This document shows positions 1 to 64,000 of a stretch of DNA of 64,000 nucleotides, piece after piece. Position 1 is the stretch's first letter, and each line of letters starts with the position of its first letter. The notes under the pieces were generated by a model. That model saw only the letters and a list, made by a program, of their open reading frames with translations, was not told the origin of the DNA and ran no database searches. Origin of the DNA: Metellina segmentata. Its lineage: Eukaryota > Arthropoda > Arachnida > Araneae > Tetragnathidae. The position numbers were made by a program, and so were the translations under genes. The stretch spans positions 124,755,409-124,819,408 of the forward strand of contig OX375879.1 of assembly GCA_947359465.1 (NCBI GenBank), in the 5' to 3' direction.

Positions 1-968
1 GAAAAAGCAGGCTATACATGGGTTGGTTTGAATTAAGAGCAAGATGTTGTTGGCTATACTCTGCAGCACCTTTTCTTGACAATGGAGAAATATGCTTATG
101 GCAAGCGGAAGAAGCTCCTTGTCTGATATGTGAATGTAATGAGGCATCGCAATTTATAAATGTAATTTATTTGTTAACCAGACACATATGTAGCGAATTT
201 TTGTCGTAATTGGTGTGAAATGTTTAATATTTTACCTTTGAAGTGCAGTGTACTAATTTCATTTAGAATCGAGCACTGCAGCCAATTAAAGCCAACAAGT
301 AGTTCGCACACTCCCAATTCTTGTTGCTTAGCGCCATTGGCAGATAGTTTACTTATCTCTAGACTAACGTCTGTTGCATTTATTTTTGTTATTTTAATCT
401 CTATATTTAAATATTTTGTTATTAATAATGGAATTAACACCGAAATCTATTAGGAGTTACGTTTTTCACCGCACAAGAAAGGCAGTGCTCTGCAAAGACA
501 ATAGTTATGAATGTGTTCCATAAGTTGAAAGAATGGCATCCGTTCGATTTGAAAATAGGAGCCTATTTATGTTTCAAAAATCCAAGTAGGCTGCAATTTC
601 TAAAAGCATTGCATTAGCAGTTATTTTCTTGAATGTCATGAAGTTTAAAATAAAAATATGTCAAAAGCAGTGAGGGAAGATTAGTTTCTAGAGGAAGGAC
701 AAATTTAATTTTCCTCTTGCACGAAAGGCTTTTGCAAAAGTATAACATTTTGATTTCAAAGAACTGTTTCTTTAGTTTATTTTCTGAATTAACTAACATT
801 TTAAGAGCAGAGATTTGTCATTCTTCAGTATTTGTTAATTTTGTTCACATAGAAATGATGTATAGCCATTTTATGTGTTTCCTTTTATGCTAGGAAAATT
901 CAAACCACAAAATTTTGAAAATATGTTTCCCTAAGCATTTTTAATGAGGTTCGTATCTTATTTATGGA
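1..968. other. AT-rich stretch without recognised gene
   Basis: Only short open frames under 90 codons occur on either strand and none has a recognisable domain or convincing splice context. If the ACBD5-like gene extends upstream, this could be intron sequence, but no exon is supportable here. Confidence 0.5.
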
Positions 969-1262
969 ATGTGATGATTTATTGAGAGGACACTCGAGAT
1001 TATTCGAGATCTCTATAAATTTTTTTTCTATTCTATTAATATGCTTGTAGTAGTGTTAAAAAATAATCATTAAAAAATATTTATTTACAATACAATAGGT
1101 ACAAAAAGTGTTATCAATATAGTTTAAATAATTAAAAGTGTATGTCTGTTTTATAAACTATTGTATTATATAAATATTTTTTAATGATTAATATTTTTAA
1201 AATTCTACTTAAAATTTAAGATGGCTGTAATCTTGTGTGTCCTCTAAATAAACAATCACATG
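969..1262. repeat. Foldback MITE-like element with nested inverted repeats
   Basis: The outer ends match as inverted repeats: ATGTGATGATTTATTGAGAG at the left and its near complement at the right, continuing through the GGACAC motif. Inside them a second inverted pair (about 1058-1100 and 1160-1200) forms a long AT-rich hairpin. There is no coding capacity. A non-autonomous DNA transposon is the best reading; no target duplication was found, so the superfamily is unassigned. Confidence 0.6.
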
Positions 1263-1322
1263 AGCCATAAGAAGTATATTGATTCATATTGAATGAAAAT
1301 AACTCAATATTGTGAAGCAGAT

Positions 1323-1485
1323 ATTGAGTATTGTTGAAAAAGAACATCGAGCAGTATCATAAAGCTAATATTGAGCAACGACAAAAAATAACATTGAGCA
1401 ATATCGTAAAACTGTTATCGAGCAATGTCAGAAAACAATATTTATCAATGTCGAAAACCGATACTGAGCAATATTGCCAGTGGGG
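1323..1485. repeat. Degenerate 23-24 bp tandem repeat, about 7 units
   Basis: The motif ATTGAGCAATATC, with variants ATCGAGCAATGTC and ACTGAGCAATATT, starts at 1323, 1346, 1370, 1393, 1417, 1440 and 1463, giving spacings of 23, 24, 23, 24, 23 and 23. The open frame across it (1331-1642, +) is explained by the repeat and is not called as a gene. Confidence 0.65.
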
Positions 1486-3093
1486 GGTTATTTTTACGTT
1501 GGGCAATATTGATTTTGATATTGGCCGAGATATATGTGCTACCTGGGATACTTTTGGAAAAAATTTAGAAGTCAATAATTTAAACAAATACCATTACAAA
1601 TTCAAAAAATATCTTTCGATATTATCTATTATAATTATATAAAAATGACTTTTTCAAAACTATTATAATGGTGCTTTTCTTATAAACTGACAGGCAAGCT
1701 GTCAAAATATTTATGTGCCAAATATAAGGTCAAATTAGATTAATGTGCCAGGTTGAAAGCTTGTAAGTGTGACGTCTTCTCGGAACCTTTGCCTGCAACC
1801 ATGGGTCAATCATTACTGTCTTCAGTTAACACTCTCCTGAAATACCAAAACGATCTTTTTCTGCTTCGTTTCACTGTGTTTCCCAATAACTTTTTCTCTT
1901 TTGTGATGTTTTTCACCACATGGTGCCTTGTGTTTGACCCAGCTTGGCCAAACGTGGCTCTTGCTCAATAAAACCCCAAAACAACCAACCAATCCCAATA
2001 TTATAACTACATTTCCTACACCAACTGAGAAATAGATTCTTAGTGCAGTCATTAAGAAGGAAAAAAGTGTTTTATAATCTTTATCAAGCTCAGTACTATA
2101 TTCTATTCAAGGATTGTGGGTTAATGGTGAAATAACATTTGTATTATAGAACTGGTCCTTGGCTTGAAATAGTTTCTTGAGTAATTGCATTTCATATTAT
2201 TTGTGCGTCAAAATCAGAGTAAGTAATTTGCTTTTTATTCAGTTCAAAAAATTATATGCTGTGTTTTGAAAGCAACAGGATTTAGAATGAATGTATGTCA
2301 GCAAAGGTAACAAAATATATTGTTGCCCTTGTTTCGAACAAACGACCTCGCAGTATAATGAGTAGTCGTAAAGCAACTACCCCTGTGTACGAGCTCCTAG
2401 TGACCACAATTTTCTCTGAATAAGAATTAAACTTGAGATTTCGAGGTATGCCCTCAAGATTTATGTAAATAACAAGAATAAAGATCTCATGGTTACGGAT
2501 ACAATTAAGAAATTTCAAATAAAGCAACCACATTTTTATTTATCATATGATTCGGTACAATGGAAAACAGAATGGCGTTGAAATTTTGCCTTTAGCTCTA
2601 AAAATCACTGCGAAAGCTTTGTCAAAGAAGATGAATGTAAACAAGAGGAAAGAAAGGCAACAAGCAGCAGTGATAATACACTCAACTTTCATAAATCACT
2701 AGCACCTATCATGAAACACCAACTGCCAACCACCTCTTTGGTACATCATTGCAACCAGTTCCTATTAATAGACTGGAAGTTTAGTCGGTAGGGTGTCTTT
2801 GCCTCGAGGAGTTTCCCCTAAACAGCATAATGAATGGGTCAAGTATTATTGCATTCTGATAGGTACTTGTGATTTATGCAAATTATATGCATTAATACTG
2901 GTGTTTATTGCCTTTCTTTTCTCTTTTGGTGTACACACTCATTCTCTTTGATAGTGCTTTTGCAATCATTTATGAGCAAAAAAATAAATTTTTCACTGTG
3001 CTGATTAAGTAAGTAGGTATTGCTGTTAGAAATTTATTGGATGTATCCCTAACTGCAATAACCCGATTTTCATGTACATAACTCTCCAGCACG
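1486..3093. other. Non-coding stretch, nothing recognised
   Basis: Short frames only (83 codons or fewer). No domain, no splice-bounded exon and no clear repeat was recognised on either strand. Confidence 0.45.
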
Positions 3094-3573
3094 CAGAGAT
3101 GCCAACTTCTTCGGATTCTCCGTAGTTTCTACGGAAATGAATCGGGTAGTACAGATTACATAATCAAATTATTTTTTTCTGCAGAAAAATTCAATTTTAT
3201 TTATTTTCCACAACTCAACAATTAGTTTACTTTTTTCTGTATTTTTTTTTTCATTATTATATATTTTTTTGGTAAATGGGAGAGATTGCTTAAATTTAAT
3301 TATTAAATGTTTTTTTATATATAATTCTTTCATACATAATTATTGGTTCTATATATGTGTTTTCATGTATGATATACCTTACTAATCATAAATAATATAA
3401 TTAGTTGCATATATGTTTCAAATTTGTAATTAAATATTTGAATTTAGGATATATGCGTGTTATTCAAACCAATTTCTCAAATTTTTACTTTCTAACTACT
3501 GAAAAATTCTTAAAACTACGGATTTTTTTCATTTGGTACAACTGAAAACTTCCATCGCTGGTTGGCATCTCTG
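3094..3573. mobile_element. hAT-like MITE (CAGAGATGCCAAC termini)
   Basis: A 480-bp AT-rich segment starts with CAGAGATGCCAAC and ends with the exact reverse complement GTTGGCATCTCTG. CAG..CTG termini are usual for hAT elements. It has no coding capacity. The flanks (CCAGCACG on the left, AGTACATA on the right) do not form an obvious 8-bp duplication, so the insertion is old or the flanks have changed. Confidence 0.6.
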
Positions 3574-4760
3574 AGTACATACCTTTAAATCGCGTATTTC
3601 ATTCTAAATCTTGGAAAATTACGGTTGCTAAGGCCTTTTATCTCGTTGAAGATGCCCGATATTTCTGTAGAGTATGGAAACACCTTAGGACAAGAGATTT
3701 CGAATATTCAATAAATGTGTCGGTTTTAGAATAAGAAAGGACAAAAAATTAAAAGATTTGGGGGGGGGGGTTCCAAATAATTTGGAATATGTGTTCATTT
3801 TGTTCATCTCATTTCTTGTATTTGTTTGAGGTTTTTTTTAAAAACTTATTTGTTCTTTGAGGAGAAGAGGATTTAGATCTTTTCGCTCTACCCCTTGGAG
3901 CACATCCTCAGTTGTGCACGGGCTGCACTAACCCTCAGGGATCTTTTCTTTTCCCCTGGGGCAGACTGCCTCTGGTAAACATGGGGTTCGTGACCCCAGG
4001 ACACGCAAGTAATCTTTTTCTACCTGCTCTCTGTTCTTTCTTCAAATTCGTCTTAACGACCTGAAAAATGATTGATCATTGTGTCCAGACACTTTAAAGA
4101 AAGATTCGTACACAGTTTCGTATCACTTTTTTTGTAAATATAATTTTTCAACCGTTTTTTTAAAAAAGCGGCTGATACTTAACCGTTAAAGAATTTTGTT
4201 TCGTCCACTGGCTTTAATTGAAGAATTTCCTGCTGATGATACTTTAATCAAACATTGATTTTAAGTCAAATATGTTGGATTGTTTGAATAAGTTATTTGA
4301 TTGAAAAATTATTTGTGCTTTGTGTATTAATTTTTACAGTGTATAATTCTTAAATTGTTTATTGGCTATTAGATGTTAAATTATTTCTTGATTTTTCACC
4401 TAAAAAATGCCGTAAGTTGCTTAAGTATAACCTGGAATTTTGTAAAAATGTGTCTGGAAAACCTGAAATGGCCAGGAAATTTTATTTCTGAAATACAGTG
4501 GGAACCCTGCATAAAATGCAAAACCAAACAACTTTTTACTGCATTATAGTTTATTTGATATCCTTCTCCGAGGACAGCTTCCCGAGCTCAGGAGTATTTT
4601 TCTTCTGAACTTGCACAAACTTGCATGAGTTTAAAATCAGCTTTCCCTTCTCCCCAACTCTGATGAATGTTTGATGTAGCATTGCTTCAGTGGCAGTCTC
4701 TTCAAGGCCATTGTAATGTAATTGCACTGTGCTGTAACTTTGCTTGTTCCACTTTTCCAG
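3574..4760. other. Probable intron upstream of ACBD5-like exon
   Basis: No coding signal. The segment ends in a pyrimidine-rich tract and CAG that fits a 3' splice site for the exon starting at 4761. The rest of the gene, including the acyl-CoA-binding domain, would lie upstream and is not found in this window. Confidence 0.5.
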
Positions 4761-4953
4761 GAGGAAGCGGCAGAAACCCCAGCGCTGCTCAACAAGCCTT
4801 CCAGCAGCAGCCCACCCGTGCTGAGTACCAAAGGACCGATCATCGTGAGCGTCCGGGGCGGAGGCAACAATGGTCTTGGTGGAGCAGAAGGCAACTCTCC
4901 TGCTGGTGGTGCGGCCGGTGGCAGGAACCATCGCTTCTCTAGACAACCCAGAA
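4761..4953 (+). CDS. ACBD5: ACBD5-like protein, internal exon (linker region)
   Basis: The exon opens after a TTTTCCAG acceptor in phase 0 and closes at GTAAGG in phase 1. Its last base plus the first two bases of the exon at 7030 make a Ser codon, which keeps one continuous frame. It encodes a low-complexity linker rich in Ser, Pro and Gly, with a KGPIIVSVRGGG stretch and a Gly/Ala/Asn-rich run. The exon is placed in ACBD5 because the frame leads directly into the diagnostic coiled coil and tail anchor of the next two exons; on its own it would not be identifiable. ACBD5 proteins are tail-anchored peroxisomal proteins that bind very-long-chain acyl-CoA and tether peroxisomes to the ER. The open frame runs past 4953 to 5084, but that part is intronic if the donor is right. 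The base before the donor is A rather than the usual G. Confidence 0.7.
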
Positions 4954-5099
4954 GTAAGGAGCTCCTTCTCAAACGGTTCATCCATGACGGAAATCCGACT
5001 CGCTTTGTACATATGCGTGAAACATTACTAAATGTGAATCCCTCAATTGTAATTTTTGCCACAGGTAACTTTATGTTACTGTGATGACTCTTTTTCTAA

Positions 5100-6620
5100 C
5101 ATGCTCCTCGTAGCTACGCTCATCTGGCTCACGCATCACTTTAGCCATTTGATTTTCCCCACCTCCTGAGCACATCTTCTGTATGTGTGTATGGGCATCA
5201 TGACCACGAGTGATCCCCACACTAATTTTCTTTTTCTTCATTCCACTTTGTGTTTGGTGAAGCTTGTCCTTGCACCGTAAACAACCAACCAACCATGTAG
5301 ATGAAAAAATAGTCCCAACTCCTTCCCTCTGATACTGCAGTTTTCTTTGTTTCTTGAACTGAGATTTTATGTAAGTCCTGCAGTTCCACAAAGGGAGAGG
5401 TGGAGAAGGTTAGGGCAGGGAGAGGGATGATTTAGCCAATCTGTCAGCTTCCTCTACTGGAGAACAATCTCACCACCACCCTCAGTGAGGTGACTGATAG
5501 TTTCTTTGCAATGTGCCTCAGCCGTTGAATACGCGTGGTTTCTATCAGTAAGAGCCTGAATTGCGGCAGTTGAGTCGATAAATAAAACAATTTTCTTATC
5601 CCTTCTAGTGGCTAGGGCCTCAACAGCTATACAAACAGTGTAAATCTCACCATCAAAGTTGTCATAGTAATTTCCAACCGCCCTACTCAGCTGAAAATAA
5701 TAGCAAAAGACCCCAGCACCCGCCCTATTAGAATCAGAGTCAGCAGAGCCATCAGTATAGACATGGAGCCAGTCAGGGAGAGGATATCTCTCTTAGATGG
5801 TAGCCATCCCGAATGATCTCAACTCAGCATCAGTATAGTTTGTCTTGTTGCAAGGAAGAACCAACTGGAGGTCCACCTTGGCAATGTATGTGCAGTCCAC
5901 CTCAAGGGCATCCATACAAGGCTGTCTACAGATGTCAGGCATGTCAATTCTGTTGCCAATTTCATTTACGCGGTTTAAAAAAGTTATTTGCGTTTTTAAT
6001 CTGCTTATTGCTGGATCAGACCCCCGCCAGTAGCTGTTGCCATTTCCAAGCAATTTCTCGCTGAGAACAAGGGCAGCCCTGTCTCGATGCTCAGACAGTG
6101 GTTCTATGCCACTCTGATGTTCCAAAGATTGAATAGGAGTAGATTTTGATCCACTAGTGATTAAACGCAGAGCACAATTTTGTTCAACATCGAGCTTAGC
6201 AAGAGTGTTGGCACAAGCCGTAACCTAAAGTTTGGAACCATAGTCAATGCTGAACCTGACATTAAATTTATAGGTGTTAGCATGGACCTCTTGAGTTGAA
6301 TTCCCACAATTCTCTTCATTAAATTCATCCGCTTATGCACTCAATCTCTTGTTTTTAAAATGTGATGTTTCCAGCTAAGTTTAGGATCCCAAACCACCCC
6401 TAAATAAGTAGGATTTGCCGTATGCGGTAAAGATTGTCCTTTGAAGTAGAGAGCAGGAGAATGATTTTTGGTACTCAGAGTAAAAAGCTGGAAGGTTGTC
6501 TTGTCTGGGTTCACCACCATTTTATTACAATCGGCTAATTTAGTTAAAGCCTTATTGAGAAGGTCTTTGAGTTTTTTAACATCATATCCAGTTGTCCAAA
6601 TAACTAGGTCAGATAACAGA
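5100..6620 (-). pseudogene. Non-LTR retrotransposon (LINE) 3' fragment: RT end plus RNase H
   Basis: Reading the minus strand, the fragment begins at about 6620 inside the RT domain at a YADD-like site that now reads LSDLVIWT. It continues through YLGVVWDPKLSWKHHI, the usual block after the RT palm in I/Jockey-type LINEs. After stops and frameshifts there is an RNase H-like region (TDGSADSDSNRAGAGVF, then LFIDSTAAIQAL, roughly 5750-5480). The longest surviving frame is 5793-6125. The 5' part (endonuclease and most of RT) is missing, as expected from incomplete reverse transcription. It lies antisense in the ACBD5-like intron 4954-7029 and is dead. The clade is uncertain; an I- or Jockey-type element with RNase H is my reading. 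Confidence 0.75.
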
Positions 6621-6623
6621 TCA

Positions 6624-6835
6624 TAATATTACGAGATTAACTTGGTTTATTCAAAATTGTAAAAGGAACTAGATGGAAGTGGTTTTTTACTGATGCGGCT
6701 ATTAGTTTAGATTGCATTAAGTGTTTAAAAAAAAAAGCAAAATCACTTGTGACATGAGTGTTGGTTTGCGAAGCAAACCAAATGGGATTGCGTACCAATC
6801 CACAGGGGTTGGCAAGCTGGGGCGGAACCCCCTAA
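6624..6835 (+). mobile_element. Helitron 3'-end fragment (family 2)
   Basis: The fragment ends in a short GC hairpin (GGGGCGGAACCCC) followed by CTAA and then T, matching the Helitron 3' rule of a hairpin, then CTRR, then insertion before T. About 150 bp of its left part recurs at 39647-39803 (ATTACGAGATTAAC and what follows). No RepHel coding is present. It abuts the LINE fragment. Confidence 0.65.
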
Positions 6836-7029
6836 TATGAAAAGAATAAGAAATCAAACTCGCAACAGCAGCTGGGAGACCGGCTACACCAAGCCCGGTT
6901 GAAAATTGTATTAAATAGTAGTTTTCAGGTTGTAAATCCCTGCTTTTAGGGCAAAAAATATGGTTAATGTGATTGCCATACCGCACTAACCTTTTGTGTA
7001 GTGCTTTTAAACTAAACGTTTCTTTGCAG

Positions 7030-7256
7030 GTTCCGATTACCCCTTGCAAGCTGCCTCGAACAGCAATTTGATAGGGGGTGCCGGAGGCGGCCGCAGAAGT
7101 GGGGGAGACATTCCAGTCGAGCTGTCTCCCGACGTAGGGGAGCAACTGGCGATGGCTGTGATACGGTTGCAGCACATCATGGAGCAAGTGGTCGTGCGTC
7201 TCGATTCGCTCGAAACTCTGATCATCCAGAAGAATTCCACTAATGCAGCAATGCAG
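7030..7256 (+). CDS. ACBD5: ACBD5-like protein, coiled-coil exon
   Basis: The exon starts after TTTGCAG and ends at CAG followed by GTGTGT, phase 0. It encodes a Gly-rich stretch (GGAGGGRRSGGD) and then a helical, coiled-coil-like block: VGEQLAMAVIRLQHIMEQ, followed by VVVRLDSLETLI. This arrangement, QLA..RLQ..M..V..RL..LE just before a C-terminal tail anchor, is characteristic of vertebrate and invertebrate ACBD5. The coiled coil is expected to sit in the cytosol beside the peroxisome membrane. Both splice sites are canonical and the frame joins the exons at 4761 and 14613 without a stop. Confidence 0.82.
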
Positions 7257-7458
7257 GTGTGTTCCTTTTAGGTACAACAGTGCCCTGTGTTCGTAGTAGG
7301 CGATGTGGCGGTGAGCTGTTCGTGAAACCTGTTCCGAGCTGTTTAAAATTCACCTTAAATACATAAAACACGAAAAAAAATTTAATTGTTTCATGACTTC
7401 TACAGTTTAATTCCAATTAAAATATGTGTACATCATGTTTCATTTAATATTCATAACA

Positions 7459-7770
7459 GTGCGACCCACCGGTTTGGTGGTTAAGGTGTTGGCCTCTAGA
7501 TCGAAAGGTTCCCAGTTCAAATCCAGGTCAGTGCATGTTTGTTTGTAAGCGTATGGTGTAGAGGCGGCTGGTTCATCTTAAATCTATCGTAGCAGAAAGT
7601 CCTCACGTTGGGTTGGTGCGGAAGTTTGGAGTGCCAGCACTAGTGTTGACTCGTCGTCTGACCATGGTTCAAAATGACATGGTGTTGTCCTCGGATCTTA
7701 CCCTAAAGGGATTGATCCCGGACCGTAGTCAACAGCCCGTTGTGTTGCTCTAGTATGCTGTGAATTAAAA
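7459..7770 (+). mobile_element. tRNA-derived SINE, near full length
   Basis: The 5' end carries pol III promoter elements in tRNA-like positions: an A-box-like TGGTTAAGGTGTTGG at about 7477 and a B-box-like AGTTCAAATCC at 7514-7524. A body follows that is shared with other copies in this window, ending CCCGTTGTGTTGCTCTAGTA and then an A-rich tail near 7765. This is the only near full-length copy in + orientation and it lies in the large ACBD5-like intron. It is more diverged than the copies at 32326 and 38975, so probably older. Confidence 0.85.
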
Positions 7771-9758
7771 ATAAGTTTTTTATTTATTTATTTAATTTTT
7801 TTTTAAGGTGACTAATACTGAAGTTTATTTTGAGCTTTGGTGTAATTATGAATGCCCCATAAGTTTATTTTCATTACAAATCTGGTTTTACTATCCATAT
7901 ATTTTTCTTGTGCCACTCTTGCACCAGGGATGTGATGTTTTCAAATTTCATCATCACTATGAGAGGATGGCAATTTAAAATGTTAGGGCATTCGCAATTA
8001 TTTTAATTTTTAGCAAGCACATTTTTTTCTTGACATTTCCATTTTGCAGCACATGGAAAAACAGAGCTTGTAAATGTCATCAGTGTATACAAAGCAAAAT
8101 CAATCAGTTATTCGGTTTTTCAGAAAACATAAGTTCAATTTTACAGCTTGTTTTAAAAGAATTGCTGCTATCAACGAATGTTTCACGGCTATCTGAGTTG
8201 CATAAAAACTGCTTCAACTTGTAAAGTAAGCAAACTCGACTTTCTGTCACTTTCAATAAAAAATTATAAATTTTGAAAAGTTCCAGTTCATATACTTCCT
8301 AACTGATATTATTCCAAGATCAGCTAAGTCTTATTTAAAATTTGTTTTACTCCAACAGATATTCAATTGCAACTCAAGTGTCCTTATGGTACTTTTTTCA
8401 ATCGAGATATTTGGTTTCTATGTGGAAACCACATATGTGACTATGCAGTACAGCTTTTAATAATACCCATGAAACATAAAAAGAAAATGTAAATTTGATC
8501 AATTTCAATCATCTTGTAATGGAAATCTATGTAAAAATTTAGAAATTTCACAACATGGCTATCTTTTTGCATATAATGTTACCAATCTTGTTTTTAACTG
8601 TTTTTTGAACTTGCAAGTCCTTGTAAAATAAGTAGGTACACAGCTTACTTCAAAATGTTTTGTATGTTTTACTTATTTTTATGAAGCAGAATTCTACAAA
8701 CCAATACTTATTCAACCAAAGACAAAAAAAGTTGTTTGAAATATACACACCCCCATGAAATTACCCTTGTCTTGTGATATTCACCAGAAAATAAATAATC
8801 TATTAAAACCGTACTGCTAAATAATTATCTACACTATGTAAAATTCAAGAACACATAGAATAGAGCATTGAAATTCCAGCCATTCAAAAAAATACAGAAT
8901 TCTGTAAAAACAAGATATGTACAAACATGTCAAATTTTGACAAGACTTTTGGCCAACAATAATCATTTTTTTACAAAAACTCGTTAATAATGCTTAGAAA
9001 TGCTCAAATATGACTGCAATAGTTCACTGTCTTAACTCAAATACAAAATTCTGAATCTAATTAGTTTAAATTAAACATTATTTCTTGTGTTGCCAGGTAC
9101 CAAGTAGCAAAATTACATTTTTGTGATCAATTAGTTTTTCATTTGAGCTTTTCATGTTTCATTACAAGTTATTAAAAAAAAAAAAAGATTTAGAAAATAT
9201 TTTTTTAATTCAAACTTAAGTATTAGAATTTAAGTTCTTTAAATATATTTTTTGGGAAAAAATTGCTTTTCGGGATTTCAAATTGTTTTTAGCCCCCTAT
9301 TTACACCTAGTGCACTACACCTATTGGGTTCCTAGGTAGCCTGCATTATCTAATTGGGTTCAAAAGCAATAAAAGAAGTCACTAATAGTCAACCCCTTGA
9401 AATAAATGTTTACATTGATTCGCAAGTAATTGTAGCAATTAAAAATTTATTCACGTTATGATCCTCTTTTATAAAAAAATAGCCCTTCGAATATAAATTT
9501 TCAATAAAAATTCTAAACTAAATTTTCAATAAAAACTCTAAAATAAATTTGTATTTAAAATTCTAAAATAAATTTTTGATAAAAATTTTTAATCAATTTT
9601 AAATGATCCTATTACATGTCAGCTTTCCGGGTAAGCTGACTTATTAGCAAAAGCTAGAGCGAATAAACAGCCTGGCACAAAAGAAAGTACCGTCCGACTC
9701 TCAGAGGTCAAGCATCTTAGACCACCAGATAGGACACATTTTATAAACCCGAGTTTAC
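7771..9758. other. AT-rich intron sequence
   Basis: Interior of the 7356-bp ACBD5-like intron (7257-14612). Only trivial frames occur. Around 9495-9590 there is a degenerate repeat of about 30 bp built on AATTTTCAATAAAAATTCTA. Nothing else was recognised. Confidence 0.5.
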
Positions 9759-10352
9759 CATCAACGGTGTTGTGTGCTTAAGAATACCCATAACCCACAG
9801 TCTTCAAAAAGGTATTTCTTAAGGTTGGCGAGCCGAGTAATGACGTCATCAATATGTCGTAGAGCATTGTACTTTTTTTTAAATTACTCTTAATTAAATA
9901 ATCATTGTTTCATGTAATAACAATATAGGTCGTAAGTGTAATAGTTTTCCTAATATTTAGCCCCAAATGTACATTTTATGAGTTTTTCCATTTCATAGTG
10001 AATGTTTGAAAGTCCAACAACTCTTAAACCGATAAGACAATAAAAAATTGGCAAGTTTTAAAATGTGTGCTAAGATTGTGGGGATTTGTCTTACTCTTGA
10101 AGCCAAGAACTGCTTGACCAGCCCGCTGTGGTGGGGTTCTTGAGAGTTAACACGGACCTCTCTGATGTATTACTATGGAGTTGTAATGTATTATAATCAC
10201 AAACAAAGACTAAATAACAAATATTTATGTATATTGTGTCTGTTGTATTGTAAGTGTCTTCATAGTAGTACCTATGGATTTAAAATATGTTTTAATAATT
10301 ACTCTATTATAATATTTACAAGCTAATTAACTAATGCTAAATCTTAATGTAG
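9759..10352. repeat. Left long terminal inverted repeat
   Basis: This pairs with 13372-14078 on the opposite strand. Similarity begins near TTTACCATCAAC and runs inward to about CTAATTAACTAATGCTAAAT. Identity is high but interrupted by small indels. Confidence 0.75.
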
Positions 10353-11485
10353 TAAGTATAAATGATACGGAAGATCACATGCTATCTTGATAAGTGTTTG
10401 AATAGAGAAAGAACATTTTTAAGAGAAAATGTCTCTCAAGCCCCTGAGCAGTGATTAGGGGCACGCATTGCCCGATGATCTTAATTATTTCAATTTAAAA
10501 TAGAAGGATCGTTTCGTTTTCCAGTTCAAAAATTCCTACTGTATTAATGGCCGTGTGAATTTACAACCACACAGGTGCAAAGATGTTACTCATTCGTAAC
10601 AAATAGATTGTAAAGGAGAATTCCATCTAAAAGCTGTACTAATGATTAGTACATTTGAAGATCAAGTATAAACCATTAGTCATCGAAGTTAATCAACAAA
10701 GTTGTACTTTATCAGTATCGAAAAATATACTAGGAACCTCAAATGATTTATCCTCACAAATACGGTGTCATTATCCCGTTGATTTTTCATACCTATCCTA
10801 TTAATTCAAGTGCGTTTGTCCTCTTATATATGCCCTGGTTTGTACCATAGCTGGAGTCTGTTCTCAGCAAGTTCAATTTCACTTTCTCACTATTGGATGT
10901 TTCTCTTTTTAACAGTTCAAGTTTATTGGTTCTACATTATTTATTGCGGGTTAAAAGGTAAGCTTTACTTATTTTAATATATTTCATACTGCCATTTAAA
11001 TAGTCTATTTGTAAGCATTATTTTGCCATACATTGTTGACGATTAAAACTGATGAGATATAAAAATGTTATATGGCAATATTATTTACAAATTTATATGT
11101 CTATTCATGTGTATTTAGATGAATAGTGAGGAAACATTGCACTTCTAAATTTAATTTAAAGGAGAGGTGGCTATTGTATCTAATATATATTTTGACTTTT
11201 TTTTTCAATCTAAGAAAATTTAAAATTGTTGCACTGGCAATATTAATACGTTTTACCGAAATTAGTCGAATCGAAAGAAACATTCTGTACCTGTAACATA
11301 TTAGGAAAATATTGCAATAAGAAATTTTTATCTTGATAAGGGTGATAATCAGCTTAAAATATTTAATTTTGTATGGATGGATGCATGATTAATAACAGCA
11401 TTTGCCAACTCTGATTCAGCTAGGGCTAGGTGGATGAAAACTAGATCATTACGGAGCAAAATAGTAACAAGTTTGTTAGAAGACA

Positions 11486-13266
11486 GTGATGTATCCAGGA
11501 AAGCAGAAATGTATCCAGAATTCAAGAAAGTCGGATCGAAAAGACAACAAAGATCTTGAGTGTGTAATATCTTCACTCAAGAGCTTTTCAGATCCTTTTG
11601 AAGAAATGGACAGAGAAACTTCTTTTAGAAACATATCCAGTGGGCATGTTGTGGACGATAAAGTAAGTAAAGATCAACATAGTGCATACTTCAAAGGCAC
11701 AGAGGCCTTTGAAAATTTTAAGACGTTGTATGTTAGTGATCCAAGAAATGTTAAACTTACAATACCAAGAAAAATTGCTTTGAACTGTGCTGTTGTGTGT
11801 GCTTCTAAAACTATCCAAGGATCAGATTAAAAACTCCATGTCGTAAAATGCGCGTGTGATCTTTTTGCAAGACCAATATTGCCCTAGAACAGAAGTGTGA
11901 TATGAGGGATGTTTTGGCCTATCCTCTTACCCCAGTTCCCCTAGCTCTTGGACAGATGGATAGCTCGCTGAATAAAACATGCAAATCAAAACTGATGCAT
12001 AAGTTGGAAGAGCTTCAAAAAGAAGATATCGTATCTGCTCCACTTACTGTGGACACAATAGTCTTTGATGCTATGTTCATTCTGCACACAAATCAATTCC
12101 CAGATAACTATGGAGCTCTTGCCAACAACATTCTGGGATTAATCTGTAAAGGAGCAGCCAGAGAAATTCACTTAGTGTTTGACGTCTATGGCACTCCAAC
12201 TATCAAGGATACGGAACATGACATACGTAATTCTAAAACACTAGTGACTGAAATAAAAGTGTTCGGACCTGAACAAAAACACCAACAAAGTCTTCAGTGG
12301 CTCTACGAAGTGAATCGTTCAAGACATCTTTAACATAGTTTTTATGCAAAGAATCGAGATCTTCCAAATATCGTCACTTGCTAGGCAATAAAAAGTTATA
12401 TGTTGCTGTAGAACAGACTTGTTACATGTACTCATGTATAGGCCTCAACATGAACGTAAATGAGGCAAATGAATTTGCCTGCCAACACAATGAAGCAGAT
12501 ACGAGGATAATTTGGTATATTACACACACGACTCGAAATGGTGAAGAGAAAAATGTTTTGGTGCGAGCAAACACACACAATTCGGTTATTTTTGTGTTAA
12601 TGATCTATCACCAAAAGAACTTAAAAAATGCGCACTTATGGTTTGAATGTGGTGTATCTTCAAACTCTAGAAGATATATTAACGTCTCAAAAATAGCAAA
12701 AGAAATAGGAAGTGAAATAGCTGACGGCCTGCCAGGCTTTCACGCCTTGACTGGTTCAGATTACACTGCTGCTTTTACCAGACAAGGTGAAATAAAACCT
12801 TTTAATATTCTCACAAAAAGCATGGCTCATCAAAAAAATCTGGCTAAATTAGGAGAATCCGTCTTGGTGGATGAATCATTGCTGATTGGTGTAAAGACAT
12901 TTGTGTGTGGTATGTATCAGAAGTGCGATACAATATTTTTAAAATAAGCTCTGCTAACAAGTAAACCGTTGACAAAACTTAGGCCTTTTGATCCTACTCT
13001 TCCTCCTTCAAAACCAGCAACAAAAAGGTAAGCGGAGCAATGCTGGATCTACGATGTGGAAGCGTGTAAACCTCTGTAACCCTGTGGAAAACATTGACCC
13101 AACCTGTCATGGATGGAACTTAGAAAACAGGAAATACCAGGTTAAATGGTATGAAGGGCCTATGCCACCTGGCATTATTCCGCCTGAAAATGACGATACT
13201 TCTGCACAGGATCAAGTTGCTTTAAAAAGCAGTGGTAGTGACACAGACTCCGATGATGAGTTATAA
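11486..13266 (+). pseudogene. Transposon-borne PIN/XPG-like nuclease family protein, broken
   Basis: Four frames in different phases (11486-11830, 11902-12333, 12378-12947, 12988-13266) together cover one protein of a large, usually unannotated animal repeat family. Recognisable blocks in order are LAYPLTPVPLALG, VDTIVFDAMFILH, IHLVFDVYGTPTIKD, LGNKKLYVAVEQTCYMYS, HNEADTRII, FHALTGSDYTAAFTRQG and a C-terminal GWNLENRKYQVKWYEG. The spacing of acidic sites (D in FDAMF, EAD, GSDY) resembles the PIN/FEN1-like nuclease fold; this is inference. The site where related copies carry a D-T-D type motif reads NTHNSV, so a metal ligand is probably lost. With at least three frame changes plus this substitution, the copy is inactive. 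It sits between long inverted repeats and may be the element's own recombination enzyme or an accessory gene. Confidence 0.7.
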
Positions 13267-13371
13267 GGACGGAATATTAAAAAAACTACTTAAACAAGAA
13301 CGCAAGTGCTAATATTAAATTTTTTGTTTTTGTTTAAAGCATTTTTTCAAATTTGACATCTATTGTAAAAT

Positions 13372-14078
13372 TTAACATTAGTTTTAGATTTAGTTAATTA
13401 GCAGATAAATATTACGTTAGAGTAATTATAAGAACATATTTTAGAGGTCTATAAGTACTAGTGTGAAGACACGAACAATACGATAGACGAAATATACGTT
13501 AAAATTATTTATTTTATTTGCTTGTTATTTAGTCTTTGTGATTATAATACATTACAACTCCATACTAATATATCAGAGAGGTGTTAACTCTCAAGATCCC
13601 CGCCACAGCGCGCTGGTCAAGCAGTTCTTGGCCTCAAGAGTAAGACAATAACCGTCATTTACTATCTCGTTATGCATCCATAGCCATGTTTATGGTATTT
13701 TTTAAATCCCCATAGTCTTAGCAAACATTTTAAATCTTGCCTATTTTTTATTGTCATCGGTTTAAGAGTTGTTGGGCTTTAAACATTCACTATGAAACAG
13801 AAAAACTCGTAAAATGCACGTTTGGGGCTAAATATCAGGAAAACTATTACACTTACGACCTATATTGTCACTACATAAAACAATGGTTATTTAATTACTA
13901 GCAATTTAAAAAAAAGTACAATGCTCTACCACGCTTCGTTTAAGTAAAGTGTCACACGTTTTTTGCACGGCAGTCATATTGATGACGTCATTACTCGGCC
14001 CACCACCACTCGCCAACCGTTTTTGAAGACTGTGAATTATGGGTATTCTTCAGCACACAACAAAGTTTATGGTAAATA
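13372..14078. repeat. Right long terminal inverted repeat
   Basis: Inverted partner of 9759-10352. It is about 110 bp longer, partly because of an extra segment near 13655-13710 that has no counterpart on the left. Confidence 0.75.
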
Positions 14079-14612
14079 AAAGTGGTCTACCTGTCCACGC
14101 TTCAAAAGCAACTGTGCAGATCATCAGTCAAACACCAGGAGAGACGCTTGACCTACATTAGCCTCGGGAAAACTTTCCACGCTCGCCTGGGTCCGATCCG
14201 GACATTTGGAAAAGATGACATTCTTTGATGTCGAGTTCCCTCCTTTACAAAGTGCAGCTTAGTACCAGCCTCTCTCTCGCACTTGTTGAATTGCAATGGA
14301 GCCACACGTGAGGAAGGACTCTTCTGCCATCGCCTAAAAGCCTTTGATCCGCACTCAATGACAGTTTGTTTTGTTTACACACTGGGATAAGAAGATTGTT
14401 CCAAATTTGGTGCAGATTGGTGTCGAGAAGTGACAGATGTTAGCTGTGCACTGGTTTTCAAAACAGCACACTCGGATGCATCGATTGAAAGCGGTTGTTT
14501 CGAGAACCTTTATCCCCAAAAGCACTCAAACTATTTGGATTAACTTGCATTTCTGTCGTACTGATTTTATTGGTGCTACTTAAGTTGACTGAACATTTGT
14601 GTTTTTCCCTAG
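14079..14612. other. Intron remainder upstream of last ACBD5-like exon
   Basis: No coding signal. It ends with a pyrimidine tract and the acceptor TTTTTCCCTAG for the exon at 14613. Confidence 0.6.
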
Positions 14613-14747
14613 GTGTCTTCAAGGAATCCTTCGCGATGGTCCTTCTTTGGAATATCTCCAAAACTAGCAATCCTTATTTTAGCCTGGCCGTTCATAGCGC
14701 AGTGGCTCATGTACGTGATTCGCAAGAGGCAGCGTCTGTCGTCCTAG
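14613..14747 (+). CDS. ACBD5: ACBD5-like protein, last exon with C-terminal tail anchor
   Basis: The exon opens after TTTTTCCCTAG in phase 0 and encodes 44 residues before TAG at 14745-14747. The peptide has a W-S-F-F-G-I-S-P block, a single hydrophobic membrane segment with the family hallmark WPFIAQWLMYVI, and a short basic tail (RKRQRL). This is the classic ACBD5 tail anchor: one membrane helix at the extreme C-terminus plus positive charges, which directs the protein to peroxisomes through PEX19. The W-P-F-I-A-Q-W core is close to invariant in the family and is the strongest single identification in the window. The short exon would be missed by any ORF-length filter. The acyl-CoA-binding domain is not in this window. 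Confidence 0.88.
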   Translation: MSSRNPSRWSFFGISPKLAILILAWPFIAQWLMYVIRKRQRLSS

Positions 14748-17700
14748 GCACGACTTCAAACTGTCCTGGTGATCCCTTGTTAACAGCTATTCAGTGTTAT
14801 ATTTTATAAAGTTTTTATTGTTTATTATTAGAGAACGGTGATTGCATGCGTGCTTAATCGACACAGGTGCATGTGAATCTAGCATCCGGCCGGCCATGGA
14901 ATCGTATTGAAATGCACTCGTGGAATAGTCGGACGATGCATGAAAAATCCTAAAATCCAAATTGTTTCCTATCATCCAATCGCTCGAACTTTCTTCGTAC
15001 TCTGTTTCATCTTCAGATAAATCACTGTCTCGAACACTTTCTTGTTCCGTCCTCGTCGGAACCACCGCGTTATTCCGCCGTCGTGGGGATTGTTTCTTTT
15101 CTCGTTTTCTTCAGTGAACGCTGGTGTCGAGTTCCCAGGATACCCGAGTGAGTGTTGCCAGAAGATGAATATCAAAAAGGAGAACATTTGTTAAAATTAT
15201 TATGTAAAAAAAAAAAGAGGACACGCGAAAAGCCCGGACGTGTGATAATTCTGCATCCCCGTGTTAAGCTGAGCGCTTAACTTGTGGGTCGTTTCGGTAG
15301 CAGTTTTCCGTAGCTTAAAACAAAAAAATTATTTTGACTCTGCTGCTCAATGGCACTTTGATTGTTTCCCCCATGACTCTTCTCCGGAAATGCCGAGAGG
15401 CTGCTCGCTTGTTGGACGACGATTCGTTTCTGGGAGCACACGTACAAATTTCCAGACGCTACTGTATTCTCGGTCTTGGAATTTCGGGACATTGGTTGTA
15501 TTTAATTAAATCCATTGGAACATTTTAAATCGAATCTAATTTACTTTTTTCTTTCTGATTTCTCTTTTGATGCCATTCCATATGAAATGCTACAATGTCG
15601 TGAAGTTGACAATGCACTTGCCCCGAAGTACATGCCTATTAGAAGTAGATGTTCATGTGCAACAACGTTTCATTTCCCCCTCACTCGAGAGGTTTCGTCA
15701 AGATATCTTGTCCTTCAAAATCTGGCCCATTTTGTTTATGACGAGATATCTCGTCATCGAAATGTCAAGATCTGTTTTTTTATAATGACAAGGTAAATCG
15801 TCCATCAATGTCTAGTCCGAATGACGAGGCATCTTTGAGACAACCACCGAGAGAGGGGTAATGAAAAACTAGCGTCAATTAATAATACATACTCTTTGGG
15901 GGTTTTCTTCTTCTATAGGTTATAAACAATAAAACTTTAGTAATTTTTCTTCAAATCAAGCTTCTGTTTTGTTTTTTTATTTAATTTTGAGTTGTTTTAG
16001 TTCACTGAGGGGTATTTTATTGGGGAAACACTTTGATACAATATCTTCTCTGTTCCATTTTCTTATGATGTGTTCTGCTTGAATTTTTGAGATTTCTAGA
16101 AAATTAATGTTTATTAATTTGAAGCGCACTGATTTCGGAACCAAATTCTTAAATAAATGGGAGAATGTCAATAATTTCTTTCTATCAATACTTTTAGGTA
16201 AGTATATTATGATACATATGCTTCAGCCAAAAAAAAAAAAATGCAGACTTGATTTTACTTAATAGTGTTAGGAAAATAGATGTAGCTGGTTTCGGAAATC
16301 GTCTTTTCATTTGTAGAAGAAAAAATTATTATCTTTTAAATTGTAAAATCGTTGGGTTTTCTGTACTGCCAAACATTTATATGGATCTATTAAATATATA
16401 CAAAGGTTCTACTTGAAAGTGCAATTGCTTCATTCGTTTGAAGTATCACCTTATCCTTAAATCCTGTGGAATAAACCAAATCTTACAATTTCTTGTTTCC
16501 TCGTGTTTATGCTATTTATAGAACAATTCATTTGTGTGTGTGTTTTTTTTAGTTTAGCATCGTCGTAATTTAAGTTTATCGACTTATTTTACAAATTTCT
16601 AATTGTACAACCATTACATTCATATTATATATTTTGATCAATATATATATTTGTGTGTTCATTGTGTGCAACTAAAATACTTTTATTTTGTCATTTGTGT
16701 TGAGCTAATGAGTGAATTTGTTGATTTGCGTACCACTGCAATGAATCTTTTTTTAGAAAACTACTTTTCTGTAAAGGATACTAGTGTTACTTTTCTAACT
16801 TGTGGTTTAACTCTCTCTCTCTCTCTTCTCACGTTACTTGAATGCGATCATTTCGCTTTTTTTTATTTTACGCCAAAACGGTGACAAATCGAATTAGTTC
16901 TATTAATCAGTTATATATAGTTTATGTTTCCTCTGCCAAAATCAGTGATTACCTTACTGTAGAAAAGATTTCCTTTTTTTAATATTTTATCGTAATTATT
17001 ATTTTTAGGGTCTTTAGAACATCTGTGCTAATTTTCAAGTTGAAATTCTCAAAATTGGTCCAATTCTAAGAAAATAACTCGAAAATTTCTACGCTATTTC
17101 GAGCTAACATTCTTTTATCGTTTTATGTACCAGACAAGCGGTTGCTTTTTTAATATTTTTGAGGCGTATGTATACACTAGATATCACGAAAGTAGACAAG
17201 AATATCAATTTTTTTTTTTTATTAATTCAAAATATTTTTCAGTTACTTAGCTTTTAAACAATGCCAAGATCTTGTAGTTATTCGAAATAGTTTAAGGTTT
17301 TCGTTAGGAGAAAACCTAACGAAACCGTCACCATGAACAAATATGTTTCCAAAATTCTCAAATGCTGTTTGATTTTTCATTCTGATCACAAATGGTCGAA
17401 GAGGCTGAAACTTGAAAATAATTTTTACTGTCAGAACACCAACTGCATAATAGTGTTAACAATTGTCTCTGCTTTTTTAGGTGACTGTTTATGAACTGAG
17501 AGTACTTTATGTGTTGAAAGCTTTGTTTTCATGCTATTCAATAAATAGTGCATAAGAATTTTGACTGATGGCATTTTAGTTGTTATGAGGCAGGGCATTA
17601 AGATCCCGTGCAAGTGTAGCAAACAATATTGAGTGTTGCGTACTTTCTACATTCTATTAACCCTATTATTTTAATATATTTCTTGTTTTAACCCTCACAA

Positions 17701-19392
17701 AATGTGAAACTGGGTTCCAAATGTTTTTATCAAATGCATCATCAGATGTATTAGTTGTTTTAACTAATACCCTTTGAATCGAATGATTGTGTAAATGAAA
17801 TGTTATCGTTTTATAAGAAAATCACACCATTTCCTTTGATTTTGTAACATTATTTTTATGTGTCGTGTGGGAATACCTACTGTCTATATTTTCTATTTAT
17901 ATACAAAATTAGTTATTTTTCTTAATTTCGATAGAATTTTTAAATTTTATTGAAATATTTTATTTGCTTGGGGGAAAGGGCTTTATGTATATAAATGTAA
18001 AATATAATGTATATTTCCATGTATAGAATGAATAAACAGCCTTGTTTTATAAATTTGCTATTCTTTGATTTGGACATTGACAGACTGCACTGCGGAAAAC
18101 ATTTTTTAAAAGCTTTGCTACATGCTATTGTTTTAGAAAAGTGCAATGTGATGTACAGACACGGTAAAAAAACTGAACCATCTCTTTTATTTCAAGCACT
18201 ATTCATACTAGAGCAAATTCAAAGGTATCATTCAATAGGGAATAACACATCCTCTACAAATTCATATCTCCAAAAAAATGCATAAAGGACTAAAGTTTTG
18301 CGCAAATAACACAATTTCTAATGGAAACATCGTGTTTTGATGCCATAATCAGATTCTGCATCGTTAAATTAGTCTAACTATGAAATTTTATGACTCAATA
18401 CATCCCGTGATATTCAATGTTAGTTTCAATTTCAGGGATTATCTCCCCATAGAAAGACGCTGTTCGTAGATCGAGATTAATTGTAGTTATCGCTACCCGA
18501 ATTTCAAATTTCGACACTTTTTCAAATGTATTTTTCAGCAATCCAAAAATTATTATATTTATTACGTAAGTGCAAACAATTTGAGTGTTTCATTATTATA
18601 TAAACTATGCAAGTGCAAGATCCGATAACTATTATCCTAGGTTTGACAGGCGTTTTATAACCTTTTGGTTTCTTCGTACTATCGCAATAATTGGGAAAAT
18701 TGAATGTAGTGATCTTCGCACTAATGATCGGAAAGAGCTGGAATTTTGCATGGCCATACTAGAAGTCATGAATCGATTCCCCTGAAAGTATAATAAAATT
18801 GATATTCATAATTTTTTTTTATATTAATTTATAATAATTATTATTGCACACTAAAAACTGTTTTTAAAATAAATGCGAACTATATTTTCCAACAATCCAT
18901 CCCCTTATGAATCGCTGCTGTATTGATCCCTGTATGAAGGTTCATTCCCATTGCGATATTTATTGCATGTGCCTGAGTAACGGAAAATTGCCGACGTTTT
19001 TTGCTGGATAAGCGGATTCGTATATAAACCGACCCTAATGCTTTAGCTTTAGAAAACGTTCCAAAAATTCTCGGCTCATACACGGAAATATAATGTAAAT
19101 AAAAACAAAATGCTTTAAAAAAGTGTCAAGAACATGAAAAATGTCATCTCTTTCCATATAAAAAGGAAATATTTTAGCTCAACATATTGTTAAAATTCAG
19201 AGGAAATCTTATAATTTTAAATGTTTTAACGCTTCTGTGTTGTTTGTTGAAATGAAATGAAACTAGAGAAGTTCTTGAAAAATAATTTATGTCCTGGGCG
19301 GATATTGGCCCATTCAGTTTCAATGACGCAATGATTTAGGTAGAAATTTAAAGCTTCTTCCTTTAAGTATCGTGGAATTAGTTGATGCTAAT
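14748..19392. other. 3' UTR and intergenic region, no recognised gene
   Basis: After the ACBD5-like stop the sequence is AT-rich with possible poly(A) signals (for example AATAAA at about 15928), so the 3' UTR end cannot be set. Small frames (14787-15065 minus with an acidic D/E/S-rich start, 18007-18285 plus, 18585-18785 plus, 18880-19083 minus) have no domain I recognise. A small hairpin, CGTTAGG with CCTAACG, lies near 17302-17322. Confidence 0.45.
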
Positions 19393-19681
19393 TTGGTAAT
19401 TTTAGTTAACTTCGTACTAGAGCAACACAACGGGCTAATGACGACGGTCCGGGATCAGTCCCTTGAGGGAAAGATCCGAGGACAACACCTCTTAATTTTG
19501 AACCACGGTCAGATGACGAAGCAACACCTGAGCTGGCACCCCACTTTCCAAACTTCCACGCCAACCCAACGTGAGGACTTTCGGCCACGACAGATTTAAG
19601 GTGCACCAGCCGCCTCTACACCATACGCTTACAAACATCCATGCCCGTACCCGGATTCGAACCAGGAACCTTCCGACTGGA
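19393..19681 (-). mobile_element. SINE copy, antisense, 5' end incomplete
   Basis: Carries the SINE body from the 3' tail (AATTTTAGTTAAC at low coordinates) to the B box (GGATTCGAACCAGGAACCTT at about 19651), then stops before the A box. TGGAATTAG occurs at both edges (about 19374 and 19679) and may be a short target duplication. Confidence 0.8.
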
Positions 19682-19822
19682 ATTAGGTGAATTCGTGAGT
19701 TTGCAAAACCTGCCGTTTTTAAATTGAAGTATTTGATCCATGCTTCCACGTCGAAATTTTCTTTTGGGTCAAATGCTATTAGTTTTGAAAGCATACCTTC
19801 CGAAAAATCTTTTGAAACCAAT

Positions 19823-20000
19823 GTTGGGTTGGCGAGGAAGTTTGGAGAGTGGGGTGCCAGCTCAGGTGTTGCTTCGTCTTCTGACCGTGGTTCAAAATTA
19901 CGAGGTGTTGTCCTCGGATCTTTCCCTTAAGGGACTGATCCCGGACCGTCGTCAATAGCCCGTTGTGTTGCTCTAGTACGACGTTAACTAAAAAAAATTA
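19823..20000 (+). mobile_element. 5'-truncated SINE with 14-bp target duplication
   Basis: The SINE 3' half is flanked by perfect direct repeats CTTTTGAAACCAAT at 19809-19822 and 20001-20014. A truncated 5' end with intact duplications shows the truncation happened during insertion, as expected for LINE-driven target-primed reverse transcription. Confidence 0.9.
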
Positions 20001-20179
20001 CTTTTGAAACCAATTAGCTGGCAGTAGAACTATCTCCATTAGACGTTATTGTGGGGTAGTTACGAGAGACCATTCAATTCATTAAGACTTCCGAATCCAA
20101 GGTAAGGTTCCCAAACCACAGCTTGCTATCCTGTCGACTTTAAAATCTGTCATAATAACAGAAATCATAAGCCTGCAGT

Positions 20180-20268
20180 GTCCTCGGATCTTTCCCTTAA
20201 GGGACTGATCCCGGACCGTCGTCAATAGCCCGTTGTGTTGCTCTAGTACGACGTTAACTAAAAATTAC
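20180..20268 (+). mobile_element. Severely 5'-truncated SINE with 14-bp target duplication
   Basis: An 89-bp tail fragment (GTCCTCGGATC to AAAAATTAC) sits between exact copies of CATAAGCCTGCAGT at 20166-20179 and 20269-20282. Confidence 0.9.
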
Positions 20269-20585
20269 CATAAGCCTGCAGTCGTGACGGAATAGCAAGA
20301 GCGGTAATAGGCAGCAACCGTATGAGGATGATCCATTGGAGGGGAGTATAATTCTGGTTCCACAAAATACGTAAAAATTCTATAGCAAAATCTTTATTCA
20401 ATAACGATTATAATTGGTGTGAAGGCTGTTGAGGGGCCGAAGCCCTGTACAGTTCTGGACTTTTGTATTGTAAGGGGCTCATGGTAAAAAGTGTATAGTT
20501 CAAAATGAATTCGCCAGAGGGATGAGAATTACAAAAAAGACTATTGGACAGGGAATCTAGCATGAAATTTCATTAGAAGAAGGTC

Positions 20586-20718
20586 GGGTAATGGTAATTT
20601 TAGTTAACGTCGTACTAGAGCAACACAACGGGCTATTGACGACGGTCCGGAATCAGTCCCTTAAGGGAAAGATTCGAGGACAACACCTCGTAATTTGGAA
20701 CCACGGTCAGGTGACGAA
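20586..20718 (-). mobile_element. 5'-truncated SINE, antisense, with 9-bp target duplication
   Basis: Flanked by AAGAAGGTC at 20577-20585 and 20719-20727. The 3' tail reads as an ATTACC repeat in SINE orientation, which marks the family tail. Confidence 0.85.
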
Positions 20719-20945
20719 AAGAAGGTCCGGAGTTAAGCGAAGAGGTAATTTTATCTTGCATGCGATTTGAGAGGGAAAATGGTCTTGGGTGGTCAGTTAT
20801 ACTGGGGGGTCAAAAGGGAATGGCAAGATATATGACCTATTGGACAAAAAAGATTGAAAGGAAAGTGGGGTGATTAAGATAGACTAGTCTCTGGTGAGAA
20901 TTGTATTAGGGGTTATTTTTAGGTAACGGTTCATATATACATACT

Positions 20946-21323
20946 TGAATAATGTGTTTTTATTGACAATTCAAGGAATAACCTTGAAGGAATTTGGTAG
21001 GTGGCGTTTTACAGACTGTAAATTGTGCTTTTCCGCAGAACTCCAATTTAGATTATCCGACTCGGGTGAGCCCTTCTCTAGACCTTACTCGGGTGAGTAA
21101 ATGTTTTCTAGCTCGGGTGAGCTTCTCCAAAAGTTCTCGCACGCGTGTACGAAGTCCGTCGTTCCAACTCGGTCGAAATTCAATCCCTCGAACCAACGCC
21201 CGCTCGTTAACTCTCGCGGTCTGAGTTCATACGCGGCGTGACCTTTCAGCGTCTGGCTTGACCTCTTGGCAGTTTCTCCGCCGAATGCTTATTTTTTCTT
21301 CCCTCGCCACAGACTCCGTCACA
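20946..21323 (-). repeat. 3' LTR of the Gypsy-type element (short form)
   Basis: 378 bp, with TG/CA-type ends (TGAATAATG on the left, CCGTCACA on the right as read on +). It matches both ends of the right LTR but lacks 543 bp in the middle. The adjacent interior is a G-run polypurine tract on the minus strand (complement of 21324-21345). Confidence 0.88.
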
Positions 21324-21591
21324 GATTCCTCCCCCCCCCCCAAGGAGAGATTTTGCGATATCTTGGAGAGCAAAATCTGAAAAGGAAGGTCACACACACA
21401 GAAGTCCCGACAACTCTAGAGGCAGTTAAAACTTTCAAGTAATTTGTCCCAGTCTTTCAGACCAAGGATTTCTTCTCCATTTAGTTTAAAACAATTAAAA
21501 ACACAAAGTATTTACAATTATTTTACACAAGTTTAACATTATATACAATTCTTATTTACAGAATCTATCTCTTGACCATCGATAGGTTTAC

Positions 21592-21876
21592 TTATTCCAC
21601 GCGACTTAAGCAGTCAGCGTGTTTATTATCCTTCCCTGCTCTGTGAACTATGGTATAACTAAATGGTTGCAACGCCATAGCCCATCTCATGAGTCGGAGG
21701 TTATTTCCTGCGTTCGTCCGCAGCCACACTAAAGGATTGTGATCCGTTTCGATTGTAAACCCCTGTCCGTCTAGATAGTGTCGCAATTTCTCAATTGCGT
21801 AAATGATAGCTAAACACTCTTTCTCGGTCGTGGAGAATTGTTTTTCACTCTCACTAAACTTCCGACTCAAGAACAA
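21592..21876 (-). pseudogene. Gypsy RNase H domain
   Basis: Begins FLSRKFSESEKQFSTTEKEC, the usual RNase HI opening of Ty3/Gypsy, and contains IETDHNPLVW and a C-terminal KHADCLSRVE. It is in the same frame as the RT at 23112-21907 and separated from it by one TAA (21907-21909), so RT and RNase H were one open frame. It is the last coding block before the 3' LTR, with no integrase after it. Confidence 0.88.
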
Positions 21877-21906
21877 GATCGGATGTTCACTATTGTCTGG
21901 TCCTCG

Positions 21907-23112
21907 TTAGGCCATAATAATTCCTAACCCTTTATCTGATGTATTAGTCTGTAAAATAAATTCCTTTCTATAATCAGGAGCATACAGTACAGGTTTCTCG
22001 GTGAGTTTGGTCTTTAGCGTTTGGTACGCGGCTTCGATTTCAGATGACCATTGTATTTCCTCTCTTTTTTGCTTCCCTTTCAATGCGCGGGTTAAGGGTT
22101 CTGCGATGATCGCATAATTTTTTATGTATCTGGCATAAAAACCACACAAACCTAGAAATTGGCGTATTTGTGTTTTCGTTTTGGGGGCCGGAAATTCCAG
22201 AACTGCCTTTGTCTTAGCTTCCGCAGGGGACCTAAGACCTCCGCCGACTTCGTGCCCTAAATATTTTACGCTGCTTTGCGCGAACCTACATTTTGAGGGT
22301 TTAATTGTTAACTTAGCCCCCGCGATTTTCTTTAAAACCAGATCCATGTGTTTCAGATGATCTTCCCACGTATTTGAAAATATGGCTACGTCATCTAAAT
22401 ATGGAACACTAAACTCGTCACATCCTTGTAAAAGTTGTGACATGAATTTGGAGAAACAATAAGGGGCGTTTACTAGACCAAAAGGTAGAACCAACGGGCG
22501 ATAGGTGCCAAACGTTGTTACAAAAGCGGCTAATCGTTGAGCCTTCGGGCTTAATGGGATCTGCCAATACCCTTTTGTCAGATCAATTACTGTGATATAT
22601 TTTGCAGCTGATACCTTCTCTATTCTTTCATCGATATTTGGCAAGGGAAAATATTCGGTCCTGATTATCGAATTTAATCTACGATAATCCACACACGGCC
22701 TCGGGTCCTTGCCCTGCACTTCTACCAATATAATCGGCGAGGTGTAATCCGATTCTCCTATCTCAATTAACTGGAGGTCTAACATCCGCTTGATTTCGGC
22801 TTTCAAAATTTCAGTTTGCCGGGGCGACGTTCTATACGGCTTGGATCTCACGGGTTGGATGCTAATCAAGTCCAGATCATGTACTATCAAATCGGTTCTA
22901 CCTGGATCATTTGAAAATATTTTCTTATGTGATAATAAGAGCGTCTTCAGTCTCGCGATTTGTTCAGGGGTACACCTCTCAGTTAAATTACTGTCTCGTA
23001 CTATTTCCTCGAAATCATAAACATTTGGGTTTGACGTCGGGTAATTTATCTCTAGATCCGATTCGGACGTTTCGGTACTCTCTCCACTAATCAACAAGTT
23101 AACTGTCTCCAC
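21907..23112 (-). CDS. Gypsy reverse transcriptase
   Basis: A 401-residue open frame with the full RT order: SKPYRTSPRQTE start, PCVDYRRLN, the metal-binding aspartate in VIDLTKGYWQIPL, VLPFGLVNAPYCFSKFM, the catalytic YLDD box, LTIKPSKC, VKYLGHEV and the thumb/connection QIRQFLGLCGFYARYI. All three catalytic aspartates are present. The frame closes at a premature TAA before RNase H. The first 40 residues are a linker that continues from the integrase C-terminus (LLKPYHKR-like block just upstream), which confirms that integrase is encoded 5' of RT. Confidence 0.9.
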   Translation of the reverse strand: METVNLLISGESTETSESDLEINYPTSNPNVYDFEEIVRDSNLTERCTPEQIARLKTLLLSHKKIFSNDPGRTDLIVHDLDLISIQPVRSKPYRTSPRQTEILKAEIKRMLDLQLIEIGESDYTSPIILVEVQGKDPRPCVDYRRLNSIIRTEYFPLPNIDERIEKVSAAKYITVIDLTKGYWQIPLSPKAQRLAAFVTTFGTYRPLVLPFGLVNAPYCFSKFMSQLLQGCDEFSVPYLDDVAIFSNTWEDHLKHMDLVLKKIAGAKLTIKPSKCRFAQSSVKYLGHEVGGGLRSPAEAKTKAVLEFPAPKTKTQIRQFLGLCGFYARYIKNYAIIAEPLTRALKGKQKREEIQWSSEIEAAYQTLKTKLTEKPVLYAPDYRKEFILQTNTSDKGLGIIMA

Positions 23113-23138
23113 TCGCTTATGGTATGGTTTAAGTAAGT

Positions 23139-24717
23139 TTATACATGTAACACCTGAGTTTTCTCTGTTCTTCCTGGCATTCTAACTATGTAATTGGTGT
23201 CCGAGAGTTGACTCTCGATCACACCAGGGCCAATCCAACTAACAGACAATTTGTTGGGTTTGGAAGCAGTTACGACCAACACCTTGTCTCCCTTTTTAAA
23301 CGCTCTCAGAACCGCATCTTTATCGTACCAAGTTTTCCTTTTGTTTTGCATGTCCGAAACTCGCTCATAGGCTAATTCCTGACAACGCTTCAAACGATTA
23401 ATCAATTCGAACACATACTCGGTCACGACGTTTCCTTCTTCCTCTGGCTCTACCCAATGTTCGAATAATAAAGTCTCGGGCGTTCTAAGGTTCTTCCCGT
23501 GTACGATCTCAGCTGGACTAAAATTTGTTGACTCATGAGTCACTGTCCTTAATGCTAAAAGAGCTGCCGGAAAATTTTTCTCCCAATCCAATCCCGACTC
23601 TAAACATAAAACCTTCAATAACCTCTTTACTGATCGATGCCATCTCTCTACTGGATTGCTCTGAGGATGCCTTACAGAACTGTGGGTCACTTTAATGCCA
23701 AATATGTTGAAAAATGTAGATGTTAATTTACTGGTGAAGCACGTGCCTGTCACATTGAATTTCTCTGGGAAATCCCAACCTACTGAAGATTATCATCAGA
23801 GATTCCACTACCGATTCGGAAGTAATATCTCGAACCGGGATTTCCTCTGGGTATTTCGAGGCCATACAAATAGCCGTAACCAAATACCTGTTTTCCTTAC
23901 TGGAATGAGGAAGGGGTCCCACCGTATCGACATTGATTTTGGAGAAGATCTCTTTAATTACTGGCACCAATTTTAGAGGGGCCTTTTTCTTCTCTCTCAG
24001 TTTTCCTACTCTCTGACAGGGATCACATGTCTTCACATACTCTTCCGTATCCCCAATGCAATTCGGCCAAAAATAATATCTCAGCAGTTTGTCTTTGGTT
24101 TTGGTCGAGCCTAAATGAGCAGCGATCTCCTCGTGACATATTTTCAAAATCCCCTCTCTCATTTGCGCCGGAATCACTAACTGCTTCTTCTCTTCCCCAC
24201 GGTGATCAGTGGTTATACGGAAAAGCAAACCTTTTTCGATCCGATATTCTTCGATCTTATCCCCTGCTACCTTCTCCCAAAGCGAGCTCAGTTCAACACA
24301 AGTCCTTTGTACTTCCCCAAACTTTTCTGGCGAAATCTCAACGAGGGGGGTCTCCTTCTCAGGTGGCGGGAGTACCAAATGAGGATCGTCACTCGCCCCA
24401 TCAGTCGACCCACAGTTTTCGGGGGGTATCCCGACCTCTCCTTCCTGCCTGACTTTTTCCATTCTCTTTTTACTACGGGTTATTACCGCGTTCACCATCT
24501 GTGGTCGGCTTTTTATCTCCTCGAGCAGTTCTTGCGTCGAATTCCCCAAGAGATAGTGGTTTAGTTCGACGGTTTTGTCGACCACTGCTGCCTTAGTTAT
24601 TACCCTTCCGAATTCTCTGCTTTCGATACACATTTTCGCCACAGGCAAACATCGGAAATTATTTTCCAGTGCCTGTTTCAGCCAAACGGTTTCTCCGGTG
24701 TAATCGTCTGGTCTCAC
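23139..24717 (-). pseudogene. Gypsy integrase (zinc H2C2 and DDE core), frameshifted
   Basis: Frame 24717-23728 carries the H2C2 zinc domain (HEEIAAH then CDPCQ) and the first catalytic aspartate (INVDTVGPLP). The core continues in another frame, 23753-23139, with HPQSNPVERWHRS holding the catalytic glutamate and a C-terminal SH3-like region (FKKGDKVLV ... WIGPGVI). One frameshift lies at about 23750, next to the second aspartate (REIQCD); another near 23130 returns the frame to that of RT. A stop at 24718-24720 separates it from protease. The DDE residues survive but the reading frame does not. Confidence 0.87.
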
Positions 24718-25173
24718 CTAGTGATTTGGAGAGACATCCAAACTGGTTCCACTATCCCTTAATATTACGGTGGTTACACCATTTATTACTGCCTTACTAA
24801 GATAGGGGGCAAAACTATCCTCAATATCTAAATGATTCACGCGTTCGTGATTTTGGGTTTTTCTGAGCTCGGGACATTGTGGCCTTAGATGATTCGTTGA
24901 GTGGCATATGTAACACGCGGGTGCAGTTCGCCGTTCGAACTCCTTCTTTCTCCAAGTGGATGGATTTGAAGGTGCATTTCTCCAATTCGGGCGGTCGTTT
25001 CTCTCGGGCTCGATTTTCCTGACGGTGGTGGGCTTGTTTTCTATTCGGGTCTTATCCGGAAAACGTCTTTCTGGGGGCCTAGTGACGAGAGGTTTCCTCA
25101 CAGTACGTCTCGCGCAGCTTCGTATTGGTCTAGTTTTTGTACTAGCTCTTCCGGGTCGACTATGGTCGCCCAC
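24718..25173 (-). CDS. Gypsy zinc knuckle and protease start
   Basis: This frame has a basic, Pro/Arg-rich nucleocapsid-like region, one CCHC zinc knuckle (CYICHSTNHLRPQC) and an aspartic-protease active-site block LRDSGTSLDVS (D-S-G). It stops at TAG just after, in the frame that continues into integrase; the stop is either a mutation or a read-through site. It overlaps the end of gag by about 75 bp in a different frame, consistent with a gag-pol frameshift, but a mutation explains it equally well. Confidence 0.75.
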   Translation of the reverse strand: MGDHSRPGRASTKTRPIRSCARRTVRKPLVTRPPERRFPDKTRIENKPTTVRKIEPERNDRPNWRNAPSNPSTWRKKEFERRTAPACYICHSTNHLRPQCPELRKTQNHERVNHLDIEDSFAPYLSKAVINGVTTVILRDSGTSLDVSPNH

Positions 25174-25937
25174 TGATCAATTAAGTGTTCTCTGATCTCG
25201 GGAGAAACTCTCTTTTTAATTTGATCGGTGATCATTAGACTTTTAAGATCTTCAAATTCCCTTACACCAACTCCTTCTATCCAACCTTCCAAATAGCTCT
25301 TTAGCTCAAAGACTAGATCTTTCCAGGGCGTTCCGGGGCGTCTCTGATGCTGCGTGAATTTATTTCGAAAGGTTTCCGGGTTTAATTTAAACCTACCTAG
25401 GAGGACACTCTTAATATGTTCGTAGTTTTCGGATCTTTCGAGGGGCTCTCTCATAATTATCTCGGCGATGTCAATCGGGAGTAAGTAGAGAAGGTGTGTA
25501 ACCCAATTGACCTCCTCTATGCCCATTTTCCTAGCCTGTCTTTCGAACAAAGTAAAATACAAGGCCATGTCTGATTTTTCAGGGTCAAATTTTTGCATAA
25601 CCGTTTTCAGGTTTTTCGTTGGCCTAGGATTTTCAGATGGACCTGATCCCAAGCTGTTCCTTTCCGCGTCTTGTCCCAATCTAAGTTTTTCTAATTCGAA
25701 CATTCTAACGCGTTCTCGTTCTTCTGCCTCTATGTCCCTAGCCCGTTCTTCTGCCTCTAAAGCTCTAACCCGTTCTTCTGCCTCTAAAGCTCTAGCCCTT
25801 TTATCTATAATAAACTGTAGTTGAGCCTTTACCCATTCTTCATCATACTGTGGGCTCTCGGTTATCTTTGTGGTTATGTCAACCACCCTATCGTTTGGAC
25901 CTAGGTCGATACCTAACTCATACGCCAGTTTTTGCAA
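25098..25937 (-). CDS. Gypsy gag (capsid) protein
   Basis: 279 residues on the minus strand. The N-terminal third is a long charged helix with repeated A-L-E-A-E-E-R units, likely a coiled coil. The capsid region follows (LYFTLFERQARKMG, WVTHLLYLLPIDIAEIIM, FKSYLEGWIEGV-like blocks), typical of metazoan Gypsy gag. No zinc knuckle lies in this frame; it is in the next frame (25173-24718). A first Met is present at 25937 and the upstream sequence is a CT-microsatellite and leader. Confidence 0.78.
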   Translation of the reverse strand: MQKLAYELGIDLGPNDRVVDITTKITESPQYDEEWVKAQLQFIIDKRARALEAEERVRALEAEERARDIEAEERERVRMFELEKLRLGQDAERNSLGSGPSENPRPTKNLKTVMQKFDPEKSDMALYFTLFERQARKMGIEEVNWVTHLLYLLPIDIAEIIMREPLERSENYEHIKSVLLGRFKLNPETFRNKFTQHQRRPGTPWKDLVFELKSYLEGWIEGVGVREFEDLKSLMITDQIKKRVSPEIREHLIDQWATIVDPEELVQKLDQYEAARDVL

Positions 25938-25981
25938 ATCTGCCTAACGATATCTTGCTAAAAATGCCATTTTAAATGCTT

Positions 25982-26668
25982 TACTCTCTCTCTCTCTCTC
26001 TCTGCCCTTACAAAATTCTACACAAAAATACTACTACCAATACTGACACAATACAATACAATACTATAATAACACAATATACACTAAATCCCAAAATAAT
26101 TCTAACACAAGTTTTACAATAGATACCAAGTATAGCTTCTAGAAGATCTGATAAAATTTCAAATGGTAACAGTGTTTAAATTCAACAACTGACGTTTACT
26201 TTAAAATTTCAACGGAAACAATTTTGAAAATAACTACAGTTTCTAAAAATTTCAACCAAGATATTTTCCTAACTTGCAACCACTCAATTATACATACAAA
26301 TGTTCTCAGCAAAAATATTTATCACAAATTTCTTAACAACTTTTCCTTTCCGAAAAATTTAAAAAATTTAAGCACATCAAGCAAAAAATTTTAAATGTTA
26401 ATTATTTAACTATCCTTTTAATTGAAACCTAACTTAGAATTTATCCAATTAATTTTCAAAAACTTCTGCCTCTAAAGTAAATCAAGACTTACCTGTCGTG
26501 CTGCCCAGGCTATGGTCGTCTATGATTCACTTCAGGTGTATGAGTAGTCGCTCCCGCTTTTCCACACCAAACTTGGTCTTCTAAAACTCTTTTCAACACA
26601 AAACTTGGTCTTCTTATCTTCTTTTTCGGAATTCGGCGTCCCGCGTTCTTTTCCGGACTGGCTGTCCT
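25982..26668. other. Gypsy leader segment, non-coding
   Basis: A TCTCTC microsatellite at about 25982-26002 is followed by AT-rich leader up to the inserted hAT MITE. No gene is supportable. Confidence 0.55.
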
Positions 26669-27082
26669 CAGCCCCTGATTTACCATTAGGCCAGTGAGGC
26701 ACGGGCCTAGGGCCCCCATAATTTAGAGGGCCCCTAAGTTTCAAAAGTATCTAAAAAATTTAAAAAGTTTTAAGTAGTTACATAAATTATTGGGTATTTA
26801 CTTAAATGTCCGTCGACCGTTTCCCCCACTATCACATTCTTGTAATTACATTAATTATCTAGCTATTATATTTTTGATTTTCATCTGCTTTATTTTGTTT
26901 TGCCAAGAGTTATAAGTGATGTCACGATTTTCTCAAACTTTTTATCTGTGAAACGGTCAACAGTCAAATACGCAAGTACCAATTATTGTTATAAAATTAG
27001 TTTTTGTGATGAATAAATAACATGGGGGGGGGGCTTCCTGCGTGTTGTGCCTACTATACCAAATTTTCTAAATCGGGCCCTG
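26669..27082. mobile_element. hAT MITE with 8-bp target duplication
   Basis: A 414-bp insert starts CAGCCCCTGATTTA and ends with the complement of CAGGGCCCGATTTA, flanked by perfect 8-bp repeats GCTGTCCT at 26661-26668 and 27083-27090. CAG termini plus an 8-bp duplication identify hAT. No transposase is present. It inserted into the Gypsy leader, so it is younger than the Gypsy insertion or was carried by that element. Confidence 0.9.
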
Positions 27083-27108
27083 GCTGTCCTTCACGATTTG
27101 GCTTGGTG

Positions 27109-27775
27109 TCGATCTTCTCTACTCCACTTCACGGCTGGTTGTCGATTTTCTCTACTCCACTTCACGGCTGGTTGTCGATCCTTTTCTACTCCACTTCACG
27201 GCTGGTTGTCGATCCTTTTCTACTCCACTTCACGGCTGGTTGTCGATCCTTTTCTACTCCACTTCACGGCTGGTTGTCGATCCCTTTCTACTCCACTTCA
27301 CGGCTGGTTGTCGATCCCTTTCTACTCCACTGCACGGCTGGTTGTCGATCCCTTTCTACTCCACTTCACGGCTGGTTGTCGATCCCTTTCTACTCCACTT
27401 CACGGCTGGTTGTCGATCCCTTTCTACTCCACTGCACGGCTGGTTGTCGATCCCTTTCTACTCCACTTCACGGCTGGTTGTCGATCCCTTTCTACTCCAC
27501 TTCACGGCTGGTTGTCGATCCCTTTCTACTCCACTGCACGGCTGGTTGTCGATCCCTTTCTACTCCACTTCACGGCTGGTTGTCGATCCTTTTCTACTCC
27601 ACTTCACGGCTGGTTGTCGATCCCTTTCTACTCCACTTCACGGCTTGTTGTCGATCCTTTTCTACTCCACTTCACGGCTGGTTGTCGATCCTTTTCTATT
27701 CCACTTCACGGCTGGTTGTCGATCCCTTTCTACTCCACTTCACGGCTGGTTGTCGATCCTTTCCGCTGGCACCAA
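27109..27775. repeat. 34-bp minisatellite, about 19 units
   Basis: ACGGCTGGTTGTCGAT recurs at 27131, then 27164, 27198, 27232 and on at a strict 34-bp step to 27742. Units differ mainly at CCTTTTC versus CCCTTTC and CTTCACGG versus CTGCACGG. Because 34 is not a multiple of 3 and the unit lacks stops in any + frame, long open frames run in all three + frames; they are artefacts. The array lies just inside the 5' LTR of the Gypsy element. Confidence 0.95.
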
Positions 27776-27837
27776 TGGATTGTGACGTCTTAGGAATGGA
27801 AGCGTCATTCACTACGTAAGAATGTTCGCAGTGGTCT

Positions 27838-28758
27838 TGAATAATGTGTTTTTATTGACAATTCAAGGAATAACCTTGAAGGAATTTGGTAGGTGGCGTT
27901 TTACAGACTGTAAATTGTGCTTTTCCGCAGAACTCCAATTTAGATTATCCGACTCGGGTGAGCCCTTCTCTAGACCTTACTCGGGTGAGTAAATGTTTTC
28001 TAGCTCGGGTGAGCTTCTCCAAAAGTTCTCGCACGCGTGTACGAAGTCAGCAAACGGCAGCTCAGGATCGAGCTTTTCTCCCGTCTAATAGACAAAATCC
28101 CAGTTTGGGCAATCAGTTCGATAGGTAGTGTGCAATGCAGCACAGTAGCAGCTCAGGCTTGAGCTTTATTTTAGCGTCTCATAGACGGAATCCCAGTTTG
28201 GGCAATCCGTTCTGAGTCCACGAACAGCTGTCGCGACTCGGCGCGTCTCCAGAGACGGGGTATCGGACCAAAAAAACCGAGAACGGTTTTAACTTCAGCC
28301 GGATCAGTTTGATCCCTCGGTCTCTTCTCTCTTCTTCCAACCCCAAAAACTTTCGACTCCCGAAAGTTCCAGGGGGTTGTTGGCCCCCCTCTCTTTCATT
28401 CGACACACTTGTCGGCTGGCTGTTGGCTGTTCAAAATCGGCTGTCCATAATAGGTTGGTTTTTTTCTCTTTCGCCGGTAGCTTTATTAGCGGACGGCGGC
28501 CCGAACAAAAAGCATCCGCGGATTCTTGTGATGATGTTAAAGCAGCGGAAATGAATTTTCCCCCCTCTCTGGCCGGCCTCGCGACAAAGACCGTCGTTCC
28601 AACTCGGTCGAAATTCAATCCCTCGAACCAACGCCCGCTCGTTAACTCTCGCGGTCTGAGTTCATACGCGGCGTGACCTTTCAGCGTCTGTCTTGACCTC
28701 TTGGCAGTTTCTCCGCCGAATGCTTATTTTTTCTTCCCTCGCCACAGACTTCGTCACA
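27838..28758 (-). repeat. 5' LTR of the Gypsy-type element (long form)
   Basis: 921 bp. Ends match the left LTR; 28049-28591 is extra. Within the extra part, a segment of about 90 bp is duplicated in diverged form (AATCCCAGTTTGGGCAATC occurs twice). It directly abuts the mariner-type element at 28759. Confidence 0.85.
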
Positions 28759-30210
28759 AGGGTGTTTCAGTGAACCGTTTCAGAACTTCTAAGAGGGGTA
28801 GGGTACATCCTGACAACTCGAAATCATATAGCAATGTGGGGTCGGAAATGCTTTCCTGAAGCGGTGTTGTACACAGAAACACCGTAAAGAAAAGAGACCA
28901 TAAGTGAGAAATCGTTTTAATAATACATGAAAAGAAGCAAAAGGTACATGGATTAAAGTAAGTGTTCGAAGTTTCTTCCACGGGCTACAATGCACGCCTC
29001 ATATCTCCGACGCATGGAGATCAGAACATTCTGGAATACTCCAGGCATATCTCGAATTTCTCTGGCAGCTACTGCAATTCTTGCAACCAGCTCCTCAACA
29101 TTGTCAACAGGGGTGTCATAAACTATCGATTTCAGATGACCCCAGAAATAAAAATCAAGACATGATAGGTCGGGTGACCGAGCAGGCCAACGCACGGGAC
29201 CACCACGTCCGATCCACTGCTGACCAAATGTGACATCCAGGTAGTTCCGAACATCTCCGCTATAATGGGCAGGGGCTCCATCGTGTTGGAACCACATTGT
29301 CTGTTGCGTCGATGCAGAAATCTGTTCATCTCTCAAAAGTTGTGGCAATACTTGCTGCAGAAAGAGCAAGTAGTTAGGTCCGGTTAGACGAGACGGTAAC
29401 AGGTAAGGTCTGATGAGGTGATCTCCCATAATACCGGCCCATACATTGACCGAAAATCGAATCTGTGCTGCACGACGTCGTATTGCATGCGGGTTCTCGT
29501 CCGCCCAGATATGGTCGTTATGCGTGTTGAAAATTCCTTCCCTTGTGAAGGATGCCTCATCGAAAACAACACTTCAGCAGGAAAAAGGGGATTTGTAGCA
29601 CATTTTCCAAGGTACCACTGTGCGAAAGCAATACGAGGTGCATAATCCTCCGGTTGCTGTGTCTGGACACGCTGCACGTGAAACGGATGCATGTCTTCTT
29701 CTCGGAGAATCCTCCAGACACTGTAATGGGAAACCCCGACTGCGTTTGCTACACTTCGTGTACTCGTTCTTGGATTCCCCTGTACATGCTGCAGCACATT
29801 CTGTTCGACGTCTTCAGTCCGTGCTGTTCTTACCCTGTCCCTGTCAGCTCTTTCTAATGAACCTGTCTCAGCTAACCTCTGGTGCAGTCTTGCAAAGAAA
29901 TTATGACTGGGGATACGCCTCGTCGGATATCGTTCCGCGTACAAACGCTGTGCGGCTGGTCCACTACAATTTGCAGCCCCGTACGCCAAATGCATATCGG
30001 CTAACTCTGCGATCGTGTAATCATCCATCCTACTAACTTGGCGTTCTTGTGCGAAATGAAGATTCCCTACACGAAAGCTCGGGATTTTCGCACAACGCCA
30101 TCTACCGCTTCAGGAAAGCATTTCTAACTGCCCATTGGTATATGATTTTGGTTCATCAGGATGTATCCTACCCCTCTTAGAAGTTCTGAAACGCTTCACT
30201 GAAACACCCT
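28759..30210 (-). mobile_element. Mariner-type element, DD41D spacing, inactive
   Basis: Imperfect terminal inverted repeats of about 50 bp start AGGGTGTTTCAGTGAA at each end. The transposase is on the minus strand in two frames. The right end is followed by TA; the left first base and TA are missing where it meets the Gypsy LTR. Confidence 0.85.
28953..30028 (-). pseudogene. Mariner-type transposase with one frameshift
   Basis: The N-terminal part (frame from 30028) has two helix-turn-helix-like blocks: AERYPTRRIPSHNFFARLHQ and, later, GNPRTSTRSVANAVGVSHYS. A one-base frame change near 29570 leads into the second frame, where V-V-F-D-E-A-S-F carries the first catalytic aspartate, FQHDGAPAHY the second and SPDLSCLDFYFWG the third acidic residue, an aspartate. 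I count 41 residues between the last two, giving DD41D, the spacing known for rosa-like mariners. The C-terminal frame runs 29429-28953 and ends normally. Length and motif order are close to complete, so a single indel appears to have killed it, besides possible substitutions. Confidence 0.82.
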
Positions 30211-30215
30211 GTAAT

Positions 30216-31554
30216 ACACTCATCGCCATAAAAATTTGCGCACCAAGAAAAAGTCGTCAAAATGAAACGAAATTTTACATATGTTAGAAAATCAAAGAAC
30301 AAGGATCATTTATTTCAGAAAACAGTACAAAATGAACGGAAGTTTTAGTACTCTGTTGGACCCCTTCTAGCGCGAATGCACGATGCGATACGAGCAGGCA
30401 TTGAGGCATACAAGTTCCGTATGATGTCCTGAGACATTTCGTTCCACAGTTGCTGTAAACGCGCCTCTAGTTCGACCAAACTGGTAGGGTGTCCAACTTG
30501 CCGTCTCAAATGATCCCAGTTATGCTCGCGATTGGTGACAAATATGGTGATCGAGCAGGGAAGGGTAGTAATGTGTTGGAGGTAGTCTTGTGACATCCTT
30601 GCTGTGTGTGGCCGAGCATTGTCTTGTTAAAAAATGGCTCCTGGGAGCCCTGCCATGAGTGGCATTACATGTGGCTGAAGGATGTCATGGACGTACCACT
30701 GAGCTGTCATTGTGCCATGGATCAATATTAGGGGTGACCGTGTATCGTAAGCAATGGCACACCATACCATCACACCAGCTGTGAATGCAGTGTGGCGCTG
30801 TAAAGCGAAGGCAGGATTGAGGCGTTCAACACGGGAACGATTGTCATCACTGCTCAAATTGAATCTAGATTCGTCGCTGAAGACGACCTGGTTCCATTCC
30901 GTTACAGTCCAATCCCGTCGTGCCCGACACCACTCCAAACGGAGGCGTCGGTGGGTGGGTGTCATTGGCAGCACACGTAATGGGCGCCGCGATACCAGAT
31001 GTCCTTCAGCCAGGCGCCTTGCGATGGTTCGGAAAGACACAGGGGCCCGTAGTGAAGGTGCTGCCTGTGTCTGGATAGCGGTCAATGATGCAGTTGGCTC
31101 TACGCGTGCGTTTCGTATGTTGTCGAGGGCGTCCTGAGCCTGGTCGCCGTGTAAATGACTTCTCTTCTGTCCACTGGTCCCAACACCTCCTCAGAGTAAA
31201 ATCGGAAAGGCCTTCACGAGCTACTCGCCGAGCTGACCACCCAGCTTCCATCATCCCAATGATTCTTCCCCTCTCGAACTCTGACAGCTGCTCATATTGT
31301 CTTCGATGGCGGCGTAACGGCATGTCTACCTCAGCGTTTCCTTTGCATGAGATTAAGTACACTCAAACAAGCTTTGCTTACCTGTTTTATACTCCAAGGA
31401 GAACGAAGTTTAACGCTCTCTAGTGGCACTACGCAATGCGCAATCACGCTACATATATAATCATTTGCATATCTGGCCGACATGTACCTTCATGCCAAGT
31501 TTCGTTACGATCCCACAATTATTTCTTGGTGCGCAAATTTTATGGCAATGAGTA
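30216..31554 (-). mobile_element. Tc1-type element, inactive
   Basis: Inverted ends CTCATCGCCATAAAAATTTG and its near match CTCATTGCCATAAAATTTGC (complement, right end), both next to TA. It begins 4-5 bp after the mariner end and stops exactly where the BEL/Pao LTR begins. Confidence 0.85.
30345..31362 (-). pseudogene. Tc1-type transposase, stop and frameshifts
   Basis: Read on minus: an N-terminal paired-like HTH (LSEFERGRIIGMMEAGWSAR), a GRPR AT-hook-like block (RRPGSGRPRQ), then after a frame change TPTHRRLRLEWCRARRDWT, VVFSDESRFNL (first D), GVMVWCAIAYDTRSPLI, then a stop at about 30628 just before QDNARPHTA (second D). The region that should hold S-P-D-L-x-P-I-E-H is scrambled by a frameshift (LPCSITIFVTNRE), and the C-terminus NLYASMPARIASCIRARRG is intact. 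With the third acidic residue lost and several breaks, it cannot be active. Confidence 0.83.
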
Positions 31555-31957
31555 TGTAACATTAAAAATGATTCGTGAGAAAATTGCTTCGAGGTTGTCC
31601 GGCGCCTCCGAGTATTTTTTCACGTGTCTTTTACAGTTTCGCAGCCCATTGCATCAGAAATAATTAATTTTTGCAAGCTAAGCTAAATTCATCTTCCCAC
31701 GCTGTAATCCATCTGTTCCCGTCTATTTGCTGTAAAATGCCCCATCAAATGATACCATATAAGGCAATGAAATATGTCTGAGTATTGCTGATCAAGGAAT
31801 AACTAATTTGTTGATACGCAGCTTGTAACTTGCTGCGCCATCTCTTGTAGCACTCGAACCATGACTGTGGTCTAATAAAGATGTTGTTTCATTGCTCTCT
31901 GTCCTGCTCGTATTTTATACGTAATCTAGTAGTGAGACTTGTAAGAAAGTCGTCACA
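31555..31957 (+). repeat. 5' LTR of BEL/Pao element 1
   Basis: 403 bp, TG..CA ends. Contains AATAAA-type signal (TCTAATAAAGATG) at about 31870. Differs from the 3' LTR at sites such as ATTCGTGAG/ATTTGTGAG and TTTGCTG/TTTACTG. Confidence 0.92.
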
Positions 31958-32258
31958 AGTCGACAGGATTTAATTCCTGTCGTGAAACCCTGCGGCACGA
32001 TGCTAATTTGAAGTTTTTAAAGAGGATTAAGCACGATGAAAGTGACCAACAATGGCGGTAGTTTGACTTTTTCTACCGCGACGAAGGCGTGAGTGCGTGG
32101 GTGCATACGCAAAAGTGCTGACGGAGTTGAAAGTTCGCCTCGCCTAACGGAATGGAAGCAAAGTTCGCCGGCATATGGAACCGTTGTCCGTTGGACTGAG
32201 ATATAGCAACGTGCGGATCTCGTTAGAAGAACTGAGGGACTGAGACCATAGAAGAATC
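31958..32258 (+). promoter_or_regulatory. Leader and primer-binding region of BEL/Pao element 1
   Basis: Directly after the 5' LTR comes a perfect inverted repeat, CGACAGGA-TTTAAT-TCCTGTCG (about 31962-31983), instead of a recognisable TGG-starting tRNA primer site. The remaining 270 bp are GC-richer untranslated leader up to the gag start at 32259. Confidence 0.5.
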
Positions 32259-33791
32259 ATGGAACAAGTAAAGAAACAAAGGACGATTCTTCGAAGACAA
32301 GCGACGAAAATTCTGGGCAACAAGGTAATGGTAATGGTAATGGTAATTTTAGTTAACGTCGTACTAGAGCAACACAACGGGCTATTGACGACGGTCCGGG
32401 ATCAGTCCCTTAAGGGAAAGATCCGAGGACAACACCTCGTAATTTTGAACCACGGTCAGATGACGAAGCAACACCTGAGCTGGCACCCCACTCTCCAAAC
32501 TTCCACGCCAACCCAACGTGAGGACTTTCGGCCACGAAGATTTAAGGTGCACCAGCCGCCTCTACACCATACGATTACAAACATCCATGCCCGAACCCGG
32601 ATTCGAACCAGGAACCTTCCTATCTAGAGGCTAACACCTTAACCACTATACCGGTTGGTCGGCTGAGGCAACAAGGAGATCGATGTAGACGATGTGCTAA
32701 AGCTGCGTGTTAGAAGAGAACAGTTACTCGATAAACAACACCGTCTATTAGAGCTAGACAAGGAGTACCTGCTACAGACGAATGACAGTGATGAACAGCT
32801 ATCAAAAGAAGAGGATTTGACCGAATACTATCAAGAGAAGCTTATCGAGGCCATTCAAGAAATTGAGCTACGTCTGATGGAAAAAGATTCGACAAAGGAA
32901 GGAGACAGCGCCGTTTCATCAGCCAACGAAAGGAGGAGGAAGCCAACTGCCCGATTACCAAAGATTGATTTACCTGTGTTCAACGGTGACATTAGTACGT
33001 GGAATTCCTTCATCCAGATTTTTGAAGCGAACATTAACCGACGTGATGATATTTCTACTATTGAGAAGATGTCCTATCTGGTTTCTCTCTTGCGGAAGGA
33101 ACCAGCAAGACTAGTGGCCAGTTTTGCTGTGACTGAGGAAAATTATGCAGACGTCCTCACCATATTGAAACAACACTACGGTAATACGTATAGGACCGTA
33201 GGACTTATAGTAAGAAAAATTTTGGACATGCATCCTCTACCACCCTCGCATAACAACAGGGACCTAAACTCGCTGATCACAGAAATTGCAATCCTGCTAC
33301 GCAATCTCGCAAATGTCGGAGTTTATGTGGACAGCTGTAGTCCAGTATTGACTACACACATAAAAACGTTAATCCCGTCGGACCTCCTGTTGTATGAGAG
33401 GCAAAGGATCCCGGAACACGAAGAAACCACTACAAGACTAATCCAGTTCCTGGAAAAAGAAATGAACCATCGGGAATGTCTACAGCCCCACACCACTCTG
33501 AATCCGAGAGCCCCGGAGTTCAAGTCCCGCAGCGGAACAACCTCACTTTGGAGACGACCGACCCCTGCCTTCCCACCAAGGGCTGGATTACAACAACCAT
33601 GGAGTTTGAGACCACAACAGTACCAGGGCTCATCACCCGGACCAAGGAGACCACCATATGTGGAACGTATACCTTGGAGACCTAGACTTATCCAAACCCA
33701 AGGAGTGCCAACCCCTCCACGAAATAGACCCACAGCGACCTGCTACAAGAGTGGCCTGCAGGGCCACTTTGCCCGAGACTGCAGAAAGTGA
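32259..33791 (+). pseudogene. BEL/Pao gag, interrupted by a SINE
   Basis: Gag starts at ATG 32259, runs about 22 codons, is cut by a SINE (32326-32666 with a 10-bp duplication) and resumes at 32677. The insert plus one duplication copy is 351 bp, so the frame on both sides is the same, but the SINE brings a stop. The main part (to 33791) has an N-terminal coiled coil, LPKIDLPVFNGDISTWNSFI, the DUF1759/Pao gag signature, and a C-terminal zinc knuckle CYKSGLQGHFARDC whose second Cys is Ser. It ends at TGA in the same frame as protease, so gag and pol are separated by that stop. Confidence 0.85.
32326..32666 (-). mobile_element. Full-length tRNA-derived SINE inside BEL gag
   Basis: Flanked by GGCAACAAGG at 32316-32325 and 32667-32676. 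It carries the B box (GGTTCGAATCC in SINE sense), the A-box region, the full body and an (ATTACC)n tail (32326-32345). It is one of the two best preserved copies. Confidence 0.92.
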
Positions 33792-33815
33792 TTTCATGCA
33801 GGGCCCCTCACCAGT

Positions 33816-34235
33816 ATGCACTGTACCGGAAACGTATTTCTTGTAACCGAGATGTGTTTTCCAGATACTGGACAAGACTTACTGGGACTCATTGACACTG
33901 GCAGCAATGTGACTATAGTAAGCGAAGCTTTTGTCAGGTCTTTAAAATATAGTGAAAAGTTGCAGGTGGTGCAGCAAACCAGTGGACGATTGAACGTAAC
34001 CAGAATTATAAAGGTGAGTGTCAAAATAGGAGAAATTAAGAAAAACGTCATTATGTATGTTATTGACTCTGATTTACCTTATTTGTTAATTTCCTTGCAA
34101 CATGCGGCACTATTTAATTTACATCTCGATATAAAGAATAGAAAAGTTTTTCAAAAGGGTAAAAATATCACTTATTGTAATAAGAAAAGTAAAGCGGAGT
34201 CAATGACTACATATCATTTGAAGGAAATTAATTAA
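33816..34235 (+). CDS. BEL/Pao aspartic protease region
   Basis: Same frame as gag beyond its stop. Contains the active-site block GLIDTGSNVTIVSEAF (D-T-G-S) and a later hydrophobic strand YVIDSDLPYLLISLQHAALF, matching retropepsins of the DUF1758 type. It ends at TAA 34233-34235; the following codons still read as linker up to 34264, where the Rep-bearing element is inserted. The stop may be natural decay. Confidence 0.8.
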   Translation: MHCTGNVFLVTEMCFPDTGQDLLGLIDTGSNVTIVSEAFVRSLKYSEKLQVVQQTSGRLNVTRIIKVSVKIGEIKKNVIMYVIDSDLPYLLISLQHAALFNLHLDIKNRKVFQKGKNITYCNKKSKAESMTTYHLKEIN

Positions 34236-34587
34236 CAAAATAAAAATTATGTAAAATTTAGTAAAAGTTATGGTATAGTGGTAGCAAACGGGACAGTCCT
34301 TTTTTCTCGCCAAAGTGGTAACCTTCCCTTTTGGTTGTTTTTATGGCAACCCTATTAAAAAGATTAGGATTAAAGACGCTATCTGATTGGAATTAAACCG
34401 TGTTTTGAAGTGAAATTAAACGTGCTCTGATTGGTTTAGATTTTTTTTTCTCGTTTAACGATAAGAGATAACGACGCTTAATCCGCCACTTTGTTTTTTA
34501 TCGTTTCACCGTGGTCTGTGTTTTATCATTCCTCGTGCATTTTTTTTCTTGTTTAACTACTCCGTCTTTTTTTTTTTTTTTTTAATC

Positions 34588-34627
34588 CCGTTGTGTTACT
34601 CTAGTACGACGTTAACTAAAAATTACC
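34588..34627 (+). mobile_element. SINE 3'-tail fragment
   Basis: Only the final 40 bp of the SINE (CCCGTTGTGTTACTCTAGTA to AAAAATTACC), right after a T-run. Explains this stretch but brings no gene. Confidence 0.75.
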
Positions 34628-34658
34628 AGTTAATTACCGTGTTTTTTTTGTGTAAAGG

Positions 34659-34982
34659 TTGGTGTTTACTTTTTTTCAAGTTGAGAATGAGCCGTTTGCG
34701 AACTCGGATTGCCATGAATATATTTGCTTCGGTAGGGAGATCTGTCCGAAGACTAAACGCGTCCATTGTCAGGGCTATATTTATTTTAAACAACGGCGTA
34801 GAATATCCGAGATCAAGAAGCTTGACAATGATTCGCATTTTGAGGCTGTTCGTGGATCACCAGCGGAATGTGCAGCATATTGCCGAAAGGATGGTATATT
34901 CAAGGAGTTTGGTACTCTTCCCGCAACTAATGTAGGCAGTAGCAAATTTGCAGATGTACTTGCTGCCGCTAAAACACGGTGA
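34659..34982 (+). pseudogene. CRESS-DNA-virus-like Rep endonuclease domain (HUH), remnant
   Basis: A 107-codon frame without an ATG at its start. Residues 2-6 (VFTFF) fit rolling-circle motif I; residues 36-40 (HCQGY) fit motif II, the H-x-Q metal site of circovirus, nanovirus and geminivirus Reps; residues 74-79 (YCRKDG) fit motif III with nicking tyrosine 74 and lysine 77. Intermotif spacing and the EICPKTKRVHCQGYIYF context agree with circo/nanovirus-type Reps. The frame ends at TGA 34980; related sequence continues for about 17 codons in another frame (from about 34979) to a further stop, then fades. The superfamily 3 helicase domain is absent. The endonuclease motifs are intact but no start codon is evident, so expression is doubtful. 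It may be an endogenised viral gene or a gene adopted by the inverted-repeat element. Confidence 0.78.
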
Positions 34983-35303
34983 CATTGAGACCGTTGAGAG
35001 AGATTATCCGGGCATCTTCCTCCGTTAAAATACGAATATTCTTTCGTGCATCGAATTTTCTAGCGATTTATAATGTGGCGACAAAATGAGGGTAAGTTTC
35101 ATTTTTCTATACCATTTCGCAAAAGATTACTATCAAATCCATAGAAATTGCTATCAAATCCATTTATGCAAAGGTTCACAGTGTGAATTTTGCTACATGG
35201 ACACCGCGCCATCTTGTTATGGCGATCTCCGCCATCTTGGTTTGGCGACCAAAACAAACGCCTTGGCGCTACAGTCCCGTTTGCGACCACTCCACCAAAG
35301 TTA

Positions 35304-35701
35304 TAATGATGTTACAGAAAGTGATAATTATGATATGATAGAAACGAGATATTTTTATAATAAGAAATATGGTAAACATTGTAATGAAAATATTAAGTTT
35401 TTTGATAATGTTTGTGTGTCAGAGAAAAGTGCTGGAGATGTTGAGCTTCTACAACAATTTCAGAAAGTGGGGATTACACCCCCCCTTGACTGAAAATTTT
35501 AAAAGTCATTTCGCTATGCAGGAAAATTTACCTGGATTTGCAGAAATTGTCCAAAAAACAGAACTGGCATCTCTGATACTAACTTTACGGCACATATTTT
35601 CAAAAAACAAATTTTATATTGGACGAATTCGAATGGAACTTAGGCAGCATAAAGTCTGTGATGAATGTTACATTTTTTTTTTAAATAATTTTTTTGTATG
35701 A
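35304..35701 (+). pseudogene. BEL/Pao protease-RT linker, truncated
   Basis: After the inserted element the BEL frame resumes (SYNDVTESDNYDM, then DVELLQQFQKVG) and resembles the linker before a Pao RT (E-L-L-x-x-F-W type). A frame change near 35460 is followed by 35369-35701 ending CDECY. No catalytic RT motif follows; pol was deleted. Confidence 0.55.
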
Positions 35702-36258
35702 AATTGGATATTGAAGGAGAGTTGTTTTACTCTTTCACATATAAAGGTTTCATATTTTTCTATTAACAGCTTAAACATACAATTATTATCACGAGAAAAC
35801 ATTACTCTGATAAATTAATTGGAATTAAGTAAAGACATATTCATCCAGATTCATGCACCAAGAGAAATAAATGAGATTTTGTTTAAAAGTTATTGTATCT
35901 AGTGTTTTTTATCTCTCAAGTATCTTGATATGGAGCTATAGAAATAAATAAGTGATCACATAGGAGAATTGTTTTCTATTTGTAAGTTGAAAATTGAATG
36001 AATTATGTAAGGATGAGTAGATTTGTTTATTTGTACTTAATACTTGAAGGAAGTGAAATGTGAATTAGAAATAAATAGACGCACAGAGTCGCAGATAATA
36101 TTCAGGGTTATTTACTATATGGAAATAATTGAAAGGAATTTGTGAAATTTTGTACTTTGTTTATTATGAGGAAATATAACTAAAAAGGACTTGGAGAAAT
36201 TTGTTGATGCATCCTAAATCCTGGATTATAATAGCGCTACTTACTTATTATACTTGTA
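35702..36258. other. BEL interior without recognised gene
   Basis: AT-rich, no frame over 40 codons with a recognisable motif. Should hold RT in a complete element but does not. Confidence 0.6.
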
Positions 36259-36887
36259 TCTATATATATAATTCTCTTACGTGGCACGCAAAAAAGACGT
36301 TATTAGTTATCGCGTTTTGGCAACATTGTACGATTGTTTGTTTATCACGAAGCCTCGCGCTTCAATTGAATTTATAGCGTTATCGGATGAAATGTTATTG
36401 AAAAAAAAAAGAATTTTAGTCGAGCTGTGCAGTTAATAATAGAAATCAAATAAAGCGGAGGATCTTTTCAGGGACATTTATAAAAAGGTCCTTTTCAGGG
36501 TCAACAATTGTAGTTCAACAAGACGCTTGCACTACAACTTTCGACTACAAACTCAATAAAAACGCCTGGGTGTCTCAAGTGCAGGGGTAAATGTACATAC
36601 AAACAACATGCTGGGTATTCAATTTCCAAATCAGCGCTCACATTTCGAGTCAAAATTTGCTCAAAGTTTTCATTTCAATTCTGATTTCAGAGGTACTGTA
36701 TATATCTTTTCTGAAAAACAGCAAAAAATTTAGATTTGAAAAATATTTTTTTGGAATATCATATTTTGTAAACAATTCCTTCTGCTAGGACACATGTCTT
36801 CATTGATGCGAGCGAAGCGAGCTTAGGTTCGCGCATCGATCCAATGGGGGTTGGCGAGCGTTAGCGAGCAGGGGGCGGGCCCCCTAG
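36259..36887 (+). mobile_element. Non-autonomous Helitron, copy 1
   Basis: Starts TCTATATATATAATTCTCTT after an A and ends with a GC hairpin (GGGGGCGGGCCCCC) and CTAG before a T, so it sits exactly between A and T as Helitrons do. A GCGAGCGAAGCGAGC subterminal stretch lies near 36809. No RepHel coding. Same family as 52309-52959. Confidence 0.88.
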
Positions 36888-37552
36888 TATAATTAAATTA
36901 CAGTGACGTTCATTTTATAATTTACAAGAAATGTACTTTCATGTTGGGTTTTTGAACTTGTTGGCGACAGTAGCTAAATGAAGAGATTAGGGTAATCCCC
37001 TGGGTCCCTAATGTTCTGAAGTCCGTACTGGTCACACAAGTTAATGTATTATAGAAGTATTTGGAATTATTATGGTTTTTATTATACGATGATTATTATA
37101 ATATGCTGTAAATAGTATTATTGGTTTTTATTATTTCATTTTCATTAGGTTAGTTTTTCAGAACTTAATTCTCTGGAAACTGGTTGAATTATTTGGTACA
37201 GTATTTGATTTGGTATGATTGTGAACTAGTGTGGTATTGATGCTCATTGATAATTCTATTATGATTACAATTTATTGTGTTTTGTTTTATTTTAATGGAT
37301 CCTATATTCTAATTGTGCGTGTGTTTATACTTTTACCATGATTGAGATAAAGAGTCATTAATGTTAAAAGTGTTTTTATGTTATTTTGTATCTTAGTTTG
37401 TATGTCAATAGATGGATAGCAAGTGGATAGATAGAAGTTTTGGGTTATAGGGTTGCTAATTTATTCCAAATTTTAGGTATTCATTAACAGCTTCTTCCTA
37501 GATGTCCTACACCCTATGGACGCATAGGATGTAGTCTTCTTGGGAAGGGGGA
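36888..37552. other. BEL 3' interior and polypurine tract
   Basis: AT-rich, no gene. A purine run (GGGAAGGGGGA, about 37541-37552) immediately before the 3' LTR is the plus-strand primer site of the element. Confidence 0.65.
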
Positions 37553-37955
37553 TGTAACATTAAAAATGATTTGTGAGAAAATTGCTTCGAGGTTGTCCGG
37601 CGCCTCCGAGTATTTTTTCACGTGTCTTTTACAGTTTCGCAGCCCATTGCATCAGAAATAATTAATTTTTGCAAGCTAAGCTAAATTCATCTTCCCACGC
37701 TGTAATCCATCTGTTCCCGTCTATTTACTGTAAAATGCCCCATCAAATGATACCATATAAGGCAATGAAATCTGTCTGAGTATTGCTGATCAAGGAATAA
37801 CTAATTTGTTGATACGCAGCTTGTAACTTGCTGCGTCATCTCTTGTAGCACTCGAACCATGACTGTGGTCTAATAAAGATGTTGTTTCATTGCTCTCTGT
37901 CCTGCTCGTATTTTATAAGTAATCTAGTAGTGAGACTTGTAAGAAAGTCGTCACA
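37553..37955 (+). repeat. 3' LTR of BEL/Pao element 1
   Basis: 403 bp, same ends and length as the 5' LTR. Confidence 0.92.
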
Positions 37956-37993
37956 TATATCTATCTATCTATATATATATATATATATATATA
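37956..37993. repeat. TATC/TA microsatellite
   Basis: A short TATC run followed by (TA)n between the BEL LTR and the Tc1-type end. Confidence 0.9.
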
Positions 37994-38258
37994 CACTCAT
38001 TGCCAAAACATTATGACCACCAACTCAATAATGCGTTGCGCCTCCTTTGGCCTGCAAAACAGCTGCAACTCGTCTGGGCATAGATGCCACAAGTTCTTGG
38101 TACACGACTGGAGACAGGTTGTATCAAATGTATAAGCAGCGGACACGCAAAGTCGAGATATTCGGACATGGTGGTGTTTGAGCTCTGATCTGCCGCTCCA
38201 TGACACCCCAAATGTTCTCTATTATGGCGAGTTAGGTGGCCAGAACATTAAGTGGAAT
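37993..38258 (-). pseudogene. Tc1-type transposase, C-terminal half of a split element
   Basis: Outer end CACTCATTGCCAAAACATTA is a Tc1/mariner-type terminus. Minus-strand reading gives WPPNSP, then IIENIWGVMERQIRAQ (third acidic residue region), then VYQELVASMPRRVAAVLQAK, with stops and indels. The N-terminal side breaks off at AGTGGAAT (38251-38258). The missing middle resumes at 44441, because a 6.2-kb hAT element inserted here. Confidence 0.8.
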
Positions 38259-38651
38259 CAGAGACGTGCCAACGTTTTGAATAGAGGTGGGGGGGCGAGC
38301 ATAACCGTAACTAGGGTTGTTGAATGGGGAGGTGAGTAAACGTTTCGATTTTTCTGAACTTTTTAGATTTATATTTGATTTTCTTGAATCGCATGAGGGT
38401 AAAAATTATCTCGATTCTGACTCTGCCGCCTGTGAGTGCTGATAATTTTTTTAAACAGAATCTATATTTAAATATTCGGTTTCAATGAAGCACAGTATAG
38501 GCAATATTTTTTTAAAGCAATGAAACAAGATAAACATTAATTTAAAAAAGTTAAAAACTAATAATATAAATGTATTTGAAAATTTGGTTTAGCACAATTT
38601 TGACAATAATAAAAAATTCCATTTTTAATCGAAACATTTTCCTGTGACCTT

Positions 38652-38825
38652 TTACTCTGCATAATCTCGTATGAGTTCTTTAAAACACAATTTATTACAA
38701 AACTCATTTTCGATAGTTATAGTCAATCTACTTAGTCTATGTAGAGTTATTGTGGATCTGAAATAATTTTTCATGATTTTTAATTTGGAAAAACTTTTTT
38801 CACCACTTGCAACTTACATAGGCAA
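38652..38825 (-). pseudogene. hAT transposase C-terminal dimerisation domain
   Basis: About 57 codons end at TAA 38652-38654 and contain VASGEKSFSKLKIMKNYFRS, then LSRLTITIENEF and CFKELIRDYAE, the hAT C-terminal (hATC) block of ZMYM/DUF4371-type transposases. One in-frame stop (38814-38816) breaks it near the start. Upstream catalytic parts are not found, so the copy was non-autonomous. Orientation puts the C-terminus at the left end of the element. Confidence 0.85.
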
Positions 38826-38974
38826 AGTTTTAAAATTCTGAGTGCAATATTAATATAAATATGATAGATAATAAGAAACCCCCTGCAGAAAATTATATTG
38901 AAAATTCCCCGTCTTTTCGAGAAAGGGGAAATGAGTAAATTTTCTATTAATTAAATTTTAAGGCTCATATGTCG

Positions 38975-39292
38975 GTAGTTGGTAATTATTAGTTAATGTC
39001 CTATATGAGCAACACAACGGGCTATTTTCGGCGGTCCGGAATTTATCCCTTAAGGAAAAGATCCGAGGACAACACCTCGTAATTTTGAACCACGGTCAGA
39101 TGACGAAGCAACACCTGAGCTGGCACCCCACTCTCCAAACTTCCACACCAACCCAAGGTGAGGACGACAGATTTAAGGTGCACCAGCCGCCTCTACTCCG
39201 TACGCTTACAAACATCCATGCCCGACCCGGATTCGAACTAGGAACCTTCCGATCTAGAGGCTAACACCTTAACCACTATACGGTTGGTCGGC
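38975..39292 (-). mobile_element. Full-length SINE with 14-bp target duplication
   Basis: Flanked by GGCTCATATGTCGG (38961-38974) and GGCTCATATATCGG (39293-39306). One mismatch in the duplication suggests some age. It is inserted inside the hAT element. Confidence 0.9.
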
Positions 39293-39306
39293 GGCTCATA
39301 TATCGG

Positions 39307-40640
39307 ACGGAAGTTTGGAATATAATGGTTCAGGTAGCCAATTTATTAGATTTATAATTGCCTAACATTTATCAAAAATTAGTCGCAATTTTTACTGCTT
39401 AGCGACCGCAAATTTTGTTCATACTACTTATATGAAAATAAGAATGTTTTTGTTAACTACAACTTGGAATAGGTATTTTTATTGGAAACCCGTTTTTCAA
39501 TAATTGAGTATTACTGTTGTTTTAAGTTAGAAATATTTAAGAATCTCTGTATAATAAAAAGAGTTACCACCGCCGCTGTCGCAGGATTGAAAACTGGGTT
39601 TGTTCACTCGATTCTCAAGATGGTTTCTCGATTGAGTACACATCAGAATATTACGAGATTAACATGGTTTATTCAAAATTGTACAGGGAGCAAAATGGAA
39701 ATGGTTTTTTACTGATGCAGCTATCAGTTTAGTGTGCATTAAGTGTTAAAGTAAAAAAAGAAAGCGAAATCACTTACGACAGGAGTGTTGATTTGCGAAG
39801 CAACAAGTTTTAACAATGCACTATTCTCACGTTTCCGTCACTTAATTGCTTCACAAATTCAAGTGTTCACTTTCAAAACATTAAGCTCGGAACCTTACTC
39901 GTCAAGGAAATCCGTAAGACTAAATAATCCATCGGACAAAAATTCAGAACAGTTCACTTACAGGCAGTTTCCCGTATTAACTTCAAATAAGAAAGCCGAC
40001 AATCAAAATAAGCAATGGCAGATTTGTTGCGATTTCCGGAATGCCCTTATCTTCAAACGACATTTCCGTCAGTCGGTCAGGAGCTTCTTGTCCAGTTTGG
40101 GACCAATAAAACCCTAACATACAATCCGTCAGTCGGTTATAAAGATAAATCGCTTTTCTCAAGACATGCCGTCAAAGACATGGTCGAGTCCTCCAATACA
40201 TCTAAAGGATCCAGAGGTAAAACCACTATACAGCAATTTCTTCGAAAATGAGATAATTATCTCGTAGCATTCAAGTGCGAGAACCACGTGCATTCATTTT
40301 GGGGGTAGAATCACTTTAAAGCCGTAAAACAAAGTGATAAAGTATCGGTATGCAGTGCCACCTTTCTCCACATATTCAGAGGAAGAATTTAATCTTTTGG
40401 TACTTTGGATCTTTGAAACAATATTTTTTCACTTTTAGTTAAATATAAACTTTTACTACACAAATAAAATTTGTTCGAAGTTTCTTGATAAACTTTTCAT
40501 ACATTTACGTGTTAGGAAACTTTCAAATTCGTTATTTTCAAAATCTAATTTTGTGTTTGTTGCCCCTTGACCCTTCATTTAATACCCTTTTCGGGCTCTC
40601 TCTCTCTCTCTCTCTCTCTATCTCTATCTCACACACAATT
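39307..40640. other. hAT interior, no recognised gene
   Basis: Contains a Helitron family-2 fragment at 39647-39803 (homologous to 6624-6780) and a TCTC microsatellite at about 40598-40622. Frames 39785-40117 and 40015-40251 (+) are open but unrecognised; the second ends with TTIQQFLRK, reminiscent of a C-terminal PCNA-binding peptide, too little to call. Confidence 0.5.
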
Positions 40641-43600
40641 AGAGTCAAATGTTTAATGTTAATGAAGTTAAAATGTTAATAATGTTCCTTAATTATGTGT
40701 GTACGGGGCTAAATATGGCTTTCGTCCCTTCTCCTCAGTGACAGGCGGGACCAAATAACCCCTGTCCCCCTGTTGGCATGTGCCTGTTTACCCTCCTCTA
40801 GGGGCCTGCATCGATTGACAGGAAATGAAATTATAATCCTAATTTGCTTTAACGGTACATTTTTATGTTACTTTTGACGTTAAAATGTTAATAATGTTCC
40901 CTGATAGTGTGTGTATTTGGAGGGGCGAAATATGGCTTTCGCCCCTTCTCCTCAGTGACAGGAGGGACCAAATACCCCCGGCCCCACTTGTTGGCACGTG
41001 CCTGTTTGCCCTCCTCCTGATGTGTGCCTGCAACTATTGACAGGAAATGAAATTAGTCAAAAAAAATTTCAAACCGGTACTGTTTAATGTTACTTTTGAC
41101 GTTAAAATGTTAATAATGTTCCTTGATAGTGTGTGTAGGGGACTACATATGGCTTTCGACCCTTCTCCTCAGTGACAGGAGGGACCAAATACCACCGCCC
41201 CCCCCCCCTGATGGCACGTGCCTGTTTGCCTTCCTCTAGATCTGGGCCTGCATCTATTGGCAGGAAATGAAATTAGTCCATATTTGCTTTAACGGTACTT
41301 TTTAATGTTACTTTTGAAGTTAAAATGTTAATAATGTTCCCTGATAGTGTGTGTGTGGAGGGGCGAAATATGGCTTTCGCTCCTTCTCCTCAGTGACAGG
41401 AGGGACCAAATACCCCCTGTTGGCAAGTGCATGTTTGCCCTCCTCCTGATCTGGGCCTGCATCTATTGACAGGAAATGAAATTAGTCCAAATTTGCTTTA
41501 ACGGTACTGTTTAACGTTACTTTTGAAGTTAAAATGTTAATAATGTTCCCTGATAATGTGTGTGTGAAGGGGCGAAATATGGCTTTCGCCCCTTCTCCTC
41601 AGTGACAGGAGGGACCAAATACCCCCTGCCCCCCCCTGTTAGGAAGTGCCTGTTTGCCCTCCTCCTGATCTGGGCCTGTATCTATTGACAGGAAATGAAA
41701 TTAGTCCATATTTGCTTTAACGGTACTGTTTAATGTTACTTTTGACGTTAAAATGTTAATAATGTTCCTTGATAGTGTGTGTAGGGGACTACATATGGCT
41801 TTCGACCCTTCTCCTCAGTGACAGGAGGGACCAAATACCACCGCCCCCCCCCTGATGGCACGTGCCTGTTTGCCTTCCTCTAGATCTGGGCCTGCATCTA
41901 TTGGCAGGAAATGAAATTAGTACATATTTGCTTTAACGGTACTTTTTAATGTTACTTTTGAAGTTAAAATGTTAATGTTCCCTGATAGTGTGTGTGTGGA
42001 GGGGCGAAATATGGATTTCGCTCCTTCTCCTCAGTGACAGGAGGGACCAAATACCCCCTGTTGGCAAGTGCATGTTTGCCCTCCTCCTGATCTGGGCCTG
42101 CATCTATTGACAGGAAATGAAATTAGTCCAAATTTGCTTTAACGGTACTGTTTAACGTTACTTTTGAAGTTAAAATGTTAATAATGTTCCCTGATAATGT
42201 GTGTGTGAAGGGGCGAAATATGGCTTTCGCCCCTTCTCCTCAGTGACAGGAGGGACCAAATACCCCCTGCCCCCCCCCCTGTTAGCAAGTGTCTGTTTGC
42301 CCTCCTCCTGATCTGGGCCTGTATCTATTGACAGGAAATGAAATTAGTCCATATTTGCTTTAACGGTACTTTTTAATGTTACTTTTGAAGTTAAAATGTT
42401 AATGTTCCCTGATAGTGTGTGTGGAGGGGCGAAATATGGCTTTCGCCCCTTCTCCTCAGTGACAGGAGGGACCAAATACCCCCTGCCCCCCCCCCCCCGT
42501 TAGCAAGTGCCTGTTTGCCCTCCTCCTGATCTGGGCCTGCATCTATTGACAGGAAATGAAATTAGTCCAAATTTGCTTTAACGGTACTTTTTAATGTTAC
42601 TTTTGAAGTTAAAATGTTAATGTTCCCTGATAGTGTGTGTGGAGGGGCGAAATATGGCTTTCGCCCCTTCTCCTCAGTGACAGGAGGGACCAAATACCCC
42701 CTGCCCCCCTGTTGGCAAGTGCCTGTTTGCCCTCCTCCTGATCTGGGCCAGCATCTATTGACAGGAGATGAAATTAGTCCAAATTTGCTTTAACGGTACT
42801 GTTTAATATTACTTTTGAAGTTAAAATGTTAATAATGTTCCCTGATAGTGTGTGTGTGGAGGGGCGAAATATGGCTTTCGCTCCTTCTCCTCAGTGACAG
42901 GAGGGACCAAATACCCCCTGTTGGCAAGTGCATGTTTGCCCTCCTCCTGATCTGGGCCTGCATCTATTGACAGGAAATGAAATTAGTATAAATTTGCTTT
43001 AACGGTACTGTTTAACGTTACTTTTGAAGTTAAAATGTTAATAATGTTCCCTGATAATGTGTGTGAAGGGGCGAAATATGGCTTTCGCACCTTCTCCTCA
43101 GTGACAGGAGGGACCAAATACCCCCTGCCCCCCCCCCCGTTAGCAAGTGCCTGTTTGCCCTCCTCCTGATCTGGGCCTGCATCTATTGACAGGAAATGAA
43201 ATTAGTCCAAATTTGCTTTAACGGTACTGTTTAACGTTACTTTTGAAGTTAAAATGTTAATGTTCCCTGATAGTGTGTGTGGAGGGGCGAAATATGGCTT
43301 TCGCTCCTTCTCCTCAGTGACAGGAGGGACCAAATACCCCCTGTTGGCAAGTGCATGTTTGCCCTCCTCCTGATCTGGGCCTGCATCTATTGACAGGAAA
43401 TGAAATTAGTATAAATTTGCTTTAACGGTACTGTTTAACGTTACTTTTGAAGTTAAAATGTTAATAATGTTCCCTGATAATGTGTGTGAAGGGGCGAAAT
43501 ATGGCTTTCGCACCTTCTCCTCAGTGACAGGAGGGACCAAATACCCCCTGCCCCCCCCCCCCCGTTAGCAAGTGCCTGTTTGCCCTCCTCCTGATCTGGG

Positions 43601-44440
43601 CCTGCATCTATTGACAGGAAATGAAATTAGTCCAAATTTGCTTTAACGGTACTTTTTAATGTTACTTTTGAAGTTAAAATGTTAATGTTCCCTGATAGTG
43701 TGTGTGGAGGGGCGAAATATGGCTTTCGCCCCTTCTCCTCAGTGACAGGAGGGACCAAATACCCCCTGCCCCCCTGTTGGCAAGTGCCTGTTTGCCCTCC
43801 TCCTGATCTGGGCCAGCATCTATTGACAGGAGATGAAATTAGTCCAAATTTGCTTTAACGGTACTGTTTAATATTACTTTTGAAGTTAAAATGTTAATAA
43901 TGTTCCCTGATAGTGTGTGTGTGGAGGGGCGAAATATGGCTTTCGCTCCTTCTCCTCAGTGACAGGAGGGACCAAATACCCCCTGTTGGCAAGTGCATGT
44001 TTGCCCTCCTCCTGATCTGGGCCTGCATCTATTGACAGGAAATGAAATTAGTATAAATTTGCTTTAACGGTACTGTTTAACGTTACTTTTGAAGTTAAAA
44101 TGTTAATAATGTTCCCTGATAATGTGTGTGAAGGGGCGAAATATGGCTTTCGCACCTTCTCCTCAGTGACAGGAGGGACCAAATACCCCCTGCCCCCCCC
44201 CCCGTTAGCAAGTGCCTGTTTGCCCTCCTCCTGATCTGGGCCTGCATCTATTGACAGGAAATGAAATTAGTCCAAATTTGCTTTAACGGTACTGTTTAAT
44301 GTTACTTTTGAAGTTAAAATGTGAATAATGTTCCCTGATATGTGGGATAATGTGGAGGGGCGAAATATGAGGGTTGAAATGGCTTTCGCCCCTCCTCCTC
44401 AGTGACAGGAGCGCCCCCCCCCCCTGTTGGCACGTGCCTG
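40641..44440. repeat. Satellite array, 206-221 bp monomer, about 18 copies, with higher-order repeats
   Basis: CAGTGACAGG marks each unit: 40736, 40953, 41170, 41391, 41600, 41816, 42032, 42241, 42457, 42676, 42892, 43099, 43316, 43522, 43740, 43957, 44164 and 44400. Units share AAAATGTTAATAATGTTCC, a CTTTCGCCCCTTCTCC block, a variable C-run and TTGGCACGTGCCTG or variants. Length variants repeat in blocks: three units (646 bp) and five units (1065 bp). The last partial unit ends exactly at the hAT terminus. Confidence 0.92.
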
Positions 44441-44448
44441 AGTGGAAT

Positions 44449-44661
44449 TCATCAGCATGCTCCTCGAACCACTCCAACACAATCCGAGCCTTGTGACATG
44501 GGGCGTTGTCCTGCTGAAAGATTCCATTTCCAGTTGGGAAGACAGATGCCATGTAAGGGTGCAACTGATCGGCAATGATGTTCAGATAGTTCGCAGCGTT
44601 CATGGTCTGTTCTACCACAACTACGGGTCCAAGAGTCGCCCATGAGAACGTCCAAACGTAA
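44449..44661 (-). pseudogene. Tc1-type transposase, middle part of the split element
   Basis: Read on minus: VYVWTFSWATLGPVVVVEQ, MNAANYLNIIADQLHPYM, then FQQDNAPCHKARIVLEWF with the second catalytic aspartate and ending EEHADEFH at the hAT insertion. It joins in order with the C-terminal half at 38258-37993. The N-terminal third is missing beyond 44661. Confidence 0.82.
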
Positions 44662-45089
44662 ACCAAAGATTTAAGAGGAAAGAAAGAGTTAGATACTCAT
44701 GTGGATGTTTGAAAGGTACTTAAACCTTTTATTTTTTGTAAATCTGTTTTTAAAACTTTAAATGCGTTTTTCTCCGTGATGCACTTTTTCCAGATTTCCT
44801 GTATTCAAATGGTTATAAGTCAAGAACCGAGAAAGTTTGAGGGTTGAAATTTGGAAAATATATTTTTTAAACCTTATACTTTAATTTTGATTCAGCAAAT
44901 TTAAAACAAATATTTATTTTTGAAAATATGAATTTTTTTAATTACCTTAAAATGTTTACAAATTTTTATTCAAATATTTTTTATTGAATTAATATTTTTG
45001 AAATTGCTGAATCAAAATTAAAGTTCATAAATTTGAGAATAATTTACTGCAAGAATTTTGAAAATTGACCAAGAATATTTTGCTAGTGT
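44662..45089. other. AT-rich spacer
   Basis: No coding or repeat family recognised. Diverged inverted AT-rich patches (TTGAATCAAAATTAAAG-like) occur near 44880 and 45010. Confidence 0.5.
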
Positions 45090-45094
45090 AAGAG

Positions 45095-46868
45095 ACTGAA
45101 GTTTCTCCATCTTAAATAAGGGGCACAACTAAATTTACAAGGTCCAAACCTTTTATTTAGGATTAATATGGGCTATATACATTTAATTTACAAGTTTGAA
45201 AATACCCGACAACATATCGGTTAAGAGTAGCGTCAGCGCACAACCGCTAAGAGACGCTTCTACTCTTGTTCTGACCCCTCACATTCCTTTCAACCCCTCT
45301 GGTCTTAGGGGAGAAAGCGTCCCGCTTCAACTTGGAGGTTGATGACTCTGACGGCGTGACGTGGATCGCCATCGGAACCTTACACGTCCCCTCTCAGAAA
45401 GCTCATCGTCACCTTAGAGACGATGCAGCTGAAAAGAGAATAAAAGAAAACATCGACACACAGAATACAATATACGAGAGAGAAAAGGAAAAAAAAATAT
45501 GAGAGTGTTGATCAAAGTGGCTCTGAATATAATCACACAAATACAAAAATTAAAATACAAATATAAATTCGGACACAAAAAGAAATTAAAGCCACTTTAG
45601 TTGATCCCGATCCCCATTAGTCAGTTTGGCCCTTGAGGAACAGACTGTCAAATAGATCAACGGACTGTGATGCACTATCTCATCCTTGGCCCCTCTTTTC
45701 TATGTGTCGAACTTTATTAAGACTTCGATTACACAATGGCAATTCCATCTGAACATTTTCTTCTTCCACTTGACCATCAGTCAAAGTCTCCGGAGCTATC
45801 TTTATTTTTTTCCATCTACGATTCAGAGGAAAAGTGTCCAAGAAAGTCCTTGGCAAAGTCGCATTGTTATTTTGCCCCCTTCGCAGCTTTGGGGTATCAA
45901 AACGGGAGTGTTTTGCAGTCCCTTCCACGTTATCGTGGACTCCGTGATTCTCCCCCTTCTCAGGAGTAACTTGACCCCCTGGCACGTTCTTTCGTACCGT
46001 ACCAACACCCGATGAGTTTGGCGGGTCACTCACCTCGCCCTGCTCAAGCAATAATAATTGTCAAAACTTGGAAAAACTCGGAAACAAATAAATGACATAA
46101 GGATACAGTAATGCTAGTTTCCGATATGCACACAATTTTTAAAACATTTCAATACATTCAATGATGGTTAACGTTATGCACAAACATTCGATTACTAGCA
46201 ATAATGCCCCTACAATAATATTTAAATAAAATATGAGCAATGATGCTCCTAAAATCAATTTCAATGATACGTGAGCAATGATGCTCCTTAAAATGAATTT
46301 TAATGATATGTGAGCAATGATGCTCCTGAAAATGACCGAAAGATTATCGTTGGGGTAATGTGACTTCTTTCCAACTTGCAATGATGCAAAGACACTTCGC
46401 AGAGTAAACAGAAACTGATGTTTCGATATGTTACAGATAAGAAACTGATGTTTCGTTGATGATACGCGAAAACCCCTATGGTTTTCTCTCTCGTTTACAA
46501 TAAAATAAAGAAAAGAGCCACATTAATCAAAACTCTCACCTCTCATTCCCGGCAAGTTCATCTTTACAGACTGCGCCACTGAAGTTTCTCCATCTTAAAT
46601 AAGTGGCACAACTAAATTCATAAAGGTCCAAACCTTTTATTTAGGATTAAAATGGGCTATATATATTTAATTTACAAGTTTGAAAATACCCGACAACATA
46701 TCGGTTAAGAGTAGCGTCAGCGCACAACCGCTAAGAGACGCTTCTACTCTTGTTCTGACCCCTCACATTCCTTTCAACCCCTCTGGTCTTAGGGGAGAAA
46801 GCGTCCCGCTTCAACTTGGAGGTTGATGGCTCTGACGGCGTGATGTGGATCGCCATCCGAACCTTACA
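45095..46868 (-). mobile_element. Internally deleted Gypsy LTR element
   Basis: LTRs of 290-291 bp (45095-45384 and 46578-46868) with 5-bp duplications AAGAG at 45090-45094 and 46869-46873. On the minus strand the LTR ends ...TTCAGT and is followed at once by GGCGCAGTC, the primer site seen in Gypsy-group elements, so the element runs right to left. About 1.2 kb remain inside; RT and integrase are gone. The frame 45680-46051 (minus, 123 codons, charged, no recognised domain) may be a gag remnant. Confidence 0.85.
46235..46332. repeat. Three 38-39 bp repeats with a GAGCAATGATGCTC hairpin core
   Basis: GAGCAATGATGCTCCT occurs at 46235, 46273 and 46312. The core GAGCA-TGCTC is self-complementary. 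A fourth, weaker copy may lie near 46195. Located in the leader side of the deleted Gypsy element. Confidence 0.75.
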
Positions 46869-47467
46869 AAGAGTGTGTACGGATTTTAGAGTCCTTGATC
46901 GCGTAAGCAAAGCGTCGAGCTTCCCTATGCAAAATGTTCAAGACCTGATGTTGGTCGCAGGCAAAGCTCAGTGGTTGACAGGGTTATCACCAAATTCCTA
47001 TGGAGGAGAGCAGTAAACATCTCACGGCATTCGCAACTCATTCAGGAGTATGGCAATGGTGCACTATGCCAAACGGATTAAAAACTTCGGGAGCGACATT
47101 TCAAAATTTTATGAATGAGGCTTTAAGAAAACATAGTAAATATGCACAAGCCTATATCGACGACATAGCCATTTTTTCTGACAATTGGGAGGAATATAAA
47201 AATCATATAAATTCCGTTTTTGAAGAAATGACAAATTTAAATTTTACTTCGAGGTTAGATAAGTGCGATTTTGCAAAACACGAAGTGAAATACTTGTGTC
47301 ACATCATCGGATCCGGGAAACATGCACCGGATCCAGAGAAATTAGAAGCTATTAATAAGTTTAAAAGACCAATGACGAAAAAAGGATATTCGTTCGGAGT
47401 TAGGATTAATGGGTTTCTAAAATATCTATCAGTGACCACTCCGAGAAGTCCGGAATTGACACGTTGA
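46869..47467 (+). pseudogene. Gypsy reverse transcriptase fragment
   Basis: 46874-46960 reads VCTDFRVLDRVSKASSFPMQ, the block around the first RT motifs, then after a stop the frame 47000-47467 gives WCTMPNGLKTSGATFQNFMN, AYIDDIAIFSDNWEEY (catalytic Y-I-D-D), LDKCDFAKHEVKYLCHIIG and a connection that degrades near 47380. It is the opposite strand to the deleted Gypsy next to it, which inserted at its 5' edge. Both ends are missing; inactive. Confidence 0.85.
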
Positions 47468-48209
47468 GCACTGGCAATTCAGCAATATAACTTAACAATA
47501 CGACATACTCTCGGAATGGAAGTGACTATTATAAAAGGAAGTGTTTGTCTGTCTGTTTGTTTGTTTGTTTCTTGAACGCAAAGTTCTGACGAATCTATGG
47601 CACTTACAGAAATGGGTATTGGCACACAGGTAGTCCAAATTTTTTGCAATTTTAGGGTCGCGGAGAATGTTAAAATTCAATCTGGAACATTTTAAATGAA
47701 TTTAATGAAATTTAATCATTATTGAATGCAACAGCATAGAAGCGATCACAGATTCTAAATTTATTTGAATTTTATGAATGATTTTCCTCTTTGCGATAAA
47801 AAAACAAATAATCTTATAACTCGAGTTACTTAGTTCTTTTTTACATTTCTTAGACCGTTAAAGATAGAGTAAAAATTTCAACGGTTTTAAAATCTTCGGA
47901 AATTTTCACATTAGATCAATACCTAAAAATATGATTTTCTTTAAACAAATAATTTTTAAATTGGATATATATTTTATATTTTCGCAAGAAATTGTGCGTC
48001 ACATCAACTTTTGCTTTCCATAAATAAACAGATTGCATTTTTTTGCCCTTCGCGATAAAAAAAAAAAACAGATTGCATTTCCTGCCCTATTCAATTTCAG
48101 CGGAGAGTAAGAAAAAAATAATAAAAAAAATTGACTGGTTTTGAAATTTGGCAAAAATTTTACACCAGAACCTTACATTACGGCGTTGGCCGTGGTGTTG
48201 ATTTGCGTT
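47468..48209. other. Spacer without recognised gene
   Basis: A TCTG/TTTG simple run (about 47546-47572) and AT-rich DNA. GATAAAAAAA-type duplicates near 47798 and 48053. No gene supportable. Confidence 0.5.
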
Positions 48210-48318
<109 letters not shown>

Positions 48319-48492
48319 GGGGTGAAACTACTAACCTCCCCAGTCCTCACCAACAGCGCCCTCTACCTCCTATGGGCTGCGCGAGCAGCGAGCGACAGCA
48401 GAAGGAAGTCAAACAGTAAAAGAGGAAAGACGTTCCTCGAATGTTCTGAAAGGACTTCAATACGAATGAGCAAGACGTGCTCACCGATGTTT

Positions 48493-48521
48493 GTGGTTTG
48501 TGCCAGACGGGCACAAACCAC
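48493..48521. repeat. Perfect 12-bp-stem hairpin
   Basis: GTGGTTTGTGCC, loop AGACG, then GGCACAAACCAC. No gene lies close by; function unknown. It could be a transposon subterminal structure or a 3'-end hairpin. Confidence 0.7.
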
Positions 48522-48826
48522 ATTCTGTTAATTTTCTGTATATTTTTATGTATATTCTCATCTGTATAATTTTCATCAGCTGCACCCCAATCATTAATTA
48601 AATATTAAGTTTACCGGAACTGTGTGTGAACTCAATTATTACATATATTTATGCATTTTACATGTCATTTTTCGTTATGCCAGTTTAAGTAAAAGATTTA
48701 TTAGCAGTATAAACGTTTAAAGCTAGTTTTAAAATAAACAGAAATGCGAGTGTGTGCTTACGAGGTCAAATTAGAAGCAACACAAAAATGTAACAGTTTA
48801 GAAACAGTGGTATAATCCTGCAATTT

Positions 48827-50690
48827 ACACTCATGTCCATAAATTAAGGATAATGCCAGCTCCGGCAAATAAAGGTTCACAAACAAAACAAACGTGACTT
48901 TTCACAAAGCCCATTTGTTAAACAAAAGAACCAAAAAGATGGTGTATGTATGATACCATTCATAAAAACTACGATTTTTGCTCACTTAAGCAATTACAAA
49001 AAATATCGATCTTACAAAAACCTAACATGACATGGTTGGTATGATGGTAAATACATTGTATGTCTCCCAGACGATGAAATACAGTACGTACAACGTCTAG
49101 GCATAAGTGACATCGTAATAAAAGAAATAACCCTTCTTTTAAAGAATAAAAAAAAATTATTTACAAATTGGTAGCGATATTACAGTCACAACTACATCTC
49201 ATCATACGTAGAAAACATAACGGCTGAAACATGCCACTCTGACACAGCACCGTGTCCACTCTTCAAAGAAACATCCAATCGACTAAAAAGCAGTTTTCAA
49301 AAATAACATTTCACCAACGTTATACAGAAAAGAAATAATAAACTTCCGGGAAAACCATTTAAGCTCACATAAATATGTCAAAAGAAAAATATATCCTTTC
49401 CAAGAGTAATAAGAAGTATAAATAAACACAGGAAGTATCGCAATGTCTTGGAATAAGGAAAAAGAAATACTGTCATTATATTTAATAGATATTCCGGAAG
49501 TATACGTTACAGCATGCTGAGGATCAAATTATCGAGCTGATCTTGAGGAAGATCACTCTACTCACATGTAGAAGGTGGTTGACGGTGTGCAACTTGTCGG
49601 CAAAGCAAGTCCCACACATGCTCTATCAGATTCAAGTCAGGTGAGAATGCTGGCCATTACGGGTGATATATCCTCAGATTCAAGACATTCGTTTCCAATG
49701 TTTGCACGGTGAGGACGGGCCTTGTCATCCATAAACACAAATTCAGCGCCCATGGCACCCCTAAAAAATGTACATAATGTTCCAGAATGAAGTCCCGATA
49801 AATTTGACCTCTCATGGTTACGATTTGAACATGTAGATCTGTTCCGGAGCCCAGTATAATTCCGCCCGAAACGAGCAATCCTGCACCACCGTAAGTTCAA
49901 TGATGTTGTCTTGGTGGTAGAGGGTACCTGGCGTTCTCTATATGAACATCCACCGTGAATCAGACTGTAAGCTAAACCTGGACTCGTCGGAAACCATCAC
50001 ACAAGCACACTGTGACGATGTCCACATTACATGTTCTCTACTCCAGGTAACCGCTGGCGGCAGGAGTTGCCGTGAGTGGAACACATCTTGCAGGCCTGCA
50101 AGGATATAGACCAACATGTCACAAACGTCTGTAAACGTTTTGCCTTGAAACTGTCGTACCCGTGGCTGAAGATAGCTGACGAGAAAGGTTGGATGATGTG
50201 CTCCGTCTGCTTCTCTTTGCAGTTACTGCCAAATACCGGTCGTCATTCGGCATTGTAACTCGGGGTCGACCTGTATTGTAACTTCTACTGACATTTCCAC
50301 CGTTTTGGAATCGTTGCCAAAGCCTAGAGATGACACTTTGTGCGATTCCTAGTTCCACTGAAACTTCCGTCTGAGTACGCCCACATTCCAGGCGGCCGAA
50401 AATTCTACTACTTAAAAAATCATCGATATGCGTCCTCTGTGCCTTAACTATTCGGTTGTGGCATTAAGCGGCTTACAGAACGCATAAGATCAATTTTACT
50501 TCTTTAATGCCATTCCTTATATGCACCTCTCTTACACTCTCGTTCTTGTGACGTACTATCGGCGTCATCTGATGGCTTCCTGTAATTTGGATATTATTCT
50601 TGAAGATGTGTGTGATAATTCTACAGGTGAAATTTTTACTTTAGAGTTCGATTTCCGTGTGATTCTGAATTATCCTTAATTTATAGCAAA
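48827..50690 (-). mobile_element. Tc1-type element 3, inactive
   Basis: Inverted ends share ATAAATTAAGGATAAT (about 48840-48855 and complement at 50669-50685); outermost bases differ, so the right end is eroded. Minus-strand transposase remnants lie at 49637-50460. 48856-49560 holds no recognised coding. Confidence 0.75.
49637..50460 (-). pseudogene. Tc1-type transposase 3, fragmented
   Basis: The N-terminal HTH is visible around 50460-50119 (IGRLECGRTQTEVSVELGIA-like, then QSVISRLWQRFQNGG, GRPRVT, STSSNLSRQLSSATGTTVS). After several stops the catalytic part appears at 49900-49637: GGIILGSGTDLHV, then FVFMDDKARPHRANI with the second aspartate. The S-P-D-L-x-P-I-E block is replaced by a frame-broken SPVMASILT. 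Inactive. Confidence 0.78.
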
Positions 50691-50854
50691 TATCCAGTGG
50701 GTTTTTATTGGTGGGCCCAATCTTACATCTCTGCCACCACTCATCTCATTGCTACACTCGGCCGATGTGATTAGTCAAGTCAATGGAGTGTGCTCGTGTA
50801 TTCCGGCGGTCTTTGATTCGATTTCTTCAATAAATATGGCTAAATAGAGTAGTG

Positions 50855-51160
50855 ATACAAAGTTAATATTCATTCAAGAATACAAAACACACGAAGGTTT
50901 GTTGGGACTTCAAATCTGCTTTGTACGAAGACAGACGTGATGCTGCTTAGCTCAAGTTGGTAGAGGCTATGAATTTACCAGATTATGGTGTACCAAATGA
51001 TTTAAAAAATAAAATTACAAATATTTTACCGACATTCAACCAAGAAAAAATAAATAGAAGATTCTAAAATATCTGGTTGCGGATTATCTTTAATTTTTGA
51101 AACGAATGTAAAATGGCTCAAGAAACTAGAAAGCAAGAATCAAACTGCTTTAACCCCAAT
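50855..51160 (+). pseudogene. MADF-domain fragment
   Basis: SSDTKLIFIQEYKTHE is followed, after a one-base frame change near 50898, by VCWDFKSALYEDRRDAA, a TAG, LKLVEAMNLPDYGVPNDLKN, KITNILPTFNQEKINR and, after another break, ETNVKWLKKLESK. The order W-x-x-K-S-x-Y-x-D-R-R ... A-x-x-x-L-V-E-A-M ... D-L-K-N-K-I-x-x-I fits the MADF (Myb/SANT-like) domain common in arthropod transposon-derived genes. At least three breaks. Confidence 0.72.
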
Positions 51161-51454
51161 CTCATAAAAGATCTATCTTCCTTAAAATCTTCAGTTTCAT
51201 AATTCCTTTAACAGTGTTCCAGTTCCTCCTCAAATATCGCTTCTTAATAGCTACGGTCTTGTGCCCATAATCGTTTTCTATTATTGCTAATTTCATATTC
51301 GATTTTCTCTATTATGGCAGGTATGATCAAGTTGGCAATAGTCTTAAAAAACTCTCTTAATTTTTTTCCATTTTCCTCCGTCTCGGAACCATAAGATAAA
51401 ACCCAAAGGAAAAGATCAAAGGAAAATACCTCATTATTTTGAATCACATACAAA

Positions 51455-51570
51455 TGACGAGAACAACACTTGACTTGGGACTCCACTCTCCAAACCTCCA
51501 TACCATGCCAATGTGAGGACATTCGAGATTACGACAGAATTTATGTGTAATAGCCTCCGCATACATGACG
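51455..51570 (-). mobile_element. Old, diverged SINE fragment
   Basis: ACTCCACTCTCCAAAC, then CCAATGTGAGGACATTCGAG, then TACGACAGAATTTA align with the middle of the SINE at lower identity than the other copies. Head and tail are missing. Confidence 0.65.
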
Positions 51571-51607
51571 GTCGTCTTTGGCTAGGTGGACTGATTATCT
51601 GATATTT

Positions 51608-53770
<2,163 letters not shown>

Positions 53771-54005
53771 GATCTGTTATCTCAGCACAAACAATTTCAT
53801 CCTTCTCATTTATCCAAATAAAGTTATTTATAATATAACTTTTATTTATATTTTATTATGAATAATTTTATTTCTCTTTTCTTATTATTTGTGTATGTCA
53901 CAAAAAAAGAAAAGAAAAAAAACATTTTGATTGTTATTAAAATACATCCATTTTTTTGAAGAGGGGTACTCAGCGTTACAAAAATTATAGAAGGGGTACA
54001 CTAGA
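53771..54005. other. 3' flank of the hAT pseudogene
   Basis: AT-rich. Segment 53883-53977 is duplicated at 54739-54833 inside a BEL LTR. Confidence 0.6.
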
Positions 54006-54546
54006 GTAGAGTGCCTATATAATAAGAATGGCGACAAGGGACCAAATTTGGCCCAATGCGCATGCGCGGCAGCCATTTTTCTACCAGAATCGTCGCAAAG
54101 ATGGTTGCTGGGCGAATTAATGTATCATTTCAAGGAGAACAAAAAGCATACGATTGTTATAAAATGGATACATTCGGTATAAATGAATCATATAAACGCT
54201 CAATTACATGCGTAATTGATGAGATGGATTGCACAACGCGCTAACTTAGATTGCGGGAAACACCATGTTGTTCAAAAAAAGCTATTTACTTAAAAAGTCT
54301 TCAAATTTATACCGACAAAATACTAAAATAATACTAAATAAACATTCTAGAACACGAAATGGAACATGAATAAGCTATATTTTCTTTTTAATTTAATATA
54401 CACACGTTTTTCTCGAACACCCAAAAAGTTCCCATGTTAAGTCTACGGGAGCTAAGAAAAGACCGCCTCGGGCGGTAGAAAACGTCTCTAAGCCAATCAG
54501 AAAGTGTTTCCTATATGTCGCCACTCTTATTATATAGGCACTCTAC
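54006..54546. mobile_element. Short TIR element, copy 1
   Basis: About 540 bp with inverted ends GTAGAGTGCCTATATAATAA at left and the matching complement at right, continuing through GTGGCGACA. The flanking repeat ACTAGA (up to TACACTAGA) occurs on both sides, so the duplication is 6-9 bp; the exact length is ambiguous because copy 2 starts immediately after. A 63-codon frame (54056-54244) has no recognised domain. Confidence 0.78.
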
Positions 54547-54550
54547 ACTA

Positions 54551-54668
54551 GAGTGCCTATATAATAAGAGTGGCGACAAGGGGCCAAATTTGGCCCACTG
54601 CGCATGCGTGGCAGCCATTTTTCTACCAGAATGGTCTAAAAGAAGGTTGCTGGGCGAATTAATATATC
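54551..54668. mobile_element. Short TIR element, copy 2, left part
   Basis: Starts GAGTGCCTATATAATAAGAG and follows copy 1 until GGCGAATTAAT, where BEL/Pao element 2 interrupts. It resumes at 60989. Confidence 0.82.
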
Positions 54669-55079
54669 TGATTACACACGCATCACATAGCTCAGAAATA
54701 CATAACAAAAGCAAGTGGACTGTATAAAACTTTAACTTTATTATTTGTGTATGTCACAAAAAAAGAAAAGAAAAAAAACATTTTGATTGTTATTAAAATA
54801 CATCCATTTTTTTGAAGAGGGGTACTCAGCGTTGGAACTGAAGCAACTGAAGCCACCGAAGGAAGGAGCTCTCGGAGGGATGAATTTCCATTCAATTCCT
54901 TCAGCAGATAAAAAACCTGCTAGTTGCTCGTCTGGCTCTTTAACCAGTTTCAAGAGCCTTCACACACATTGAGAATACAACTCGCGGCACGGGCGTGGCC
55001 GCAACGGAATATACAAAAAATAGGACCAGCGCCATCTATCGGCGAATTCATCAGTACAGAGGGAGAGCATGCGTAAACA
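54669..55079 (-). repeat. 3' LTR of BEL/Pao element 2 with a chimeric insert
   Basis: Left and right parts match the 192-bp LTR at 60797. About 54736-54959 is foreign: 54739-54833 copies 53883-53977, a filler of about 18 bp follows, and 54853-54958 copies 55732-55837 from the element's own integrase gene. Confidence 0.88.
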
Positions 55080-55183
55080 TTCTCCCCCCGTTGAAATGTA
55101 AGAGACATTCAACAAAAACTACAAAAAAAGATTACAAGTTTTAAAAAGACAATAATACAAACACATTACACAAATAAATTCTT

Positions 55184-55771
55184 TCAATCTGGCATGGGTA
55201 ACACACACACGCGGGAGATGGCTCGTTTGTACACACCATATTGTGTTCTCACTTTCACGACCCTTACCAAGTTATCATTACCACGGTACAGTTCTGTTAC
55301 TCTTCCCAAAGGCCACTTGAAGGTAGGCATGTTGTCCTCTACGAGGACGACCAGGTCACCGACCTTCACGTTGTCCTTTTTAAATAACCATTTGTTACGT
55401 TGTTGTAACTCACTTAGGTAGTTACGATGCCATTTATTCCAAACGAGTTGTACTAGACGAGTCACCCTTTGCCACCTTTTTAAGGCATTTTCGTTCACTT
55501 TAGTTAAATCAGGTTCAACGATAGAATTAATTGATCTGCCTATGAGAAAGTGAGCAGGAGTTAATGCACTTAAATCATCCTCATTGCTCGATAAAGGGCA
55601 CAAGGGTCTGGAATTCAGAACTCCCTCAATTTGAACACTTACGGTCAAAAGTTCCTCGTACGTCAAATTTGCTCCGCTCACGACTCTTTTAAAATGGTAC
55701 TTCACACAGATTTTACTGCAGCTTCCCACAAGCCACCGAAGGAAGGAGCTCTCGGAGGGATGAATTTCCAT
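55184..55771 (-). CDS. BEL/Pao integrase C-terminal region (DUF5641)
   Basis: 195 codons. Starts as a frame shadow, then KYHFKRVVSGANLTYEELLT continues the integrase after a one-base frame change near 55705. It holds VLNSRPLCPL, LTPAHFLIGRS, RWQRVTRLVQLVWNKWHRNY and the DUF5641 block VKVGDLVVLVEDN ... WPLGRVTELYRG, the usual C-terminus of BEL/Pao pol. It ends normally at 55184 about 105 bp before the LTR. Confidence 0.87.
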   Translation of the reverse strand: MEIHPSESSFLRWLVGSCSKICVKYHFKRVVSGANLTYEELLTVSVQIEGVLNSRPLCPLSSNEDDLSALTPAHFLIGRSINSIVEPDLTKVNENALKRWQRVTRLVQLVWNKWHRNYLSELQQRNKWLFKKDNVKVGDLVVLVEDNMPTFKWPLGRVTELYRGNDNLVRVVKVRTQYGVYKRAISRVCVLPMPD

Positions 55772-57762
55772 TCAATTCCTTCAGCAGATAAAAAACCTGC
55801 TAGTTGCTCGTCTGGCTCTTTAACCAGTTTCAAGAGCCTCTTGATTTCCTGATTAGCTCCAACAAAATTTTTGCCATTGTCCGAGTACAATGTGGCACAT
55901 TTGCCTCTACGGCTAAAAAATCTTTTTAGGGTAGCAATAAATGCCTCAGATGTGAGGTCCGACACAATTTCGACATGAATAGCTTTGGTAACAAAACACA
56001 CAAATATACACATATAGATCTTATGCAGGACACCCTTTCTTTGGTTGCGATATCTGACCATAAATGGTCCACAAAAATCTACTCCAGAGCAGTTAAAGGG
56101 ATAATCGGGAACTACTCTGTCCCGGGGAAGATTACCCATTAACTGTGACATCACATTTGGTTTTGTTTTAAAACATATTATACACTCATGTACAATTTTT
56201 CTGCACAGAGAACGACCATTCAAAGGCCAAAACTTTTCTCTTACACAGTGCAGAAGTGTAGATGCACCAATATGAAGGTTTTTCTTATGAAAATACACAA
56301 TTATTTGGTTTGTCACCTTATGATTACTAGGCAAGATTGCAGGGTATTTGTTATCATATGGTAGATTTGAATTTTCCAGGCGTCCACCTACCCGCACTAC
56401 ACCATCACTATCAAGAAAAGGATTTAAATTCCTTAACTTACTGTTAGGTAGGACGCTTTTCTGGCGTTGGAGGTTCCTAATCTCAGTGGAAAAAACCTCC
56501 TTTTGGACCATTCGGATCAAGCATTTTTGAGCTTGGTCCAACTCTGAGGCACCAAGCGGGCCAGACACTATTACATTGCACTGTTTCACATTATTTACAA
56601 ATCTTAATACATAACTAAATACACGAAGAACATTCACATAATTATTACTCCTGCACAATAAATCAGATAATAAAGATAATTCGCATGTAGATATACAAAC
56701 ATTAAACACCGCCATATCAGACTCCAAATTCGTTTTTAGTTCACATGAGAACTCTGAATCATTCATAAGGGTTGAATTGGGTTGCTCACTGGATGTCTCA
56801 CCTCGTTGAAGGAATGGCGGGCCATTCCACCACAATTCCATCTCTGGAAGGTCACGAGGGCCTAGCCCACGCGAAATCACATCCGCAGGATTCAGAGCTG
56901 ATGGCACATGATTCCACTGACAGTTTTCAGTCAGCCGTTGCACTTTAGACACGCGGTTGGCGATGAAGGTCTTAAGACGGTTCGCAGGTGTGTTCAACCA
57001 CGCAAGGGCGATCGTCGAGTCCGTATGTAGCACAACGTCGATCTCCAAACGTAGAGAAGCACGAACTTTCTCCACTAGCTGAGCCAAGAGAACACAAGCG
57101 CAGAGTTCCAGCCGTGGAATGGAAATCACTCTAATGGGTGCCACGCGGGACTTGCTTGCCAAAATGGTAGTTCTCGCAGTATCAGTTCGATGGAAGCACT
57201 GTAGGTATACGACTGCTCCGTATGCTGCTTCGGATGCATCTGCAAAGCCTTGAAGGACGATTCTTAAACAACCGTCGGTCAATATGTATCTCTGAATTTT
57301 AACCTGCTCGATGCACTTCAAGGTTGTCACAAATTCGCTCCACTCTTCGGCGATTGGATCGGGAAGCACATCATCCCAATCTAGCTTCTGCTGCCACAGC
57401 CGCTGCAGAAGAATCTTGGCTTTCGTTATCACTGGGCCTAAGAAACCAAGGGGGTCATACAGCCTGGCGATCACACTTAGCACTTCACGCCTGGTGTATG
57501 ACGGTCGACTAGAAATTGACACCTTGAAGACGAACTGATCTTGAACCGGCTTCCAGCTGATGCCCAACGTCTTCACAGAGAACTCCGTGTCAACAGTGAA
57601 CGGATGTTCAACATCAGATGACAAAGAGCTGTTCAGCAATTCATGGGAATTGGAAGACCACTTGTGAAGAGTCATTCCGCACGACTGCAAGGCATCTCGC
57701 AGCTGTGATTGTAGTTCTCGGGCGGTCTCTAGGTCAGGCGCCCCAGTCACGATGTCGTCCAT
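55702..57762 (-). CDS. BEL/Pao RT end, RNase H and integrase core
   Basis: A 686-codon frame whose first residue is the Met of the YMDD catalytic box (MDDIVTGA); the frame is open upstream to a stop at 57862. Next come RYDPLGFLGPV-type connection, RNase H (GFADASEAAYGAVVYLQ and VLHTDSTIALAWLN), the integrase zinc region (ECIICFKTKP), and the DDE core: VDFCGPF (D), LYSDNGKNFVGAN (D), FGGLWEAAVKS (E). All catalytic residues are present. It ends at a frameshift after the catalytic Glu, with the C-terminal domain in the overlapping frame 55184-55771. Segment 55732-55837 is the source of part of the LTR insert. Confidence 0.9.
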   Translation of the reverse strand: MDDIVTGAPDLETARELQSQLRDALQSCGMTLHKWSSNSHELLNSSLSSDVEHPFTVDTEFSVKTLGISWKPVQDQFVFKVSISSRPSYTRREVLSVIARLYDPLGFLGPVITKAKILLQRLWQQKLDWDDVLPDPIAEEWSEFVTTLKCIEQVKIQRYILTDGCLRIVLQGFADASEAAYGAVVYLQCFHRTDTARTTILASKSRVAPIRVISIPRLELCACVLLAQLVEKVRASLRLEIDVVLHTDSTIALAWLNTPANRLKTFIANRVSKVQRLTENCQWNHVPSALNPADVISRGLGPRDLPEMELWWNGPPFLQRGETSSEQPNSTLMNDSEFSCELKTNLESDMAVFNVCISTCELSLLSDLLCRSNNYVNVLRVFSYVLRFVNNVKQCNVIVSGPLGASELDQAQKCLIRMVQKEVFSTEIRNLQRQKSVLPNSKLRNLNPFLDSDGVVRVGGRLENSNLPYDNKYPAILPSNHKVTNQIIVYFHKKNLHIGASTLLHCVREKFWPLNGRSLCRKIVHECIICFKTKPNVMSQLMGNLPRDRVVPDYPFNCSGVDFCGPFMVRYRNQRKGVLHKIYMCIFVCFVTKAIHVEIVSDLTSEAFIATLKRFFSRRGKCATLYSDNGKNFVGANQEIKRLLKLVKEPDEQLAGFLSAEGIEWKFIPPRAPSFGGLWEAAVKSV

Positions 57763-57861
57763 GTAGGTGTCGTGCAGCAGAACTTCAGAAGCCAGAGGAA
57801 ATCTCGATTTCTCATCCTTGGCTAGCTGCTGCAGGGTTCTTATGGAAAGGAAGGGTGCATT

Positions 57862-58506
57862 TTACGTGCCATAAGTGACAGTTTTTAAACGGTAAGTTAA
57901 AACCTCCTCGTTGACACCAGTCTTCCACACTATTCTCTGAAGATCTCGTTGTTCTGGATCGATGAGGATCTGCCGATACATTTTTTGACTGTCGGTGGTG
58001 AAGGCAAACTTGTGTCTCCGAAACCGCGTAACTGTTTCGAAGACGTCCTCAGTGACTTCTCCCTTCATCAGAACGTCATTCAGACTTATGCCTGTTGTGG
58101 TAGGTGCCGAGGCATTAAAGACAACTCTCAGCTTAGTTGTCAGTTTATCAGGGCGTAGAACGCCATGATGGGGTATGTAGTAGTGTATGTCCATATGACC
58201 CAATTCCTCATACTCCCTCAAAAAATCCGTATACAACGACAAATACTCGGAATCCCTAGACAAGCGCTTCCACAACGAATTACGCCGCCTCACAGCAATC
58301 TCTTTAGAATTTCCTAATCACGACGGATCTTTACTCAAGGGCATTGCTACTACATATCTACCCTCCTCATCTCTTCTATGGGTACGAACGAAGTGATCCT
58401 CACACAACGATGCCTCTGTATTCCCTGTCCGCTCCATATCAACGTTTTCGATTTCCCAAAATTGCTTCAATGTTTTATTTAGGTCATCATCAAGAATTAC
58501 CCACAA
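57862..58506 (-). pseudogene. BEL/Pao RT N-terminal part, two stops
   Basis: From 58506: LDDDLNKTLKQFWEIENVD, then RRDEEGRYVVAMPL, the usual Pao linker before RT. A stop at 58318 precedes RRRNSLWKRLSRDSEYLSLY, MDIHYYIPHHGVLRPDKLTT, LRVVFNASAPTTTGISLNDV and DSQKMYRQILIDPEQRDLQR (first catalytic aspartate; related elements have D-I-x-K-M). It stops at TAA 57862 in TVTYGT-stop-NAPFL. Both parts and the 57762 frame share one phase, so only point stops separate them. Confidence 0.87.
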
Positions 58507-59014
58507 TGAACGCGATTATCCGCTACCTGATCAACACTCCCACTTGCAACGTAACCAAACACCGTATTCTGCAACAATAACTGCGAATCTTGGGCATAGA
58601 TTTGTCCAGGCCTCAACAATTCATAAAAAATCTCTGCACCCAGCAACATGTCAATTTTACCTGGGACATTGAAACTATGATCAGCTAATGAAACGAATTC
58701 TGATACGTCAACACACACATTAATTACCTTGCTTGGAATGAGATCGGTTATCTTGTTCACCACTAACATAGACAATTCTCTCTCGTAACTCTTATCCTGT
58801 TCGTTACCGAAGTCCACACATAATTATTAACAACCATTGTTGCGTCATTAACACACGAAACCATGGTATTTATTTTATCCATTTTGAATTGCAACCTTTC
58901 TGCACATGCCTTAGTGCACAGACAAGATTGGGACCAGACATCCAGAAGGCATCGCACTTCGATCCACTCTGAATACTTATTTTTGACTAGAGCTCGAACA
59001 GTACTCAACAACAC
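58497..59014 (-). pseudogene. BEL/Pao protease (DUF1758), frameshifted
   Basis: Frame 59014-58763 carries VRCLLDVWSQSCLCTKACAE. The active site normally reads D-x-G-S, here D-V-W-S, so the glycine is replaced by tryptophan. After a frame change near 58815 the second half (58817-58497) has PSKVINVCVDVSEFVSLADH, PGKIDMLLGAEIFYELLRPG and LLLQNTVFGYVASG, the DUF1758 end. Non-functional. Confidence 0.85.
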
Positions 59015-59236
59015 AGTTTTGGTTTTGTTTTGCTCGAAACTTGTTGCGACTATTTGGGGTTGGGAAACTACCTCCGCCTCCCCTACCCTACCGCTCTGCC
59101 TCGGAAGAAACTGAGCAGGTGCATTTGTTTGTGAATTAGGGTTGCCGGAAACTGAGTCCTCTTCACGCGGAAAATGAATCAGCTGATTGTGGGGTTGGCC
59201 ACAGAAACAGTTTCTTACTGAACGGCATTCACGAAG

Positions 59237-60394
59237 TTAGTGTGGCAAAAAGCAACGAAAGCACAATTTATTCCGCTTTACCACATCCGCTCTTTCCCAA
59301 ACTGACAGCCTCTTAAATTGGGGGCACGTGTAAAGAGGATGAACCACATTTTTACAACTAACACAATTTGCACATTTTTCTTCAGACATGAATACTTTAG
59401 TTAAATTCTTATCCTCACGCCAATTAGGATTTTTCTGCCATTTACTCGTATATCCTCGAAATCCTCTCGTTTCCACTGCTACATTTCTACTGACTAACTC
59501 ATTTTTGCATTTACCTCTCGATGATAAGTAAATGTCGCACTCCCGACCAAGTTGCTGAGGTTTGAAAAAGGTCTCGCCCTGTTTTACCCCAATGTGAGTC
59601 ATTAATTCCCGATCAAGCGTTTCGAAAATCTTATTGGAAACCATGAGCTCGCACAGGGATTTGAATTCTGTTACCTTGCGCAACTGACAATAATAGTCAA
59701 ACGATGCGCACAACCGAGAAGCAAACTGCACATAATTCTCAGATGGTAACTTCTGGGCCTTTTTAAAGTTGCTCAGGCATTCCTGGGGGGTGGGTTCAAA
59801 TTCCTTCAACATTAAACCTTTTATTTTCTCGTAATTACCTAATTCCTCCTGACTCACATACACTAGCAAGTTATTTACCTTTTCGCCCAAAATATTCAAA
59901 AGAATCTCTGCTTTCAATTCGTTAGAAACTGATTTGGTTTGGAATGCCTTTTCCAACGAATGGAAAAACAGATTAAACGATTCTGCTTTAACAGGCACTG
60001 GAATGGTCAAGATTTTAATGCTATTGATTAATCGTTCCAGATTAACAGTTGAGGGAGTCGGTTCAATGCCTTCTGTAGTTAGGGATGTGTTCACTGAATT
60101 TCTTTTCGCGTTCGCAATTTCTAGCTCTTTTTCTAATTGGGATAATTTTAATCTCTCCAATTCTATTTTTGTTTCACTATTTAATTTATCCCTTTCATTT
60201 TCCAAGTACACTTTCCTTTCTTCTAAAATATTATCAATAAGACAACGCAGAAATTCACTATCATTTTTGTACACATCACTAGATTCAATCAACTTCTTAA
60301 GCTGTATTACTTTTGCATTGTCCGGTATCGTTAAGTCCAATTCTTCCGCAACCAGAATTAGCTCATCCTTTTTTAAGTTCAATTTGACTGCCAT
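59237..60394 (-). CDS. BEL/Pao gag with zinc knuckles
   Basis: 385 codons from ATG 60394. An N-terminal charged helix (ERKVYLENERDKLNSE, KLSQLEKELEIANAKR, a coiled coil) is followed by a capsid-like region (FNLFFHSLEKAFQTK, ILGEKVNNLLVYV, FKKAQKLPSENYVQFASRL), a linker, CANCVSCKNVVHPLYTCPQF, and the start of a second cysteine cluster, CFRCFLPH, where TAA interrupts. The next codons continue the cluster (LRECRSVRNCFCGQPHNQL) in the same frame, so the stop is a point mutation and gag-pol was one open frame. Confidence 0.87.
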   Translation of the reverse strand: MAVKLNLKKDELILVAEELDLTIPDNAKVIQLKKLIESSDVYKNDSEFLRCLIDNILEERKVYLENERDKLNSETKIELERLKLSQLEKELEIANAKRNSVNTSLTTEGIEPTPSTVNLERLINSIKILTIPVPVKAESFNLFFHSLEKAFQTKSVSNELKAEILLNILGEKVNNLLVYVSQEELGNYEKIKGLMLKEFEPTPQECLSNFKKAQKLPSENYVQFASRLCASFDYYCQLRKVTEFKSLCELMVSNKIFETLDRELMTHIGVKQGETFFKPQQLGRECDIYLSSRGKCKNELVSRNVAVETRGFRGYTSKWQKNPNWREDKNLTKVFMSEEKCANCVSCKNVVHPLYTCPQFKRLSVWERADVVKRNKLCFRCFLPH

Positions 60395-60396
60395 TA

Positions 60397-60796
60397 TTTA
60401 AATTAATTCCTACAACTATTCATAAAATAAGACACATTTACACTATACACCTCTAAATTTAAACTCAACAAATACTACCGAATAAAAGCACAACAATACA
60501 AAACGAAACAAGACTACCATATAACTAATTCAAACTAACCCACACTTGAAAAACCAACTGCAATCACAATTTTTACACTAACTAGCACAAATCTAATTCA
60601 ACTTTTTTACCTCAAAGTTCGATATCCGAGTCACTAAATCACTTCAGATCACGTATTTGAAGGTATCACAATTCACTGAGGACGCAACAAAATTCGATGT
60701 CCCACATCACAATTTATGCAGAAACACACAATTCCGATTCGAAGATACTCAATCCACAGATCACTGAATTTCCTCACGGGTCGGAGGACCAAAATA
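60397..60796. other. BEL/Pao element 2 leader
   Basis: AT-rich untranslated leader. Next to the 5' LTR the minus strand reads TTGGTCCTCCGACCCG, a plausible tRNA primer site. Confidence 0.65.
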
Positions 60797-60988
60797 TGAT
60801 TACACACACATCACATAGCTCAGAAATACATAACAAAAGCAAGTGGACTGTATAAAACTTTACTATTCTCCACACACATTGAGAATGCACTCGCGGCACG
60901 GGCGTGGCCGCAACGGAATATACAAAAAATAGGACCAGCGCCATCTATCGGCGAATTCATCAGTACTGAGGGAGAGCATGCGTAAACA
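60797..60988 (-). repeat. 5' LTR of BEL/Pao element 2
   Basis: 192 bp, ends TGATTACACAC and GCGTAAACA as read on +, without the insert found in the other LTR. Confidence 0.9.
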
Positions 60989-61317
60989 ATATCATTTCAA
61001 GAAAAACAAAAAGCATATGATTGTTATAATATGGATACATTCGGTATAAATGAATCATATAAACGCTCAATTACATGCGTAATTGATGAGATGGATTGCA
61101 CAACGCGCTAACTTAGATTGCGGGAAACACCGCGTTGTTCAAAAAACGCTATTTACTTAAAAAGTCTTCAAATTTATACTGACAAAACTCAAAAATAATA
61201 ATAAATAAATATTCTAGAACAAGAAATGGAACATGAATAAGCTATATTTTCTTTTTTATTTAATGTACACACGTTTTTATCGAACACACAAAAAGTTCCC
61301 ATGTTAAGTCTACGTTT
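60989..61317. mobile_element. Short TIR element, copy 2, right part
   Basis: Continues copy 2 (ATCATTTCAAG..., GGAAACACCGCGTTGTTC) and parallels 54124-54442 of copy 1 until CATGTTAAGTCTACG, where BEL/Pao element 3 begins. The right terminal repeat is outside the window. Confidence 0.8.
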
Positions 61318-61579
61318 TGGGTGAGCAACACACCGGTAACTCTAGGTTCGAATATAAGAATTTATTCTCATCAAGCATTAATCTATATACAATTCAGCTG
61401 GAGACAAAAATACGAGCGTCAATTCCATCGTAATACATATCGCATACTACGCATTAAAGTTCTGAGTTATTACACAACAGCAGGCAATCGCCCGATCGGA
61501 CGAACCGTGGCGCCTCATGTTTGAAAGAGGAAATGGTTTGTTTTACTTACTTTCTCCAAACGATATTCAACAATCAACA
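61318..61579 (-). repeat. Probable 3' LTR of BEL/Pao element 3
   Basis: 262 bp; begins TGGGTGAGC and ends ATCAACA as read on +. Only one copy is in the window, so the call rests on its ends, the adjacent polypurine tract and the neighbouring pol. Confidence 0.7.
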
Positions 61580-61686
61580 TTCTCCCACCTTGAGTTGATT
61601 GACAATCAATTCAACTCCTAAGGCTTTTAACACTTTTCACATTAAGTTCCAGAAAAGTCAGAATTAAAGTTATGGGAAAGTCACTG

Positions 61687-62058
61687 TTACAAGTCCAGCT
61701 TTCTAGGTACTTTGATCATCCGTCCACTACGTGTTATAGTTCCTTCTTCCTTCGTAGGGGTAGGTTGGATACCAGTGTTCGTAAGAGGACGACGACGATC
61801 ACTTATCCACGTTGAAGACACTTCTAGAGGATACAGTCTCTGGATAGGTCTTAACAACTGTGTCGTAGCGGTCTGCAAGCGTACCAGTCGAGTGATGTTT
61901 TCTTTTCCAGGCAAAAGTTCTATAACCCGACCCAAAATCCATTCTACTCGTTTGGTATTATCACTTCCAATAACAGGAAAAGATCTCGATACCAGCGTAA
62001 AAATTCCTCTCTTGTTGATGAATCGATTTCCATATCCCAAGATATCCCAGTTTTCCAC
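61687..62058 (-). CDS. BEL/Pao integrase C-terminal (DUF5641) remnant
   Basis: The first 35 codons are an out-of-frame reading of RT. From RVEWILGRVIELLPGKENIT the true DUF5641 end begins, followed by RLVRLQTATTQLLRPIQRLY and a basic tail (RSGRMIKVPRK). It is fused to RT by a deletion at about 61970, so no integrase core precedes it. Confidence 0.82.
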   Translation of the reverse strand: MENWDILGYGNRFINKRGIFTLVSRSFPVIGSDNTKRVEWILGRVIELLPGKENITRLVRLQTATTQLLRPIQRLYPLEVSSTWISDRRRPLTNTGIQPTPTKEEGTITRSGRMIKVPRKLDL

Positions 62059-62408
62059 ATTTTTTGTAACAAGAGCTTGGGAAACAAGGAAACTGGGCAG
62101 ATCACACCAATGGGATCGAACACCTTATTAGCTACAGAGAGTATGGTTCTCTTTGTGATCATTGTTAAATTATAGTTCTCCAGCCAGTTCAAATTAACAG
62201 TCAAAGTGTCTTTGGTTCGATTCCAAGACAATCCTAATACTGGGGAAACATCATCTGATTGTTGATCACCAGAATATTGCCAGTCTCTGAGATTAAATTT
62301 CCCTTCTGCTAATACAGCTGTAGACTCTTTAATAAATTCTATTAACTCCTCCTTTTTGTCGACACTTGTGACGACATTATCTACATAAAAACTATTGAGG
62401 AGTTTCAT
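61944..62408 (-). pseudogene. BEL/Pao RT, C-terminal half, with YVDN box
   Basis: NSFYVDNVVTSVDKKEELIE holds the catalytic box; the second aspartate of Y-V-D-D is Asn. Then KFNLRDWQYSGDQ, VLGLSWNRTKDTLTVN, VANKVFDPIGVICPVSLF and MWKTGISWDMEIDSSTREEF lead to IPNE and a stop where the deletion fuses it to DUF5641. Confidence 0.85.
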
Positions 62409-62435
62409 TACTAATTGCTTGTTGTAGAAAGGATT

Positions 62436-63656
62436 TTATAAATACCTTTTCAAGTGGTAGTCAAGAACAAATCCAAGTAGAAAAGGGCTGCTTTTCACTC
62501 CAAAAACCACACGTGAATGGCGGAAAATCTTTAATTTCTTCTCATCTTCATGACTCCACCACAAGAATCGAAGATAGTCTCTGTCTTCAGGTCTTATACT
62601 AATCTGCAGAAAAGCTTTCTCAATGTCCGAAATGACTCCATATCTGTGTTTCCGAAATCTGAGAAGAATCGAGGGAATAAGCTCTATCAAATTTGGGCCA
62701 GATTCAAGACATTGGTTTAAAGAGAGCTGAAACTTTTCTCTTGCAGAAGCATCGAACACAGGGCGCACCTTTGTAGTACTGTTTTCTTTTACTACGGGCC
62801 TGTGTGGTAAGTAATGTCCATAGTCAATTGCTTCATCTGTAGGTACCTCTTCAATTATTCCTAGTTCTTTCCATTCTGTCAGAACTTTATCATACCTATC
62901 AAACAAATTTTTAGAGTGAAGTTTTCGAGTTGTTGACTCCAGTCTTTTTAACGCCAAGATCTGAGATGTGGGAAGGTGACGATAACCATCTGCCCAGGGT
63001 AGAGAAACCTCATAACGCCCTTCTTCATTGATTGAAATAGTTTCTTGAAATTGAGTCTTGATTTGAAACTCTATATCTTCCTTGGACTTTTTTGAAACAG
63101 AGTCAGTTATGCCAATAACGTCTAGACTCCAGAGGTCAGTGATAGTTGCTTCTTTTACAAACATCGATGTTACTACCATTGCTGAATTTTCATAAGTCTT
63201 TAAAGGAGACTTCCCCATTAAAGTCCATCCTAATTCAGTTTCAATGGCAACTAATCCACATGAAAGAACTCTTCGCTGTCCAGTCAACAGTTTTCCAGCA
63301 ACATCAGCACCGAGAAAGATTTCGATTGGTCCTCGATTCTCTTCATCATCAGTTATTGAAATATTCATTGATTTCAATTCTTCTATCCACGGTCCAGACT
63401 TCACAGAGGAAATGTTGTCGCAAATTACGGGTTGATCGAGAACATCAAAATTGCACAGGTATCTGCCGTTCAATTTCCCCAAGTGTACTTTAAAACAATC
63501 ATGTTTCCGTGGGTTAGTTCTTTGACCACCAAAAAGTGAGTGAGTGATTACTTCCTGTCGTAAAGGTTCTAGATGCATTTTGGAAGCAGTACTCTTCAGA
63601 ATATAAGACTTTGAGATCCAGTATCGATTAACACCCGAACACATGAAGAAGAACAC
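62436..63656 (-). CDS. BEL/Pao protease end and RT N-terminal half
   Basis: 406 codons. Starts in the protease (DUF1758: HSLFGGQRTN, then VCDN-type strand, IEIFLGADVAGKLLTGQRRV and LGWTLMGKSP), then the linker (SINEEGRYEVSLPWADGYRH), then RT: YLPHRPVVKENSTTKVRPVF, DASAREKFQLSLNQCL, SDIEKAFLQISIRPEDRDYL (first catalytic aspartate) and VFGVKSSPFLLGFVLDYHL. It ends at a stop at 62436 shortly before the YVDN box. The protease start is in another frame (63596-63949). Confidence 0.87.
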   Translation of the reverse strand: MFFFMCSGVNRYWISKSYILKSTASKMHLEPLRQEVITHSLFGGQRTNPRKHDCFKVHLGKLNGRYLCNFDVLDQPVICDNISSVKSGPWIEELKSMNISITDDEENRGPIEIFLGADVAGKLLTGQRRVLSCGLVAIETELGWTLMGKSPLKTYENSAMVVTSMFVKEATITDLWSLDVIGITDSVSKKSKEDIEFQIKTQFQETISINEEGRYEVSLPWADGYRHLPTSQILALKRLESTTRKLHSKNLFDRYDKVLTEWKELGIIEEVPTDEAIDYGHYLPHRPVVKENSTTKVRPVFDASAREKFQLSLNQCLESGPNLIELIPSILLRFRKHRYGVISDIEKAFLQISIRPEDRDYLRFLWWSHEDEKKLKIFRHSRVVFGVKSSPFLLGFVLDYHLKRYL

Positions 63657-64000
63657 GGTCCTCTTAAATTTACCTTCAAGGTTTGTAAAAATACCTTAGG
63701 ACAGAGAGATAAACTAGCCAAATTAAGAGATTTTTCCTGTTCTTGGTAATCTTCCTTTTTCTCTGAACAAAGCTCAGGGCAAATTGTTTTATTACAAGGG
63801 AGTTCTGGACACATTATAACGACATAAATTTTGGTACAAATAATACATTTCACAAAATTTATGCACATTTTACGGCGATGGCCCTTTTTTAAACATTTGA
63901 AACAAGAAGCTTTCTCTTTCAATAGTTTCTGTTTCTTAACTAAGCTCATTTTACGCGCATTAAAACAGTTGGAGCTTTCATGTTGTCCATCACAGAAAAT
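63596..64000 (-). pseudogene. BEL/Pao zinc cluster and protease start, partial at window edge
   Basis: The frame is open to 64000. It has CX2C-type zinc knuckles (FCDGQHESSNC and CFKCLKKGHRRKMC), a Cys-rich stretch, and the protease active site VRVLIDTGSQSLIF (D-T-G-S-Q), then stops one base out of phase with 62436-63656. The gag upstream is outside the window. Confidence 0.82.

What the first reader, a model, noticed from the sequence alone, without database searches (positions are those of the whole stretch)
34271..35297. A CRESS-virus-type Rep gene inside a TIR element with target duplication
The Rep endonuclease motifs (VFTFF, HCQGY, YCRKDG) are seen directly. So are the inverted ends, the 6-bp AAGTTA direct repeats, and the clean rejoining of the BEL linker when the element is removed. 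HUH Reps normally act on circular or Helitron/Replitron-like DNA without terminal inverted repeats or target duplications. A Rep gene in a TIR unit that duplicates its target would be an unusual composite: a DDE-mobilised unit that captured a viral Rep, or a new element type. This is my strongest candidate for something undescribed.
Basis: partly seen in the sequence, partly recalled or inferred. Interest (0 to 1): 0.9.

Follow-up and report, generated by a model that had tools for sequence, protein, structure and literature searches.

The report
Merlin transposon carrying viral Rep fragment
This is a short, non-autonomous Merlin-type cut-and-paste DNA transposon, probably in a spider genome, that picked up a broken piece of a viral-type replication gene as a passenger; it is a neat case of gene capture, not a new kind of mobile element.

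Summary
The element is real: 1,025 bp (34272-35296), 26-bp inverted ends (22/26 matching) and an 8-bp target duplication, AAAGTTAT, not 6 bp. Its genome holds a large family: 1,711 first-look candidates; all 40 scored are 97-100% identical and near full length. Of 37 parsed copies, 33 have exact 8-bp duplications; mean pairwise divergence is 1.1%.

The likely mobiliser was found: an open 337-aa Merlin/IS1595 transposase (PF12762) between the same ends with an 8-bp duplication. The Rep element's outer parts are 89-90% identical to that Merlin's ends. Its transposase gene is replaced by a repeat tail and about 377 bp of a CRESS-type Rep gene.

One 2.4-kb element carries an open transposase frame and a stop-ridden Rep piece; two more places share the junction. 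The Rep piece lacks start codon, intact frame and helicase and shows no sign of constraint. Possible donors are Rep genes with long open frames, mostly clustered on one chromosome.

The parts
34264..34271 (.). left copy of the 8-bp target duplication, AAAGTTAT
   Evidence: 33 of 37 parsed copies have an exact 8-bp duplication
34272..34297 (+). left terminal inverted repeat (begins GG; mutated in this copy)
34272..34531 (+). 5' end of a Merlin transposon, upstream of its transposase frame (89% identical to L098; a looser alignment reaches 34551)
34587..34640 (+). 3' tail of a dispersed repeat, probably a retroposon, between the Merlin 5' end and the Rep piece; 7 other places in the window match it; imperfect flanking duplication CCGT[C/G]TTTTTTTT read by eye
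34654..35030 (+). captured fragment of a CRESS-type Rep gene (endonuclease domain and start of the linker; start codon and helicase missing)
34659..34982 (+). open frame with the three Rep endonuclease motifs; 33 of 37 parsed copies have the same 108-codon stop-to-stop length
35065..35296 (+). 3' end of the Merlin transposon; alignment resumes about 8 codons before the transposase stop (80-90% identical to L098)
35271..35296 (-). right terminal inverted repeat, GGTGGAGTGGTCGCAAACGGGAC... on the minus strand
   Evidence: exact 23-mer occurs 376 times in the genome, reversed control 0
35297..35304 (.). right copy of the 8-bp target duplication, AAAGTTAT
33816..34235 (+). protease-like frame of the BEL/Pao-like retrotransposon that was hit (Pfam scores just under the cut-offs); its stop lies upstream of the insertion

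Best explanation
The element is a non-autonomous member of the Merlin (IS1016/IS1595) superfamily of cut-and-paste DNA transposons. It is moved in trans by a Merlin DDE transposase that recognises the shared ends and makes an 8-bp staggered cut. An ancestral Merlin lost its transposase gene and received in its place a fragment of a CRESS-virus-type Rep gene. Likely donors are relatives of the long-frame Rep genes found in clusters in the same genome. The join probably arose by template switching at a short shared word (TTGGTGCTTT) during gap repair. Later a retroposon-like tail inserted at the Rep boundary, and that subfamily then spread recently. In a separate event a full Merlin regained transposase plus Rep interior in one 2.4-kb element. 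Shown: ends, duplications, copy family, partner with the same ends, junctions, donor-like genes, no sign of constraint on the Rep piece. Inferred: trans-mobilisation by this transposase, the template-switch mechanism, and the order of events.
For: 8-bp duplication and GG ends. High-copy young family: all 40 scored copies 97-100% identical to the window copy, mean pairwise divergence 1.10%, maximum 2.85%, over 37 parsed copies. Merlin transposases: all 150 scored of 1,051 candidates match PF12762, many with open frames over 300 aa; the same search rings in 1 of 14 control genomes. In L098 a 337-aa Merlin frame (PF12762, E 8.9e-16) lies between the same ends with an 8-bp duplication, and the Rep element matches it over its left 260 bp (89%) and right 200 bp (90.5%). 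In L099/L100 one element with duplication AAATATTT holds an open 337-aa transposase frame and the Rep piece; two further places match its junction over all 451 bases at 97-100%, each 35 bases after a 337-aa transposase match. Rep donor-like genes: 55-68% aa over the 103-residue matches, best DNA match 74%, significant match limited to 34654-35030. No constraint on the piece: variable sites by codon position 7/15/12 of 106 each; window versus composite piece dN 0.115, dS 0.14, and three in-frame stops in the composite. Merlin defining features from passages of PMC8101967.
Against: No transposition was observed. The 40 copies scored were the best matches to the window copy, so their youth and uniformity are biased upwards. 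One of 37 parsed copies has no duplication and one has 7 bp. L098 is 10-11% diverged from the Rep element's arms, so the transposase that drove the burst may be another. No Rep gene closer than 74% in DNA was found, so the true donor may be lost or unsampled. The microhomology could be chance in T-rich DNA. Of five Merlin loci fetched, only one has exactly these ends. Empty sites were not tested genome-wide.
Confidence: 0.93

Rival explanations
1. A new element type in which the Rep endonuclease itself drives movement of a TIR unit.
For: All three Rep motifs are readable in the window copy, and 33 of 37 parsed copies keep the 108-codon frame.
Against: The piece has no start codon, no helicase and a broken frame, and shows no constraint. 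The composite copy's Rep has three stops. A Merlin with the same ends lacks Rep. 8-bp duplications fit a DDE transposase.
Confidence: 0.01
2. Chance nesting: a viral fragment integrated into one Merlin copy with no functional link, and later copies simply inherited it.
For: This is compatible with most of what was seen. The Rep piece has its own junctions, and a repeat tail also nested at its boundary.
Against: A simple insertion would leave the transposase gene on both sides; here about 1,040 bp of Merlin (positions 277-1313 of L098's element) is replaced, which points to replacement during repair. An insertion followed by deletions is not excluded.
Confidence: 0.05
3. Exaptation: the dispersed Rep copies are kept because they feed small-RNA defence against related viruses or endogenous Reps.
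For: Hundreds of exact ends and over a thousand candidate copies of an element with a viral-type sequence, and related long-frame Reps in the same genome.
Against: No expression or small-RNA data were available, and a recent burst explains abundance by itself.
Confidence: 0.03

Closest known systems
Merlin superfamily (eukaryotic relatives of IS1016/IS1595)
   Same: Ends start GG, 8-bp duplication, 26-bp inverted ends, partner transposase with the DDE_Tnp_IS1595 domain (features from PMC8101967 passages).
   Different: The window copy codes for no transposase and carries a viral-type gene fragment. The 12 passages of PMC8101967 that I saw report no such cargo.
Pack-type gene-carrying TIR elements (Pack-MULE and similar; recalled, no paper read)
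   Same: A short non-autonomous TIR element with a fragment of an unrelated gene inside.
   Different: Merlin ends and a viral-type Rep cargo.
Geminivirus-like Rep transposon of Tuber melanosporum (Liu et al. 2011, PMC3198968; passages incl. part of the abstract seen)
   Same: Rep-like frame between terminal inverted repeats, two transposase frames in their reconstructed copy, many near-identical copies.
   Different: There the ends are 37 bp with no obvious target duplication and the Rep is geminivirus-like; here 26-bp GG ends, 8-bp duplications and a piece of the Viral_Rep (PF02407) type.
Endogenous circovirus-like elements of arthropods (Dennis et al. 2018, PMC6069186; passages seen)
   Same: Rep-like sequences in arachnid genomes, some in many copies (19 in Loxosceles reclusa, 19 in Varroa destructor, per its Table 1).
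   Different: 'transpos' does not occur in that paper's main text; here copies spread by a DNA transposon.

Membership tests
Merlin superfamily | Terminal inverted repeats starting 5'-GG | tested here: met
   21 of 21 printed copies start and end so; criterion from PMC8101967 passages
Merlin superfamily | 8- or 9-bp target site duplication | tested here: met
   Of 37 parsed copies 33 exact 8 bp, 2 with one mismatch, 1 (L024) with 7 bp, 1 (L027) with none; 3 of the 40 were not parsed by that script
Merlin superfamily | DDE_Tnp_IS1595 transposase encoded by an element with the same ends | tested here: met
   L098, PF12762 E 8.9e-16, same ends, 8-bp duplication; L099/L100. The window copy itself encodes none.
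Merlin superfamily | Intact DDE catalytic triad in the partner transposase | tested here: inconclusive
   Words around the triad (IDESKF, LSDCWKSY, NAIEGTW) are readable in L098 and L099; the assignment is recalled, not aligned
Merlin superfamily | Transposition activity | not testable with these tools
   only inferred from low divergence and duplications
CRESS-virus Rep (Viral_Rep PF02407) | HUH endonuclease domain with three motifs | tested here: met
   (E 3.9e-11)
CRESS-virus Rep (Viral_Rep PF02407) | C-terminal SF3 helicase and an intact gene | tested here: not met
   homology ends at 35030, frame broken, no start codon in frame
HUH transposons (Helitron, Replitron) | No terminal inverted repeats or target duplication, HUH protein as mobiliser (recalled) | tested here: not met
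   inverted ends and 8-bp duplication present; Rep broken

The most novel reading that the evidence does not exclude
The Merlin elements that carry transposase and Rep piece in one unit are the start of a viral-gene-bearing transposon lineage, and the hundreds of dispersed Rep pieces act in the host, for example as a small-RNA source that silences the related Rep genes or incoming CRESS viruses.
Probability: 0.04. Interest if true: 0.75.

Novelty: new variant of a known kind. Interest (0 to 1): 0.42.

Why it matters
It shows a route by which sequence of a single-stranded DNA virus type is multiplied in an animal genome: capture by a cut-and-paste transposon, rather than repeated infection or Rep-driven transposition. 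Counts of endogenous CRESS Reps in arthropod genomes may therefore overstate viral integrations. The composite copies, donor-like genes and visible junctions let the capture be traced step by step. One search for papers holding the words Merlin, circovirus, transposon and Rep together found none in the library held; that is not proof of absence in print.

Tried and rejected
Relatives by protein search: none in the protein database (1 candidate, none at E <= 0.001), none in viral contigs or prokaryote genome contigs; one weak inovirus match in the phage records (27.6% identity, E 0.01), not pursued beyond opening its record. A TIR 17-mer scan of viral contigs gave 5 stretches with one match each, judged chance by my own estimate and not followed. 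The viral nonanucleotide pattern has no match inside 34272-35296 and is at chance level in the window (12 seen, 11.63 expected). Structure prediction of the Rep piece from one sequence was poor (mean pLDDT 45.2), so no fold search was run. Two long pairs of TIR matches (3.8 and 12.1 kb) looked like autonomous elements but are the same Rep element with nested insertions (the middle of the 12.1-kb one was not read). A MULE fragment beside one Rep gene (L083) suggested a MULE mobiliser; in the 12 cluster stretches no match to the end with up to 5 mismatches was found, one with 6 in L087, so this was dropped. Of five Merlin loci fetched, L094 has related ends (18 of 23 bases), L097 has its own perfect GG ends with an 8-bp duplication, and in L095 and L096 the script found no ends. 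Other 8-bp superfamilies (hAT, P, MULE) were not searched for. Host guess Argiope bruennichi: size, N50 and 13 chromosomes fit (1.67 Gb, 124 Mb; PMC7788392 passages) but 173 contigs do not match the published scaffold number, so it is a lead only.

Full report
What is there. The finding is a 1,025-bp element at 34272-35296 inside a BEL/Pao-like retrotransposon (gag-like frame with DUF1759 at 32667-33791, E 1.4e-20; protease-like frame 33816-34235, best E 2e-5 but just under the Pfam cut-offs). The inverted ends agree at 22 of 26 positions. In a scan for such structures, 0 of 30 first-order simulated windows gave any hit, against 4 in the real window, of which this is the weakest. The Rep motifs are real: PF02407 E 3.9e-11. 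The nearest solved structures by sequence are two Rep domains, 6h8o (E 4.5e-7) and 2hwt (E 4.6e-7) (that they are from a nanovirus is recalled).

It is a family. The own genome (1.665 Gb, 173 contigs) gave 1,711 first-look candidates for the element; 40 were scored and all are near full length at 97-100% identity. I fetched the other 39 with about 100-bp flanks. With the window copy, 37 of 40 were parsed: 33 have an exact 8-bp duplication, 2 have one mismatch, 1 has 7 bp and 1 has none; the 3 not parsed by that script are L030, L039 and L050 (L030 has an exact 8-bp duplication). Duplications are A+T rich without a fixed word. Mean pairwise divergence is 1.10%, maximum 2.85%. These were the best matches to the window copy, so older copies are under-represented. 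The exact 23-bp end GGTGGAGTGGTCGCAAACGGGAC occurs 376 times in the genome (182 + 194), the reversed control 0 times; only the first 100 places were listed.

The mobiliser. GG ends and 8-9-bp duplications are Merlin features (TIRs of 24-462 bp with terminal GG, DDE_Tnp_IS1595; passages of PMC8101967). PF12762 gave 1,051 candidates in the genome; 150 were scored and all match, many with open frames above 300 aa; 1 of 14 control genomes also rings. I fetched five of these places. One, L098 (C13:73135100-73137300), has the same ends, an 8-bp duplication and an open 337-aa frame with PF12762 at E 8.9e-16. The Rep element matches L098 over its left end (34270-34531, 89%) and its right end (last 200 bp, 90.5%), and lacks L098's transposase between. 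L094 is a second Merlin family with related ends, 18 of 23 bases; L097 has its own perfect GG ends with an 8-bp duplication; in L095 and L096 the script found no ends. I did not search the genome for hAT, P or MULE transposases.

Where Rep may have come from. A helicase-domain search (PF00910) gave 25 matches from 82 scored; 19 lie in four clusters on contig C11, and 16 have open frames of 333-435 aa. That family alone is unspecific: it rings in all 14 control genomes, over the cut-off in 6. The Rep identity rests on the next step: 22 of the 25 loci match the window Rep piece by tblastn; L070, L076 and L078 do not. Full-length matches (about 103 residues) are 55-68% identical in protein; the best DNA match is 74%, and the significant DNA match runs only over 34654-35030: from four codons after a conserved ATG (reading MSRQ) into the linker, before the helicase. 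The 12 fetched stretches around these loci hold no match to the Merlin end with up to 5 mismatches, one with 6. The genes look constrained: median dN/dS 0.21 over 58 pairs with dS above 0.2, from 12 distinct 103-codon pieces at 17 places, all without stops; single pairs among those with dS above 0.1 range from 0.09 to 0.79. This could reflect selection on a virus before integration as well as in the host. The piece in the transposon shows no constraint: variable sites by codon position are 7, 15 and 12 of 106 each.

The joins. Between the Merlin 5' end and Rep lies the 3' tail of a dispersed repeat, matched at 7 other places in the window. In the composite copy L099 this tail is absent and the Merlin sequence runs straight into Rep at the word TTGGTG(C/T)TTT, which L098 and the Rep genes share. 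So the tail is probably a later insertion, and the capture itself looks like a microhomology join; both are inference. On the right side the Merlin sequence resumes about 8 codons before the transposase stop. About 1,040 bp of Merlin has been replaced, not merely interrupted.

Transposase and Rep in one unit. L099/L100 (C7:22711055-22713433) is one element with both ends, duplication AAATATTT on both sides, an open 337-aa Merlin frame (11 of 1,011 bases differ from L098; dN 0.007, dS 0.025) and, downstream, the Rep piece with three in-frame stops. A 451-base query across its junction (881 candidates, 40 scored) matched in full at three places: itself, C8:93376340 (100%) and C8:126390009 (97%). 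Each lies 35 bases after a 337-aa Merlin match, so 3 of the 4 listed places with a 337-aa frame carry the Rep junction; only the C7 one was read in full, and the ends of the two C8 places were not read. Another 20 places match the tail-less Rep form without a break at 79-90%, which I take as an older subfamily. The window Rep piece versus the composite's gives dN 0.115, dS 0.14, about neutral.

How it works. Most likely the 1-kb element is cut and pasted in trans by the Merlin transposase through the shared ends. The Rep piece is cargo. Ends, duplications, partner and junctions are shown; activity and the capture mechanism are inferred.

Novelty. Gene-carrying TIR elements are known (recalled), a Rep-bearing TIR element is known from a truffle (PMC3198968, passages), and Merlin is known. 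A Merlin that carries a CRESS-type Rep piece was not found in the papers I could search: no paper in the library holds Merlin, circovirus, transposon and Rep. Searches gave listings; I saw passages of PMC3198968, PMC6069186, PMC6186406, PMC7788392 and PMC8101967 and read no paper whole. I rate it a new variant of a known kind.

Results against the reading. The nearest Merlin is 10-11% diverged from the arms, so it may not be the source of the recent burst. No Rep gene closer than 74% in DNA was found. Empty sites were not tested genome-wide. One of 37 parsed copies has no duplication. Only one of five Merlin loci fetched has exactly these ends.

Noticed in passing
L079-L087, L089 (C11:11.68-11.70, 73.85-73.87, 75.75-75.76, 80.26-80.28 Mb; C2:24.93 Mb; C11:17.67 and 6.13 Mb): CRESS-type Rep genes with long open frames, several in tandem arrays (repeat units 99.2-99.9% alike in L079 and L083; 76-86% for most pairs in L084). 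Of 8 neighbouring frames scanned, 5 match no Pfam family, the others RNase H, MULE and 2OG-Fe(II) oxygenase. N-terminal Rep pieces show median dN/dS 0.21.
   Followed up: partly
L083:101-910: A MULE transposase fragment (PF10551, E 5.1e-8) sits beside a long-frame Rep gene inside a 4.26-kb tandem duplication.
   Followed up: partly
L094 (C3:131475900-131478100): A second Merlin family with a 348-aa frame and related ends GGTGGAGTGGTCGTTCACGGTAA; two other places with a 348-aa frame score identically (C2:122911288, C11:74569232).
   Followed up: no
window 7736, 19381-19434, 19959, 20229, 20579-20632, 32328-32381, 38968-39021: A dispersed repeat whose last 40-50 bases (CCCGTTGTGTTGCTCTAGTACGACGTTAACTAAAAATTACC) also lie inside the Rep element; probably a retroposon tail.
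   Followed up: partly
window 53999-54553: Another TIR-like element with near-perfect ends (25 of 26) TAGAGTGCCTATATAATAAGA and an 8-bp direct repeat CACTAGAG; not classified.
   Followed up: no
window 27013-27819: A minisatellite-like array that is open in three frames.
   Followed up: no
window 28953-30109, minus strand: Two overlapping frames that look like a mariner-type transposase (recalled, no family search).
   Followed up: no
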